Positions 1-47,949 of a stretch of 47,949 nt of DNA are shown here, one piece after another (within the stretch, counting starts at the first letter, position 1; each line of letters opens with the position of its first letter). A model generated the notes under the pieces. It worked only from the letters and a program-made list of their open reading frames with translations. It was not told the origin of the DNA and did no database searches. A program made the translations under genes and the position numbers. This DNA comes from Myxococcaceae bacterium (lineage in GTDB: Bacteria; Myxococcota; Myxococcia; Myxococcales; Myxococcaceae): the NCBI GenBank assembly GCA_016926755.1, contig JAFGNZ010000256.1:1-47949 (forward strand). Direction: 5' to 3'.

Positions 1-381
1 CAGCCACTGGAGCACCTGCTGGGAGGAGGGATTGCTCTGCCGTGCCTGGTCATACAGCGGCACTCCCTCCACCCAGTCCATCACGAGGAACGGGTAGAGC
101 GCGCCGCCCGGGTGCAGCCATTCCCCCTGATCCCACAGGCGGGGAATGCTGGGGTGTCGGGTGCACGAGAGCAGCTCCACCTCGCGCGCGAAGCGAAGAT
201 CCCTGGGGAGCAGGGCGAGCTTGAGTGCGACGGGGTGGGCCTGGGGATTGTCGACGGGGACGGCCTTGTAGACGGCGCCGTGGACGCCGCGACCAGCCCA
301 GGCCACCACGAGCCAGTCGCCCACCCGTGTGCCTGGAGGAAGGTGGGAGGGGTTCAACGTGGGGGCTCGAGGTGTCTGCAT
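1..381 (-). CDS. Serine/threonine protein kinase, N-terminal part (cut by window edge)
   Basis: This minus-strand frame starts at ATG 381 and runs off the left edge, giving 127 codons of an N-terminal kinase lobe. Visible are a degenerate glycine loop (GRGVHGAVYKAV), an ATP-binding lysine in PVALKLAL, and then the pattern REVELLSCTRHPSIPRLWDQG, which fits helix C (Glu) followed by strand 4. The hinge LVMDWVEGVPLYD is also recognisable. This is the usual start of bacterial Hanks-type kinases, which are very abundant in myxobacteria. Catalytic loop and DFG lie outside the window, so activity cannot be judged. An alternative upstream start cannot be excluded. Confidence 0.85.
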   Translation of the reverse strand, partial: MQTPRAPTLNPSHLPPGTRVGDWLVVAWAGRGVHGAVYKAVPVDNPQAHPVALKLALLPRDLRFAREVELLSCTRHPSIPRLWDQGEWLHPGGALYPFLVMDWVEGVPLYDQARQSNPSSQQVLQWL

Positions 382-527
382 GGGGTGCCTCACGTAGGAG
401 AGAGACACCTTACCTCAAGGGTCGTGCCGTGATGGGCCCTGTGCGCGGACAGGCCCCACGTCCAGCAGCGGCGGCTGGGGAACGTGGAGCTGGCGTGCGC
501 GGAGATCGTCGCGTGCTGGGCAAGAGC

Positions 528-1199
528 CTAGAAACGCCGGTTCATGGGCCGGTCCTGTACCTCGGGCAGCGTGTAGTTGAAGCCCACGGCGAACCAGCTC
601 CCGCCCGCGTCGTAGTTGCCGATCTTGTCCGCATAGCCCTGCGCGAGGACCAGCCGGTAGTCGAAGCTGAGCCCCCACTTCGGAGTGATGCGCACGGTGG
701 CCCCCGCAACTACCCCGAAGGCCTGGGTGAAGTTCTCCACCGAGCGGCCCCCATCGAAGTACGCGCCGGCGAACAGGGGCCCGGTGAGGAGGCCGATGGA
801 GGGGACCAGCCCCTCGGGGCCGATCTTCAGCAGCTTCTGAAGGCGCAGCCCGACCAGCGCTCCGAAGGTGAGGGCGTTCAGTCCGGGCTTGTTCGTGAGC
901 CGCATCCGCTCGTAGGTGATGAACGGCTCGATGCTCAGCTCCAGCCACTCCAGCGGGGAATACCCGAAGGTGCCTGCCAGGAGCGGCCCCCCGATCGAGG
1001 CCCCCGCGCGCTCCAATCCCCGGTTCTGCAACTCCGAGTAGTAGTCGTCATAGAAGGCGGTGTTGGGGGTGTACCGCCAGCCGCCCTGGAGGGAGAAGCG
1101 CCTGGAGCCATCGAGCTTGGGCGGGGGCTTCTCCTCCTCGTACTGAGCAGAGGCGGTAGAGGCCGTGAGGGTGAGGAGGAGGAGGAGACTCCGGTACAT
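528..1199 (-). CDS. Secreted outer-membrane beta-barrel-like protein, function unknown
   Basis: The protein has 223 residues from ATG 1199; AAAGGG six bases upstream supports this start over an in-frame one at 1241. The N-terminus is a clear Sec signal peptide (MYRSLLLLLTLTASTASA, probable cut before QYEE). The rest alternates hydrophobic and polar residues with many aromatic strand ends (FSLQGGWRYTP, FAVGFNYTLPEV), as in small outer-membrane barrels. It closes with an aromatic-rich strand and a short tail ending NRRF. No enzyme motif is seen. It is monocistronic and divergent from pdxJ. I do not recognise a named family. Confidence 0.75.
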   Translation of the reverse strand: MYRSLLLLLTLTASTASAQYEEEKPPPKLDGSRRFSLQGGWRYTPNTAFYDDYYSELQNRGLERAGASIGGPLLAGTFGYSPLEWLELSIEPFITYERMRLTNKPGLNALTFGALVGLRLQKLLKIGPEGLVPSIGLLTGPLFAGAYFDGGRSVENFTQAFGVVAGATVRITPKWGLSFDYRLVLAQGYADKIGNYDAGGSWFAVGFNYTLPEVQDRPMNRRF

Positions 1200-1564
1200 G
1201 TCGAGCCCTTTCAGCGCCGCGCGCTCTCGATGCGGGCCCATATAGCACCCGCCGTGCCAGCACTCGCAGTGCGGTTCCCGTGGCGCAAGCCGCCGGCTGC
1301 AAGCTCAGGCAACGTGGCGGGTGACACTTTTTCGCGCACGAGGGTGACCAATCTTGTCGCAGCGCCGCCGAGCTCCACCAGGTCCACCGCCGCGAAGGGT
1401 TGATAGCTACCGGATGCATTCGTTCGCGCTCCTCCTTTCGCGGCTCGGAGGGCTGCAGGGCGGTGCCTCCTGGGAAAGTTGACTTCCGAGCGCTGGACAC
1501 CAATAGAAGGGCCTGCGCGGCACGGCTCGTGTATCCGAGGCCCTCCGCGCGGGAGGAGCGGCGT
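1200..1564. other. Divergent intergenic region between barrel protein and pdxJ
   Basis: These 365 bases separate two divergent genes and must hold both promoters. I see no convincing gene. A minus-strand frame of about 58 codons (roughly 1211-1390) is open, but its third positions are much less GC-rich than in the neighbouring genes. GGGAGGAG at about 1551-1558 is the ribosome binding site of pdxJ. Confidence 0.5.
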
Positions 1565-2290
1565 ATGGGACAGCGACTGGGTGTGAACGTGGACCACGTG
1601 GCGACGCTGCGGCAGGCGCGGCGCACCACGTATCCGGATCCGGTGACGGCGGCGGCGCTCGCCGAGCTGGCCGGGGCGCAGCAGATCACCATCCACCTGC
1701 GCGAGGATCGGCGCCACATCCAGGATCGCGATCTGCGCATCCTCCGGGAGACGTGCCAGACGCTGCTCAACCTGGAGATGGCCGCCACCGCGGAGATGGT
1801 GAAGATCGCCTACGAGTACAAGCCGGACGTGGCGACGCTGGTGCCCGAGCGCCGCGAGGAAGTGACCACCGAGGGTGGGCTCGACGTGGCGGGGCAGCGC
1901 GAGCAGGTCGCGAAGATCATCAAGAACCTCAAGGACGGGGAGATCACCGTCTCGCTGTTCATCGATCCGGACCTGGACCAGGTGCGCGCCGCCCACAAGG
2001 TGGACGCGGACCGGATCGAGCTCCACACCGGGCGCTACTGCGAGGCGCGCAACGAGCGCGAGCGGGGGCGGGAGCTGAGCCGGATCGTCGACGCCGCCAA
2101 GGCCGCCGCGAAGCTGGGCATGAGCGTGGCCGCCGGCCACGGGCTCAACTACGACAACGTGCAGCCGGTCGCCCGCATCCGGGAGATCGACGAGCTGAAC
2201 ATCGGGCACGCCATCGTGGGCCGCGCCGTGCTGGTGGGCTTCGAGCGTGCCGTGCGTGAGATGCTGGAGTTGATGCGCAACGCGGGGTAG
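1565..2290 (+). CDS. pdxJ: Pyridoxine 5'-phosphate synthase
   Basis: PdxJ condenses 1-deoxyxylulose 5-phosphate with 3-amino-1-hydroxyacetone 1-phosphate to pyridoxine 5'-phosphate, the last ring-forming step of DXP-dependent vitamin B6 synthesis. The 241-residue protein begins [20 protein letters not shown], the hallmark PdxJ start, followed by [16 protein letters not shown]. Near the C-terminus [11 protein letters not shown] and [10 protein letters not shown] are the phosphate-binding and final TIM-barrel motifs. Length is normal for the family. ATG 1565 is chosen because it follows GGGAGGAG; the frame is open further upstream but without family similarity. It is the first gene of the pdxJ-acpS-nnr-tsaE run; pdxJ-acpS adjacency is conserved in many proteobacteria. 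Confidence 0.97.
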
Positions 2291-2294
2291 GGCG

Positions 2295-2672
2295 ATGGCG
2301 ATCGTCGGCCTGGGCATGGACATCTGCTCGGTGGAGCGCATCCAGCGCATCCTCCAGGGCCCGCGCGGTGAGCGCTTCCTGGAGCGCGTGTACACGGACG
2401 CCGAGCGAGCCCTGTGCCGTCAGCGGGCCGATGCGGCCAGCGCCTATGCCGCGCGGTTCGCCGCCAAGGAGGCCCTGGTGAAGGCGCTGGGAGCGCCGCC
2501 GGGCATCCGCTGGCGGGACATGGAGGTGGTGCGGGGCTCGGGCATGCCGGGCTTCGTCCTCTCCGGCGTGGCGCGAGAGGTGGTGGAGCAGCGGCGGGTA
2601 GAGGCGCTGCTGACGATGACCCATGACGCGGGGGTGGCCGCGGCCACCGTCATCCTGCAGGAGCGGCCTTGA
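2295..2672 (+). CDS. acpS: Holo-[acyl-carrier-protein] synthase
   Basis: AcpS transfers 4'-phosphopantetheine from CoA to a serine of apo-ACP, activating fatty acid synthesis. The 125-residue protein shows the two family signatures: GMDICSVERI near the N-terminus, whose Asp binds magnesium, and FAAKEALVKALG around residues 55-66, with the Glu that completes the metal site. The C-terminal TMTHDAGVAAATVI is also typical. It starts four bases after pdxJ and its stop lies one base before the nnr start, so the genes are probably co-transcribed and translationally coupled. Confidence 0.95.
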   Translation: MAIVGLGMDICSVERIQRILQGPRGERFLERVYTDAERALCRQRADAASAYAARFAAKEALVKALGAPPGIRWRDMEVVRGSGMPGFVLSGVAREVVEQRRVEALLTMTHDAGVAAATVILQERP

Positions 2673-2673
2673 G

Positions 2674-4200
2674 ATGCAGAGCGCCCTGACCGCCGCACAG
2701 ATGCGCGAGGCCGAGCAGGCCGCCGAGACCCGGTTCGGGATGCCCTCGGCCCTGCTCATGGAGAACGCGGGCCGCGCGTTGGCGGAGGCGGCGCGGAGCG
2801 TGGCGGGCGCGAGAGGCCGCTTCACCGTCCTCTGCGGACCGGGAAACAACGGGGGCGACGGGCTGGTGGCGGCGCGCTTCCTCCGCGAGGGCGGGGCTCA
2901 GGTCGCCGTGACGGTGGTGGGCGACATGGCCCGGATGACGCCCGAGGCCCGGCGCAACCTTCAGGCGCTCGGGGCCCACGGTGTCTCCCCGCAGGCGCTG
3001 GACGTGCTGCCAGAGCCAGGCGCTGGGGACGTGGTGGTGGACGCTATCTTCGGCACGGGGCTCAGCCGGGCGCCAGGAGGCCCATTCTCGGAGGCCATTC
3101 TCCGCATCGAGCGATGGAGAGGGGCAGGGGCGAAGGTGGTGGCCGCGGACGTGCCCTCGGGCTTGCAGAGCGACACCGGCGAGGCCTTCCTGCCGCACGT
3201 CGAGGCGGACCTCACCGTCTCCTTCGGCTACCTCAAGCGTGGACAGGTGCTGGAGCCGGGGGCCTCACTCTGCGGCGAGCTGCGGCGCGTGGACATTGGC
3301 CTGCCCCCGACGGAGCCAGGCCCCGCGCTGGTGCTTCAGCTCGTGGAGGAGGCGGACGCCCGCTCGGCGCTGGCGCCTCGCCGCTCGGACACCCACAAGG
3401 GGACGTATGGGCACGTGCTGATCGTGGCGGGCAGCCGCGGCAAGTCCGGCGCGGCGGCCCTGGTGGCCAAGGCGGCCCTGCGCTCCGGGGCGGGGCTCGT
3501 CTCCGTGGCGACCCGCTCGGACGTGCTCGACGCCGTGCTCGCTCACGCGCCCGAGGTGATGGGCATCCCCCTGGAGAGCTCGGGGCCGCTGGGGCTCGCG
3601 GAGCTGGAGCCCCTGCTGGCCGCGGCCGAGGGCAAGGATGCGCTCGTCATCGGGCCGGGGATCCCCCGAGGGCCCGAGACGGGCAACCTCATCGGCCAGC
3701 TGCTCGAGCGCGTGGAGGCCGAGGTGGTGCTCGACGCGGATGCGCTCAACGCCATCGCCACGGACCTGAGCGTCCTGCGCCGCGCGCGGCGGCACGTGGT
3801 GGTGACGCCTCACCCGGGCGAGATGGCTCGCCTGATCGGACGCTCCACCCAGGAGATCCAGGCGCATCGGCTCGACGTGGCGCGGGACTTCGCGATGGAG
3901 CACGGGGTGACGGTCGTCCTCAAGGGCGCGCGGACGCTCGTCTCGAGCGCGGATGGGGGGCTCTACGTCAACCCCACCGGCAACCCGGGCATGGCCACCG
4001 CGGGCTCGGGGGACGCGCTCTCCGGCATCTGCGGTGCGTTCCTCGCCCAGGGGATCCGGGTGCCTGACGCCATCTGGACCGCTGTCTACGCCCACGGCCT
4101 CGCGGGGGATCTCGCGGCGGCCCGGCGCGGCAAGGTGGGGCTCATCGCGAGCGACATCATCAAGGGCCTGTGCGATGTCTGGACGCGGTGGGACCGATGA
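2674..4200 (+). CDS. nnr: Bifunctional NAD(P)H-hydrate epimerase/dehydratase
   Basis: Nnr repairs hydrated NADH/NADPH: the N-terminal half epimerises R- to S-NAD(P)HX and the C-terminal half dehydrates the S form using ADP or ATP. The 508-residue protein shows the YjeF_N part (residues 1-210: LLMENAGRALAEAA, GPGNNGGDGLVAARFL) and the ribokinase-like YjeF_C part (GTYGHVLIVAGSRGKSGAA, VVTPHPGEMARLIG, GNPGMATAGSGDALSGI). Both active-site regions look complete. ATG 2674 is one base after the acpS stop; an open frame further upstream overlaps acpS and lacks similarity. Its last four bases overlap tsaE (ATGA). Confidence 0.95.
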   Translation: MQSALTAAQMREAEQAAETRFGMPSALLMENAGRALAEAARSVAGARGRFTVLCGPGNNGGDGLVAARFLREGGAQVAVTVVGDMARMTPEARRNLQALGAHGVSPQALDVLPEPGAGDVVVDAIFGTGLSRAPGGPFSEAILRIERWRGAGAKVVAADVPSGLQSDTGEAFLPHVEADLTVSFGYLKRGQVLEPGASLCGELRRVDIGLPPTEPGPALVLQLVEEADARSALAPRRSDTHKGTYGHVLIVAGSRGKSGAAALVAKAALRSGAGLVSVATRSDVLDAVLAHAPEVMGIPLESSGPLGLAELEPLLAAAEGKDALVIGPGIPRGPETGNLIGQLLERVEAEVVLDADALNAIATDLSVLRRARRHVVVTPHPGEMARLIGRSTQEIQAHRLDVARDFAMEHGVTVVLKGARTLVSSADGGLYVNPTGNPGMATAGSGDALSGICGAFLAQGIRVPDAIWTAVYAHGLAGDLAAARRGKVGLIASDIIKGLCDVWTRWDR

Positions 4201-4673
4201 GCGCGCCCACGCTGACGCGCACCCTGCGCTCGGCGTCTCCGGAGGAGACACACCGCCTCGGCGTGCGGTTGGGAGAGCTGCTCCGGCCCGGCGACTTCGT
4301 CGGGCTCATTGGAGATCTGGGCGCGGGGAAGACGCACCTGGTGCGCGGGGTGGCCGAGGGTGCCCAGGTGCCCCGCTCGGAGGTGGCCAGCCCCACCTTC
4401 GCCATCGTCTATCCGTACAGTGGGCGCATCCCGCTGTACCACGCGGACCTCTACCGCATCGCGGACTACGACGAGCTCTACGCCACCGGCTTCCTCGAGC
4501 TGATCGGTGGCGAGGGGGCCGTGCTGGTGGAGTGGCTGGACCGCGTCCCCGAGGCGGCGCCGCGCGAGTACCTGCGCCTCACCCTGCGCCCCACGGGAGA
4601 GGACACGCGAGAGCTGCACGCCGAGGCCTTCGGGCGAAGGCCCGCGGAGCTGCTCGCCGCGTGGGCTCCCTGA
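4197..4673 (+). CDS. tsaE: tRNA t6A biosynthesis ATPase TsaE
   Basis: TsaE works with TsaB and TsaD to make N6-threonylcarbamoyladenosine at position 37 of ANN-decoding tRNAs. The 158-residue protein contains a P-loop (GDLGAGKTHLVRG), the following VASPTFAIVYPY segment and a Walker-B-like LYHADLYRI, all typical of the YjeE/TsaE family. The start ATG 4197 overlaps the nnr stop as ATGA, which implies translational coupling; nnr-tsaE linkage is common in bacteria. Confidence 0.93.
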   Translation: MSAPTLTRTLRSASPEETHRLGVRLGELLRPGDFVGLIGDLGAGKTHLVRGVAEGAQVPRSEVASPTFAIVYPYSGRIPLYHADLYRIADYDELYATGFLELIGGEGAVLVEWLDRVPEAAPREYLRLTLRPTGEDTRELHAEAFGRRPAELLAAWAP

Positions 4674-4679
4674 GCAGGC

Positions 4680-5504
4680 TCAGCTCACGATCGCGAGCTC
4701 GGAGATGCGCCAGCGGTGCAGCACCAGATCGCCGTTCACGCCGATGATCTCCTCCTCGGAGATCTCGTTCCACGCGGTGTGGTTGCCGCACAGCGCCTCG
4801 CTGGCGATGAGGAGCTGATCGAGCTGCGTCCCATGCCGGAGCCGTGCCTGATGGCAGGACGTGGAGCGGCGGCCCTCCGAGATGAAGAGCGTCCGGTTGC
4901 GCCGCGTGGCCACCATCACCTCGCCGTTGGTGACCAGGAAGTTCATCGCCGAGCGCTCCTGGCCGGGCGCGTCGGTGAGGGCGGACACCAGCCCCATCGT
5001 CTCGGCCAGCGCGGTGGCCACATCCTCCGCGCGCATGGGCCCTTCAATGGCGCCGCGCGCCTCCAGCCGCGTGAGGAAGATGTGGAAGCACCGCTCGGAG
5101 TCCGTCGTCCCGCGGATGTTCGTGCGCAGCTCCGGGCGGATGAGCGACTCCAGCGCCGGCCTGTGCTGCTCGAAGTTCTTCAGGGTGCCGTTGTGCACGA
5201 AGGACCAGCGGCCATAGAGGAATGGGTGCGAGTTGCGCAGCTCCACCGCCCCCACCGAGGCCAGCCGAACGTGGGCCACCACCGTGTGGGAAGAGACGAG
5301 GCTGCTCACGCGATGGAAGTCCGGATCGCTGTGGGCGGGGCCGACACCGTGCGCCACCTTGGGCCGCGGCTCCGCTCCGTATGCCGCGATTCCCCAACCG
5401 TCCTTGTGCTCGCGCGACTGGATGACGAGCGAGTTCTTCTCGGTCACAAGCGCCGGGTGGACGGCGGCGGGAACAGCAGAGCGGAATCCGAACAGACGGC
5501 ACAT
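4680..5504 (-). CDS. Class II glutamine amidotransferase (YafJ-type)
   Basis: The 274-residue protein begins MCRLFGFRS, so removal of Met exposes the N-terminal nucleophile cysteine of class II amidotransferases. Further signatures are HKDGWGIAAYG, VAHVRLASVG, NSHPFLYGRWSFVHNGTL and RGTTDSERCF, the glutamine-binding elements of stand-alone GATase_6/YafJ proteins. No synthase domain follows, so the acceptor of the released ammonia is unknown. The start at 5504 rather than in-frame 5531 is required by the catalytic Cys2. It lies 30 bases after hutI on the same strand and is convergent with tsaE. Confidence 0.9.
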   Translation of the reverse strand: MCRLFGFRSAVPAAVHPALVTEKNSLVIQSREHKDGWGIAAYGAEPRPKVAHGVGPAHSDPDFHRVSSLVSSHTVVAHVRLASVGAVELRNSHPFLYGRWSFVHNGTLKNFEQHRPALESLIRPELRTNIRGTTDSERCFHIFLTRLEARGAIEGPMRAEDVATALAETMGLVSALTDAPGQERSAMNFLVTNGEVMVATRRNRTLFISEGRRSTSCHQARLRHGTQLDQLLIASEALCGNHTAWNEISEEEIIGVNGDLVLHRWRISELAIVS

Positions 5505-5534
5505 GGCTTCGAGCGGCGCCCTCCTGCTCACAGT

Positions 5535-6800
5535 CTAATCACAGTGTGCCACAGCATCACGGAGGACGACTCGCCCCCCTTTCAACACCGTGCGCGAATG
5601 GTTCACTCCCAGGTGGTAGGGCAGGTGCCGATAGTTTGTGCACGAAAAGATCACGAGGTCGGCCACGTCTCCCACCGCCAGCCGCCCGTGAGAGGGAAGC
5701 CCCAGCGCGAGAGCGGCTCCTCGGGTGGTTGCCCAGTACACCTCGGCCGCCGTCAGCCCGTTCTCCAGGCAGGCGAGCCCCATGGCCAGCGGGAGGTTCT
5801 CCGTCATCGCCGAGCCAGGGTTGATGTTGGTGCCCAAAGCAACGTTGACGCCGGCGTCGCGCAGCTTGCGCCCGGGGGCGTAGGGCCGCATGCGCAGGAA
5901 GAGGGTGGAGGTGGGGACCAGGACGGCGGTGACATCCGCCGCCGCCAGCGCGCGGAGGCCGGCCTCGCTCACGTGCTCCAGGTGGTCCACCGTGGCGGCC
6001 GCCAGCTCCACGGCGAGCTCCGCGCCGCCGCCCGAGGTGAGCTGATCCCCGTGCAGCCGGGGCCGCAGCCCCAGCGCCTTGGCGGCGGTGAGCAGCCGGC
6101 GGGCGTCGTCCGGGGTGAAGGCGCCCTGCTCGACGAAGATGTCGCAGAAGCGGGCCAGGCCCTCTCGCGCCACGGCGGGGAGGAGCTCCCGCACGCACAG
6201 CTCCACGTACTCCTCGCGGCGGCCCTTGAACTCCTCGGGCAGCGCGTGGGCGCACAGCAGCGTGGGCACCAGCTCCACCGGCGTGAGGGCCGCCAGCCTG
6301 CGCACCACCCGCAGCATCTTCAGCTCGCTCTCCACGTCGAGCCCGTAGCCGCTCTTCACCTCGGCCGTCGTCACGCCGTACTCCAGCAGGCGCTGGAGGC
6401 GGGGCAGGGCGAGGCGGATCAGCTCCTCCTCGCTCGCGGCCCGCGTGGCGCGCACGGTGCTGACGATCCCGCCGCCCGCCTGGGCGATCTCCAGGTACGT
6501 GGCGCCCTGGCAGCGCAGATCGAACTCGGCGGAGCGCTCGCCCGCGAAGACCAGGTGCGTGTGCGGATCCACGAAGCCGGGGCCTACCATCCGCCCCTGG
6601 GCGTCCAGCACCTCCGTGCGTGGCCCCACGGCGCCGGGCGGCAGCTCCGCCTCCAGCCCCACCCAGGCCACGCGGTCGCCCCGCACGCCCACGCAGGCGC
6701 GCGGGCGGGGCGTGAGGGCCCGCTCGGCCGGCTCCCGGTGGGAGCCCTCGACGGTGAGCACCACCGAGGTGTTGCGGATCAGCAGCTCCAGCGGCTCCAT
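5535..6800 (-). CDS. hutI: Imidazolonepropionase
   Basis: HutI hydrolyses 4-imidazolone-5-propionate to N-formimino-glutamate, the third step of histidine degradation. The 421-residue amidohydrolase shows the metal motif GFVDPHTHLVFAG near residue 75, GGGI followed by STVRATR, EVKSGYGLD, LHGDQ, VDHLEH and the late NINPGSAMTENLPL with its metal-binding region. Length and all metal ligands look normal. Its start lies four bases after the preceding lipoprotein gene, so hutU, the lipoprotein and hutI form one transcription unit. Confidence 0.96.
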   Translation of the reverse strand: MEPLELLIRNTSVVLTVEGSHREPAERALTPRPRACVGVRGDRVAWVGLEAELPPGAVGPRTEVLDAQGRMVGPGFVDPHTHLVFAGERSAEFDLRCQGATYLEIAQAGGGIVSTVRATRAASEEELIRLALPRLQRLLEYGVTTAEVKSGYGLDVESELKMLRVVRRLAALTPVELVPTLLCAHALPEEFKGRREEYVELCVRELLPAVAREGLARFCDIFVEQGAFTPDDARRLLTAAKALGLRPRLHGDQLTSGGGAELAVELAAATVDHLEHVSEAGLRALAAADVTAVLVPTSTLFLRMRPYAPGRKLRDAGVNVALGTNINPGSAMTENLPLAMGLACLENGLTAAEVYWATTRGAALALGLPSHGRLAVGDVADLVIFSCTNYRHLPYHLGVNHSRTVLKGGRVVLRDAVAHCD

Positions 6801-6803
6801 GGC

Positions 6804-7559
6804 TCAGCGCCCCCAGCGCCCGCCCATGATGGGCGCGTTCCAGCTGTCCTCTCCGCTCGCCTTCACCCGGCCCGCGCCTCCGGAGAGCTCGAGCCGGTCC
6901 CTCTTGCCCAGCGGCAGCTGCAGCACCAGCGCCGCGCCGTAGTACAGCGTGGTGGCGCTCGCGTCCTGGCGGGAGAACACCTGGTGGACGCCGAGGAAGG
7001 GCACCACCCCCAGGGCCACCCGCTCCTCGGGGCTGAAGTAGATCGCGGTGGACGTCTCGGCGCCGACGATGCTGCCGGGCCCTCCGCGCGAGTCGAGGCC
7101 GAAGTCCGTCGCGCCGCGCACCACCAGCGCGGGCGCCACGCCGAACGTCGGACCGCCGAACCAGGTCGACACGCCCCCGTAGAGCCCATAGCCCGGCAGC
7201 GGGAGCGGGTAGTAGATCTCTCCCTGCACGCCCAGGTGCAGCGAGAGCTTCTCCGTGAGCGGCTTGGACAGCGCCAGATCGTAGGCCACCGACCACTGCC
7301 GCGTGGAGAAGCTGTTGCGATCGCCGGAGAAGTCCTGCTCCTGGGGATTGAAGCTGGTACGTGCCGCGAGCGGGGCCGACAGGCGCGGGCCGCTGCGCAG
7401 GCCCACCTGGACGTAGCTGTCCGTGGGGTGGCCCGGGCCCAGCCGCATCACCATGGGGCTCAGGGTGGTGGGCGCGCAGCCGGCCATCCACCCCAGCGCC
7501 ACCAGGGCCAGCACTCCCCAACTCACACACCTCGCAGAGGCAGGCCGCGCGGGGCGCAT
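6804..7559 (-). CDS. Lipoprotein with beta-barrel-like pattern, inserted between hutU and hutI
   Basis: The 251-residue protein has a type II signal peptide (VSWGVLALVALGWMAGC, lipidation at Cys28). The mature part alternates glycine and aromatic residues in strand-like stretches (LYGGVSTWFGGPTFGVAPALVV, ATTLYYGAALVLQLPL), which suggests an outer-membrane or surface beta-structure. Its ATG overlaps the hutU stop as TAATG, and it ends four bases before hutI, so it is co-expressed with histidine catabolism. I do not recognise the family. A role in substrate entry or envelope sensing is only inferred from position. Confidence 0.75.
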   Translation of the reverse strand: MRPARPASARCVSWGVLALVALGWMAGCAPTTLSPMVMRLGPGHPTDSYVQVGLRSGPRLSAPLAARTSFNPQEQDFSGDRNSFSTRQWSVAYDLALSKPLTEKLSLHLGVQGEIYYPLPLPGYGLYGGVSTWFGGPTFGVAPALVVRGATDFGLDSRGGPGSIVGAETSTAIYFSPEERVALGVVPFLGVHQVFSRQDASATTLYYGAALVLQLPLGKRDRLELSGGAGRVKASGEDSWNAPIMGGRWGR

Positions 7560-9214
7560 TACACGGTGACTCCGGGGATCTTCACCCCCCGCTCATGGGC
7601 GACCGCCACGGCCTCCGGGTAGCCCGCGTCCACGTGCCGCAGCACGCCCATGCCTGGATCCGAGGTGAGCACGCGCTCGATGCGCCGCGCCGCCTCCGGC
7701 GTGCCGTCCGCGACGATCACCTGGCCGGAGTGCAGCGAGTAGCCCATGCCCACGCCGCCGCCGTGATGGAAGGACACCCACGAGGCGCCGTTCACCGCGT
7801 TCACCAGCGCGTTGAGGATGGGCCAGTCCGCCACCGCGTCCGAGCCGTCCTTCATGGCCTCCGTCTCCCGGTTGGGCGAGGCCACCGAGCCGCAGTCCAG
7901 GTGATCGCGGCCGATGACGATGGGCGCCTTCACCTCGCCCTTGCGCACCAGCTCGTTGAAGGCGAGCCCCGCCTTCGCGCGCTCGCCGTAGCCCAGCCAG
8001 CAGATGCGCGCCGGCAGCCCCTGGAAGGCCACGCGCTGCTGCGCCATGGTGATCCACCGCCGCAGCGACTCCTTCTCCGGGAACAGCTCCAGCACCGCCC
8101 GATCCGTGCGGCGGATGTCCTCCGGATCCCCGGAGAGCGCCACCCACCGGAAGGGCCCCAGCCCCTCGCAGAACATGGGGCGGATGTACGCGGGCACGAA
8201 GCCTGGGAACTCGAAGGCGTGCTCCTGCCCGCCCAGCTGCGCCTGCCCGCGCAGGTTGTTGCCGTAGTCGAACACGTGGCTGCCGGCGCGCTGGAAGTCC
8301 AGCATCGCCTGCACGTGCACCGCCATGCTCTCCCGCGCCCGGCGCACGTACTCCTCGGGGTTGCGCTGGCGCAGCTCCGCGGCGGCCTCCAGCGACAGAT
8401 CCGCGGGGATGTAGCCGTTGAGCGGATCATGCGCGCTCGTCTGGTCCGTCACCAGATCCGGCTTCACGCCCCGCCGGTACAGCTCGCGGAACACCGTGGC
8501 CGCGTTGCCGATCACCCCGATCGAGCGGCCCTCGCGCTTCTGCTGGGCCTCCTTCACCAGCGCCAGGGCCTCGTCCAGATCCCGCGCCACCACGTCCAGG
8601 TAGCGCGTCTCCACCCGCCGCTGCGCGCGCTGCGGATCAATCTCCACGCCCAGGAAGACGGCGTTGTTCATGGTGGCCGCCAGCGGCTGCGCACCGCCCA
8701 TGCCGCCCAGCCCGCCGGAGAGCACCAGCCGCCCGGACAGATCCGCCGAGCCGAAGTGCGTGCGGCCTGCCTGCGCGAACGTCTCGTAGGTGCCTTGGAG
8801 GATCCCCTGTGTGCCGATGTAGATCCATGAGCCGGCCGTCATCTGGCCGTACATCATCAGGCCCTTCTTCTCCAGCTCGTGGAAGTGCTCCCACGTGGAC
8901 CAGCGACCCACCAGGTTGGAATTGGCCAGCAGCACCCGAGGCGCATCCGGGTGTGTGCGGAGGATGCCCACCGGCTTGCCGGACTGGACCAGCAGCGTCT
9001 CCTCGTCGGTGAGCTCCTTCAGGCTGGCGACGATCCGATCGAACGAGGGCCAGTCCCTCGCGGCCTTGCCGGTGCCACCGTAGACGACGAGATCCTCGGG
9101 GCGCTCGGCCACGTCGGGATCCAGGTTGTTCATCAACATCCGGAGCGCGGCCTCCTGGACCCAGCCCTTGCAGGAGCGGGTAGGGCCTCGGGCGGCGCGG
9201 ATGACGCGAGACAT
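7559..9214 (-). CDS. hutU: Urocanate hydratase
   Basis: HutU converts urocanate to 4-imidazolone-5-propionate with tightly bound NAD+. The 551-residue protein starts at ATG 9214 ([11 protein letters not shown]), close to the usual family length of about 550; an upstream in-frame start at 9400 would add unrelated residues. Typical stretches include [62 protein letters not shown] and [16 protein letters not shown]. It heads the minus-strand hut group. The gene for histidine ammonia-lyase (hutH) is not in this window. Confidence 0.97.
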
Positions 9215-9408
9215 GATCAGACTCCATGGGTCAGGAACGACTGCCAAGAGGGCGAGCAGACTAGCTGAACTCGCTGGCCCCTGCGGGTGATAGCGAGAAC
9301 CCGCGCTTCCTGGAATCCTGGACTCGGTGGAGGGTGCTACAGGCAGGCGAGTCCACCCCCGAACAAAATATTTCCCTCGGCTGGTAGAATCCCTGATCAA
9401 CGAAAACC
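9215..9408. promoter_or_regulatory. Divergent promoter region between hutU and the chemosensory operon
   Basis: These 194 bases separate hutU from the receiver gene and must drive both operons. The right part is AT-rich (AAAATATTT near 9366-9374) and TAGAAT at 9385-9390 could be a -10 element for the receiver gene, but no good -35 matches at the right distance. No clear operator palindrome was recognised. Confidence 0.35.
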
Positions 9409-9783
9409 ATGGCCGAGCCGAAGAAGATCCTCCTTGTCGATGACTCGCCCACGGTCCTCTTGATGGAACGGTTGCTCCTCCAGGATGGGCCGTACGAGCT
9501 GCTCAGTGTCACCAGCGGCCAGGAGGCCTTGGAGACAGCCCTCTCGGCGCGCCCGGACGTGATCCTGATGGACGTGGTGATGCCGGGGATGGACGGCTTC
9601 GAGGTGTGCCGCCGGCTGCGCGCCGAGGAGGCCACGCGCGCCACGCCCATCATCCTGGTGACGACGCGCGGAGGCCCGGAGCACATCGAGCAAGGCTACG
9701 AGAGCGGCTGCAGCGACTACGTGACCAAGCCCTTCGATGGTAACGAGCTGAGGGCCAAGATCGAGGGTCTCCTGGGACACTGA
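9409..9783 (+). CDS. Single-domain response regulator (CheY-like)
   Basis: The 124-residue protein is one receiver domain. It has the acidic pair in ILLVDDSP, the phospho-acceptor Asp in [16 protein letters not shown] (Asp54), the switch Thr in ILVTTRGG and the conserved Lys in YVTKPFDG. There is no output domain, so it probably acts by binding partners, as CheY does, or as a phosphate sink. It is the first gene of the chemosensory operon, and its stop overlaps the next start as TGATG. The cognate kinase is most likely the CheA encoded downstream. Confidence 0.93.
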
Positions 9784-10787
9784 TGTCGCGTGACTCCAAA
9801 CCCGAGCTCGTCCTCCGCCCGAGAGTGGCCGCCGCGCTTCAGCGGCTGAGGGACAGCCGCGACGGCGGGGCGGTGGGGGTGATCGGGGAGATCGTCTCCC
9901 AGCTGCTGGGCTGCGAGGAGCACGCGCTGCTGGTGCTGGGGGAGGGCGGGGCGCGCCTCCAGCCCATCGCGGCCATGGGGCTCACCCCGCAGCGCCTGGA
10001 GTCCCTGCTGGCGCCCGAAGGGATCATCGGCCAGGTGGCCCGGCACGGCGTGCCCTACCTGGTGGGCCGGACCAGCTCCGTCGGTGCGCTGGCGCACGAG
10101 GCGGGGTTGACCGCCTGCATCGCGATCCGCAGCGGCAGGCAGGTGCGCGGAGTGCTCGCGCTGTTCCGGATGCTGCCCCAGAAGCGCTCTCTCACGGGGG
10201 AGGATCTCGAGCTGCTGGACGTGATCTCCGAGGAGGGGGCCCCCGCGTTCTCGGATCCTCGCGGGGGCGCCTTCATCCTGCAGCCCCCGTCCACGGAGCC
10301 CCTCCCGTCGCGGACAGCCCCGGGCCTGCGGGCCCTCTTCCTCCAGCCTGGAGGCGTGGTGACGGCGGCGCAGCCCACCGAGGTGACGACGATCCTGGGC
10401 TCGTGCGTCTCCGTGTGCCTGTGGGACGAGCACCTGCGCCTGGGCGGGATGAACCACTTCCTGCTCCCCACGGCTCCCAGGGGGCAGCTGCCCTGTGGCC
10501 GCCATGGAGAGGCCGCCATCCCCATGCTCCTGAGGGATCTGGAGCGGCTGGGCAGCCAGCGGCGGAACCTGCGGGCGAAGGTGTTCGGCGGCGCGCACGT
10601 GGCCGGGGCCCCGGCCGGTGGCGCGGGTCCCACCCTGGGCCAGCGCAACGCGGAGCTGGCCAGGCGCCTGCTCGCCGAGGCGGGCATCCCCATCATCGCC
10701 GAGGATCTCGGAGGGAGGGTGGGCCGCAAGCTGCGCTTCCGCACGGAGGACGGGCTGGCGTTGGTCAAGACGCTGGAAGGGGGCTGA
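9783..10787 (+). CDS. cheD: GAF-CheD fusion: chemoreceptor glutamine deamidase with sensory domain
   Basis: The 334-residue protein joins two modules. Residues about 15-150 look like a GAF domain (IGEIVSQLLGCEEHALLVL, GIIGQVARHGVPYLV, SGRQVRGVLALFR). Residues about 175-332 are CheD, which deamidates receptor glutamines. The triad is intact: Thr202 and Cys208 in TTILGSC, His225 in MNHF, with the Thr-Cys and Cys-His spacings (6 and 17) seen in characterised CheD. Most CheD proteins are single-domain and about 160 residues; the GAF extension could make deamidation ligand- or partner-dependent. The gene is translationally coupled to the receiver gene. Confidence 0.9.
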   Translation: MSRDSKPELVLRPRVAAALQRLRDSRDGGAVGVIGEIVSQLLGCEEHALLVLGEGGARLQPIAAMGLTPQRLESLLAPEGIIGQVARHGVPYLVGRTSSVGALAHEAGLTACIAIRSGRQVRGVLALFRMLPQKRSLTGEDLELLDVISEEGAPAFSDPRGGAFILQPPSTEPLPSRTAPGLRALFLQPGGVVTAAQPTEVTTILGSCVSVCLWDEHLRLGGMNHFLLPTAPRGQLPCGRHGEAAIPMLLRDLERLGSQRRNLRAKVFGGAHVAGAPAGGAGPTLGQRNAELARRLLAEAGIPIIAEDLGGRVGRKLRFRTEDGLALVKTLEGG

Positions 10788-10794
10788 AGGGCCC

Positions 10795-12459
10795 ATGAAG
10801 ACCGATCTCGAGATGGTCCGCCTGGCGTTTCGCGCCGAGGCCACGGAGCTGCTCGCGAATCTGGAGCGGGACTTCCTGGTGCTCGAGGACTCGGGGCCGG
10901 GAGGGGCTGAGGGCGTCCTGCGCTCCATCCATACCCTCAAGGGCAACGCCCTGCTGATGGGCTTCCCGGAGGCCTCCGAAGTGGCGCACACGGTGGAGGA
11001 TCTGCTCGCGCGGATCTCCCAGCGCGCCATCCCAGTGACTCCGGCGGTGGTGACCCTGCTGCTCCAGGGCGTGGACGCGCTCCGGCTGCAGATCGGCCTG
11101 TCGCCCACGGGCGAGGGCCGCGAGCGCCTCGATGTGAACGAGCTCCGCCGCCGGCTGAAGCAGGCGGCGAGCGCGGGGGCCTCTCCCGAGCCCTCGCCCG
11201 AGCGGGACGGTGGCCCCTCCTCGGAGCGGCCCCCGGAGGCGGCCGCACACGCCGCGCCGGAGCGGACGCTGAGGGTGGGGCTGGATCGGCTCGATCGGAT
11301 GCTGGACCTCACCGGGGAGATCGCCATCGCGCGCGGGCGGCTGACGGCCATGCTGGAGAAGGCCGGGAGCTACTCCGCCGAGCAGCTGCTCGAGGCGCAC
11401 CGGGAGGCGGATCACCTGTACCTGGATCTCCAGGAGCTGGTGCTGCGGGCGCGGATGGTCCCCATCGGGCGCGCCTTCCAGCCCTTCGCGCGGACGCTGC
11501 ACGATCTGTGCGCGGCCACGGGCAAGCTGGTGCGGCTGGAGCTGAGCGGGGAGGAGGTGGAGGTGGACACCACCGTCGTCGACCTCATCCGGGATCCGCT
11601 CACCCACCTGATCCGCAACGCGGTGGACCACGGCATCGAGCTCCCTTCGGTCCGGAAGCAGCGCGGCAAGAACTACCTGGGCACCCTGCGGCTGCGCGCC
11701 TTCCACGACGCCGGTAGCATCGTCGTGGAGGTGGCGGACGATGGGGCGGGCCTGGACCGGGAGCGCATCCGCGAGCGGGCGCGCGCCCTGGGGCTGCTGG
11801 GGCCAAACGAGGAGCGGCAGGACGCGGAGCTGTTCCAGCTCATCTTCGTTCCAGGCTTCTCCACCGCCGAGCGCATCACCAAGCTGTCGGGCCGTGGCAT
11901 CGGCATGGACGTGGTGAAGGCCAATATCGAGGCCCTGCGGGGCACCATCGCCATCGAGTCCACCGCGGGGGCTGGCACCACCTTCCGCATGCGCCTGCCG
12001 CTCATGCTCTCCATCATCGAGGGCTTCTCGGTGGGCGTGGGCGAGGAGACCTACGTGCTGCCGCTCCAGAGCGTGCTGGAGTGCGTGGAGCTGCCGCGGG
12101 AGGAGCCGCGGCAGGGGCGCACCGGGGTGCTCGGCCTGCGCGGCCAGCCGCTGCCCTGGCTGCGCCTGCGCGAGCACTTCGGAGTGGAGGGGCCTGCTCC
12201 CGAGCGGGAGAGCGTGGTCGTCATCCACCATGGCCGAGGGCAGGCGGGGCTCGTCGTGGACACCCTGTTCGGACAGGGGCAGACGGTCGTCAAGCCGCTC
12301 AGCAAGCTCTTCCAGCACGTCCCCGGCGTCTCCGGCTCCGCCATCCTCGGCACCGGGCGGGTGGCCCTCATCCTCGACGTGCCCACCCTCTTCGAAAAGG
12401 CCCTTCGGCTCCCTGCTCCCCGCCTCCCTGAGGCGCCCTCACCCACGGACAGCCCATGA
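10795..12459 (+). CDS. cheA: Chemotaxis histidine kinase CheA (no P2 domain)
   Basis: The 554-residue kinase has an Hpt (P1) domain with phospho-accepting His46 in [15 protein letters not shown], then a Pro/Ser/Glu-rich linker around residues 125-155. The P3 dimerisation helices and P4 ATP-binding domain follow ([13 protein letters not shown] box, [12 protein letters not shown]1 box, [11 protein letters not shown]2 box), and a CheW-like P5 domain ends the protein. The P2 CheY-docking domain is missing; the short linker joins P1 directly to P3. ATG 10795 lies eight bases after cheD. The stop overlaps the receptor start (ATGA). Confidence 0.95.
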
Positions 12460-14144
12460 CCTGGTTCCAGAACTTCAAGATCCGCACCAAAGTCTTCGGC
12501 GCCTTCTTCCTCCTCTTGCTCATCACCACGGGGATCGGCGTCTTCGCCCTGCGGCACCTGTCCGCGCTGCATGAGGCGACCGAGCGGATCGTCAACCACG
12601 AGATACCATCGGTCGTCGCCTTCGCGGCGGTGCACAGCAGCTTCAGGGACTATCGGATCGCCGAGATGCAGCACATCCTCGCCTCGACCCCGGAGCAGCG
12701 GGCGCACTACGAGCTCATCCTCGCGCGAGAGATGGAGGTGATGACGACGAACGCCGCGGTCTATGAGCCCCTCATCGATCAGGAGGAGGCGCGCCGCCTG
12801 TACGCCGAGCTCACCGAGCTCTGGAAGGACTTCCATGCCGAGCATGAGCGGGTGCTCGAGCTGTCTCGGCAGGACCAGGACGCGCAGGCCCAGGCCATCA
12901 TCAACAGTCGCTCCACGCAGATCTTCGAGCAGATGTCCGACAAGCAGGATGAGCTCGTGGAGCTCGATCTCCAGAGCGCGCGCAGTGCGGCGGAGGCGGC
13001 GGATCGCACCCACGCGGCGGCGCGGAGGCTCATCGTGCTGATGCTGCTGGCGGGGGGCCTGGTGGGCATCCTCCTGAGCCTGGCCATCGCCTGGAGCATC
13101 TCGCGGCCGCTGGCGGACGCCGTGCGGGTGGCCGACCGCATCGCCCAGGGCGATCTGACGGTGCGCATCGACGCGACGGGGGAGGACGAGACGGGCCGGC
13201 TGCTGGGCGCCATGCGCGGGATGATCCAGCGGCTGGCGCAGGTGATCAGCGAGGTGCGGGAGGGCGCGGTGGCGTTGACGTCGGCGTCGGCCCAGGTGTC
13301 CGCCTCCTCGCAGACCCTGTCACTGGGCACCAGCGAGCAGGCCAGCAGCATGGAGGAGACGACGGCGAGCCTGGAGCAGATGAACGCGACCATCGAGCAG
13401 AACAGCCACCACAGCCGGCAGATGGAGCAGATGGCCCTCCAGGGCGCCAAGGAGGCCACCGAGAGCGGCCAGGCGGTGGAGGAGACGGTGGAGGCGATGA
13501 ACGCGATCGCCGAGAAGATCGGCATCATCGAGGAGATCGCGTACCAGACGAACCTGCTGGCGCTGAACGCGGCGATCGAGGCGGCCCGCGCCGGGGAGCA
13601 CGGCCGGGGGTTCGCGGTGGTGGCCACGGAGGTGCGCAAGCTGGCCGAGCGCAGCCAGGTGGCGGCCAAGGAGATCAGCGGGCTGGCGACCCGGAGCGTG
13701 AAGGTGGCCCAGCGCTCGGGGACGCTGCTGGAGGCCCTGGTGCCGTCGATCAAGAAGACCTCGGAGCTGGTGCAGGAGGTGGTGGCGGCCAGCACGGATC
13801 AGGCGGCGGGGGTGCAGCAGATGGGGCGGGCGATGGTGCAGGTGGACCAGGTGACCCAGCGCAATGCGTCCGCGGCGGAGGAGCTGGCCTCGACGGCGGA
13901 GGAGCTGTCCGCGCAGGCCGCGGCGTTGCAGCAGGTGGTGTCGTTCTTCCAGGTGTTCCAGGAGGAGGCGAGGCCGCCGCGTCCGATGACGCCCACGGCA
14001 AACAAGGGGGCGCTGGGAGGCGGCCAGCCGATCCTGCCCGCCAGCGCCGCGCAAGGCCTGAAGGCCGCCAGCCAGGGGCTCCGCTCCCTCGGCCAGGATG
14101 GGCCCCCGCCCAACCCCGAGGACCGTGAGTTCAAGCGCTTCTAG
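12456..14144 (+). CDS. Methyl-accepting chemotaxis protein
   Basis: The 562-residue receptor has TM1 at about residues 13-32 ([20 protein letters not shown]), a four-helix-bundle-type periplasmic domain (about 33-190), TM2 at about 192-213, a HAMP domain and a long signalling coiled coil. The hairpin tip [20 protein letters not shown] and the following [18 protein letters not shown] are intact. After the signalling domain come about 60 flexible residues ending in EFKRF, which fits the aromatic-x-x-aromatic pattern of CheR-tethering pentapeptides. The gene overlaps cheA by four bases and is followed by cheW and cheR, so it is probably the dedicated receptor of this system. Confidence 0.95.
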
Positions 14145-14153
14145 GAGCCAGCC

Positions 14154-14639
14154 ATGAGCCAGCCCACGGCCGTGTCCCTCACCCAATACCTGAGCTTCTT
14201 CATCGCCGGAGAGGAGTACGCCATTGGCATCCTCCAGGTCCGCGAGATCATCGAGTACGAGACGGTGACGCGAGTGCCCAGCGCGCCACCGTGGATCCGG
14301 GGCGTGACGAACCTGCGCGGCAGCGTGCTGCCCGTCGTCGACCTGGCGATGAAGTTCGGCCTTCCGCCCAGCACCATCAACCGCCGCAGCTGCATCGTCG
14401 TGGTGGAGGTGAGCTTCCAGGGCGAGAAGCTGGTGATGGGCGTGCTGGCGGATGCCGTCGGGCAGGTGCTGGATCTGGGGCCGGGAGACGTGGAGCCGGT
14501 GCCGGCCTTCGGCACCTCCGTCCAGGCCGACTACCTGGCCGGGATGGGGCGGGCCGGCAAGAAGTTCATCCTCCTGCTCGACATCGACCGCGTCCTGAGC
14601 GGCCAGGAGCTTCGGGCAACCAGCGTGGTGGTGCCGTGA
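14154..14639 (+). CDS. cheW: Chemotaxis coupling protein CheW
   Basis: CheW bridges chemoreceptor and CheA in the signalling array. The 161-residue protein is a single CheW domain: YLSFFIAGEEYAIGILQVREIIEY at the start, the core APPWIRGVTNLRGSVLPVVDL with the conserved NLRG turn, and LGVLADAVGQV-like and FILLLDIDRVL strands near the end. Length is standard. It lies nine bases after the receptor gene and overlaps cheR as GTGA. Confidence 0.95.
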   Translation: MSQPTAVSLTQYLSFFIAGEEYAIGILQVREIIEYETVTRVPSAPPWIRGVTNLRGSVLPVVDLAMKFGLPPSTINRRSCIVVVEVSFQGEKLVMGVLADAVGQVLDLGPGDVEPVPAFGTSVQADYLAGMGRAGKKFILLLDIDRVLSGQELRATSVVVP

Positions 14640-15532
14640 CCTTGGGTTACTCCTCCTCGAAGCCGCGGCGCCTCGCGCCGGAGCTCCTCGCGGGCCCGCC
14701 GGAGCTCCCCGACCGCGTCTTCCGCGGCTACCAGCAGCTCATCTACAGCGAGGCGGGCATCCACCTCGGCTCGCACAAGAAGGCGCTGCTGGTGGGGCGG
14801 CTGTCGCGCCGGCTGCGAGAGCTGGGGGGCACCTCCTTCAGCGCCTACCTGCGCCGGGTGGAGGAGGATCCCGAGGAGCGCGTGCGGCTGCTGGACGCCC
14901 TCTGCACCCACGAGACGCGCTTCTTCCGCGAGCCTCGGCACTTCCGCTTCCTCGAGGACGAGGTGCTGCCCCGCTGGCGCGCCCAGGGCACTCCGGGGGC
15001 GGGGACGCGGCGGGTGCGGGTGTGGAGCGCGGGGTGCTCGACGGGAGAGGAGGCCTTCTCCCTGGCCATGGTGCTGCGCTTCCACCTGCCGGCGGAGGAG
15101 GGCTGGCAGATCGAGATCCTCGCCACGGATCTGTCCACGCGGATCCTCGAGCGGGCCCGCGAGACGCTCTGGCCGGTGGAGAAGGCACGGGAGATCCCCA
15201 CCCACTACTTGAAGGCGTTCATGCTCCGCGGCACCGGGAGCCAGGAAGGCCGGATGAAGGCCGGCCCCGAGCTGCGCTCCCTGGTGCGCTTCCAGCGCGT
15301 CAACCTCAACGAGGAGCACTACCCGGTGATGGGCCAGTTCGATCTCCTCTTCTGCCGCAATGTCTTCATCTACTTCGACGCGGCCTCCAGGGCTCGGGCC
15401 CTCGATCGGCTCCTGGGCCACCTGGCCCCCCAGGGCTACTTCTTCGTCGGCCATGCCGAGAGCCTGAGCTCCCTGGCTCACCGCGTCCGCGCCGTCCAGC
15501 CCACCATCTATACCGCCGAGCACACCGGGTAG
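14636..15532 (+). CDS. cheR: Chemoreceptor methyltransferase CheR
   Basis: CheR methylates receptor glutamates using S-adenosylmethionine. The 298-residue protein has the N-terminal helical domain (GIHLGSHKKALLVGRLSRRLREL) and the methyltransferase domain with VWSAGCSTGEEAFSLAM (SAM site), ILATDLS, NLNEEHYP and LLFCRNVFIYF. TETRFFRE is present here as HETRFFREP. There is no C-terminal TPR extension. The start is GTG 14636 overlapping the cheW stop (GTGA); longer open frames upstream overlap cheW and carry no similarity. It is the last gene of the operon; no cheB follows. Confidence 0.94.
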   Translation: MTLGYSSSKPRRLAPELLAGPPELPDRVFRGYQQLIYSEAGIHLGSHKKALLVGRLSRRLRELGGTSFSAYLRRVEEDPEERVRLLDALCTHETRFFREPRHFRFLEDEVLPRWRAQGTPGAGTRRVRVWSAGCSTGEEAFSLAMVLRFHLPAEEGWQIEILATDLSTRILERARETLWPVEKAREIPTHYLKAFMLRGTGSQEGRMKAGPELRSLVRFQRVNLNEEHYPVMGQFDLLFCRNVFIYFDAASRARALDRLLGHLAPQGYFFVGHAESLSSLAHRVRAVQPTIYTAEHTG

Positions 15533-15610
15533 ACCCCTGCGGCCGGAGCGGTAGAGTGGGGCCGGGCGGCTGCGCCGGAGCACCCCGGCCGAAGCGCCCG
15601 AGGAGGACCC

Positions 15611-17980
<2,370 letters not shown>

Positions 17981-18046
17981 GCTCGACGCCGCTGGCGGCG
18001 CCCCGGTGCTGACCGAGGTGCCGCGGCGGGGCCAGCGCGCCTCGCG

Positions 18047-18961
18047 TCACGAGTGCAGCGTCGTGTCCTCGGGCCGCTGCGCCGACGTCTGCTCCGAGTC
18101 CTCTGCCCGGCGCTCCTGCGCCTGGGCTCTCCGGCCCGGGGCCTCGGCGCTGGCCTGCTCTCCCCGGATGACGCGCAGCGTGTTGTGGATGTCCTTCACC
18201 CCCAGCACGGACTCGGCGAGCGCCTCGATGGCCCACTTCTCCTCCCGGCTCCGCACCGTTCCCTCGAGGGTGACCTCGCCCTCGCGCACGAGGACTTCCA
18301 CGTTCTCGGCATCCATCCAGCCCGTCATCAGCCGGTCGCAGATGTCCTCGCGGATGCGCGCGTCGGAGCGCTGGTAGCTCTTCGGCCCCCGCCCCGTGGG
18401 ACGCGGCGCGCCCGAGCGGTAGGTGCCACCGCCCCCGAGGAAGCCGCCGTGGCCGAGCTCATGGTCCTCGATCCGGGTGGTGCTGGTGCCGTAGCCCGAG
18501 AGGGGCGGCTCCATGTTCTCGACGCCCGGGCCGTGGCCGTAGTGGGGCGGGTGGTCACGGCGCCGGCGCCGCTCCCGGTAGCGCTCCTTCAGCTCCGACA
18601 TGTCGTCCAGGTCACGCAGCCCGGCGAGGTGGGAGTGGTTGTGCTCCCCATGCTCCGGCCCTTCACCGAAGCGGCGCGTTTCGTAGCCATGGCGCCCGCC
18701 CCGATCTCCATAATCGGCGCCTCGGCCGCCGCGGTCAAAGTGCTCCTCGTCCACGCTCCGGACGCGCATGTCCCGGTCGAAGTGCTCCTCGGCCCGCGGA
18801 TCCCCGCGCTCCCACTCCCGGCCCAGCCGCTCGCCGCCCCCATAGCCCCGCTCGTCCGAGCCCCGGTAGCGATCGGCCCGCCAGTCGATCCGCCGCTCCG
18901 TGTCCGGATCTCTCCGTTCACCCCTGAATCGCCTCTCTTCGTCGTTGCGCCTGTCTGCCAT
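18047..18961 (-). CDS. BON-domain protein with long charged disordered N-terminus
   Basis: The 304-residue protein has two parts. Residues 1-195 are rich in Arg, Asp, Glu and Gly (ERRFRGERRDPDTERRIDWR, HFDRGGRGADYGDRGG) with no predicted fold. Residues about 197-270 match a BON domain: DARIREDICDRLMTGWMDAENVEVLVREGEVTLEG followed by a helix and VLGVKDIHNTLRV. BON domains usually bind phospholipid or other envelope components in secreted proteins, but no signal peptide is seen here. It is convergent with the oxidoreductase gene. Function unknown. Confidence 0.8.
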   Translation of the reverse strand: MADRRNDEERRFRGERRDPDTERRIDWRADRYRGSDERGYGGGERLGREWERGDPRAEEHFDRDMRVRSVDEEHFDRGGRGADYGDRGGRHGYETRRFGEGPEHGEHNHSHLAGLRDLDDMSELKERYRERRRRRDHPPHYGHGPGVENMEPPLSGYGTSTTRIEDHELGHGGFLGGGGTYRSGAPRPTGRGPKSYQRSDARIREDICDRLMTGWMDAENVEVLVREGEVTLEGTVRSREEKWAIEALAESVLGVKDIHNTLRVIRGEQASAEAPGRRAQAQERRAEDSEQTSAQRPEDTTLHS

Positions 18962-19135
18962 CGCGGCCTCCCGAGGGGCCTGCAGACGGCCCCGTCCTCG
19001 TCCCCACGCCTGGCCGTCCGGAGCCAGGGGGTCTTCAGGAGGTTCGTGATCCGCGGGGCGCGCGGCAACATGCCCCCCGTGAGCCCGCGGGGCGGGCAGG
19101 GGAGGGGGCTACCGCGCCAGCTCCACCCGCTCCAT

Positions 19136-19366
19136 CTAGTCGCGCACATCCCTCAGGTCGGGGAGTTTGTCCGGGTCGATCTTCAGCGCGATGCACAGCC
19201 GCGTCAGCGTGGCGACGCTGGGCAGCAGCCGGCCGCGCTCAATGCCCCCGTACGTCATGGGGTGCAGCTCGGTCCGCTGGGCGACCTCCTCCTGTGTCAG
19301 CCCGGCGCGCTCTCGGGCTGCTCGGATGGCGGCCCCAAGGGCCAGGGCCCGCTCTCTCTGACTCAT
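19136..19366 (-). CDS. Small XRE-family regulator divergent from a kinase-like gene (copy 1)
   Basis: The 76-residue protein is little more than a helix-turn-helix: AIRAARERAGLTQEEVAQRT (helices 1-2) and YGGIERGRLLPSVATLTRLC (recognition and following helix). It is close in sequence to the proteins at 46876-47241 and 47295-47522, all sharing AGLTxxxVA, YxxxERG and PxxxTLxxLC. Like the latter it is divergent from a kinase-like gene. It probably represses its own promoter and perhaps the divergent kinase gene; direct evidence is lacking. Confidence 0.88.
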   Translation of the reverse strand: MSQRERALALGAAIRAARERAGLTQEEVAQRTELHPMTYGGIERGRLLPSVATLTRLCIALKIDPDKLPDLRDVRD

Positions 19367-19533
19367 GGGGAACTCCGTGGGGAGGGGCAGCCTACGCCAT
19401 ATGCCGCAGGGTGTCTTTCCACTCGATCTTCCAATCCGGGGCTACTCTCGAAGTAGAGTCGCTGTAAATTTACCCTTTGGGTTGTCCCTTGGTGAAAGCG
19501 CCCATTCTTACACGAACGAAGAGGAGCCCCTCC
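19367..19533. promoter_or_regulatory. Divergent control region with short inverted repeats
   Basis: This 167-base region between the XRE gene and the kinase-like gene holds two short dyads: CTACT-ctcga-AGTAG at 19442-19456 and ACCC-TTT-GGGT at 19472-19482. GAGGAG at 19521-19526 is the ribosome binding site that fixes the downstream start at 19534. The dyads are candidate operators for the adjacent regulator; this is inference. Confidence 0.4.
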
Positions 19534-20763
19534 ATGCCGAGCTCGCCCTCGGTCCGTCCTCCAGCCCCCCCCCCCGTGCTCCTGCAGTCCGGGCGTACGA
19601 CGTATGAGCTCATCCGCCCGTTGGAACAGACGTGGCACGGCGAGCTGCTGCTCGCGCGGCGGCACTTCGGCGCGATGGCCGGGGACTACGTCGTCCTCAA
19701 GCGGCTGCGGCAGAACTGCCGGGAGGAGGACTACCGGCGGCTGATGGAGGAGGTGGCCATCACCGCGCGGCTGCGGCACCCCGCCATCGCGGGGATGCAC
19801 GATCTGGAGGGCACCGCGGCGGACCCCTACCTCGTGCTGGAGCACGTGGACGGGCACCGGCTGGACACCATCCTCGAGCTCGCCGGCCAGGTGGGCAAGC
19901 CGCTGTCGGAGGCCTTCGCGTGCTACGTGGGGACCGAGATCGCGGACGCGCTCCACCACGCCCACATGCTCTCCACCGAGCAGGGGCGCTGGCTGCGCCT
20001 GGTCCACCGCAACGTGTCCCCCCACACCATCATGGTGGGGGCCCGGGGGGAGGTGAAGCTCACCGACTTCGGCTCCGTCCTGGTGGAGCTCCCGGAGCGC
20101 CAGCGCACGGAGGACGACGTGCTGCCCGGCAACCTCGCCTACGCCTCTCCCGAGCTGACGAAGAAGGGGCGGATCGACGGGCGCACGGACCAGTTCTCGC
20201 TGGCCGCCGTGCTGCTGCACCTGCTCACGGGCCAGCCGCTGATCGAGGGCGCCGATCGCGTCACCCAGGAGCTGCTCGAGCTGCGCCGCCGGATGGAGGA
20301 GGCGGCGGCGCTGGGCAGCGGGGACCGGGCCGCGGCCGCGCTCCTGCTGGACCTCCGGACCCAGAGCCACAAGCTCACCTGGGCCTTCATCAACCAGCTC
20401 CGGGCGCTGAGCGCTCGGGATGTCGCGGAGGCCACACGGACGCTGTCCACGGGCCTGCGCCCCATCCTCCGCCGGGCCCTGGCTCCTCGCCCGTCGGACC
20501 GGTACAGCTCGTGCGAGGAGTTCTGCCATGAGCTGCGCCTGCACCTGTGGCGCATCGGACAGCTCTACGGCCGGCAGGAGGCGCAGGGCGAGGTGGCGGC
20601 CCTGCTCAAGGCGCTCGCGCGGAGCAAGCCTCGGAGCGCGCCTCCCCGGGCTGCCGCCGCGCCAGAGGCTGTCTCGGCGGCGCGGGGCGAGGGGCCGGTG
20701 TCGGGCCGGCGCGCTCAGGCCTCGGCGGAGCTGCGCCGCAAGCGGGAGGGCTCGTCCCGGTGA
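19534..20763 (+). CDS. Kinase-like protein with altered catalytic loop (pseudokinase 1)
   Basis: The 409-residue protein has a Hanks-type kinase fold: ATP-site lysine Lys56 in VVLKRLR, hinge LVLEHVDGHRL, DFG intact at 178-180 (KLTDFGSV) and YASPEL of the activation segment. The catalytic loop reads VHRNVSPHTIM: the catalytic Asp is Asn160 and the metal-binding Asn is Thr165. No GxGxxG loop is seen. Phosphotransfer is therefore doubtful. About 110 residues follow the kinase domain, including LYGRQEAQGEVAALL, which recurs in the paralogue at 45681. ATG 19534 is chosen for its ribosome binding site; a TTG further upstream is unlikely. It is divergent from a small XRE gene. Confidence 0.88.
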   Translation: MPSSPSVRPPAPPPVLLQSGRTTYELIRPLEQTWHGELLLARRHFGAMAGDYVVLKRLRQNCREEDYRRLMEEVAITARLRHPAIAGMHDLEGTAADPYLVLEHVDGHRLDTILELAGQVGKPLSEAFACYVGTEIADALHHAHMLSTEQGRWLRLVHRNVSPHTIMVGARGEVKLTDFGSVLVELPERQRTEDDVLPGNLAYASPELTKKGRIDGRTDQFSLAAVLLHLLTGQPLIEGADRVTQELLELRRRMEEAAALGSGDRAAAALLLDLRTQSHKLTWAFINQLRALSARDVAEATRTLSTGLRPILRRALAPRPSDRYSSCEEFCHELRLHLWRIGQLYGRQEAQGEVAALLKALARSKPRSAPPRAAAAPEAVSAARGEGPVSGRRAQASAELRRKREGSSR

Positions 20764-20884
20764 GAGGGGCGGGCAGGCAGGGGTGGCACCCCCGCCCGGT
20801 CGTGCACAGGCTTGGGCGGTGATTGGCGCCGGGCGTGGGCTGTGTTAGGCCGCCCCTCCCCCCTCTGAGGAGACAGGAGAACGT

Positions 20885-21292
20885 ATGGATCGCCGCCAGA
20901 TCCGCGTCGTTGGCGCGATGCTCCAGAACGACGAAGGGCGCTACCTCATCACCCAGCGCCCCCCCAAGGCCTCCCTGCCGCTGCTGTGGGAGTTCCCCGG
21001 CGGCCGAGTAGAGGAGGGGGAGACGGATGCCCAGGCGCTCGCCCGGGAGATCCGCGAGGAGATGGGGGTGGACGTCGAGGTGCTCGAGCAGGCCATGCAC
21101 ACGCACCACGAGTATCCGAAGTACGACATCGACTTCCGCGTCTTCCGCTGCCGGCTGAGGCAGCCCACGGCCCCCATCCAGCACCTGCGCGTCCATGATC
21201 ACCGCTGGGTGACGCTCGAGGAGATGTCGCAGTACCAGTTCCCGGACGCGGACGCGAAGACACTGGCGAAGCTGCTCGACCTGGAAGCCTGA
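20885..21292 (+). CDS. mutT: MutT-type Nudix hydrolase
   Basis: The 135-residue protein has a complete Nudix box, GGRVEEGETDAQALAREIREEMGV (given here as two halves: GGRVEEGETDAQ and ALAREIREEMGV), so it should cleave a nucleoside diphosphate linked to another moiety. Size, the preceding LLWEFPGG and the final LAKLLD helix fit the MutT group, which removes 8-oxo-dGTP. Nucleotide preference cannot be proven from sequence. GGAGACAGGAGA precedes the ATG. The following lipoprotein gene begins one base after its stop. Confidence 0.9.
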   Translation: MDRRQIRVVGAMLQNDEGRYLITQRPPKASLPLLWEFPGGRVEEGETDAQALAREIREEMGVDVEVLEQAMHTHHEYPKYDIDFRVFRCRLRQPTAPIQHLRVHDHRWVTLEEMSQYQFPDADAKTLAKLLDLEA

Positions 21293-21293
21293 C

Positions 21294-22232
21294 GTGCGAC
21301 GCCTGGCCCTGGTGCTGGTCGCTGGCCTGCTGTGGGCTTGCGGCTGCTCGCGCCCCAAGCCCGTGGCTCCTCCGCAGGGCTCCTCCCCGGATGCGGGCGC
21401 CTGGGTGCCTGCCGTCGGGGTGCCCGGCTGCCGGCTCTACGGCCCGCCCCGGCAGACGGGCGCCATTCCCGCCGAGCTGCAGGAGCTGTCCGGCCTCGCG
21501 GCCAGCGCGCGCCACCCCGGCATCTTCTGGGCGCACAACGACTCGGACAACAGCTTCCGGGTGTACGCCCTCGAGGAGAGCGGGAACATCCGCGCCACCC
21601 TCTCGCTGACGGGCGCCACCTCGCGGGACATCGAGGACATCGCCGTGGGCCCCTGTCAGCCTGGCGCGCAGGCGCCCCCCTGCCTCTACCTGGCGGACAT
21701 CGGGGACAACTTCCAGCGCCGGCAGGAGGTGCGCCTCTACCGCGTGCCGGAGCCGGAGCAGCTGGCGGACGCCTCGCTCCCCGTGGAGGCCCTGGCGTTC
21801 ACCTACCCGGACGGCGCCCACAACGCCGAGTCCCTCATCATCGACGCGCGCACGGGCCGCCTGGCCGTCATCACCAAGACACCGGACTCGCTGGGCGGGG
21901 TGTATGCGCTGGATGGCCTGAGCCCCCATGAGACGGTGAAGGCGACGCCGCTGGGCACGCTCCGCGCGCCGCAAGAGCTCGATCGGCTGACCACCGGCGC
22001 GGATCTGCACCCCTCTGGCGAGCGGCTGCTCCTGCGCACGTATACCCGGGTGTGGGAGGTGCGGCGCCCGCGAGCCCAGCGCCTGGAGGAGCTGATCGCA
22101 GGGCAGCTGGCCGAGGTGCCCGGCGCCAGCCAGGCCCAGGCCGAGGCCATCGCCTTCACCCCTGGCGGAGAGGGCTACCTGCTCGGCTCGGAGTTCACGG
22201 GTCAACCGCTGTATCGCACCGAGTGTCGTTGA
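21294..22232 (+). CDS. Lipoprotein with propeller-like repeats, function unknown
   Basis: The 312-residue protein starts with GTG 21294 and a lipoprotein signal (RRLALVLVAGLLWACGC; lipidation at Cys16 or Cys18). The mature part contains LSGLAASARHPGIFWAHNDS, ATSRDIEDIAVGPC, CLYLADIGDNFQRR and SLIIDARTGRLAVITK. These strands recur with the spacing expected of a beta-propeller, and similar proteins occur across actinobacteria and myxobacteria without an assigned role. The gene is probably co-transcribed with mutT. Confidence 0.7.
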   Translation: MRRLALVLVAGLLWACGCSRPKPVAPPQGSSPDAGAWVPAVGVPGCRLYGPPRQTGAIPAELQELSGLAASARHPGIFWAHNDSDNSFRVYALEESGNIRATLSLTGATSRDIEDIAVGPCQPGAQAPPCLYLADIGDNFQRRQEVRLYRVPEPEQLADASLPVEALAFTYPDGAHNAESLIIDARTGRLAVITKTPDSLGGVYALDGLSPHETVKATPLGTLRAPQELDRLTTGADLHPSGERLLLRTYTRVWEVRRPRAQRLEELIAGQLAEVPGASQAQAEAIAFTPGGEGYLLGSEFTGQPLYRTECR

Positions 22233-22355
22233 CCTGCCGTTCTGATGACGACAGGGCGGAGGGCACGTCGGGTTGACGGGCTGGCTGCGGTGACCATCTT
22301 TCGCCGGCAGGTGTGACGCCTCGCCACATGGCGCGGGGCATGGGGAGGGGCGAAG

Positions 22356-24413
22356 GTGCCGACGATGAAGCAACAGGAGCCAACACCACCCGGAGGGCTG
22401 GGCCCCAAGCCCAGGGTGCCCGAGAAGCCGGGCACGCCGGGCAAGGGCTTCAAGCTTGGCTCACCGCTGGGCTATGTCCTCCTGCTGGCCCTGGGCCTTC
22501 TGCTGTTCAGCAGGCTCTTCGAGAATGTGGGGGTCTACCGCGTCGGCTACAGCCAGTTCCGGGAGGCGGTGGAGAACGGCCAGTTCACCAAAGTGCAGAT
22601 CTCGCCCGAGTGGGTGAAGGGCGAGCTGAAGGACAGCGCGCCGCCTCCACCCCAGCAGGGCCAGGACCGGGAGCTGCGCGGCGATCTCAAGGCGCTGCCG
22701 TGGATGGCCTACAGGGTCGCCGGGGACGACACGCTCGTGGAGCTGCTGGAGGAGAAGGAGATCCCGTACGAGGCGGTGCGGCAGTCCGGCTTCTCCGAGG
22801 TGCTCTGGATCTGGCTGATCCCCTTGGCGCTGATGGTGTTCTTCTGGAGCTTCTTCATGCGGCGGATGGCTGGAGGCATCGGCCAGGGCCCGCAGGGCGT
22901 GATGAGCTTCGGCAAGACGCGCGCGAAGGTGCAGGCCGAGGCCGACACCGGCGTGGGCTTCAAGGACGTGGCCGGGGTGGACGAGGCGGTGGAGGAGCTG
23001 CGGGAGATCGTCGAGTTCCTCAAGACGCCGGAGAAGTTCCGCCGCCTGGGGGGCCGCATCCCCAAGGGGGTGCTGCTGCTGGGGCCGCCGGGCACCGGCA
23101 AGACGCTGCTGGCCCGCGCCGTTGCGGGCGAGGCGGGCGTGCCCTTCTTCAGCCTCTCCGGCTCCGAGTTCGTGGAGATGTTCGTGGGCGTGGGCGCCGC
23201 GCGCGTGAGGGATCTGTTCGCCCAGGCGGCCGCCAAGGCGCCGTGCATCGTCTTCATCGACGAGCTGGACGCCATCGGCAAGAGCCGCAACGCGGGCATC
23301 GCCGGCGGCCATGACGAGCGCGAGCAGACGCTCAACCAGCTGCTGGCGGAGATGGACGGCTTCGACAACCGCGCCGGGCTGATCATCCTGGCGGCCACCA
23401 ACCGGCCGGAGATCCTGGACAGCGCGCTGCTGCGCCCGGGCCGCTTCGACCGTCAGGTGCTGGTGGACCGGCCGGACAAGCGGGGCCGCGAGCGTGTGCT
23501 GGAGATCCACTCGCGCAACGTGAAGCTGGGGCCGGACGTGGACCTCAAGGCCATTGCCGCGCGCACGCCGGGCTTCGCGGGCGCGGATCTGGCCAACGTG
23601 GTGAACGAGGCGGCGCTGCTGGCCGCGCGGCGCAACCGGGACGCGGTGATGCGGGCGGACTTCGAGGAGGCCATCGAGCGCGTGGTGGCGGGCCTGGAGA
23701 AGAAGAACCGCCGCATGAACGAGCGCGAGAAGGAGATCGTCGCGCACCACGAGGCTGGGCACGCGGTGGTGGGCTGGATGCTGCCCCACACCGAGCGGGT
23801 GACGAAGGTCTCCATCATCCCCCGCGGCCTGGCGGCGCTGGGCTACACCATGTCCCTGCCGCTGGAGGATCGCTACCTCATGTCGCTGGAGGAGCTGCGC
23901 GACAAGATGGCCGGGATGATGGGCGGCCGCGCCGCGGAGGAGCTCTTCATCGGGGAGATCTCCACCGGCGCCGCCAATGATCTCAAGCAGGCCACGGAGG
24001 TGGCCCGGCTGATGGTGCGCGACTACGGCATGAGCTCGTTGGGGCCGGTGGCGCTGGGCGCGGAGCCTGGGTCGGTCTTCCTGCGCTCGGCGGGCCTGCC
24101 CGAGTCCCGCAGCTACTCCGAGCAGACGGCGCGCATGGTGGACGAGGAGGTCCGCAAGCTCGTCACCGAGGCGCTCGAGCGCGCCCGGCACGTGCTGCGC
24201 ACCCACAAGGACAAGGCGCAGGCCCTGGCCGCGCGCCTGCTCGCCACGGAGGTGTTGGAGGAGGAGGCCATGCTGGTGCTGCTGGGGCCCAAGGTGGTGC
24301 CCGATCGCGGGCTGATCCACCCGGAGGCCCGGCAGGTCGTCTCCGCCCACCCCGCGGAGGAGCAGGAAGGTGGCCCTCCTACCCAGCACTCACAGTCTAC
24401 ACCGGACGCCTGA
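22356..24413 (+). CDS. ftsH: ATP-dependent zinc metalloprotease FtsH
   Basis: FtsH is a membrane-anchored AAA+ hexamer that extracts and degrades membrane and short-lived cytoplasmic proteins. The 685-residue protein has TM1 (about residues 38-54), a periplasmic domain, TM2 (about 148-168), Walker A GPPGTGKT (about 245-252), Walker [11 protein letters not shown], the second region of homology ([20 protein letters not shown]) and the zinc site HEAGH at 465-469. GGAGGGG ends about six bases before GTG 22356, favouring that start; ATG 22365 is the alternative. The 110-residue periplasmic domain contains a proline- and glutamine-rich stretch (PPPPQQGQD). Confidence 0.96.
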
Positions 24414-24422
24414 GCGGCTGCT

Positions 24423-24447
24423 CCCCCCGCGGGCAGGCGCCGGGGGG
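24423..24447. terminator. GC-rich hairpin after ftsH
   Basis: CCCCCCG (24423-24429) pairs with CGGGGGG (24441-24447) ten bases after the ftsH stop. There is no T-run, so it may stabilise the message end rather than act as a classical intrinsic terminator. Confidence 0.35.
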
Positions 24448-24511
24448 AACGATCCATGGCCTGCGGCGTCAAAAAGAAGACTTACGTTAGGGCGAAAAGG
24501 AGGTGGCGGCC

Positions 24512-24760
24512 GTGGAGAACAGGATCGGAAAGAGCTACATGGCTCGGAAGGCGCTCTTCGCGAAGGGGCTCCGGGAGGGGCGGCTGACGGTCCAGGAGAT
24601 CGAGAACGCCCTGCCTCCCGGGACGCTGACGGCGGCGGAGCGGTGGCTGCTGTACTACTCGCTCCGGGCCGCGCAGGTGGAGATCATCGACGAGGTGACC
24701 GGCCAGGTGGACCACGGCTTCCACATCGAGGAGCAGGAGCCGGCCCCCTCGGAGCACTAG
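24512..24760 (+). CDS. Stand-alone sigma-70 region 1.1-like small protein
   Basis: The 82-residue protein aligns along its core with region 1.1 of primary sigma factors: KALFAKGLREGRLTVQEIEN followed by ALPPGTLTAAERW and a helix leading to VEIIDE. In E. coli sigma-70 the matching stretch is KLLVTRGKEQGYLTYAEVND, then HLPEDIV and IQVMEE. No other sigma region is present, so this is a free region-1.1-like module. Region 1.1 blocks DNA binding by free sigma and modulates open-complex formation; a free copy might bind RNA polymerase, but this is inference. AAGGAGGT at 24497-24504 sets the start at GTG 24512 rather than GTG 24503. It sits between ftsH and grpE. Confidence 0.7.
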   Translation: MENRIGKSYMARKALFAKGLREGRLTVQEIENALPPGTLTAAERWLLYYSLRAAQVEIIDEVTGQVDHGFHIEEQEPAPSEH

Positions 24761-24824
24761 GCGCGTGTCGCGCGTTGACAGACCCGGGAGGGCGGTTACG
24801 TTCGGGCTGTTCGGGATGTAGGAG

Positions 24825-25511
24825 ATGAGCGACACCCACAACGGCGCGCACCCCCGCGTCAACGATCGACGCAGGTTCAACATGGACGGCAATCCCCGTA
24901 CCCAGGACGGCTCGCAGGAGCAGCCTCACCCCGCAGAGCAGGTGGATTCGAAGCAGGAGCAGGCCGCGGAGGCCTCCACTTCCGAAGGGGCTGGCCCTCG
25001 GCAGGAGGCCCCGGCAGTGGACGCGGAGCGACAGCGGCTGGAGGCCGAGCTCGACGCGTCCCGCCGCCGCGTGGATGAGCTGGCGCGGGCCTACCAGGCC
25101 CTCGACAGGGATCGCGAGGAGTTCAAGCAGCGCCTCAGCCGCGAGCGTGAGCGGATGATCGACGTGGAGCGCGGCAACGTGGCCGGGGCGCTCCTGGAGG
25201 CCATCGACGAGCTGGATCGCTGCCTGTCCATGAGCGGGCAGGGGGCCAACTCGGCGCTGGGGCAGGGCGTGAAGATGATCCGCGACGGCCTGCTCAGCAA
25301 GGTGCAGGGCCTGGGCATCGAGCGCCTCCAGGTGGTGGGGCAGCCGTTCGATCCCAACACCGCCGAGGCCGCCGACATGGAGATCACCACCCAGCCGGAG
25401 GAGGACCAGCAGGTGGTGGCCGAGGTGCGCGCCGGCTACCGCATGAAGGACCGGGTCATCCGTCCAGCCAGGGTGAAAGTGGCCAAGTACGTAGCCCCAG
25501 CGCAGGCTTGA
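24825..25511 (+). CDS. grpE: Nucleotide exchange factor GrpE
   Basis: GrpE releases ADP from DnaK in the Hsp70 cycle. The 228-residue protein has an 80-residue disordered N-terminus, a long helix (about 70-125: AERQRLEAELDASRRRVDEL, REEFKQRLSRERERM), the four-helix part with LLEAIDELDRCL, and the C-terminal beta domain QPFDPNTAEAADM ... VRAGYRMKDRVIRPARVKVAK. The terminal motif is the GrpE signature. dnaK is not adjacent in this window. GTAGGAG precedes the ATG. Confidence 0.95.
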   Translation: MSDTHNGAHPRVNDRRRFNMDGNPRTQDGSQEQPHPAEQVDSKQEQAAEASTSEGAGPRQEAPAVDAERQRLEAELDASRRRVDELARAYQALDRDREEFKQRLSRERERMIDVERGNVAGALLEAIDELDRCLSMSGQGANSALGQGVKMIRDGLLSKVQGLGIERLQVVGQPFDPNTAEAADMEITTQPEEDQQVVAEVRAGYRMKDRVIRPARVKVAKYVAPAQA

Positions 25512-25564
25512 CCGGCCGCCCGCTGGGAAATAGGCGAGGGGGGTGGCTGTTGCGTCAGGTCGCC

Positions 25565-27016
25565 ATGCCCCGAATGATGGTCTCCCTCCCTTCGCCTCGC
25601 AGCCTGCTGCTCGCCCTGGTGCTCGCCTCGTCCGCGAGCGCGGCCTCCGGGGTGGACTCCTGGCTCCAGGCCCGCGCGCGCGAGCACGCCGCCTGGTTCG
25701 CCTCTTCCCCGGAGCGAGGCAGCGCCCCGGGGGGGCCGCTGGGGCTTTGGCGTGAGCGGACGGCGGGCGATCCAGCCATCCCCGACTTCGTGCCTCCCAC
25801 CTCGCTGGCCCCGCTGATCCGCGCGGTGGAGGCGGGCGTCGTCAACATCACCACGGCGAACGCGCCGGATCGCTTCAAGGGCTCGGGGCGCTCGACGGGC
25901 TCGGGCTTCGTGCTCACGCCGGACGGGCTGGTGGTGACGAACAACCACGTGGTGGCCCAGGCGCGGCAGATCGTCGTGCGCCTGGCGGACGGCCGCGAGT
26001 TCCCCGCCGAGGTAGTGGGCCGGGATGCCTCCACGGACGTGGCGCTGCTGCGCCTGCGGAATGTGGGGGTGGGGGACCTGCCCGCGGTGTACCTGGGGGA
26101 CTCGGACCGGCTCGAGGTGGGCGACTGGGTGGTCGCCATCGGCAACCCGTTCGGGCTGGATCACTCGGTGGCCCATGGGATGATCTCCGCCAAGGAGCGC
26201 GTGCTGGGCGTGGGCGTGTTCGACGACTTCATCCAGACGGACGCGCTGATCAACCCGGGCAACTCCGGGGGGCCCCTCTTCAACATGCGCGGCGAGGTGG
26301 TGGGGGTGAATACCGCCATCATGAGCCAGGGGCAGGGCATCGGCTTCGCGGTGCCCATCAACATGGTGAAGGATCTGCTGCCGAACCTGCGGGAGAACGG
26401 GCGGCTGGAGCGGGGGTGGCTGGGGGTGGAGATCGCCAACAACGCGCTGGGCCGCGATGACGGGCGCGATGAAGGGCGCTACCTGGTGGTGAAGGACGTG
26501 TACCGCCGCAGCCCCGCTGCCACCGCGGGCATCCGCCCGGGCGATCGCGTGCTGGCCGTCAACGGCAGGGCCATTGGCTCCTACCTGCAGCTGCTGCGCA
26601 AGGTGGCGCTGCTGGCGCCCGGCACCGAGACGAAGCTGACGCTGCTGCGGGATGGCGAGACGCGGGACGTGTTGGTGAAGCTGTCGGCGCGCCCGGCGCC
26701 GGAGACGATGCAGGCGCTCGCCAGCCCTGGCAACCTGGAGGAGCTGGGCCTGGTGCTGACGGATCTCACCGCGGACGTGGCCTCGCAGGTGGGTTACGCG
26801 CCCTACGCGGGCGTGCTGGTGACGGGCGTCGTCCCGAACAGCCCAGCGGCGCGAGTGGGCCTGGTCGCCGGGGATCTCATCACCGAGCTGAACCGCCGCA
26901 AGGTGAAGGACGTGGCGACGGTGCGCACGACGCTCGAGAAGGGTGGCGCGGGCGCCAACGTCCTCGTGCGCGTGCAGCGCGGCGATGTGCAGCAGTACCT
27001 GGCGCTCTCTCCTTGA
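25565..27016 (+). CDS. DegP/HtrA-type periplasmic serine protease
   Basis: The 483-residue S1C protease has a signal peptide (SLLLALVLASSASAASG), then the trypsin fold with the triad His128 (VVTNNHVV), Asp158 (STDVALLRL) and Ser234 (NPGNSGGPLFN). Two PDZ domains follow: about residues 280-365 (LERGWLGVEIAN, AATAGIRPGDRVLAVNG) and about 385-480 (VTGVVPNSPAARVGLVAGDLI). It degrades or refolds damaged envelope proteins. An in-frame TTG at 25508 overlaps grpE; ATG 25565 directly before the signal peptide is preferred. It follows grpE by 53 bases. Confidence 0.93.
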   Translation: MPRMMVSLPSPRSLLLALVLASSASAASGVDSWLQARAREHAAWFASSPERGSAPGGPLGLWRERTAGDPAIPDFVPPTSLAPLIRAVEAGVVNITTANAPDRFKGSGRSTGSGFVLTPDGLVVTNNHVVAQARQIVVRLADGREFPAEVVGRDASTDVALLRLRNVGVGDLPAVYLGDSDRLEVGDWVVAIGNPFGLDHSVAHGMISAKERVLGVGVFDDFIQTDALINPGNSGGPLFNMRGEVVGVNTAIMSQGQGIGFAVPINMVKDLLPNLRENGRLERGWLGVEIANNALGRDDGRDEGRYLVVKDVYRRSPAATAGIRPGDRVLAVNGRAIGSYLQLLRKVALLAPGTETKLTLLRDGETRDVLVKLSARPAPETMQALASPGNLEELGLVLTDLTADVASQVGYAPYAGVLVTGVVPNSPAARVGLVAGDLITELNRRKVKDVATVRTTLEKGGAGANVLVRVQRGDVQQYLALSP

Positions 27017-27122
27017 GCCCCGCGCCCGGAGCGTCGCGCGCGCCTCGTCGGAGGTGAGCGCGACGACGGTGTACGAGTAAGGTCTGCCCGCAGCACTCCA
27101 CGCCTGGCTTGGACAATCGGAC

Positions 27123-30053
27123 ATGCGCAAGCTCATCCTCGCGGCAACGATTCTGGTGGGGCTGGGGCTCGTGCTCCTGTTCTTCGTGGAGACGGGGCCG
27201 CGGGAGGACTCCTCGGCCTCGGGCCAGGAGGGGGCCGAGGCTTCGGGGCAGGGGAGGGCGCAGGAGGGGCGGGCTGGCACCGCGCTGCAGCCGGAGCACC
27301 CCGAGGACCTGGGCGCGCGAGGCACCGCGGACGCGGGTAGCACGCCGACCCTGTCCCAGGTCCCCTCCGAGGAGGACGGAGTGCTGGACGTGGAGGTGCT
27401 CGCGGGCGGGCGGCCCGTGCCCGGCGCCAGCGTGCGGCTGTACTGGCGCGGCGCGCGCGATCCGAACCTCGGCGAGGTGTCCTGGCGGCTGGCGAGCGCG
27501 GACGACACGGATGCGCAGGGGCACGCGCGGCTCGCCTCGAGGCCCGGGGGCTACCTGGTGGCGGTGCGCGCGCAGGGCTACGCGCCGCTGCTGCGTGACG
27601 TGGTGCGCCCGTATGGAGAGGAGCGCACGCACCTGAGCCTGACGCTGGAGCCGGGCCTGGCCCTCACCGGCCGCACGGTGGTGCGCGGCACGCAGGAGCC
27701 GCTCCCGCTGGTGGAACTCGTCCTCACCGCGCACGGCCGCAAGCTGGAGTCCTGGCAGAGGGCCGAGGCTCCCGCGGAGGAGCGGGTGTTCGCCACGAGC
27801 GACGCGCGGGGGAACTTCCGCGTGGAGGGGCTTGCTCCTGGGGGCTACCTGCTGGAGGCGCGGGCGGTAGGGCACGCGCGAGAGGTGCTGCAGGGGGTGA
27901 AGCTGCCCGCGGCGGGGCCGCTCACGGTGGCCCTGCAGGTGGCGGGAGTCATCGAGGGCTTCGTCGTGGACGCGCAGGGCAACCCGGCGGCGGGGGCCGA
28001 GGTCCAGGTGAGCGGGCGCGATCCCCAGGTCGTGACGACCGGCCAGGGCGGTGGCTTCTCCGTCGAGGTGGAGCCCGGGGAGCACACCGTGTCCGCGCGG
28101 CGCGGCGACGAGGCGGGCTCGCTGGACAGGCCGGTGATCGTGAGCGCGGGGAGGACGGTGCGTGATGTGTGGGTGCGGCTCGGGCAGGGCGCGGTGATGG
28201 AGGGGCGCGTGGTGTCGCGCGCCACGGGCGCTCCGATCGCGGGAGCCAGCGTGGACGTCAGCCCCTACCGGCAGAACGGGGACTCCGGGCGCACGGTGAC
28301 GGATGGCGAGGGTCGGTTCTCCGTGGGGAGGCTGGCTCCCGGCAGCTATGATCTGGTGGTGAGTGCCCCCGGCTTCTCCGAGCTGGCGCGGCGTGGGCTG
28401 ACAGTCGCCTCGGGGGAGCGCTTCGCTGTCGAGCTCCAGCTCACGAGCACCGGCGCAGCGGAGGGCCAGGTGCGAGACACTGCCGGCCAGCCCGTGCAGG
28501 GCGCACAGGTGACGGGGGGGAGCCGCTGGGGCGGTGGGTTGGGAAACATCCCCGCCGAGGCCCGCACTGACGCCGAAGGGCGCTACCGGCTGGAGGGGCT
28601 CTCCGCCGGCACCCTGCTCCTCACGGCCAGCCGGGAGGGCGCGACGCTCGGGGTGAGCCAGCGGGTGGAGGTGACGGAGGGCGGCACGGCGCAGGTGGAC
28701 TTCACCCTGGAGGAGACGGGGACCGTGGAGGGCGTGGTGCGCGCCACCGGGGGCGCCCTGCCCGCGTCGCTGGCCGTGACGGCCTTCGCGCAGGGGCGCG
28801 GCCGCTTCTCCCCATCGGACATGGCGCGGGCCGAGATCGACACGGCCGGCAACTTCCGGATGGTGCTTCCTCCCGGCAGTTATGGGCTGCAGCTCAGGTC
28901 CGAAGAGCGCTGGGGCTTCGGCGGCCGAAGGTCACAGTCGGTGCTGGTGGAGGCGGGGAAGATCGTCCGGACGGAGCTGAGCTGGCAGAGCGACGCGCGC
29001 GAGGCCGGCGCGCTCCAGGGCATCGTCCTCGAGCCGGACGGTGCTCCTTCCCCGGGGGCCTACGTCACGCTGTCCACCGCGCAGGGCTACCGGGGCATGC
29101 GGATGATGGCCCCCACGGATGGGGAGGGGCGCTTCTCCTTCTCTGTTCCTCAGGGGGGAGAGGAGGCCCCGAGCGGTCTGAGGCTCAGCGCGCGCAACGG
29201 CGGGCGCAGCGGCGAGCTCGAAGGGGTGCGGCCGGGAGCGGGGGAGGTGGTGGTCAGGCTCCGGTCCGCGGCCTCGGTGCGAGGCCAGGTGGTGCGCGCC
29301 AGCGGGGGGGCCCCCGTGACGGGCTTCACCCTCACCCTCCAGGCTCCCAGCTCGGGGAGAGGCTTCTCGCCGGAGGACGGCCCCTGGGAGTTTCCCGGCG
29401 ATCGTTTCGAGCTGCGGGAGGTGGCGGCTGAGCCCGTGCGGCTGGTGGTGCGGACGGCGGACGGCGCGCGCGGCGAGGCCCTGGTGTCCCCTGCCTCCGG
29501 CGCAACGGCCGAGGCGACGATCTCCGTCAGGGCCACCACCGGGGTGCGCGGCCGGGTGGTGGATGCCATCACCCAGGCGACGCTGCCCGATGCGATCGTC
29601 TTCATCGAGGGCGAGCGGCTCTCGGGCCTGGACAATGGGATGGCTGGCGATGGGCGCTTCGTGCTGGAGGGAGTGATGCCGGGCGAGCGCACGCTGGTCA
29701 TCACGGCCGGCCCAACCAAGGCACGCGAGCGTCGGCAGGTGACGCTGGTGGAGGGACAGGTGCTCGACGTGGGGGACATTGCGCTCGGCAAGGTCGCCCT
29801 ACCGCCTGGAGTCGTCGGAGCGATGGTGAGCCTGGACGGCGGCCAGCTCGCGGTCAGCCATGTGTTGCCGGAGAGCCCTGCCGCGCTCGCGGGGCTCCAG
29901 GTGGGCGACATCCTGCTCACGGTGGACGGCGCGCCGGTGGCGACCCCCACGGAGGCGGTTCAGCGGCTCCGGGGGGCACCCGGCTCCATGGTGGTGCTCA
30001 CGGTGCGACGCTCGGGCTCGGAGCGGACCCTCTCCATCATCCGCTCCCCCTGA
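27123..30053 (+). CDS. Membrane-anchored repeat protein: carboxypeptidase-regulatory-like domains plus C-terminal PDZ
   Basis: The 976-residue protein has an N-terminal membrane anchor (LILAATILVGLGLVLLFFVE) and a low-complexity linker up to about residue 80. About eight carboxypeptidase-regulatory-like (Ig-type) modules follow, recognised by repeats such as GxVxxxxGxPxxGAxVxV and TDxEGRFxxxxLxPGxYxLxxxAxG (for example MEGRVVSRATGAPIAGASV, GEGRFSVGRLAPGSYDLVVS). The C-terminal 85 residues are a PDZ domain (VLPESPAALAGLQVGDILLTVDG). No protease domain is present. It is probably an extracytoplasmic scaffold. Position next to HtrA, also PDZ-bearing, suggests but does not prove a link. Confidence 0.85.
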   Translation: MRKLILAATILVGLGLVLLFFVETGPREDSSASGQEGAEASGQGRAQEGRAGTALQPEHPEDLGARGTADAGSTPTLSQVPSEEDGVLDVEVLAGGRPVPGASVRLYWRGARDPNLGEVSWRLASADDTDAQGHARLASRPGGYLVAVRAQGYAPLLRDVVRPYGEERTHLSLTLEPGLALTGRTVVRGTQEPLPLVELVLTAHGRKLESWQRAEAPAEERVFATSDARGNFRVEGLAPGGYLLEARAVGHAREVLQGVKLPAAGPLTVALQVAGVIEGFVVDAQGNPAAGAEVQVSGRDPQVVTTGQGGGFSVEVEPGEHTVSARRGDEAGSLDRPVIVSAGRTVRDVWVRLGQGAVMEGRVVSRATGAPIAGASVDVSPYRQNGDSGRTVTDGEGRFSVGRLAPGSYDLVVSAPGFSELARRGLTVASGERFAVELQLTSTGAAEGQVRDTAGQPVQGAQVTGGSRWGGGLGNIPAEARTDAEGRYRLEGLSAGTLLLTASREGATLGVSQRVEVTEGGTAQVDFTLEETGTVEGVVRATGGALPASLAVTAFAQGRGRFSPSDMARAEIDTAGNFRMVLPPGSYGLQLRSEERWGFGGRRSQSVLVEAGKIVRTELSWQSDAREAGALQGIVLEPDGAPSPGAYVTLSTAQGYRGMRMMAPTDGEGRFSFSVPQGGEEAPSGLRLSARNGGRSGELEGVRPGAGEVVVRLRSAASVRGQVVRASGGAPVTGFTLTLQAPSSGRGFSPEDGPWEFPGDRFELREVAAEPVRLVVRTADGARGEALVSPASGATAEATISVRATTGVRGRVVDAITQATLPDAIVFIEGERLSGLDNGMAGDGRFVLEGVMPGERTLVITAGPTKARERRQVTLVEGQVLDVGDIALGKVALPPGVVGAMVSLDGGQLAVSHVLPESPAALAGLQVGDILLTVDGAPVATPTEAVQRLRGAPGSMVVLTVRRSGSERTLSIIRSP

Positions 30054-30079
30054 CGCCGCCCCTCCAGGCCCCGGCGGCG
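30054..30079. terminator. Hairpin between convergent genes
   Basis: CGCCGCC (30054-30060) and GGCGGCG (30073-30079) form a 7-bp stem directly after the stop of the repeat protein and before the convergent gene end. It lacks a T-run, so terminator function is uncertain. Confidence 0.4.
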
Positions 30080-30083
30080 CGCG

Positions 30084-30719
30084 CTACTTCCTCTTGTTGG
30101 CGTCCTTCCCGTCGATCCACAGCCCCAGCTCCTGGCCGGTGCGCCCCTCCGTGAGGAGGACGGCCTCCACGCGGGCGGACACGCCGAAGATCTTCCCGCC
30201 CTTCGGCTTGGGCAGGCTCCAGATGTCCAGCGGCGTGAAGACGACCTGGACGCGCACGCCCTTCGAGGAGAACAGCCGCGCGAACATGCCGCCATTCCAC
30301 CCCTGCGGCGTGGTGCCGGACACGCTCAGCAGGGGGAGCAGGGGGTTGCCCGTCGCATCCGTCTTCTTCGGCGTGCCATGCGTCAGCGCGTAGCTGCCGC
30401 CAGCGAAGAAGGGCAGGATGTGGATGACGTAGTCGCCCGTGCTCGGCTGGTACGGGCCCGGTGACACCATGGTCGCCACGTCCTCGGTGATGATCATGTA
30501 CATCTTCTTGCCGCGGTAGGCCTTCCGGAACGCGTCCGCCTTGGTGCGGCAGTCCGCGCTGGCGAACATCTCCCCGCACTCGCCGATGTAGCGGTTGAGG
30601 AAGGCGCTCAGGCCCCCCAGCGGCTCGGCCGCATCACGCAGCCGGGCGAAGCGTTGATCCACGTCCGCGAGGGCGACCGCAGGCAGCAGCAGGGCAAGGG
30701 CAACGAGGCATCTGTTCAC
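30084..30719 (-). CDS. Secreted protein of unknown function
   Basis: The 211-residue protein from GTG 30719 starts with a signal peptide (NRCLVALALLLPAVALA, probable cut before DVDQ). Two cysteines (IGECGEMFASADC) could form a disulphide. The middle has MYMIITEDVATMVSPGPYQP and LPFFAGGSYALTHGTPK; the end, GQELGLWIDGKDANKRK, is basic. No catalytic motif is recognised. Other in-frame GTG codons lie upstream, but this one directly precedes the signal peptide and follows GGGAG at about 11 bases. It is divergent from the PilZ gene. Confidence 0.65.
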   Translation of the reverse strand: MNRCLVALALLLPAVALADVDQRFARLRDAAEPLGGLSAFLNRYIGECGEMFASADCRTKADAFRKAYRGKKMYMIITEDVATMVSPGPYQPSTGDYVIHILPFFAGGSYALTHGTPKKTDATGNPLLPLLSVSGTTPQGWNGGMFARLFSSKGVRVQVVFTPLDIWSLPKPKGGKIFGVSARVEAVLLTEGRTGQELGLWIDGKDANKRK

Positions 30720-30826
30720 GGTGACGGGTGCTCCCAGGGAAGGGTGGACAGCGGATCGTGCCACTCCCGATCCGTTCCGCCATCCCGGCGAGAAGTACGT
30801 GTAGGTAGCGAGGGGTAGATATTTTG

Positions 30827-30849
30827 ACTACATGAGACCACCATGTAGT
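30827..30849. promoter_or_regulatory. Inverted repeat upstream of the PilZ gene
   Basis: ACTACATG (30827-30834) and CATGTAGT (30842-30849) are perfect 8-bp arms around AGACCAC. The dyad lies in the only AT-rich part of this divergent region, 34 bases before the PilZ start. It may be an operator or a hairpin in the leader. Confidence 0.5.
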
Positions 30850-30882
30850 TTGTGGGCCTCAACTCCTGGGAGGCACCACCGA

Positions 30883-31230
30883 GTGAACGAGCGTCGTGCA
30901 CATCTGCGGTTCGACAAAGTCTTCACCGTGTACCTGAGCACGAGGGAAGGGATGACACGGGGCATCGGGCGAAACATCAGCGCGCGAGGGCTCTTCGTGG
31001 AGACGCGAGAGCCGGTGCCGCTGGGCGAGAAGCTCAAGTGCACGTTCGCCGGAGAGGACGGCACGGAGATGACGTGCCTGTGCGAGGTCCGCTACCAGGT
31101 GGCGCTGGCGTACGGGCGGCAGGACGGGCGCGAGGGCAACAGCCGGGGCGTGGGGCTGCGGATCGTCGCGTACGAGACGCAGGACGACGCGCCGCTGCTG
31201 CTGGTGGATCGCGAGCGGGTGATGCACTGA
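30883..31230 (+). CDS. PilZ-domain protein (probable c-di-GMP receptor)
   Basis: The 115-residue protein is a single PilZ domain. The arginine motif RRAHLRF at its N-terminus (Arg5, Arg9) and the NISARGLF motif (Asn-x-Ser-x-x-Gly) are the two c-di-GMP contact elements, and both are intact, so it probably binds c-di-GMP. Start GTG 30883 follows GGGAGG by nine bases; a longer in-frame start at 30832 would add residues through the inverted repeat and lacks such a site. It is a stand-alone gene, convergent with the glutamate dehydrogenase gene. Confidence 0.88.
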   Translation: MNERRAHLRFDKVFTVYLSTREGMTRGIGRNISARGLFVETREPVPLGEKLKCTFAGEDGTEMTCLCEVRYQVALAYGRQDGREGNSRGVGLRIVAYETQDDAPLLLVDRERVMH

Positions 31231-31238
31231 GAAGCAGC

Positions 31239-31273
31239 AGGGCCCGGCCCCCGCGCTGGGGAGACCGGGCCCT
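31239..31273. terminator. Bidirectional hairpin between PilZ and glutamate dehydrogenase genes
   Basis: AGGGCCCGG (31239-31247) pairs with CCGGGCCCT (31265-31273), and inner CCCC/GGGG can extend the structure. It lies between two convergent stops; TCTTGCTC follows on the plus strand, a weak pyrimidine tract. Confidence 0.6.
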
Positions 31274-31301
31274 CTTGCTCACGCCCTGAGGCGCGGGCGG
31301 G

Positions 31302-32852
31302 TTACTGCGAGAAGCCCTCGAGCAGGTAGTGGGCCTCGATGCGCTTGAGGGCGAGGATCATCGCCGCGCAGCGCGGATCCACCATCTTGCCGATGGCGTA
31401 GTGGCGGCTGTCGTGCATGTCCGTCTTGCGCGGCTGGTTGCGGGAGATGTCGCGGATGATGCGGTAGTTGCGCTTCATCGCCTTCTCCAGGCGCTGATCC
31501 ACCTCTGACTCGCTCCAGCGCTCCATGCGCTTGTTCTGGATCCACTCGTAGTAGCTCACCGTCACGCCGCCGGCGTTGGCGATGATGTCCGGGATCAGAT
31601 CGATGCCGCGCTTCTGCAGGACGCGATCGGCCTCGGGGGTGGTGGGGCCGTTGGCGCCCTCGGCGATCAGCTTCACCTTGAGCCGCTCGGCCACGTCCGC
31701 GGTGATCTCTCCGCCCAGCGCGGCGGGGATGAGCATGTCCGCCTGGACGTCCCAGAGATCCTTCTTCTCGATCCGCTGGGCGCCGGGGAAGCCGGCCACG
31801 GTGCGCTTGAGGTTCTTCGGATCGCTGACGTGGGCGATGAGGGAGGGCACGTCGATGCCGTCCCCGTTGAAGATGGTGCCGTCGGCGTCGTTCACCGCCA
31901 GCAGGCGGGCGCCCATGCTGGCCAGGATGGCCGCGCCGTGGCTGCCCACGTTGCCGAAGCCCTGGAGGATGAACGTCTTGCCCTTCACCGACTCGCCGCG
32001 GTCGGCGAAGTAGTCCTCGATGCAGTAGGCGACGCCCTGGCCGGTGGCCTTCACGCGGCCCTCGGAGCCGCCGATGCGCACGTCCTTGCCGGTGACGATG
32101 CCGCGCATGTTGTGGCGCTCGCGCTCACCGTCCGAGTACTGGCGGAGCATCAGCGCCATGATGTCCCCGTTGGTGCCCACGTCCGGGGCGGGGATGTCGA
32201 TGTTGGGGCCGATGAGGCTCTTGAGCTTGTACATGAAGCGCAGGGTGATGTTCTCCAGCTCCTCGCGGCCGTACTGGCGCGGATCGATCTGGATGCCGCC
32301 CTTGCCGCCGCCGAATGGAACTTCGGAGATGGCCGTCTTCCAGGTCATCTCCGCGGCCAGGGCCTTGAAGAGATCCAGGGACACCTCGCGGTGGTAGCGG
32401 ATGCCGCCCTTGTAGGGGCCGCGGGCCTGGTTGTGCTGGACGCGGTAGGCCTTGAAGCGCTGGGACTCGCCGGGGACCAGCTGGTACACGCCGCCATCCG
32501 GCAGGCGCAGGTGGCCGCGGCGGATGGAGACGTCCGAGCCCAGCAGGGCGCGGCCGTTGAGGATGATCTTCCCGTCGGCCAGGCGCTCCAGGCCATCGGG
32601 GTTGCGCACCTGGGTGGCGGGCAGATCGGAGAAGGCCTTGGCCTCCTCGGGGGCCAGGGGGACGAGCCGATCCTTGAGCTTGGTGGTGACGTAGAAGATG
32701 TGCTCGTAGTCGGGCTCTTCCAGCTCCAGCCGGACGCGCTTGTCGAGCCCGATGAGATCGGCGGCGCGGTGGAAGATCTCCATCGCCTCCGTGTAGATGG
32801 TCCGCTTGGGAGTGGGCGCGGGAGCGCGCATGAAGTTCTCTTCGCTAGCCAT
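31302..32852 (-). CDS. gdhA: Glutamate dehydrogenase (Glu/Leu/Phe/Val dehydrogenase family)
   Basis: The enzyme interconverts glutamate and 2-oxoglutarate plus ammonia. The 516-residue protein shows the substrate-site sequence ARGPYKGGIRYH, the catalytic-lysine region VPFGGGKGGIQIDP, PAPDVGTNGDIMA and the Rossmann motif LQGFGNVGSHGA. NAGGVTVSYYEWIQN is the family C-terminal signature. It is longer than the usual 420-450 residues because of an N-terminal extension of about 80 residues and a longer C-terminus. AAGGAG lies ten bases before ATG 32852. Coenzyme preference is not certain. The gene is monocistronic. Confidence 0.93.
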   Translation of the reverse strand: MASEENFMRAPAPTPKRTIYTEAMEIFHRAADLIGLDKRVRLELEEPDYEHIFYVTTKLKDRLVPLAPEEAKAFSDLPATQVRNPDGLERLADGKIILNGRALLGSDVSIRRGHLRLPDGGVYQLVPGESQRFKAYRVQHNQARGPYKGGIRYHREVSLDLFKALAAEMTWKTAISEVPFGGGKGGIQIDPRQYGREELENITLRFMYKLKSLIGPNIDIPAPDVGTNGDIMALMLRQYSDGERERHNMRGIVTGKDVRIGGSEGRVKATGQGVAYCIEDYFADRGESVKGKTFILQGFGNVGSHGAAILASMGARLLAVNDADGTIFNGDGIDVPSLIAHVSDPKNLKRTVAGFPGAQRIEKKDLWDVQADMLIPAALGGEITADVAERLKVKLIAEGANGPTTPEADRVLQKRGIDLIPDIIANAGGVTVSYYEWIQNKRMERWSESEVDQRLEKAMKRNYRIIRDISRNQPRKTDMHDSRHYAIGKMVDPRCAAMILALKRIEAHYLLEGFSQ

Positions 32853-33090
32853 GTGGCGACTGCTCCTTGCGTGAGGCGAAGGGGTTCTACGCCGCGGCCC
32901 TTATGCGCACAGGCCCCGTAGGGAATCAACTCGCCGCGGGTGCGCACTATGTCGAAAACCTGTGAAATGTCGGGCACTTACACGACGCGCCGTGTCACGC
33001 GGTGCCTCACGACCGGTCGGTAGGCGAGCGGGCTCGAACAAAAGGCGTTGCCGCACCGGGATGCGCATGGTATTCGCCCGCCCGCGTCGC

Positions 33091-33166
<76 letters not shown>

Positions 33167-33184
33167 AGAAAATCAGGTGGTTGA

Positions 33185-33215
33185 GGGCCGGTTGCGAGAG
33201 CAGCCGGCCCTTTTT
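33185..33215 (+). terminator. Intrinsic terminator after tRNA-Thr
   Basis: An 11-bp stem with one G-T pair (GGGCCGGTTGC with GCAGCCGGCCC) closes on a GAGA loop and is followed by TTTTT. This is a textbook Rho-independent terminator for the tRNA transcript. Confidence 0.9.
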
Positions 33216-33235
33216 ATTAGCCCTGTTGGGGAATC

Positions 33236-33257
33236 TGTTGGGTAACGTTACCCAACA
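33236..33257. promoter_or_regulatory. 22-bp perfect palindrome before the integrase gene
   Basis: TGTTGGGTAAC is followed directly by its exact reverse complement. A partial direct copy, CTGTTGGGGAA, lies 12 bases upstream at 33223-33233. The palindrome is 17 bases before the GTG start and just ahead of the ribosome binding site, so a bound dimer would block int expression. It could be a repressor operator or a recombinase core site. Confidence 0.7.
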
Positions 33258-33274
33258 CCCCGCGGGGAGAAGTC

Positions 33275-34420
33275 GTGAAGTCGAAGCGTCGAGGCGGGTT
33301 CAGGGGCAGTTGGGCCGGGGGTGAGATCTACTGGAAGGACCTAGGGGAGCCTGAGGGCCCCACGGATGCGGCCGAGCTGGGGGCGGGGGATGGTTCTTCG
33401 CAGAGCGCGGGCAGGCGGGGCCGGAAGCCCAAGGGGCCGAGCGGGCCCACCTACTACATCTCGAAGATGGTGAGCGGGCGCCGGTACAAGGTGTCTACCG
33501 GGGCCGACACCCTGAAGGATGCGCTCCACGAACTGGACCGCTTCATGGCAGACCCCGTGGGCTATCGCTCTCCGGCCGAGCGGCGCCCTGAGCGCGTGCT
33601 TCCCATCCTGTTGAACGCGGACACGGCCGCGCAGTTCCTGACGTGGAGCCGGGACGAGAAGAAGAACAGCCCGAAGTGGATCCACGAGCAGAAGGTGTAC
33701 CTGGCCTGGTGGCAGGAGGTGCTCGGCTCGGTGAACCTGCGCGAGCTGAGCGTTGAGCAGCTCTTGGAAGCGCTGAACGGGACGAAGTGCCGCGCGCCGA
33801 AGATCGCGGTCATCAAGTGCCTCTACGGCTTCCTGCGCAAGGACGGCTTTCGGGATGAGGAGGGTGGGGTGCACCGACTGGCCGCCGATGAGGACCCGAC
33901 CTTGCACCACCTGACTGTTCCGCAGGCCAAGGCGGCGCAGACGCAGCGGAGCAAGGTGGTGCCCAAGGAGGACTTTCTGGCTGTCCTGGCGCTCATCGAG
34001 CAGCCGTACCAGGACGCACTCAAGCTGCTCGGTGCGTGCGGTTGGCATACGACGGAGATGGAGCGCTTCATCACGGGCGGCAGCGTCGATGGCGACGTGC
34101 TCACGGTACCTCGCCACAAGTCAGGACACGTGCACCGGACCCGGGTGAGCACAGAGATCCTGGAGGCGGCCAAGCGACTGCGCCAGAACGGCCCCGTAGG
34201 CTTCTGGCGCCTCGTTGGCGCCGTGGAGCGGGCTTGCAAGGCGGCGGGCGTCAGGGTTTTTACGCCCGCCAACCTCCGTCATTCTGTGGCGAGCTGGGCC
34301 GTGGAATCTGGAGCCACCATCGGGCAGGTAGGTGACTACCTGGGACACCGCGACCCGCGCACTACGGCACGCTTCTATACGACGCTTGCTGTACCGAACA
34401 AGGTGCCGACCATCTTCTAG
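33275..34420 (+). CDS. int: Tyrosine recombinase (integrase) with altered catalytic residues
   Basis: The 381-residue protein has a basic N-terminus, an AP2/arm-type DNA-binding part (TYYISKMVSGRRYKVSTG), a core-binding domain and a C-terminal catalytic domain. Seen are Lys282 in PRHKSGH, Arg335-His336 in LRHSVASW, His358 in DYLGHRD and nucleophile Tyr368 in ARFYTT. The box I arginine is His258 (CGWHTTEM where GLRxSEL is usual), and the box II histidine is Ala332 (ANLRH). Start GTG 33275 follows GGGGAG. It reads away from tRNA-Thr, the usual arrangement of a tRNA-integrated element. Activity is uncertain because of the substitutions. Confidence 0.9.
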   Translation: MKSKRRGGFRGSWAGGEIYWKDLGEPEGPTDAAELGAGDGSSQSAGRRGRKPKGPSGPTYYISKMVSGRRYKVSTGADTLKDALHELDRFMADPVGYRSPAERRPERVLPILLNADTAAQFLTWSRDEKKNSPKWIHEQKVYLAWWQEVLGSVNLRELSVEQLLEALNGTKCRAPKIAVIKCLYGFLRKDGFRDEEGGVHRLAADEDPTLHHLTVPQAKAAQTQRSKVVPKEDFLAVLALIEQPYQDALKLLGACGWHTTEMERFITGGSVDGDVLTVPRHKSGHVHRTRVSTEILEAAKRLRQNGPVGFWRLVGAVERACKAAGVRVFTPANLRHSVASWAVESGATIGQVGDYLGHRDPRTTARFYTTLAVPNKVPTIF

Positions 34421-34845
34421 AAGTTTAGCTCCCGGATGCGTTGGCCCTCAGGTGCTCGTGGGCCTCGCCGCACTCGCGCCTTCTTCGTGCGCGGCGGGGG
34501 GCCGGTCGAGGGTGAAGGTAGCGGTCTCTCACTCGTGTGGCGCACATGGGCAAGTCGCTCCACCTCACTGACGGGCACCTTGCGCTTGCCGTTGACCTCC
34601 ACAGTCTGGATCTGCCCTGTCCGGATGAGATCGACCAGGGTGGTGTTCCGATCTACGCCCAAGCGCCGGGCCGCCTCCCGCTGGCTCAGCAACCTCACAT
34701 CAGGGTGAAGACGGCGACGCCTGGGGCGATCATCGCTCTCCTTCGTGAGCAAGCTGGCGATGGTGGTGAGGGCTGCCTTGATCTCCCGGAGCTCTTCGCG
34801 GATGCCCTCGGTGCTCGAGAGCAGGGCGCTGCGAGTTGATGACAC
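34417..34845 (-). CDS. Excisionase-like helix-turn-helix protein
   Basis: The 142-residue protein from GTG 34845 has an N-terminal helix (REELREIKAALTTIASLLTK), then a MerR/excisionase-type domain: LLSQREAARRLGVDRNTTLV, DLIRTGQIQTVEVNGKRKVP and VSEVERL. The C-terminus is basic and proline-rich (PPPRTKKARVRRGPRAP). In integrative elements such proteins bind the attachment site and direct excision or regulate int. The stop overlaps the integrase stop within CTAG, so the two genes are tail to tail. Confidence 0.75.
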   Translation of the reverse strand: MSSTRSALLSSTEGIREELREIKAALTTIASLLTKESDDRPRRRRLHPDVRLLSQREAARRLGVDRNTTLVDLIRTGQIQTVEVNGKRKVPVSEVERLAHVRHTSERPLPSPSTGPPPRTKKARVRRGPRAPEGQRIRELNF

Positions 34846-35209
34846 GACGTCACGTTCGCGCTGGCACGAGCGCGTCCAACGACGAAGTGTCGATCCGTTC
34901 AGCCGCGGCGTTGCGCCGCGAGGACCGACGGTTCTTCAAGGGGCATCCTGCATGTGCAGGAGTGTGGCTCCCCGTTCAGCTGCTACTGCCATGTGCCGAG
35001 GTAGGCTTGATGACCTTCCTCAAGCTGATGAGTGCGCGGGTCCAGGCCGTGCCGCCAGGAGAAGCCGCGGCCCGTTTCTACGGGCCCTCGGGTGGTCTCA
35101 TGCACTGCGCGGCGGCTCCTTGTCAATGTCACGCGCACCGGGATGAAATCAAAAAAGAGCCAGGCCATGGCCGTGGCTCAGGGGAGAGGGCTCATCTCCG
35201 TCCTGCTGA
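34846..35209. other. 364-base stretch without a supported gene
   Basis: The stretch lies upstream of the excisionase-like gene and downstream of the next minus-strand gene. Several frames are open on both strands, but none has a ribosome binding site together with protein-like composition. It contains GC-rich self-complementary runs such as GCCGCGGCGTTGCGCCGCG near 34911-34930, which may be a structured leader or an excisionase-gene promoter. Confidence 0.4.
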
Positions 35210-35710
35210 TCAACCCCCCCGACGTGCAACTCGCTCGATCATGTCCTCGGCCCAACGCTGCTCCCGGGCATGGTGGGCCGCGTGTTGCTCGAAGGTCCAA
35301 ACTTTCAGCCGAATTTCTTGGTCCTCTTCTGGGCTCAGTTCGCTCGTGGCGTTGTACGGTTCAAGGATGGTCTTCGGATCCTCGTTACCCCGCAGGACTC
35401 TTTGCACCTGAGCCAGCCGTGAATGAACCAGCGCCAGTACAGCAGTGATGGCGGTAGGGGCTCGCGCTGTTGCTTCGGCCGTAGGCAGCCCTCCGTCGGC
35501 GAGTGCCTCGGAGATGATCACCGCAGCGTTCACCGCGTGTCCGAGATTCGCGAATTCAGCGGCGAGGCTCACGTGCTGATCAGCCTTCTCGTCCTTGTCT
35601 TCGGGGAGCGTCTCGTCCTTCGGTGAGGCGGGTGGCGGCGTAGAGGGAGCGGGTGATGGGGTGGCGGGGACTTCGGTACGTGACTTCTTCTTGCGTGGCT
35701 TCGTCGCCAT
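35210..35710 (-). CDS. Hypothetical protein of the integrative element
   Basis: The 166-residue protein has a lysine-rich start (MATKPRKKKSRTEVP) and a Pro/Ala/Ser linker to about residue 40. A mostly helical part follows (LAAEFANLGHAVNAAVIISE, AITAVLALVHSRLAQVQRVL, RLKVWTFEQHAAHHAREQRW). AAGGAG lies eight bases before ATG 35710, supporting expression. No family is recognised. The basic N-terminus could bind nucleic acid. Confidence 0.65.
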   Translation of the reverse strand: MATKPRKKKSRTEVPATPSPAPSTPPPASPKDETLPEDKDEKADQHVSLAAEFANLGHAVNAAVIISEALADGGLPTAEATARAPTAITAVLALVHSRLAQVQRVLRGNEDPKTILEPYNATSELSPEEDQEIRLKVWTFEQHAAHHAREQRWAEDMIERVARRGG

Positions 35711-36182
35711 GCGGAGCTCTCCTTCCCAGCGTCTGTGGGGTGATGGGATACGGGCAGGCTGGCGTGAGACCGATGCAGCCCGTGGGGAGCGTCCTCGTGG
35801 GAAAGAGGGGAGCGCCCTCTGGCTTATACCGATGCAGGGGCACGATTTCGGACGTGCTGCCGGGGCGTGAGCTGCATGCCCAGCGCGGGGCGTCGAGCCT
35901 GTTGAACTCCCCCGAGCCCTGGTGTAGGAGGGGGCTGTCAGCAGTACGCCAAGCCGTAGCCAGAACAGCTCATATGCCCAGCAGTTGATGGGCTAGGATC
36001 TGTACCAGGGTTGCGATTGCAACCTCCGTGGTCACCGAATGCTTATCGGTGAGCCGCACGATCTGGCTGCGCACGCCAATGCAAAATCATTAATCAATCC
36101 TGACGCGCACCCTAACGGGTTTGCGTCGTCAGCATAGACGTGCTGTCCATTTCACAATGTGGGCGCCGGAGAGATGATTGTC
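35711..36182. other. 472-base stretch without a supported gene; AT-rich right part
   Basis: I see no convincing coding frame. The segment near 36080-36100 (AAAATCATTAATCAATCC) is distinctly AT-rich and may carry the promoter of the gene starting at 36183. The rest is of mixed composition. Confidence 0.4.
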
Positions 36183-37148
36183 ATGGCTGTTAAAGAGACA
36201 AGCAACGAGGAGGCTGGGAGTAAGGAGGCTGGGAATAAGGAGGCTGGGAATAAGGAGGCTGGGAGTGAGGAGGCTGGGGGTGAGGAGGCTGGGGGTGAGA
36301 GCGATAACCATGAAATGGACGAGCACCGGCCAGTCCGGCTGTACGAACGGGACTCGCGCACTCGCCGGCTCAAGGTCGCCTTCGATCTCATCGACGAGTC
36401 TGTTCCCTATGTCCGCCGCATCCAGGGTGACCTCGTGCCGGAGGACGAGGGGCGCTGGGTTGATCTCGCACCCGACCTGCCCGATTTCCCTGGCCCAGAT
36501 GACAACGCCGTGATGCTGCTCATGGCGCATGCCCGCGATGGCGAGGTTCGTGCTCGGCTGATGGACCTGGGGATCTCCAAGGCGGACTGGACGTCCGCAT
36601 CGCCCGACGAGCGGGGAGCAGTCATCGCGTTCATCCGAGCCAGCCAGCTCAGCGATGCTGCCATCAGAGAAGCGCTCACCGCCGCGGACCAGCGACTGCG
36701 GAGGGCGGCGGTGCAGTTGTTGCGCAACTCGACCAAACTCCTGGAGCGCGAGCTCAACATCTTCAATAACAAGGGGTTCGGCGCCTTCGCCTTCAAGGCG
36801 TCCACCTTGGACCGAGCCAAGCGCCTGCTCGCGGTTATCAAGGAGCTACTCAAGCTCGCGAAGCAGGAGGCGGCCGCGGCGAAAGAGGAACAGAAGGATT
36901 TGTTCCGGAGCGTGTCGTGGCTCAATGAGCAGGCCCGAAGGGTCAACGATCTTGCCCTCAAGCCTGCGCAGGCGCTGAAGAGGGTGCGCTGCACGGCAGG
37001 CGACATCCGGCGTCTTCAGGGCCGCGTCGAGCCTCAGACGGTGGCTCGGGAGCTCATCGCCCGTGCCTTCCCCGATCTGTCCGAGGAAGACCTGATCCGG
37101 GGTGAAGTCAGGAGACGGAGCAGGCCGCGGAAGAAGAGCGACCGGTAA
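36183..37148 (+). CDS. Coiled-coil protein with acidic pentapeptide repeats, function unknown
   Basis: The 321-residue protein starts at ATG 36183, with GGAGAG about ten bases upstream. Residues 9-40 are pentapeptide repeats (EAGSK/EAGNK/EAGGE) encoded by six 15-bp units. The body is helical and charged; AFKASTLDRAKRLLAVIKEL and LAKQEAAAAKEEQKDLFRSV form a likely coiled coil. The C-terminus is strongly basic (RGEVRRRSRPRKKSDR). No enzyme motif is seen. It precedes the XRE and primase genes and may belong to the same transcription unit, about 115 bases apart. Confidence 0.7.
   Translation: MAVKETSNEEAGSKEAGNKEAGNKEAGSEEAGGEEAGGESDNHEMDEHRPVRLYERDSRTRRLKVAFDLIDESVPYVRRIQGDLVPEDEGRWVDLAPDLPDFPGPDDNAVMLLMAHARDGEVRARLMDLGISKADWTSASPDERGAVIAFIRASQLSDAAIREALTAADQRLRRAAVQLLRNSTKLLERELNIFNNKGFGAFAFKASTLDRAKRLLAVIKELLKLAKQEAAAAKEEQKDLFRSVSWLNEQARRVNDLALKPAQALKRVRCTAGDIRRLQGRVEPQTVARELIARAFPDLSEEDLIRGEVRRRSRPRKKSDR
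36210..36299 (+). repeat. Six tandem 15-bp repeats inside a gene
   Basis: The unit is GAGGCTGGG followed by RRTRAG-like variants (AGTAAG, AATAAG, AATAAG, AGTGAG, GGTGAG, GGTGAG). Being a multiple of three, copy-number change keeps the frame and only alters the length of the EAG-x-x tract of the protein. Confidence 0.95.
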
Positions 37149-37263
37149 GCGGCATCATCGCTCCACTCGGTAGACCGAGAGCTCTGGGGAGCAAATGCGT
37201 CTGCTCCCCAGAGCCTGCCTCCGTCGTTCGTCCTACCTTGATGGGCGAACATGGAGGTGTTGC

Positions 37264-37542
37264 ATGAACTCGAATCCCCGCTCTCCACTGAAGGCCGCCT
37301 TGGCCGTCGAACTGGCCCGCGCGGGCATGACCCAGCGCGAACTCGCGCGGCTGCTCGGTGTACCCCCCACGACCCTCTCGACGTGGTTGTCCGGCGCTCA
37401 TCCGGCCCCGCCCGACCTGCCCTCGCGTATCTCCACGGCCATGGGCCTGGAGCGCTCCCTGCTGCCTACCCCCGAGATACGCGAAGGCCCCGATCGGGCC
37501 ACCAGCCACGGAGCGACCAGGGCCTTCGGTGAGGTGAACTGA
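37264..37542 (+). CDS. Small XRE-type DNA-binding protein ahead of the primase gene
   Basis: The 92-residue protein has one helix-turn-helix: LARAGMTQRELARLLGVPPT then TLSTWLSGAHPAPPDLPSRI. GGAGG six bases before ATG 37264 fixes the start; longer frames upstream are unlikely. Its stop is one base before the start region of the primase-like gene, so it is probably the autoregulator of the replication operon. It is not closely similar to the kinase-linked XRE proteins in this window. Confidence 0.85.
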   Translation: MNSNPRSPLKAALAVELARAGMTQRELARLLGVPPTTLSTWLSGAHPAPPDLPSRISTAMGLERSLLPTPEIREGPDRATSHGATRAFGEVN

Positions 37543-37543
37543 G

Positions 37544-38608
37544 ATGGGTCCCGATAATACCCCCACAGGAGGGGGCCCGCAGCGGGCGTCCCTCCCTTAC
37601 ACCCTTGTCACGAACAAGTACGACCACGAGCCCAAGGCACCCATCGAGATGATGTGGGCGTTGTTCGTCGAGCAGCTGAAGAAGTTCCTGGTCCTGCCCC
37701 CCAAACCGTTGAAGGACGGGCTGGCCATCATCTTCGCGGTCTTCGCGGCGGGCCAGCGCATCCGGCGGGCCAACGTCACGGCTGTCACCGCGCTCGGCGT
37801 GGATGTGGACGGCGACCCCTCCAAGGGCCAGGAGTACCTGGCGCCCGAGGCACTCCACGAGCGCATGCCGTTCGAGATGGTGACCTGGAGCACCTACAGC
37901 TCCACGCCGGATGCCCCGCGATATCGGGCCGTGTTTCCCTTCGACCGGCCCTACACGGTGGCCGAGTTCGAGCGCATCTGGCACTGGGCGAACCAGCAGA
38001 CCGGGGGGCACCTGATGGACCCGGCCTGCAAGGATCCTTGCAGGCTCTTCTACACGCCGCGCTGGCCTGAGGGGGCTGAGGACCGATTTGTGCGCGACTT
38101 CGCTGGGCCGCGGCTAGCCCTGGGGTGTGTCCCTGCCAGCTTCCACCCGTCGATGCTCGGCAGCGGCAATCCCACGGTGGGTCAGGCGCGAAAGCGAAAG
38201 CAGGGAGCACACTCCAGTTCCACCTCCTGGGCTGAGGCCAAGGCGCTGCTGGAGGAGATGCTCCGTCACCCGCTCATCCTGTGGATGCGCGTGGAGCCTA
38301 ATGCCGTGGGGCGGGAGCTTTGGCGTGGCGTGGCTCAGAACCTTGCGTGCGCCGTGATGGAGCACGAAGACCTCCTTGAGAAGGCCCGGCAGACGTTCCA
38401 CGAATTGAGCAAGGGCTACTTCCGCTACTCCTGGACGGATACGGAGAAGGCGTTCCGGGGGGCCATCGACTCTGTGCGTGCGGTCGGCCCCATGACGTTC
38501 CAGCACATGGTGGACAGCGACATGCCGCCCCATCTCGTCTCCGCTGGGGCGACCTCGCTCATCCACGCTGCCCGCATTGCCCTCCGTGTGCGGCTTCAAT
38601 TCGGCTGA
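37544..38608 (+). CDS. Primase/replication initiation protein (AEP-like)
   Basis: The 354-residue protein resembles archaeo-eukaryotic-type primases of mobile elements. The metal-binding pattern hhhDhD appears as ALGVDVDGDP (Asp87, Asp89), followed by WSTYSSTPDAPRYRAVFPFD, a common strand in this family, and CKDPCRLFYTPRWP, where a basic residue and the Pro-x-Arg region usually sit. The C-terminal 130 residues are helical (WAEAKALLEEMLRHPLILWM). It starts one base after the XRE stop and is followed by a VapE-type helicase gene, the classical primase-helicase pairing of satellites and plasmids. Confidence 0.72.
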   Translation: MGPDNTPTGGGPQRASLPYTLVTNKYDHEPKAPIEMMWALFVEQLKKFLVLPPKPLKDGLAIIFAVFAAGQRIRRANVTAVTALGVDVDGDPSKGQEYLAPEALHERMPFEMVTWSTYSSTPDAPRYRAVFPFDRPYTVAEFERIWHWANQQTGGHLMDPACKDPCRLFYTPRWPEGAEDRFVRDFAGPRLALGCVPASFHPSMLGSGNPTVGQARKRKQGAHSSSTSWAEAKALLEEMLRHPLILWMRVEPNAVGRELWRGVAQNLACAVMEHEDLLEKARQTFHELSKGYFRYSWTDTEKAFRGAIDSVRAVGPMTFQHMVDSDMPPHLVSAGATSLIHAARIALRVRLQFG

Positions 38609-38693
38609 GCGCGCGCACTTCACCTTACGTGGCTGACGCCACGGCTCGGATCGCCGGGCCACATCCCTTCCTTTCACTTTGGAGTTCATGAAC

Positions 38694-40466
38694 ATGGAGT
38701 TGACCAACCCGTTCTGTCACACCAGTCCCACGCCGCCCTTCACGAACCAGCTGGATGAGCTGGCCGTCTCCGCCACCTCTTCGCAGGAGGGGCAGGGCAC
38801 TGCGCCGCAGTCGGAGCAGACCATCAGCGAGCACATCGTGTCGGCGGCGAGCGCGAGCGCCTCCGCCCAGGCGCCCATCCCGCTCCACCAGCTCATCACC
38901 CGCCGCATGGTAGAGCGGCTACTGGAGGACGCAGCCTTCGCGGCGCTCACCAAGAAGCCCGAGCTCGTCACGTTCCAGAATCTCACCTCCTTCTTCGGGG
39001 CCTTCAAGGAGGTGACGATCGGCTCCCCCGTGGAGCGGGAGCTTGCGCGCGAGCGCGTCACCGCCGCCTTCAAGGGCACCGTCGCGGAGTCCTTTGTCCC
39101 GGGGGCTTGGTCCGCCGCCGGCGAGAAGGGACTGCTCTACCTCCAGTTGCGCGACCTGGGAGTGCCGGAGTCGGCCCTGCCATTGGAAGACGTCAGCCCA
39201 GTCCTCCAGGCAAAGCAGCACGCCTTTCGGGCCATCCTGCCCGGAGGCATCAAGGAATCGTTCGCATGCCTTTGCACCATCCTCCGCACCAACTCTCGCG
39301 TGGCGGGCGGGGAACTCGCCTACAACGTGATGGACGAGACCGCTACCATCGGCATCCGGTCGGTGATGGAAGCGGATATCCACCGCATCCGTGAGGAGGT
39401 GGAGCTGGGCTACTCCCTGGAGTTCCCGAAGAACACCGTCAGCGAGGCAGTGGAGTACGTCGCACAGCAGCGCCAGGTCCACGCCATCCAGGCCTACTTC
39501 TGCGACCTCCAGCTCTGGGATGGTGTCACCCGGCTGGACCGCGTGGCCGCCGAGATTCTGGGCGCCCAGAAGACGTCCACCGGGCAGGAGTCGGCGGAAG
39601 AGCTGAAGAAGCTCGAGAGCCGCAACGCGCTCGTGCGCGCCCAGCTGCGCAAGTTCTTCATCGGCGCAGTCGCGCGGGCACTATGTCCGGGCTGCAAGCT
39701 GGACAACGTGCTCATCCTCAAGGGCGGGCAGGGCAAGGGCAAGTCCCAGCTCTTCCGGGTCATCACCCCCTATGGCCGCTTCAGCGACACGGCCATCGAT
39801 CTCAGCAACAAAGACGCGCTGCTGTTGCTGCGCTCGACCTTCATCTACGAGTGGGCGGAGCTGTCGGTGATGCGTTCGGCGAAGGATGTGCAGGCGGTAA
39901 AGAGTTTCCTCACCAGCTGCGAGGACACCTTCCGGCCCCCGTACGGCTCTCGCATGCTGAAGCGCCCGCGGCACACCGTCATCGTCGGCACCACCAACGA
40001 CGATGGCTTCCTCGCCGACAACACCGGTAGCCGGCGTTTCTGGGTGGTGGAGGTGGATGCAGAGCGCATCGACTTGGAGAAGGCTGCTGCATGGCGGGAC
40101 CAGCTGTGGGCCGAGGCGCTGGACGCCTTCATCAAGGGCGAGCAGTGGTGGCTCACCGAGGAGGAGGAACTCCTGCGCGAGGAGGAGAATGCCCGGCACG
40201 AGGAGCAGGACCCCTGGGAGCAGATGGTGGCCGACTGGCTTGTCCGCACGCCCAAGCAGGGCGACCACGCCCACATCCCCGTGAAGGACCCCACCTTCGT
40301 CACCACCGCCGAGGTACTCAGCGATGCGCTCGCGATGCAGGTGGGCCATTGGAGCAAGGGCGAGGAGCGGCGGGTGGGCGCCATCCTGCGCCGGCTCGGC
40401 TACGAGCGGGCTGAGCGGACCGTGGACGGCCATCGGCGTAAGGGCTGGCGGAAGGTCAGCAGATGA
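38694..40466 (+). CDS. VapE/SF3-type replicative helicase
   Basis: The 590-residue protein matches the virulence-associated E family of AAA+/superfamily-3-like helicases. Residues 344-351 are the P-loop GGQGKGKS, then STFIYEWAEL (Walker B), VKSFLTSCEDTFRPPYG, VIVGTTNDDGFLAD (sensor 1) and TGSRRFWVVEVD with the probable arginine finger. About 330 residues precede the ATPase and may carry a DNA-binding part. GGAG nine bases upstream favours ATG 38694 over earlier codons. With the primase it should open and prime the element's origin, possibly the motif-rich block directly downstream. Confidence 0.88.
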   Translation: MELTNPFCHTSPTPPFTNQLDELAVSATSSQEGQGTAPQSEQTISEHIVSAASASASAQAPIPLHQLITRRMVERLLEDAAFAALTKKPELVTFQNLTSFFGAFKEVTIGSPVERELARERVTAAFKGTVAESFVPGAWSAAGEKGLLYLQLRDLGVPESALPLEDVSPVLQAKQHAFRAILPGGIKESFACLCTILRTNSRVAGGELAYNVMDETATIGIRSVMEADIHRIREEVELGYSLEFPKNTVSEAVEYVAQQRQVHAIQAYFCDLQLWDGVTRLDRVAAEILGAQKTSTGQESAEELKKLESRNALVRAQLRKFFIGAVARALCPGCKLDNVLILKGGQGKGKSQLFRVITPYGRFSDTAIDLSNKDALLLLRSTFIYEWAELSVMRSAKDVQAVKSFLTSCEDTFRPPYGSRMLKRPRHTVIVGTTNDDGFLADNTGSRRFWVVEVDAERIDLEKAAAWRDQLWAEALDAFIKGEQWWLTEEEELLREEENARHEEQDPWEQMVADWLVRTPKQGDHAHIPVKDPTFVTTAEVLSDALAMQVGHWSKGEERRVGAILRRLGYERAERTVDGHRRKGWRKVSR

Positions 40467-40484
40467 GGGGCCGTCTCACTGCTC

Positions 40485-40726
40485 CCACCGATGCATCGGT
40501 GGGGAGTTGTTTATGTAAGTGCCTGAAATTACTGGGCTCCCGCCGATCCACCGATGGGGAGCCCAGTTCCGAGGACTCTTTCCAACGTCGGGCGCGGAGT
40601 CCCCGCCGAGGGCAGTACCCAGTCCTTCCACAACTCCTTCAAACCATCGGTGGGATCGGTGGGTGAGGTAAATGCCTGAATTTACTGGCAAAGGTTGTCC
40701 ACCGATAGAAAGCACCCCATCGGTGG
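40485..40726. repeat. Iteron-like block: seven copies of CCACCGAT; candidate replication origin
   Basis: In this non-coding region CCACCGAT occurs at 40485, 40548 and 40699, and its complement at 40495, 40646, 40655 and 40719. The first pair forms a 20-bp palindrome (40484-40503). A second element, GTAARTGCCTGAAWTTAC, occurs at 40515-40532 and 40668-40685; its ends are inverted (GTAA/TTAC). An 11-bp inverted repeat (40531-40541 and 40557-40567) presents one copy in its loop. The block lies just after the helicase gene, where origins of satellite replicons often sit. Origin function is inferred. Confidence 0.7.
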
Positions 40727-40783
40727 GCCCCGCCGGGCAACCCCACCCTCCCATCCCACCCTCTACCGCTGAGGCTCCTCCCC

Positions 40784-41188
40784 ATGTACGACAATCACAT
40801 TTCCCCCGTACGCTGCTCCATCTGCGACCTGGGCTACGCCCCGGCTGATGCCGGCGACCGGCGCAGGCACGCCACCTACCATGCCCGCGTCGACAAGCTG
40901 GTCGTCCGACTTGGCCGTTGGCCCTCGGGATACAGCGAGCGCGAGCGCCAGAAAGCGGAGGGCGACCAACTCCTTCGCTCTGGAGCCGATCTGGCTGAGA
41001 AATTCCGGGGCGCGGAGATGGTGCTCACTGCCCTGTACGACCGCGAAGTCCTGCTGCGACTACAGCGCAAGCGGCCTGGGCGGCTGCCCGACTTTGCCAA
41101 GTTCCTCCGGACCCTAAACCCTGAGGACCTCGAGGCTCATGTTGGCAAGGAGGTGGCTTGCCACGTGCGGCGGCAATATGGGCTCTGA
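40784..41188 (+). CDS. Small protein with C2H2 zinc finger of the cohesin-acetyltransferase (ESCO) spacing
   Basis: The 134-residue protein has one N-terminal zinc finger: Cys11, Cys14, Tyr18, Asp25, His29, His33 (CSICDLGYAPADAGDRRRH). The spacing C-x2-C-x3-Y-x6-D-x3-H-x3-H is identical to that of the finger in eukaryotic ESCO/Eco1 proteins, as I remember it. There is no acetyltransferase domain; the rest is helical and basic (LLRLQRKRPGRLPDFAKFLR). It lies just downstream of the candidate origin. Role unknown; DNA or protein binding is likely. Confidence 0.75.
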   Translation: MYDNHISPVRCSICDLGYAPADAGDRRRHATYHARVDKLVVRLGRWPSGYSERERQKAEGDQLLRSGADLAEKFRGAEMVLTALYDREVLLRLQRKRPGRLPDFAKFLRTLNPEDLEAHVGKEVACHVRRQYGL

Positions 41189-41560
41189 GCGCGAGGTTCT
41201 AATGGAGCACTCGGCTTCAGATAGAGTGTCCTATGCTTGAGACATGCTCCAACGCATTCTCCAGACGTTCTTCTTTCGCCGTCCCCCAGAAACGGACCTC
41301 TTTGATCAGCACCGCGCCCGGCTTCAGTGTGTCCGTGCCGAGCTTGAGATCGTTCTTGCAGGCCTCCAGAGTGGCGATATCGCCTTGGAAGACTTGGGCG
41401 AATAGGGCTGCGGACTTGGGCTCCCGTGCTGACCTGGCCGGTGGCACTGCCAAGGGATACTCGCATCAGGACCGTGAGCCCGTGCTGTCCCCTGAAGTGA
41501 GCTCGATATTTCGCGTGCTCCCATTTGGGTGTAATAAAGAGAGTCACCTACAATTAATTG
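41189..41560. other. 372-base region with a possible degraded minus-strand frame
   Basis: No gene is well supported here. A minus-strand frame ending at 41217 reads protein-like over its last 60 codons (ATLEACKNDLKLGTDTLKPG, IKEVRFWGTAKEERLENALE), but it only has a TTG start at 41453 and a stop shortly before it. It could be the 3' remnant of a decayed gene. The right end is AT-rich (AATAAAGAGAG, ACAATTAATTGG) and probably holds the promoter of the next gene. Confidence 0.35.
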
Positions 41561-42025
41561 GTGACGATACCCACGGCTCAACAACATTTCTCGCTTGTCT
41601 CATGTGAAGCCTCTCCCGAGGCACCACCCCTCGCGCGCGTGGAACCTCGACTGGCCCTGCCCACGCTCGACCAGCTCGCGCTCACCAGCTTTGTCACCGG
41701 CGACGCGGCGCAGTTCGTGGTGGAACATGCACGTAGCTTGGCCGAGGCGCTGGCCGGTCCGGATGGAGACGCTACTCGGCGACGAACTATCGCACGTAGC
41801 CTAGCTGTGACTCGTTCTCAGATGGATCTAATCGACGCAGCCATAGGCCAAGCGATGGGCCGTGGGGACTTCGAGGCGGTGAAGGTGCTTACCAAGCTCG
41901 AGGACAGTATGACCCGACGGCTCCGTGTGCTCCTGGATGAGCACCGCATTGAGCTGCTCGAACGCGACAGGCCCGTGCAGATGTTCGTTGCACACGCGGA
42001 CACTGTGAAGGTCGGGGGGAGGTAA
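41561..42025 (+). CDS. Hypothetical helical protein of the element
   Basis: The 154-residue protein from GTG 41561 is largely helical (LDQLALTSFVTGDAAQFVVE, VTRSQMDLIDAAIGQAMGRG, EDSMTRRLRVLLDEHRIELL). No domain is recognised; the helix-rich, charged pattern would fit a small structural or DNA-packaging-type protein, but there is no evidence for that. No strong ribosome binding site is seen, so the start is uncertain. It ends seven bases before the next gene. Confidence 0.6.
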   Translation: MTIPTAQQHFSLVSCEASPEAPPLARVEPRLALPTLDQLALTSFVTGDAAQFVVEHARSLAEALAGPDGDATRRRTIARSLAVTRSQMDLIDAAIGQAMGRGDFEAVKVLTKLEDSMTRRLRVLLDEHRIELLERDRPVQMFVAHADTVKVGGR

Positions 42026-42032
42026 GGGGACA

Positions 42033-42386
42033 ATGGCAATTTACATTGACCAAGTTACGCGAGTCACCTTGCCCCATGTGAAGGCGTGGATGCGGCCGGC
42101 ACGGTTTCGCGAGGCTTCATCCATCAGGCTCGAGAAATTCGGGTTTCTGGTGGACGTGAAGCTCGAGCGAGCGCCCAGTTCTACCTGCCATGGGGGAGAA
42201 CGTGTCTTCTTCCGATGCCCGCGACCGAACTGTGGTGCCCTCGTCAACGTGGTGGGCTGCGCAATGTGGATCGGCTGGGGCTGCTCTAAATGCCTGCGCT
42301 GGAGGGGACGAAATCGGCGACGGAATGCGAGCAAGTTCCTGATGGAGAAAGGAGGTAACTCCGCAGGAGCAGCGGATACTTCCTGA
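42033..42386 (+). CDS. Small zinc-ribbon-like protein
   Basis: The 117-residue protein has two cysteine pairs: CPRPNC (four residues between) and, 17 residues later, CSKC, with an extra Cys in VVGC. They are followed by a very basic stretch (RWRGRNRRRNASK). This is compatible with a zinc ribbon that binds nucleic acid. GGGAGG ten bases before ATG 42033 overlaps the end of the preceding gene, so the two genes are probably co-transcribed. Function unknown. Confidence 0.65.
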   Translation: MAIYIDQVTRVTLPHVKAWMRPARFREASSIRLEKFGFLVDVKLERAPSSTCHGGERVFFRCPRPNCGALVNVVGCAMWIGWGCSKCLRWRGRNRRRNASKFLMEKGGNSAGAADTS

Positions 42387-42516
42387 ACGGGGATGCTATG
42401 CGCTTTTTTACAAGAGCGCCCAAGTGGTGTGTGCACACGGTATTTATTTCAACGGCTTTCCTTTGGCCGTAGGTCGAACTCGCTGGCATGTCCTGCTGAT
42501 CTCTCGAAGTCCATCT

Positions 42517-44025
42517 TCAAGTGTTTGCTTGTTCGAAGAAGTCTCGACCTGCAGGGGTTAATTGCACATTTGCGATTGTGTGATCTGCGGAAACGCTGGC
42601 TTTGATATATTTGTGATGCGCCAACCACTCGATCTCGCGCACTACCGATTCGCAATCTTCTTCGGGGACGCCATGAAGCACGTCAACCCAAATAGAAGGG
42701 CTTTTCATGTAATGCTCGTAACATGTCGACAGGATTCTCTGGCGGATCTCCTGATTCTTATTGCTTGGAGTATGCTTGGTGCTCGCATGATAGCGAGCGG
42801 CGTTTAAGTTGAATTTCTTTGGAACATTGAGAGAGGTGGCCCAATTGCTCGCTCCTTTTGGCAAAGGGGGTAGTGCTTGGGGGGTGGGTTCTGGTGGAGG
42901 GCTTTCTGAACCGAGTAATGAGGGACTGAGGGGAGCGTCTGATAAATCTTTCCCAGTGATGTTTTTGAACGTGCGCTGAGCATACGTGTTGGTCGGATAT
43001 CGCTGGCAGATGTGCTCGATTCGATCGAAAAGTTGCTCAAGGTCTGGAGAGAAGGTTTGAGACATGTAGAAAAGTGCAGATAGCCCGGATTCTACGTCGC
43101 GCTCCGATTGGGCCTGCTCAAGCCATTGGAATAGTTGCTCGCGTGCGTCAGGGACAGTTGTTGCGGAATAAGAGAGATGGAGTTCTGTCTTTGAACGCCG
43201 CGCAAAAGCGCCTCTAGCTAGAGCGTAGGTTAGTCGTGTAATGGCACGATGGGAATCAGGAGTGTCGCTTGTTGTGATTTGAATGAGCAACTTGTAGGCA
43301 TCTTCGTCGGTTGTTGTTGTGTCGGCGACGATGTTTGCTGCCGCATCGATAACATCGGATGGCGTCCCGTGCTTAGAGGCGGATAAGGCATTCCAACGAT
43401 TTAATCCCTCTTGCCTTGCTATGGGCCGATTTTGACTGATGAGCCGCTTGATAGTTGTCCATTCGGCGGCTTTGTCGTCTGGTGTAGATGCTGCAGGGAT
43501 GGTTTGTGGTGATGCCTGGGATGCCGAAGATTGTCCTTGGCGAGCGAACGGGGATGTACCAAGAGGTGGAGGCCCAGGGCGTGCGCCTAGTAGGCTGCGC
43601 AGGAGTTCCTCAAAGCCTTTCGGATCGCTTGGGTCGCCGCGTAGATCAATCATGAGCGCCGCTGCACACCAACTAGGAGCAGCCTCAGGCCATGAACCTT
43701 CGCGCAAAACGGGAATGAACTTTCTTCGGGGCACTCCAGCCATGACTTCCCCGGTAATCACCCCTCCTTCGTAGCCAACCCCGCCCTGGCGTTTGTCGGC
43801 TTTAGCCTTGTACCGGGGAGTGCAGATAAGTACTACGAAGTTGCTTTCTCGAATGGCTCCTTCCATGAAGGCAGAGAGTTCTTCTCCAGGATGGATGTTC
43901 CACCGGTCCAGAATTGCATCGACACCACTGCTTCTTAGGCGCGTGGCTAGTTCGAGGACCCACTCTTTGTGCTCTTCGCTGTCCCAGGAATAAGAAATGA
44001 AAACTCTTTGTGTGGTAGATTCCAT
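42517..44025 (-). CDS. TIR/SEFIR-domain protein, probable defence gene
   Basis: The 502-residue protein starts with a TIR/SEFIR-type domain at residues 6-140: VFISYSWDSEEHKEWVLELA, DAILDRWNIHPGEELSAFME, FVVLICTPRYKAKAD and GGVGYEGGVITGEVMAG. Glu86 or Glu93 could be the NADase glutamate of TIR enzymes. A Pro/Ser/Ala linker, a helical middle part and a C-terminal winged-helix-like segment (REIEWLAHHKYIKASV, VQLTPAGRDFFEQ) follow. ATG 44025 is chosen; an earlier TTG is unlikely. Base composition is clearly more AT-rich than that of neighbours, a sign of recent transfer. Bacterial TIR proteins on mobile elements usually act against phages. Confidence 0.82.
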   Translation of the reverse strand: MESTTQRVFISYSWDSEEHKEWVLELATRLRSSGVDAILDRWNIHPGEELSAFMEGAIRESNFVVLICTPRYKAKADKRQGGVGYEGGVITGEVMAGVPRRKFIPVLREGSWPEAAPSWCAAALMIDLRGDPSDPKGFEELLRSLLGARPGPPPLGTSPFARQGQSSASQASPQTIPAASTPDDKAAEWTTIKRLISQNRPIARQEGLNRWNALSASKHGTPSDVIDAAANIVADTTTTDEDAYKLLIQITTSDTPDSHRAITRLTYALARGAFARRSKTELHLSYSATTVPDAREQLFQWLEQAQSERDVESGLSALFYMSQTFSPDLEQLFDRIEHICQRYPTNTYAQRTFKNITGKDLSDAPLSPSLLGSESPPPEPTPQALPPLPKGASNWATSLNVPKKFNLNAARYHASTKHTPSNKNQEIRQRILSTCYEHYMKSPSIWVDVLHGVPEEDCESVVREIEWLAHHKYIKASVSADHTIANVQLTPAGRDFFEQANT

Positions 44026-44219
44026 GGTGCTCGAAGGGAAAGTTACTCGTCCTGAGGGTGCTGTGGAAGCGTCTCGATCCAAGCGACAAACTCATCAATC
44101 GAGGTTGTGGCCTAGAGGGCGAAGGCAATGTAGCAAAGAAGGAGGCCGCTCTGCGCACTTTCCGCACGGGCAGCATCCAAAAGAAAGCGGACGCCGCTTC
44201 TAGCGACGCCCGCCCTCGA

Positions 44220-44330
44220 CTACCGTGCTTGGCGCTCACGCCGTCCCAAGGCCGTGGCCAATGCCGCCAAGAAGGCAGCCACAGCCTCTTGGATGGCGCG
44301 CGAACGGAGGGTCTTCAGTAGCCAGTCCAT
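44220..44330 (-). CDS. Possible 36-residue small protein downstream of the DUF932 gene
   Basis: A short frame starts at ATG 44330, 12 bases after the DUF932 stop on the same strand, with GGGGGA seven bases before it. It encodes MDWLLKTLRSRAIQEAVAAF followed by LAALATALGRRERQAR: one hydrophobic or amphipathic helix flanked by basic residues. Position and ribosome binding site support it; there is no homology evidence. Confidence 0.4.
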   Translation of the reverse strand: MDWLLKTLRSRAIQEAVAAFLAALATALGRRERQAR

Positions 44331-44342
44331 GGTGAAGTCCCC

Positions 44343-45323
44343 CTACGCCGCTGCCAGCTGCACTTGGGCTTGGTCCGCAATGGCCGTCAATGCTTGCCTC
44401 TTCAGGAGCGAGGCACTGCCCATCCAGATAGACTCCAGGCGGGCAGCGTCAGCGGACTTGCCCTTGGTAGCCCTGATGCCCTTGTGATGATCGGCATACT
44501 CGCTGAAGGCCTGGAGTGCAGCCCACGCCGTGTTCTGGATGGGGCCCTCGATGCCACTGCCGGAGTGATACAGCTCGATCACCTTGCTGCGGGCCTTGAT
44601 CAGCTTCGGATGCTCAGCATCGTCCTCAGGAAGCGGGAGCACGAGGTTGATCACGTTCCGGAGCTGGTGCTCGCTGAAGCGGGTCATGGCCAGGTGATTG
44701 GCCAGCGCCTCGAAGTACTCGTAGCCCTGGAGTAGGCGCCGGAATGCGCGGCCAGCGTCCTCAAGTCTGGCCCTGGCGCTGGCCGTGTGGACGATATGCA
44801 GCTCCGCCCCGTCCCGTTCTCCGAGCGCAACGCCCAGTGTGTTCTGGCAGACGACCCGCGTGGCACAGTTTTTCAGGACAATGGCTGTGAGGCCATCATG
44901 CCCGCAATAGCCGAGGATGTAGCGCTTGATGATGCTCTTGTCGCCGCGGACACGCATCGGGTCGGGCAGTTCACCGAGGAGCCATCCACGCGAACCGTTG
45001 GGTCCCATTGTCCCCGCCGTATGAAAGATGCACCGTACGCCACCAGCCGCTTCCACGAGGGTCCGGGCCACCTCCTCGAACTGGATGACCTGATAACTAC
45101 GGTGAACGGTGGCGAGATACTGGCCCGTGTCGTCCCGGAAGAGCGCCTTCCTGTCCGGGATCGCCCCATCCAGGGGAGGGGCCGAGATCTCGTGCTCGAT
45201 CGCCCGGTAGAACCCAGCCGCCTGGACGATCTCGTCGTAGTCCGCGTTGGCCGGCAGTTGCGTCCCCAGTCCGTGCCAGGGCACCTTCCCCACGTACGCC
45301 ATTTTGTCGATGTTGTGAGCCAT
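44343..45323 (-). CDS. DUF932 phage/plasmid-like protein
   Basis: The 326-residue protein matches the DUF932 (phage/plasmid-like, YfjQ-related) group: MAHNIDKMAYVGKVPWHGLG at the start, QYLATVHRSYQVIQ, the catalogue phrase TRVVCQNTLGVALGE and SGSGIEGPIQNTAWAALQAF near the end. Its biochemical role is unknown, although it is common on phages, plasmids and integrative elements and is sometimes linked to replication or anti-defence. AAGGAGG six bases before ATG 45323 fixes the start. It supports the view that the element extends at least to here. Confidence 0.88.
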   Translation of the reverse strand: MAHNIDKMAYVGKVPWHGLGTQLPANADYDEIVQAAGFYRAIEHEISAPPLDGAIPDRKALFRDDTGQYLATVHRSYQVIQFEEVARTLVEAAGGVRCIFHTAGTMGPNGSRGWLLGELPDPMRVRGDKSIIKRYILGYCGHDGLTAIVLKNCATRVVCQNTLGVALGERDGAELHIVHTASARARLEDAGRAFRRLLQGYEYFEALANHLAMTRFSEHQLRNVINLVLPLPEDDAEHPKLIKARSKVIELYHSGSGIEGPIQNTAWAALQAFSEYADHHKGIRATKGKSADAARLESIWMGSASLLKRQALTAIADQAQVQLAAA

Positions 45324-45680
45324 GCTGCTCCTCCTTCGAGGTTGAGGGCGCACCTCGGGCGTGAGGACGCATGAGCTGCTGCCCACGCACCTATCGCTCG
45401 CGATGTGCTCTTCGTTGAGGTTGGAGGAAGACACCTAGCCGGGATGACCAGGCGCCGGCGGGCCGTAAAGCGCTCGCCATGTGCTTATACCCAATTGGGT
45501 TCGAGGGCTTCGCTCGCCGAGTTTGCCGCTGATCGGAGTTGCTGAGCTAGGCCCGAAGGGAAGGAAGTGGGATAGGCCTGTCAGGTGCAGCCTTGCTTTG
45601 CGGTAACGACTTCCTGTAGTACCTGTTGCGTTCAGTTCTGAGAGCCCCTGAGGGCAGGGCTCCTTCACACATGGAGATCC
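45324..45680. promoter_or_regulatory. Divergent region with ACCCAATTGGGT palindrome
   Basis: These 357 bases separate the DUF932 gene from the second kinase-like gene. They contain the perfect 12-bp palindrome ACCCAATTGGGT (45489-45500). A related dyad, ACCC-TTT-GGGT, precedes the first kinase-like gene. No gene is seen. Promoters for both flanking genes must lie here. Confidence 0.45.
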
Positions 45681-46856
45681 ATGATGAGTGACGCAGAGAA
45701 GCCCACCGAGAAGCGCACCGAGGATATGGGCGAGCAGGGAGGACGGGAGCTCCAGATCATGTTCGCCTTGGACGGCACCCGCTACGAGTCGATCAAGGTG
45801 CTGGAGCAGAGGGGGAATGGCGAGGTGCTGCTACTGGCGCAGCGTCATCTTCAAGGTGGGCCTGCGGGCCACGTCGCCATCAGGACCTTGCGCAGTCCGA
45901 GCCAGTTCATGAACCGTCAGCGACTGGTCGACGAGGTACGGCTGGCCTTCCTGCTCCATCACCCGGCAATCGCCCAAGTCCACCATCTGAAGATCCATAA
46001 GGGAGAGCCGCACATTGTTCTGGAGCACGTGGACGGCCCCTCGTTGGACACCGTTCTTAACCTCGTGGCGATGCTCGAGCGCCCGGTGTCACCGTCCTTC
46101 GCTCTCCACGTGGCATCCGAGATCGCCGATGCGCTCCACCACGCGCACACGCTCAGAGACGAGCAGGGGATGCCTCTGGGGGTCATCCACCGCGACGTGA
46201 GCCCGCGGAACATCTGCATGGATACGCATGGCGCGGTGAAGCTGACGCACTGCGGCGCGGCCTACTCGCTCATCGTGGGGAGAGAGGAGACGCCGCACTT
46301 ACTGCTCAAGGGGGATGTGGCGTACGCCTCGCCGGAGTACCTGCGCCGCCAGCACCTGGCGCCGTCATCGGACGTGTTCTCCCTCGGGCTCGTTCTGGTG
46401 GAGCTGCTGACAGGTCGCCACCTGTTTAACGTAGAGGATTCTGGAGAGGCGCGATCACTCTTCCTGCGTCCTGGCGAGCAAATGCCCAAGCCGGAGGAGT
46501 CGCCTTCGCTCCCCTTCGAGCTGATGCGGAGCCTGATCGAGCGCTACGGGCCGGAAGACGTGGAGAAGGCCCTGAAAGGCCTGCCGGAATCAGTCAAGGC
46601 CATCATCCACAAGGCCCTGCGTCCAACCCCTGCCGAGCGATACGCCACGGCCGCCGAGATGCGTGATGCACTCCTCGGAGCTCTTGGGCAGATGCCGCAG
46701 CCCTACGGCAGGAAAGAGGCCCGTGAGGAGGTCTCGAAACTGGTCGCCGATGCCAGCGCCCACCGTGATCGGCTGGAACTCCCGCAAGAGGGTATTTTCC
46801 CGGAGGGGCTGGACGCGCACGAGCTGTTCGTCCGCCCAGAAGGGAACCGGTCCTGA
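45681..46856 (+). CDS. Kinase-like protein lacking ATP-site Lys and DFG Asp (pseudokinase 2)
   Basis: The 391-residue protein is a paralogue of the one at 19534. The catalytic loop is intact (IHRDVSPRN, His170-Arg171-Asp172, Asn177), but the VAIK lysine is Arg68 (HVAIRTL) and the DFG motif reads HCG at 190-192 (KLTHCGAA). The glycine loop is degenerate (RGNGEVLLL). Shared features are HPAIAQVHHL, IVLEHVDGPSLDTVL, ASEIADALHHAHTL and the C-terminal PYGRKEAREEVSKLV. Two neighbouring ATG codons (45681, 45684) are possible starts. It is convergent with an XRE gene of the family linked to copy 1. Confidence 0.88.
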   Translation: MMSDAEKPTEKRTEDMGEQGGRELQIMFALDGTRYESIKVLEQRGNGEVLLLAQRHLQGGPAGHVAIRTLRSPSQFMNRQRLVDEVRLAFLLHHPAIAQVHHLKIHKGEPHIVLEHVDGPSLDTVLNLVAMLERPVSPSFALHVASEIADALHHAHTLRDEQGMPLGVIHRDVSPRNICMDTHGAVKLTHCGAAYSLIVGREETPHLLLKGDVAYASPEYLRRQHLAPSSDVFSLGLVLVELLTGRHLFNVEDSGEARSLFLRPGEQMPKPEESPSLPFELMRSLIERYGPEDVEKALKGLPESVKAIIHKALRPTPAERYATAAEMRDALLGALGQMPQPYGRKEAREEVSKLVADASAHRDRLELPQEGIFPEGLDAHELFVRPEGNRS

Positions 46857-46862
46857 GGGACC

Positions 46863-46897
46863 GGCGGGCGCTTCCCTACTTGAGGAGAGCGCCCGCC
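46863..46897. terminator. Strong hairpin over convergent gene ends
   Basis: GGCGGGCGCT (46863-46872) and AGCGCCCGCC (46888-46897) are perfect 10-bp arms. They flank the XRE stop and follow the kinase-like gene stop by seven bases, so the structure can serve both transcripts. No T-run follows. Confidence 0.65.
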
Positions 46898-47241
46898 ATA
46901 CCCGTGAGAGCCGAGAGCTGGGTCTCGTCCATCCGGAGCACCAGCGTGAGCAGCCGGCGTAGACTCGGCGCTGGTTCCTCCTGCTTTCCTCGAGAGCTCT
47001 TGGTGGGCTCGTTGGCGGCTCCTGAGCCCGACAGGCCGAGTAGATCATCCGAAGAGATGTGGAGCATGGTGCAGAGCTTGCGAAGTGTGGGGACGCTGGG
47101 CATCACCTTCCCGCGCTCCATGCGGCTGTAGACCATGGAGGTGATCTCCACCAGGGAGGCTACCTCTGCCTGGGTGAGCCCTGCACGTTGCCGGGCTGCA
47201 CGCGCGGCCTCGCCGATCATTTTCGCCAGATCTTCGTTCAT
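46876..47241 (-). CDS. XRE-family regulator next to kinase-like gene (copy 2)
   Basis: The 121-residue protein has the same helix-turn-helix as copies 1 and 3: ARAARQRAGLTQAEVASLVE, MVYSRMERGKVMPSVPTLRK and LCTMLHISSDDLLGL. A basic linker (NEPTKSSRGKQEE) leads to a 35-residue helical tail (LTLVLRMDETQLSALTGMAG) that the other copies lack and that may mediate dimerisation. It lies 53 bases downstream of copy 3 on the same strand, so both may be one transcript. Confidence 0.87.
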   Translation of the reverse strand: MNEDLAKMIGEAARAARQRAGLTQAEVASLVEITSMVYSRMERGKVMPSVPTLRKLCTMLHISSDDLLGLSGSGAANEPTKSSRGKQEEPAPSLRRLLTLVLRMDETQLSALTGMAGALLK

Positions 47242-47294
47242 GGGTGGACGGAAGAGTACCTGATAGAGCTATCCGGGTGGGGTTCGATTCGAGG

Positions 47295-47522
47295 TCACGC
47301 CTTCACGGTGGGCGAGCCGAGGAGCGTGTCCGATGAGACCCCGAAGAAGAGGCACAGATCGATGAGAGTCGAGGGCGTGGGCAGGATCTTGCCGCGCTCC
47401 ATCCGGGCATAGGCCAGCAAGGGGAGATCGATGCTTTGGGCTACCTGCTCCATGGTAAGCCCGGCATTGAGCCGGACGCTGTGGATCATCGTGCCGATGG
47501 TGTTTGCTAAGGGCTCGGACAT
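47295..47522 (-). CDS. Small XRE-family regulator divergent from a kinase gene (copy 3)
   Basis: The 75-residue protein is almost the same length as copy 1 and consists of the helix-turn-helix: SVRLNAGLTMEQVAQSIDL and YARMERGKILPTPSTLIDLC. ATG 47522 is preceded by GAGG at five bases and matches the start of the family; an in-frame start further upstream is less likely. It is divergent from the kinase gene at 47747, repeating the arrangement at 19136-19534. Confidence 0.85.
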   Translation of the reverse strand: MSEPLANTIGTMIHSVRLNAGLTMEQVAQSIDLPLLAYARMERGKILPTPSTLIDLCLFFGVSSDTLLGSPTVKA

Positions 47523-47746
47523 GCGGACCTCGGGGTAGGGGAAGGCACCGCTTGTACGGTGCTGTCCTGATATACCCAATACGGATAGCAGAGGGATAGA
47601 ATCTGCGGGTGCATGCTCTTGCCAGTAGCAGAAGCGGGATGAGCGCAGGTCTGGTAGCGTCGCCAGCTCCTGGAGGTTGAACGCATGTACGGGGGATCGG
47701 CTCCCGCAGGGAGATACCTGGGGAACTTGACCCTCGGAGCTGAGTC
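47523..47746. promoter_or_regulatory. Divergent control region with inverted repeat
   Basis: GCACCG (47545-47550) and CGGTGC (47557-47562) form a dyad 22 bases upstream of the copy 3 XRE start, at a position where a bound regulator could control it. TATACCCAATACGGATA follows at 47571. GGAG about nine bases before ATG 47747 is the kinase ribosome binding site. Confidence 0.45.
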
Positions 47747-47949
47747 ATGACGGCTCTCCCATCTTTGGAGATTCCTCCTGGAACGGATGTCCGCGGCTTC
47801 CTGATCGAGGGGAAGTTGGGGGCTGGCGGCTTCGGCACGGTGTACCGGGCCCGTCGTGGCGAGCGCCTCTACGCGCTCAAGTTCATCCGCATCAAGGACG
47901 CGGGCGGCTGGGCGAAGCGCGAGGTGGAGAGCCTCCTGCGCGTCGCACA
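47747..47949 (+). CDS. Serine/threonine protein kinase, N-terminal part (cut by window edge)
   Basis: The frame starts at ATG 47747 and runs off the right edge after 67 codons. It shows an intact glycine loop (GKLGAGGFGTVYRARRG), the ATP-binding lysine in LYALKFIRI and the start of helix C (AKREVESLLRV). Unlike the two kinase-like proteins inside the window, all visible motifs are canonical, so it is probably an active kinase. It is divergent from the copy 3 XRE gene. Confidence 0.85.
   Translation, partial: MTALPSLEIPPGTDVRGFLIEGKLGAGGFGTVYRARRGERLYALKFIRIKDAGGWAKREVESLLRVA

What the first reader, a model, noticed from the sequence alone, without database searches (positions are those of the whole stretch)
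45681..47522. Paralogous pseudokinase degenerated at complementary sites, again beside XRE genes
This paralogue of the 19534 protein keeps HRD and the loop Asn but has Arg68 for the VAIK Lys and HCG for DFG. The first copy shows the opposite losses. Both retain the same C-terminal LYGR/PYGR-x-EA motif. Two independent ways of abolishing catalysis while preserving the fold suggest selection for a non-catalytic role, or two half-active proteins that could function as a heteromer.
Basis: partly seen in the sequence, partly recalled or inferred. Interest (0 to 1): 0.75.

Follow-up and report, generated by a model that had tools for sequence, protein, structure and literature searches.

The report
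Pseudokinase paired with membrane kinase
A gene of a soil-dwelling myxobacterium makes a protein that looks like a kinase but has lost parts needed to work as one; it belongs to a family of such proteins, many of which sit beside a complete membrane kinase and DNA-binding regulators, so it probably controls a kinase rather than acting as one.

Summary
The 391-aa protein at 45681-46856 (B) keeps HRD and the loop Asn but has Arg68 for the VAIK Lys and HCG for DFG; copy A (19534-20763) keeps Lys and DFG but has HRN and Thr for Asn. Both belong to a family of roughly 390-aa stand-alone kinase-fold proteins of Myxococcaceae. Of 102 genes read, 76 lost at least one of four catalytic residues, clade by clade; all 102 lack the catalytic-loop Lys and 101 the P+1 Thr, while six structural residues never vary, and dN/dS in A's and B's groups is 0.16-0.43. 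This fits selection for a non-catalytic role. The A+B heteromer is not supported: A's clade occurs without B's in 5 of 8 genomes, and their gene contexts differ. The stronger finding is the neighbour: 54 of 102 genes lie within 5 kb of a kinase, and 52 of 55 such kinases keep all four residues. Most are membrane kinases sharing one C-terminal domain, and distances within pairs correlate (r 0.94, 51 pairs). B's kinase starts at 47747 and is cut by the contig end. Best reading: pseudokinase partner of a membrane kinase, with XRE regulators as likely output. Binding and function are inferred.

The parts
45681..46856 (+). Pseudokinase B: kinase fold with Arg68 (VAIK), HRD and loop Asn kept, HCG for DFG, Ser174 for the catalytic-loop Lys, Asp212 for the P+1 Thr
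46876..47241 (-). XRE1, 121-aa helix-turn-helix protein, convergent with B
   Evidence: same place in L120/L130
47295..47522 (-). XRE2, 75-aa helix-turn-helix protein, upstream of XRE1 on the same strand
47747..47949 (+). First 67 codons of a canonical Ser/Thr kinase (GAGGFG loop and ALK lysine), divergent from XRE2, cut by the end of the contig
   Evidence: 90% identical over 71 aligned residues to the whole kinase at the same place in L130
19534..20763 (+). Pseudokinase A: Lys and DFG kept, HRN for HRD, Thr for the loop Asn
19136..19366 (-). XRE gene of A, 76 aa, divergent from A; same layout in all 8 members of A's clade

Best explanation
B is a pseudokinase: a complete kinase fold kept by selection that no longer does ordinary Ser/Thr phosphotransfer. 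It is one part of a multi-copy myxobacterial signalling cassette made of (i) a membrane-anchored, apparently intact Ser/Thr kinase with a distinctive domain after its TM helix, (ii) this soluble pseudokinase, and often (iii) one or two XRE-type DNA-binding proteins. Shown here: the motif losses and their stability, the predicted fold, the linkage, the intact partner, and the parallel divergence of partners. Inferred: that the pseudokinase binds its cassette kinase as allosteric partner or as adaptor for a substrate; that the XRE proteins are the output, for instance repressors of the divergent XRE/kinase promoters that are changed through the kinase-pseudokinase pair; and that the system serves switches between cell states. 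The last step leans on Myxococcus xanthus, where kinase/HTH-Xre clusters of similar make-up change strongly between phase variants (PMC3986340).
For: 76 of 102 family genes lack at least one of K68, D172, N177, D190; 102 of 102 lack the catalytic-loop Lys, 101 of 102 the P+1 Thr, 95 of 102 the GxGxxG loop, yet R171, G184, P218, E219, D231 and R320 are kept in 102 of 102. Purifying selection: dN/dS 0.17-0.23 in B's group. Confident bilobal models (pLDDT 85.9 and 87.1), best structural match PknB (5u94: Z 30.1, rmsd 1.8, 255 aligned for B; Z 29.6, rmsd 1.9, 253 for A). Linkage within 5 kb: kinase 54, XRE 62, either 85 of 102; in 20 control regions 1 and 1. 52 of 55 neighbour kinases keep all four residues and 54 of 55 the P+1 Thr. 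47 of 55 have a hydropathy-predicted TM helix; 49 of 55 carry one C-terminal domain at E<1e-6 (9 of them its seed), and none of 79 generic-kinase loci does at E<=0.01. Distances of 51 pairs correlate, r 0.935; 0.89-0.99 within the four genomes with five or more pairs.
Against: No binding, activity or regulation was measured. 17 of 102 family genes have neither a kinase nor an XRE gene found within 5 kb, and 31 of 102 have an XRE gene but no kinase, A included; some of these regions are cut by contig ends. Parallel divergence would also follow from duplication as a block. In B's own genome the rest of the cassette kinase was not found (best match to its remainder 38%), so the partner may be lost or unassembled. 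In G038 the B orthologue is N-terminally truncated and has no kinase near, and two relatives in the genus (G015, G030; L141, L144) have an XRE gene but no kinase. 26 of 102 genes keep all four main residues and may be active. 10 of 55 neighbour kinases themselves have Ser at the catalytic-loop Lys, so that loss alone does not prove inactivity.
Confidence: 0.6

Rival explanations
1. Atypical enzymes: the altered site supports weak kinase activity or another ATP-dependent reaction, as SelO (AMPylation) and SidJ (glutamylation) do.
For: The pocket residues are changed in a limited, repeated way (K68 always to Arg, D172 only to Asn or Ala); alpha-C Glu is kept in 98 of 102; 26 of 102 keep all four main residues; other bacterial pseudokinases do have other activities (PMC12599244, section 4 part 1 read).
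Against: Losses hit every one of the four residues in some clade and combine freely, which one shared new reaction would not predict; GxGxxG is kept in only 7 of 102.
Confidence: 0.17
2. Linkage without partnership: the genes spread as a block, and the family protein acts on something other than the neighbouring kinase or XRE protein.
For: 17 of 102 genes stand without either neighbour and 31 of 102 have an XRE gene but no kinase; co-divergence is also expected from block duplication.
Against: The same kinase family recurs in two different layouts (kinase directly upstream on the same strand; or beyond the XRE genes), so rearrangement kept the association.
Confidence: 0.15
3. Decay: the copies are kinases on the way to becoming pseudogenes.
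For: The B orthologue of G038 is truncated; B alone has Cys in DFG; A's group has dN/dS up to 0.43.
Against: Same losses shared across species, long open frames in B and L130, dN/dS of B's group 0.17-0.23 against 0.21-0.35 in four relatives intact at the four sites.
Confidence: 0.05
4. One reading: A and B complement one another's missing residues.
For: Their losses at the four main residues do not overlap.
Against: Both lack the catalytic-loop Lys and the P+1 Thr; A's clade is present without B's in 5 of 8 genomes; different contexts; these residues act within one active site (established knowledge).
Confidence: 0.03

Closest known systems
Kinase / HTH-Xre gene clusters of Myxococcus xanthus that change in phase variation (MXAN_4371-4373, 4479-4481, 6998, 7370-7371; PMC3986340)
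   Same: Same make-up: kinase-annotated genes next to one or two Xre genes, and two adjacent kinase genes. Family genes in Myxococcus-type genome G151 lie at 5.37 Mb (family-XRE-kinase), 5.55 Mb (family-XRE-XRE-kinase), 8.64 Mb (family-XRE-kinase) and 9.17 Mb (kinase-family), in the order of those numbers. That they are the same loci is inference.
   Different: In the parts I read, the paper calls them kinases or kinase-like and does not discuss lost catalytic residues or pairing. Its four PKc-like proteins (596-597 aa) are too long for this family and are not claimed.
The 11 pseudokinases among 99 STPKs of M. xanthus (PMC6791715, citing Perez et al. 2008)
   Same: Myxobacterial kinases lacking at least one of three catalytic residues; seven of the 11 are developmentally regulated.
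   Different: No gene list was available to me; overlap with this family is not tested.
Bacterial Ser/Thr pseudokinase families (PMC12599244: ActPs1-3, GLW, CP1, DYD, DLHK)
   Same: Kinase fold with lost motifs; CP1 likewise mixes members with and without losses.
   Different: Those are named for proteobacteria, cyanobacteria or actinobacteria; the text does not contain 'myxo'. No profile comparison was made.
BldB-WhiJ-AbaA paralogous loci of Streptomyces (PMC10294661)
   Same: Works like: many paralogous small loci, each with an XRE-type regulator and a partner, tied to development.
   Different: Partner proteins are not kinases; no DUF397-type hit in the window proteins scanned.
Eukaryotic kinase-pseudokinase pairs (LKB1-STRAD, HER2-HER3; recalled)
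   Same: A dead kinase fold controlling an active one is the proposed working principle.
   Different: No binding shown here; by sequence and structure the nearest solved relative is PknB.

Membership tests
Protein kinase fold (Pfam PF00069) | Profile match above the curated cut-off and complete bilobal fold | tested here: met
   B 95.9 and A 83.9 bits against 31.7; models match PknB at Z 30.1 and 29.6
Active Ser/Thr kinase | VAIK Lys | tested here: not met
   B has Arg68; A has Lys
Active Ser/Thr kinase | HRD Asp and loop Asn | tested here: met
   met in B; not met in A (HRN, Thr)
Active Ser/Thr kinase | DFG Asp | tested here: not met
   B has His190; A has Asp
Active Ser/Thr kinase | Catalytic-loop Lys and P+1 Thr | tested here: not met
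   B Ser174 and Asp212; absent in 102 and 101 of 102 family genes
[quoted passage not shown]
   B lacks VAIK Lys and DFG Asp, A lacks HRD Asp
Pseudokinase | No phosphotransfer in vitro | not testable with these tools
   needs an assay
Phase-variation kinase/Xre clusters of M. xanthus | Same genes as MXAN_4371-4373, 4479-4481, 7370-7371 | tested here: inconclusive
   order and layout agree in G151, but DK1622 proteins by name were not available
Known bacterial pseudokinase families (ActPs, GLW, CP1, DYD, DLHK) | Family-specific sequence constraints | not tested
   no profiles of these families at hand
BldB/WhiJ loci | DUF397-type partner next to the XRE gene | tested here: not met
   not among the Pfam hits of the seven window proteins scanned, E<=0.01
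Anti-phage kinase systems (PADLOC) | Specific full-length match to a defence kinase model | tested here: inconclusive
   kinase-domain matches to many models (best PD-T4-6, 139.1 bits, residues 33-257 of B); the library gives no cut-off

The most novel reading that the evidence does not exclude
Myxococcaceae use an unnamed, multi-copy signalling system in which each membrane kinase has its own dedicated pseudokinase partner, often with its own XRE regulator, the pairs being insulated from one another as in two-component systems. Catalysis in the pseudokinase was lost again and again because only its binding role is selected.
Probability: 0.4. Interest if true: 0.78.

Novelty: new variant of a known kind. 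Interest (0 to 1): 0.64.

Why it matters
Bacterial Ser/Thr pseudokinases are mostly without known function (PMC12599244). Here is a family with many natural replicates, more than half of them beside a probable active partner or a probable output regulator, in myxobacteria that can be manipulated genetically. It makes testable what a bacterial pseudokinase does to a kinase, how paralogous kinase pairs stay specific, and what the kinase/Xre clusters do in phase variation.

Tried and rejected
The scan of genome contigs with B alone found no relative.

Three hits outside family f1 are 627-670-aa open frames that match only the kinase core; the two that passed my score limit keep K, HRD, N, DFG and the P+1 Thr (L250, L251). 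I treat them as outgroup, not members.

An exact-palindrome scan of the XRE-kinase intervals (window, L120 and 16 B-type loci) showed no palindrome shared between cassette types, only among the close relatives L132, L133 and L135 and, for a second one, also L134. NCBIfam gave no match above a curated cut-off for B, A or the L130 kinase. No complex could be predicted (single-chain jobs only). In the VIA list the pseudokinase STRAD (2wtk_E) appears, but with rmsd 9.9, so I draw nothing from it.

Rows dropped and biases: of the 106 rows, 93 were fetched; 13, all in its lowest-scoring part, were not. Two own-genome genes (L228, L229) and seven B-like loci of other genomes were added: 102 in all. 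One search printed 103 rows because B stood in twice. Profile A2 leans towards B. The XRE profile was built from three window proteins. Several regions end within 5 kb of the gene, among them the window (B's own kinase start is too short to be counted). Among the 55 kinases, L202's is itself family-like (402 aa, all four residues lost) and L204's is cut at the region edge; both are counted among the three exceptions. L191, L202, L204 and L228's second kinase were left out of the 51 pairs. The Fisher test (p 2e-16) treats related loci as independent and is not a probability. One search is a first version of the kinase count and is superseded. The tree is a quick one without bootstrap, and change counts are minima on it. 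dN/dS is by Nei-Gojobori with strong GC bias unmodelled. Searches score at most 150 candidates per genome (9).

A lead that failed: I first took the G151 gene at 2.39 Mb for MXAN_1892-1895, but no XRE gene lies within its 1.5-kb flanks; I do not claim it.

Literature: that the pairing is not described rests, in an open-access library only. Read: PMC3986340 abstract, passages, section 12 (part 1 of 2) and discussion; PMC12599244 abstract, section 4 (part 1 of 2), discussion and passages; PMC6791715 passages; PMC10294661 abstract and outline. Perez et al. 2008 is not held, so its kinome was not seen.

Full report
Observation. The window carries an intact 391-aa ORF at 45681-46856 + (B), followed by two XRE genes on the other strand, 46876-47241 and 47295-47522. 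B is a protein kinase homologue (Pkinase 95.9 bits). The paralogue A at 19534-20763 + (83.9 bits) is 37% identical. B has Arg68, HRDVSPRN and HCG; A has Lys, HRNVSPHT and DFG. Both have YGR-x-EA near the C-terminus, where a C-terminal helix begins in the AlphaFold models (B 344-361, A 347-364; mean pLDDT 85.9 and 87.1).

The family. The own genome (G000, 9.59 Mb, 409 contigs) has 144 kinase-like matches to B among 150 scored candidates. Ten are stand-alone proteins with full-length matches to a profile made from these same ten, 460-544 bits; the next matches in that genome reach 220 bits and cover only the kinase core or less. In other genomes family members score 258-484 bits against the same profile. 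Of the own ten, two (L167, and L155 with DFA) keep Lys, HRD Asp, Asn and DFG Asp. In 195 genomes of the phylum 67 had a match at E<=1e-75: 64 in the window's family f1, and 3 outside it that are longer kinases. In a sample of 59 genomes of f1, 29 had a match to B at E<=1e-45, in 8 of 26 genera. Up to 15 copies per genome pass E<=1e-85 in the 12 genomes.

Active-site losses. For 102 genes (composition under Tried and rejected) I read the motif residues from an alignment. At least one of K68, D172, N177, D190 is lost in 76 of 102. By site: K68 30 (always Arg), D172 22 (Ala 13, Asn 9), N177 59, D190 25, by at least 4, 4, 6 and 9 changes on a quick tree. Eight combinations of losses occur. The losses go by clade: D172N plus N177T in all 8 members of A's clade, K68R plus D190H in all 3 of B's. 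B's nearest relatives outside its clade by path, L132-L134, and L135 with them, keep all four.

What does not vary. R171, G184, P218, E219, D231 and R320 are kept in 102 of 102, alpha-C Glu85 in 98. The catalytic-loop Lys is present in 0 of 102, the P+1 Thr in 1, the GxGxxG loop in 7. So even members that keep the four main residues lack features usual in Ser/Thr kinases. The catalytic-loop Lys is a weaker sign than the P+1 Thr, because 10 of 55 neighbour kinases also have Ser there. dN/dS is 0.225 (B-L130), 0.170 (B-L131), 0.201 (L130-L131), 0.16-0.43 in A's group, and 0.21-0.35 in four relatives intact at the four sites. One result goes the other way: the B orthologue of G038 begins only at about residue 55-60 of B, its XRE gene now lies upstream on the same strand, and no kinase was found in 18 kb.

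The neighbours. The window, which is a whole contig, ends 203 bases into a gene divergent from XRE2, whose first 67 codons are a canonical kinase start. In the orthologous locus L130 the order is family> XRE1< XRE2< kinase>. Over the 102 loci a kinase lies within 5 kb in 54, an XRE gene in 62, either in 85, both in 31. In 20 evenly spaced 11.1-kb control regions of G023 and G038 a kinase occurs in 1 and an XRE gene in 1. Layouts: kinase> family> 21; XRE< family> 18 (all 8 of A's clade among them); family> XRE< (XRE<) kinase> 20; alone 17; the other 26 are rarer orders. In the 21 loci of the first layout the kinase frame ends 31-328 nt before the family match.

The partner. Of 55 neighbour kinases 52 keep all four residues; the exceptions are L228 (HRN), L202 (itself family-like) and L204 (cut at the region edge). 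The P+1 Thr is present in 54 of 55, the catalytic-loop Lys in 43, GxGxxG in 31. 47 of 55 have a TM helix by a simple hydropathy window. 49 of 55 match one C-terminal domain profile at E<1e-6, in both main layouts; nine of these are its seed; no frame of 100 aa or more in 79 loci with other kinases matches at E<=0.01. Distances among family proteins and among their kinases correlate at r 0.935 over 51 pairs, and 0.89, 0.96, 0.98 and 0.99 inside the four genomes with five or more pairs. Pairs have stayed together while diverging; duplication as a block would also give this. In B's own genome the rest of the kinase was not found: the best match to it is 38% identical.

The heteromer idea. A's clade is found in 8 genomes and B's in 3 of them; a search of all 7 genomes of the genus gave only G059 and G038 as close orthologues of B, 78% and 84%. 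In G038 A is whole and B truncated. Both lack the catalytic-loop Lys and P+1 Thr.

Comparison with what is known. In M. xanthus, Dziewanowska et al. 2014 (PMC3986340) report kinase and HTH-Xre genes that change between yellow and tan variants: MXAN_4371-4373 (+132, +96, +9), 4479-4481 (+43, +26, +31), 6998 (+109), 7370-7371 (+187, +99). In genome G151 family genes lie at 5.37, 5.55, 8.64 and 9.17 Mb of 9.32 Mb, in the layouts family-XRE-kinase, family-XRE-XRE-kinase, family-XRE-kinase and kinase-family, the order and make-up of those MXAN groups. By this inference B's cassette corresponds to MXAN_4479-4481 and the gene after them. The gene at 5.55 Mb keeps all four residues; those at 5.37, 8.64 and 9.17 Mb do not. 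PMC6791715 (passage) counts 11 pseudokinases among 99 STPKs, seven of them developmentally regulated. The bacterial pseudokinase review PMC12599244 does not contain 'myxo'. The searches listed under Tried and rejected found no description of the pairing.

Mechanism. Shown: altered active sites, kept frame and predicted fold, frequent pairing with an intact membrane kinase of one family, frequent XRE neighbours. Inferred: the kinase senses through its C-terminal domain; the pseudokinase binds it as activator, inhibitor or adaptor; the XRE proteins, divergent from the kinase in B-type cassettes, hold the cassette and perhaps other genes down until the pair changes them. I put this at 0.6 as a whole, and B being dead as a Ser/Thr kinase at about 0.85.

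Noticed in passing
window 42517-44082 -: TIR/SEFIR-domain protein with a strong match to PADLOC's bSEFIR defence model (223 bits, E 2.8e-66), two genes away from B.
   Followed up: no
window 44343-45434 -: DUF932 protein (151.7 bits) directly before B, on the other strand.
   Followed up: no
L011 / L131 (genome G038): The B orthologue is truncated at its N-terminus and its XRE gene has moved to lie upstream on the same strand: a rearranged cassette.
   Followed up: partly
G038:C1:7343075-7344256 and 7371853-7373034: Two family genes 29 kb apart with the same score (320.0 bits), apparently a recent duplication.
   Followed up: no
L204, L205, L208 (genome G014): Three family genes on very short branches, each near a kinase and an XRE gene: recent cassette copies in one genome.
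   Followed up: no
L202:3763-4902 + (genome G011): A second family-like gene directly before the first, with all four catalytic residues replaced (Glu, Ala, Arg, His).
   Followed up: no
L142 (genome G053), interval between XRE and kinase: A perfect 22-bp palindrome three times at 33-nt spacing, a possible operator array or other repeat element.
   Followed up: no
neighbour kinases, for example in L130 and L136: After the TM helix a second short hydrophobic run ends in Ala-Cys or Gly-Cys before the shared C-terminal domain, somewhat like a lipoprotein signal, as if a lipoprotein gene had fused to the kinase.
   Followed up: no
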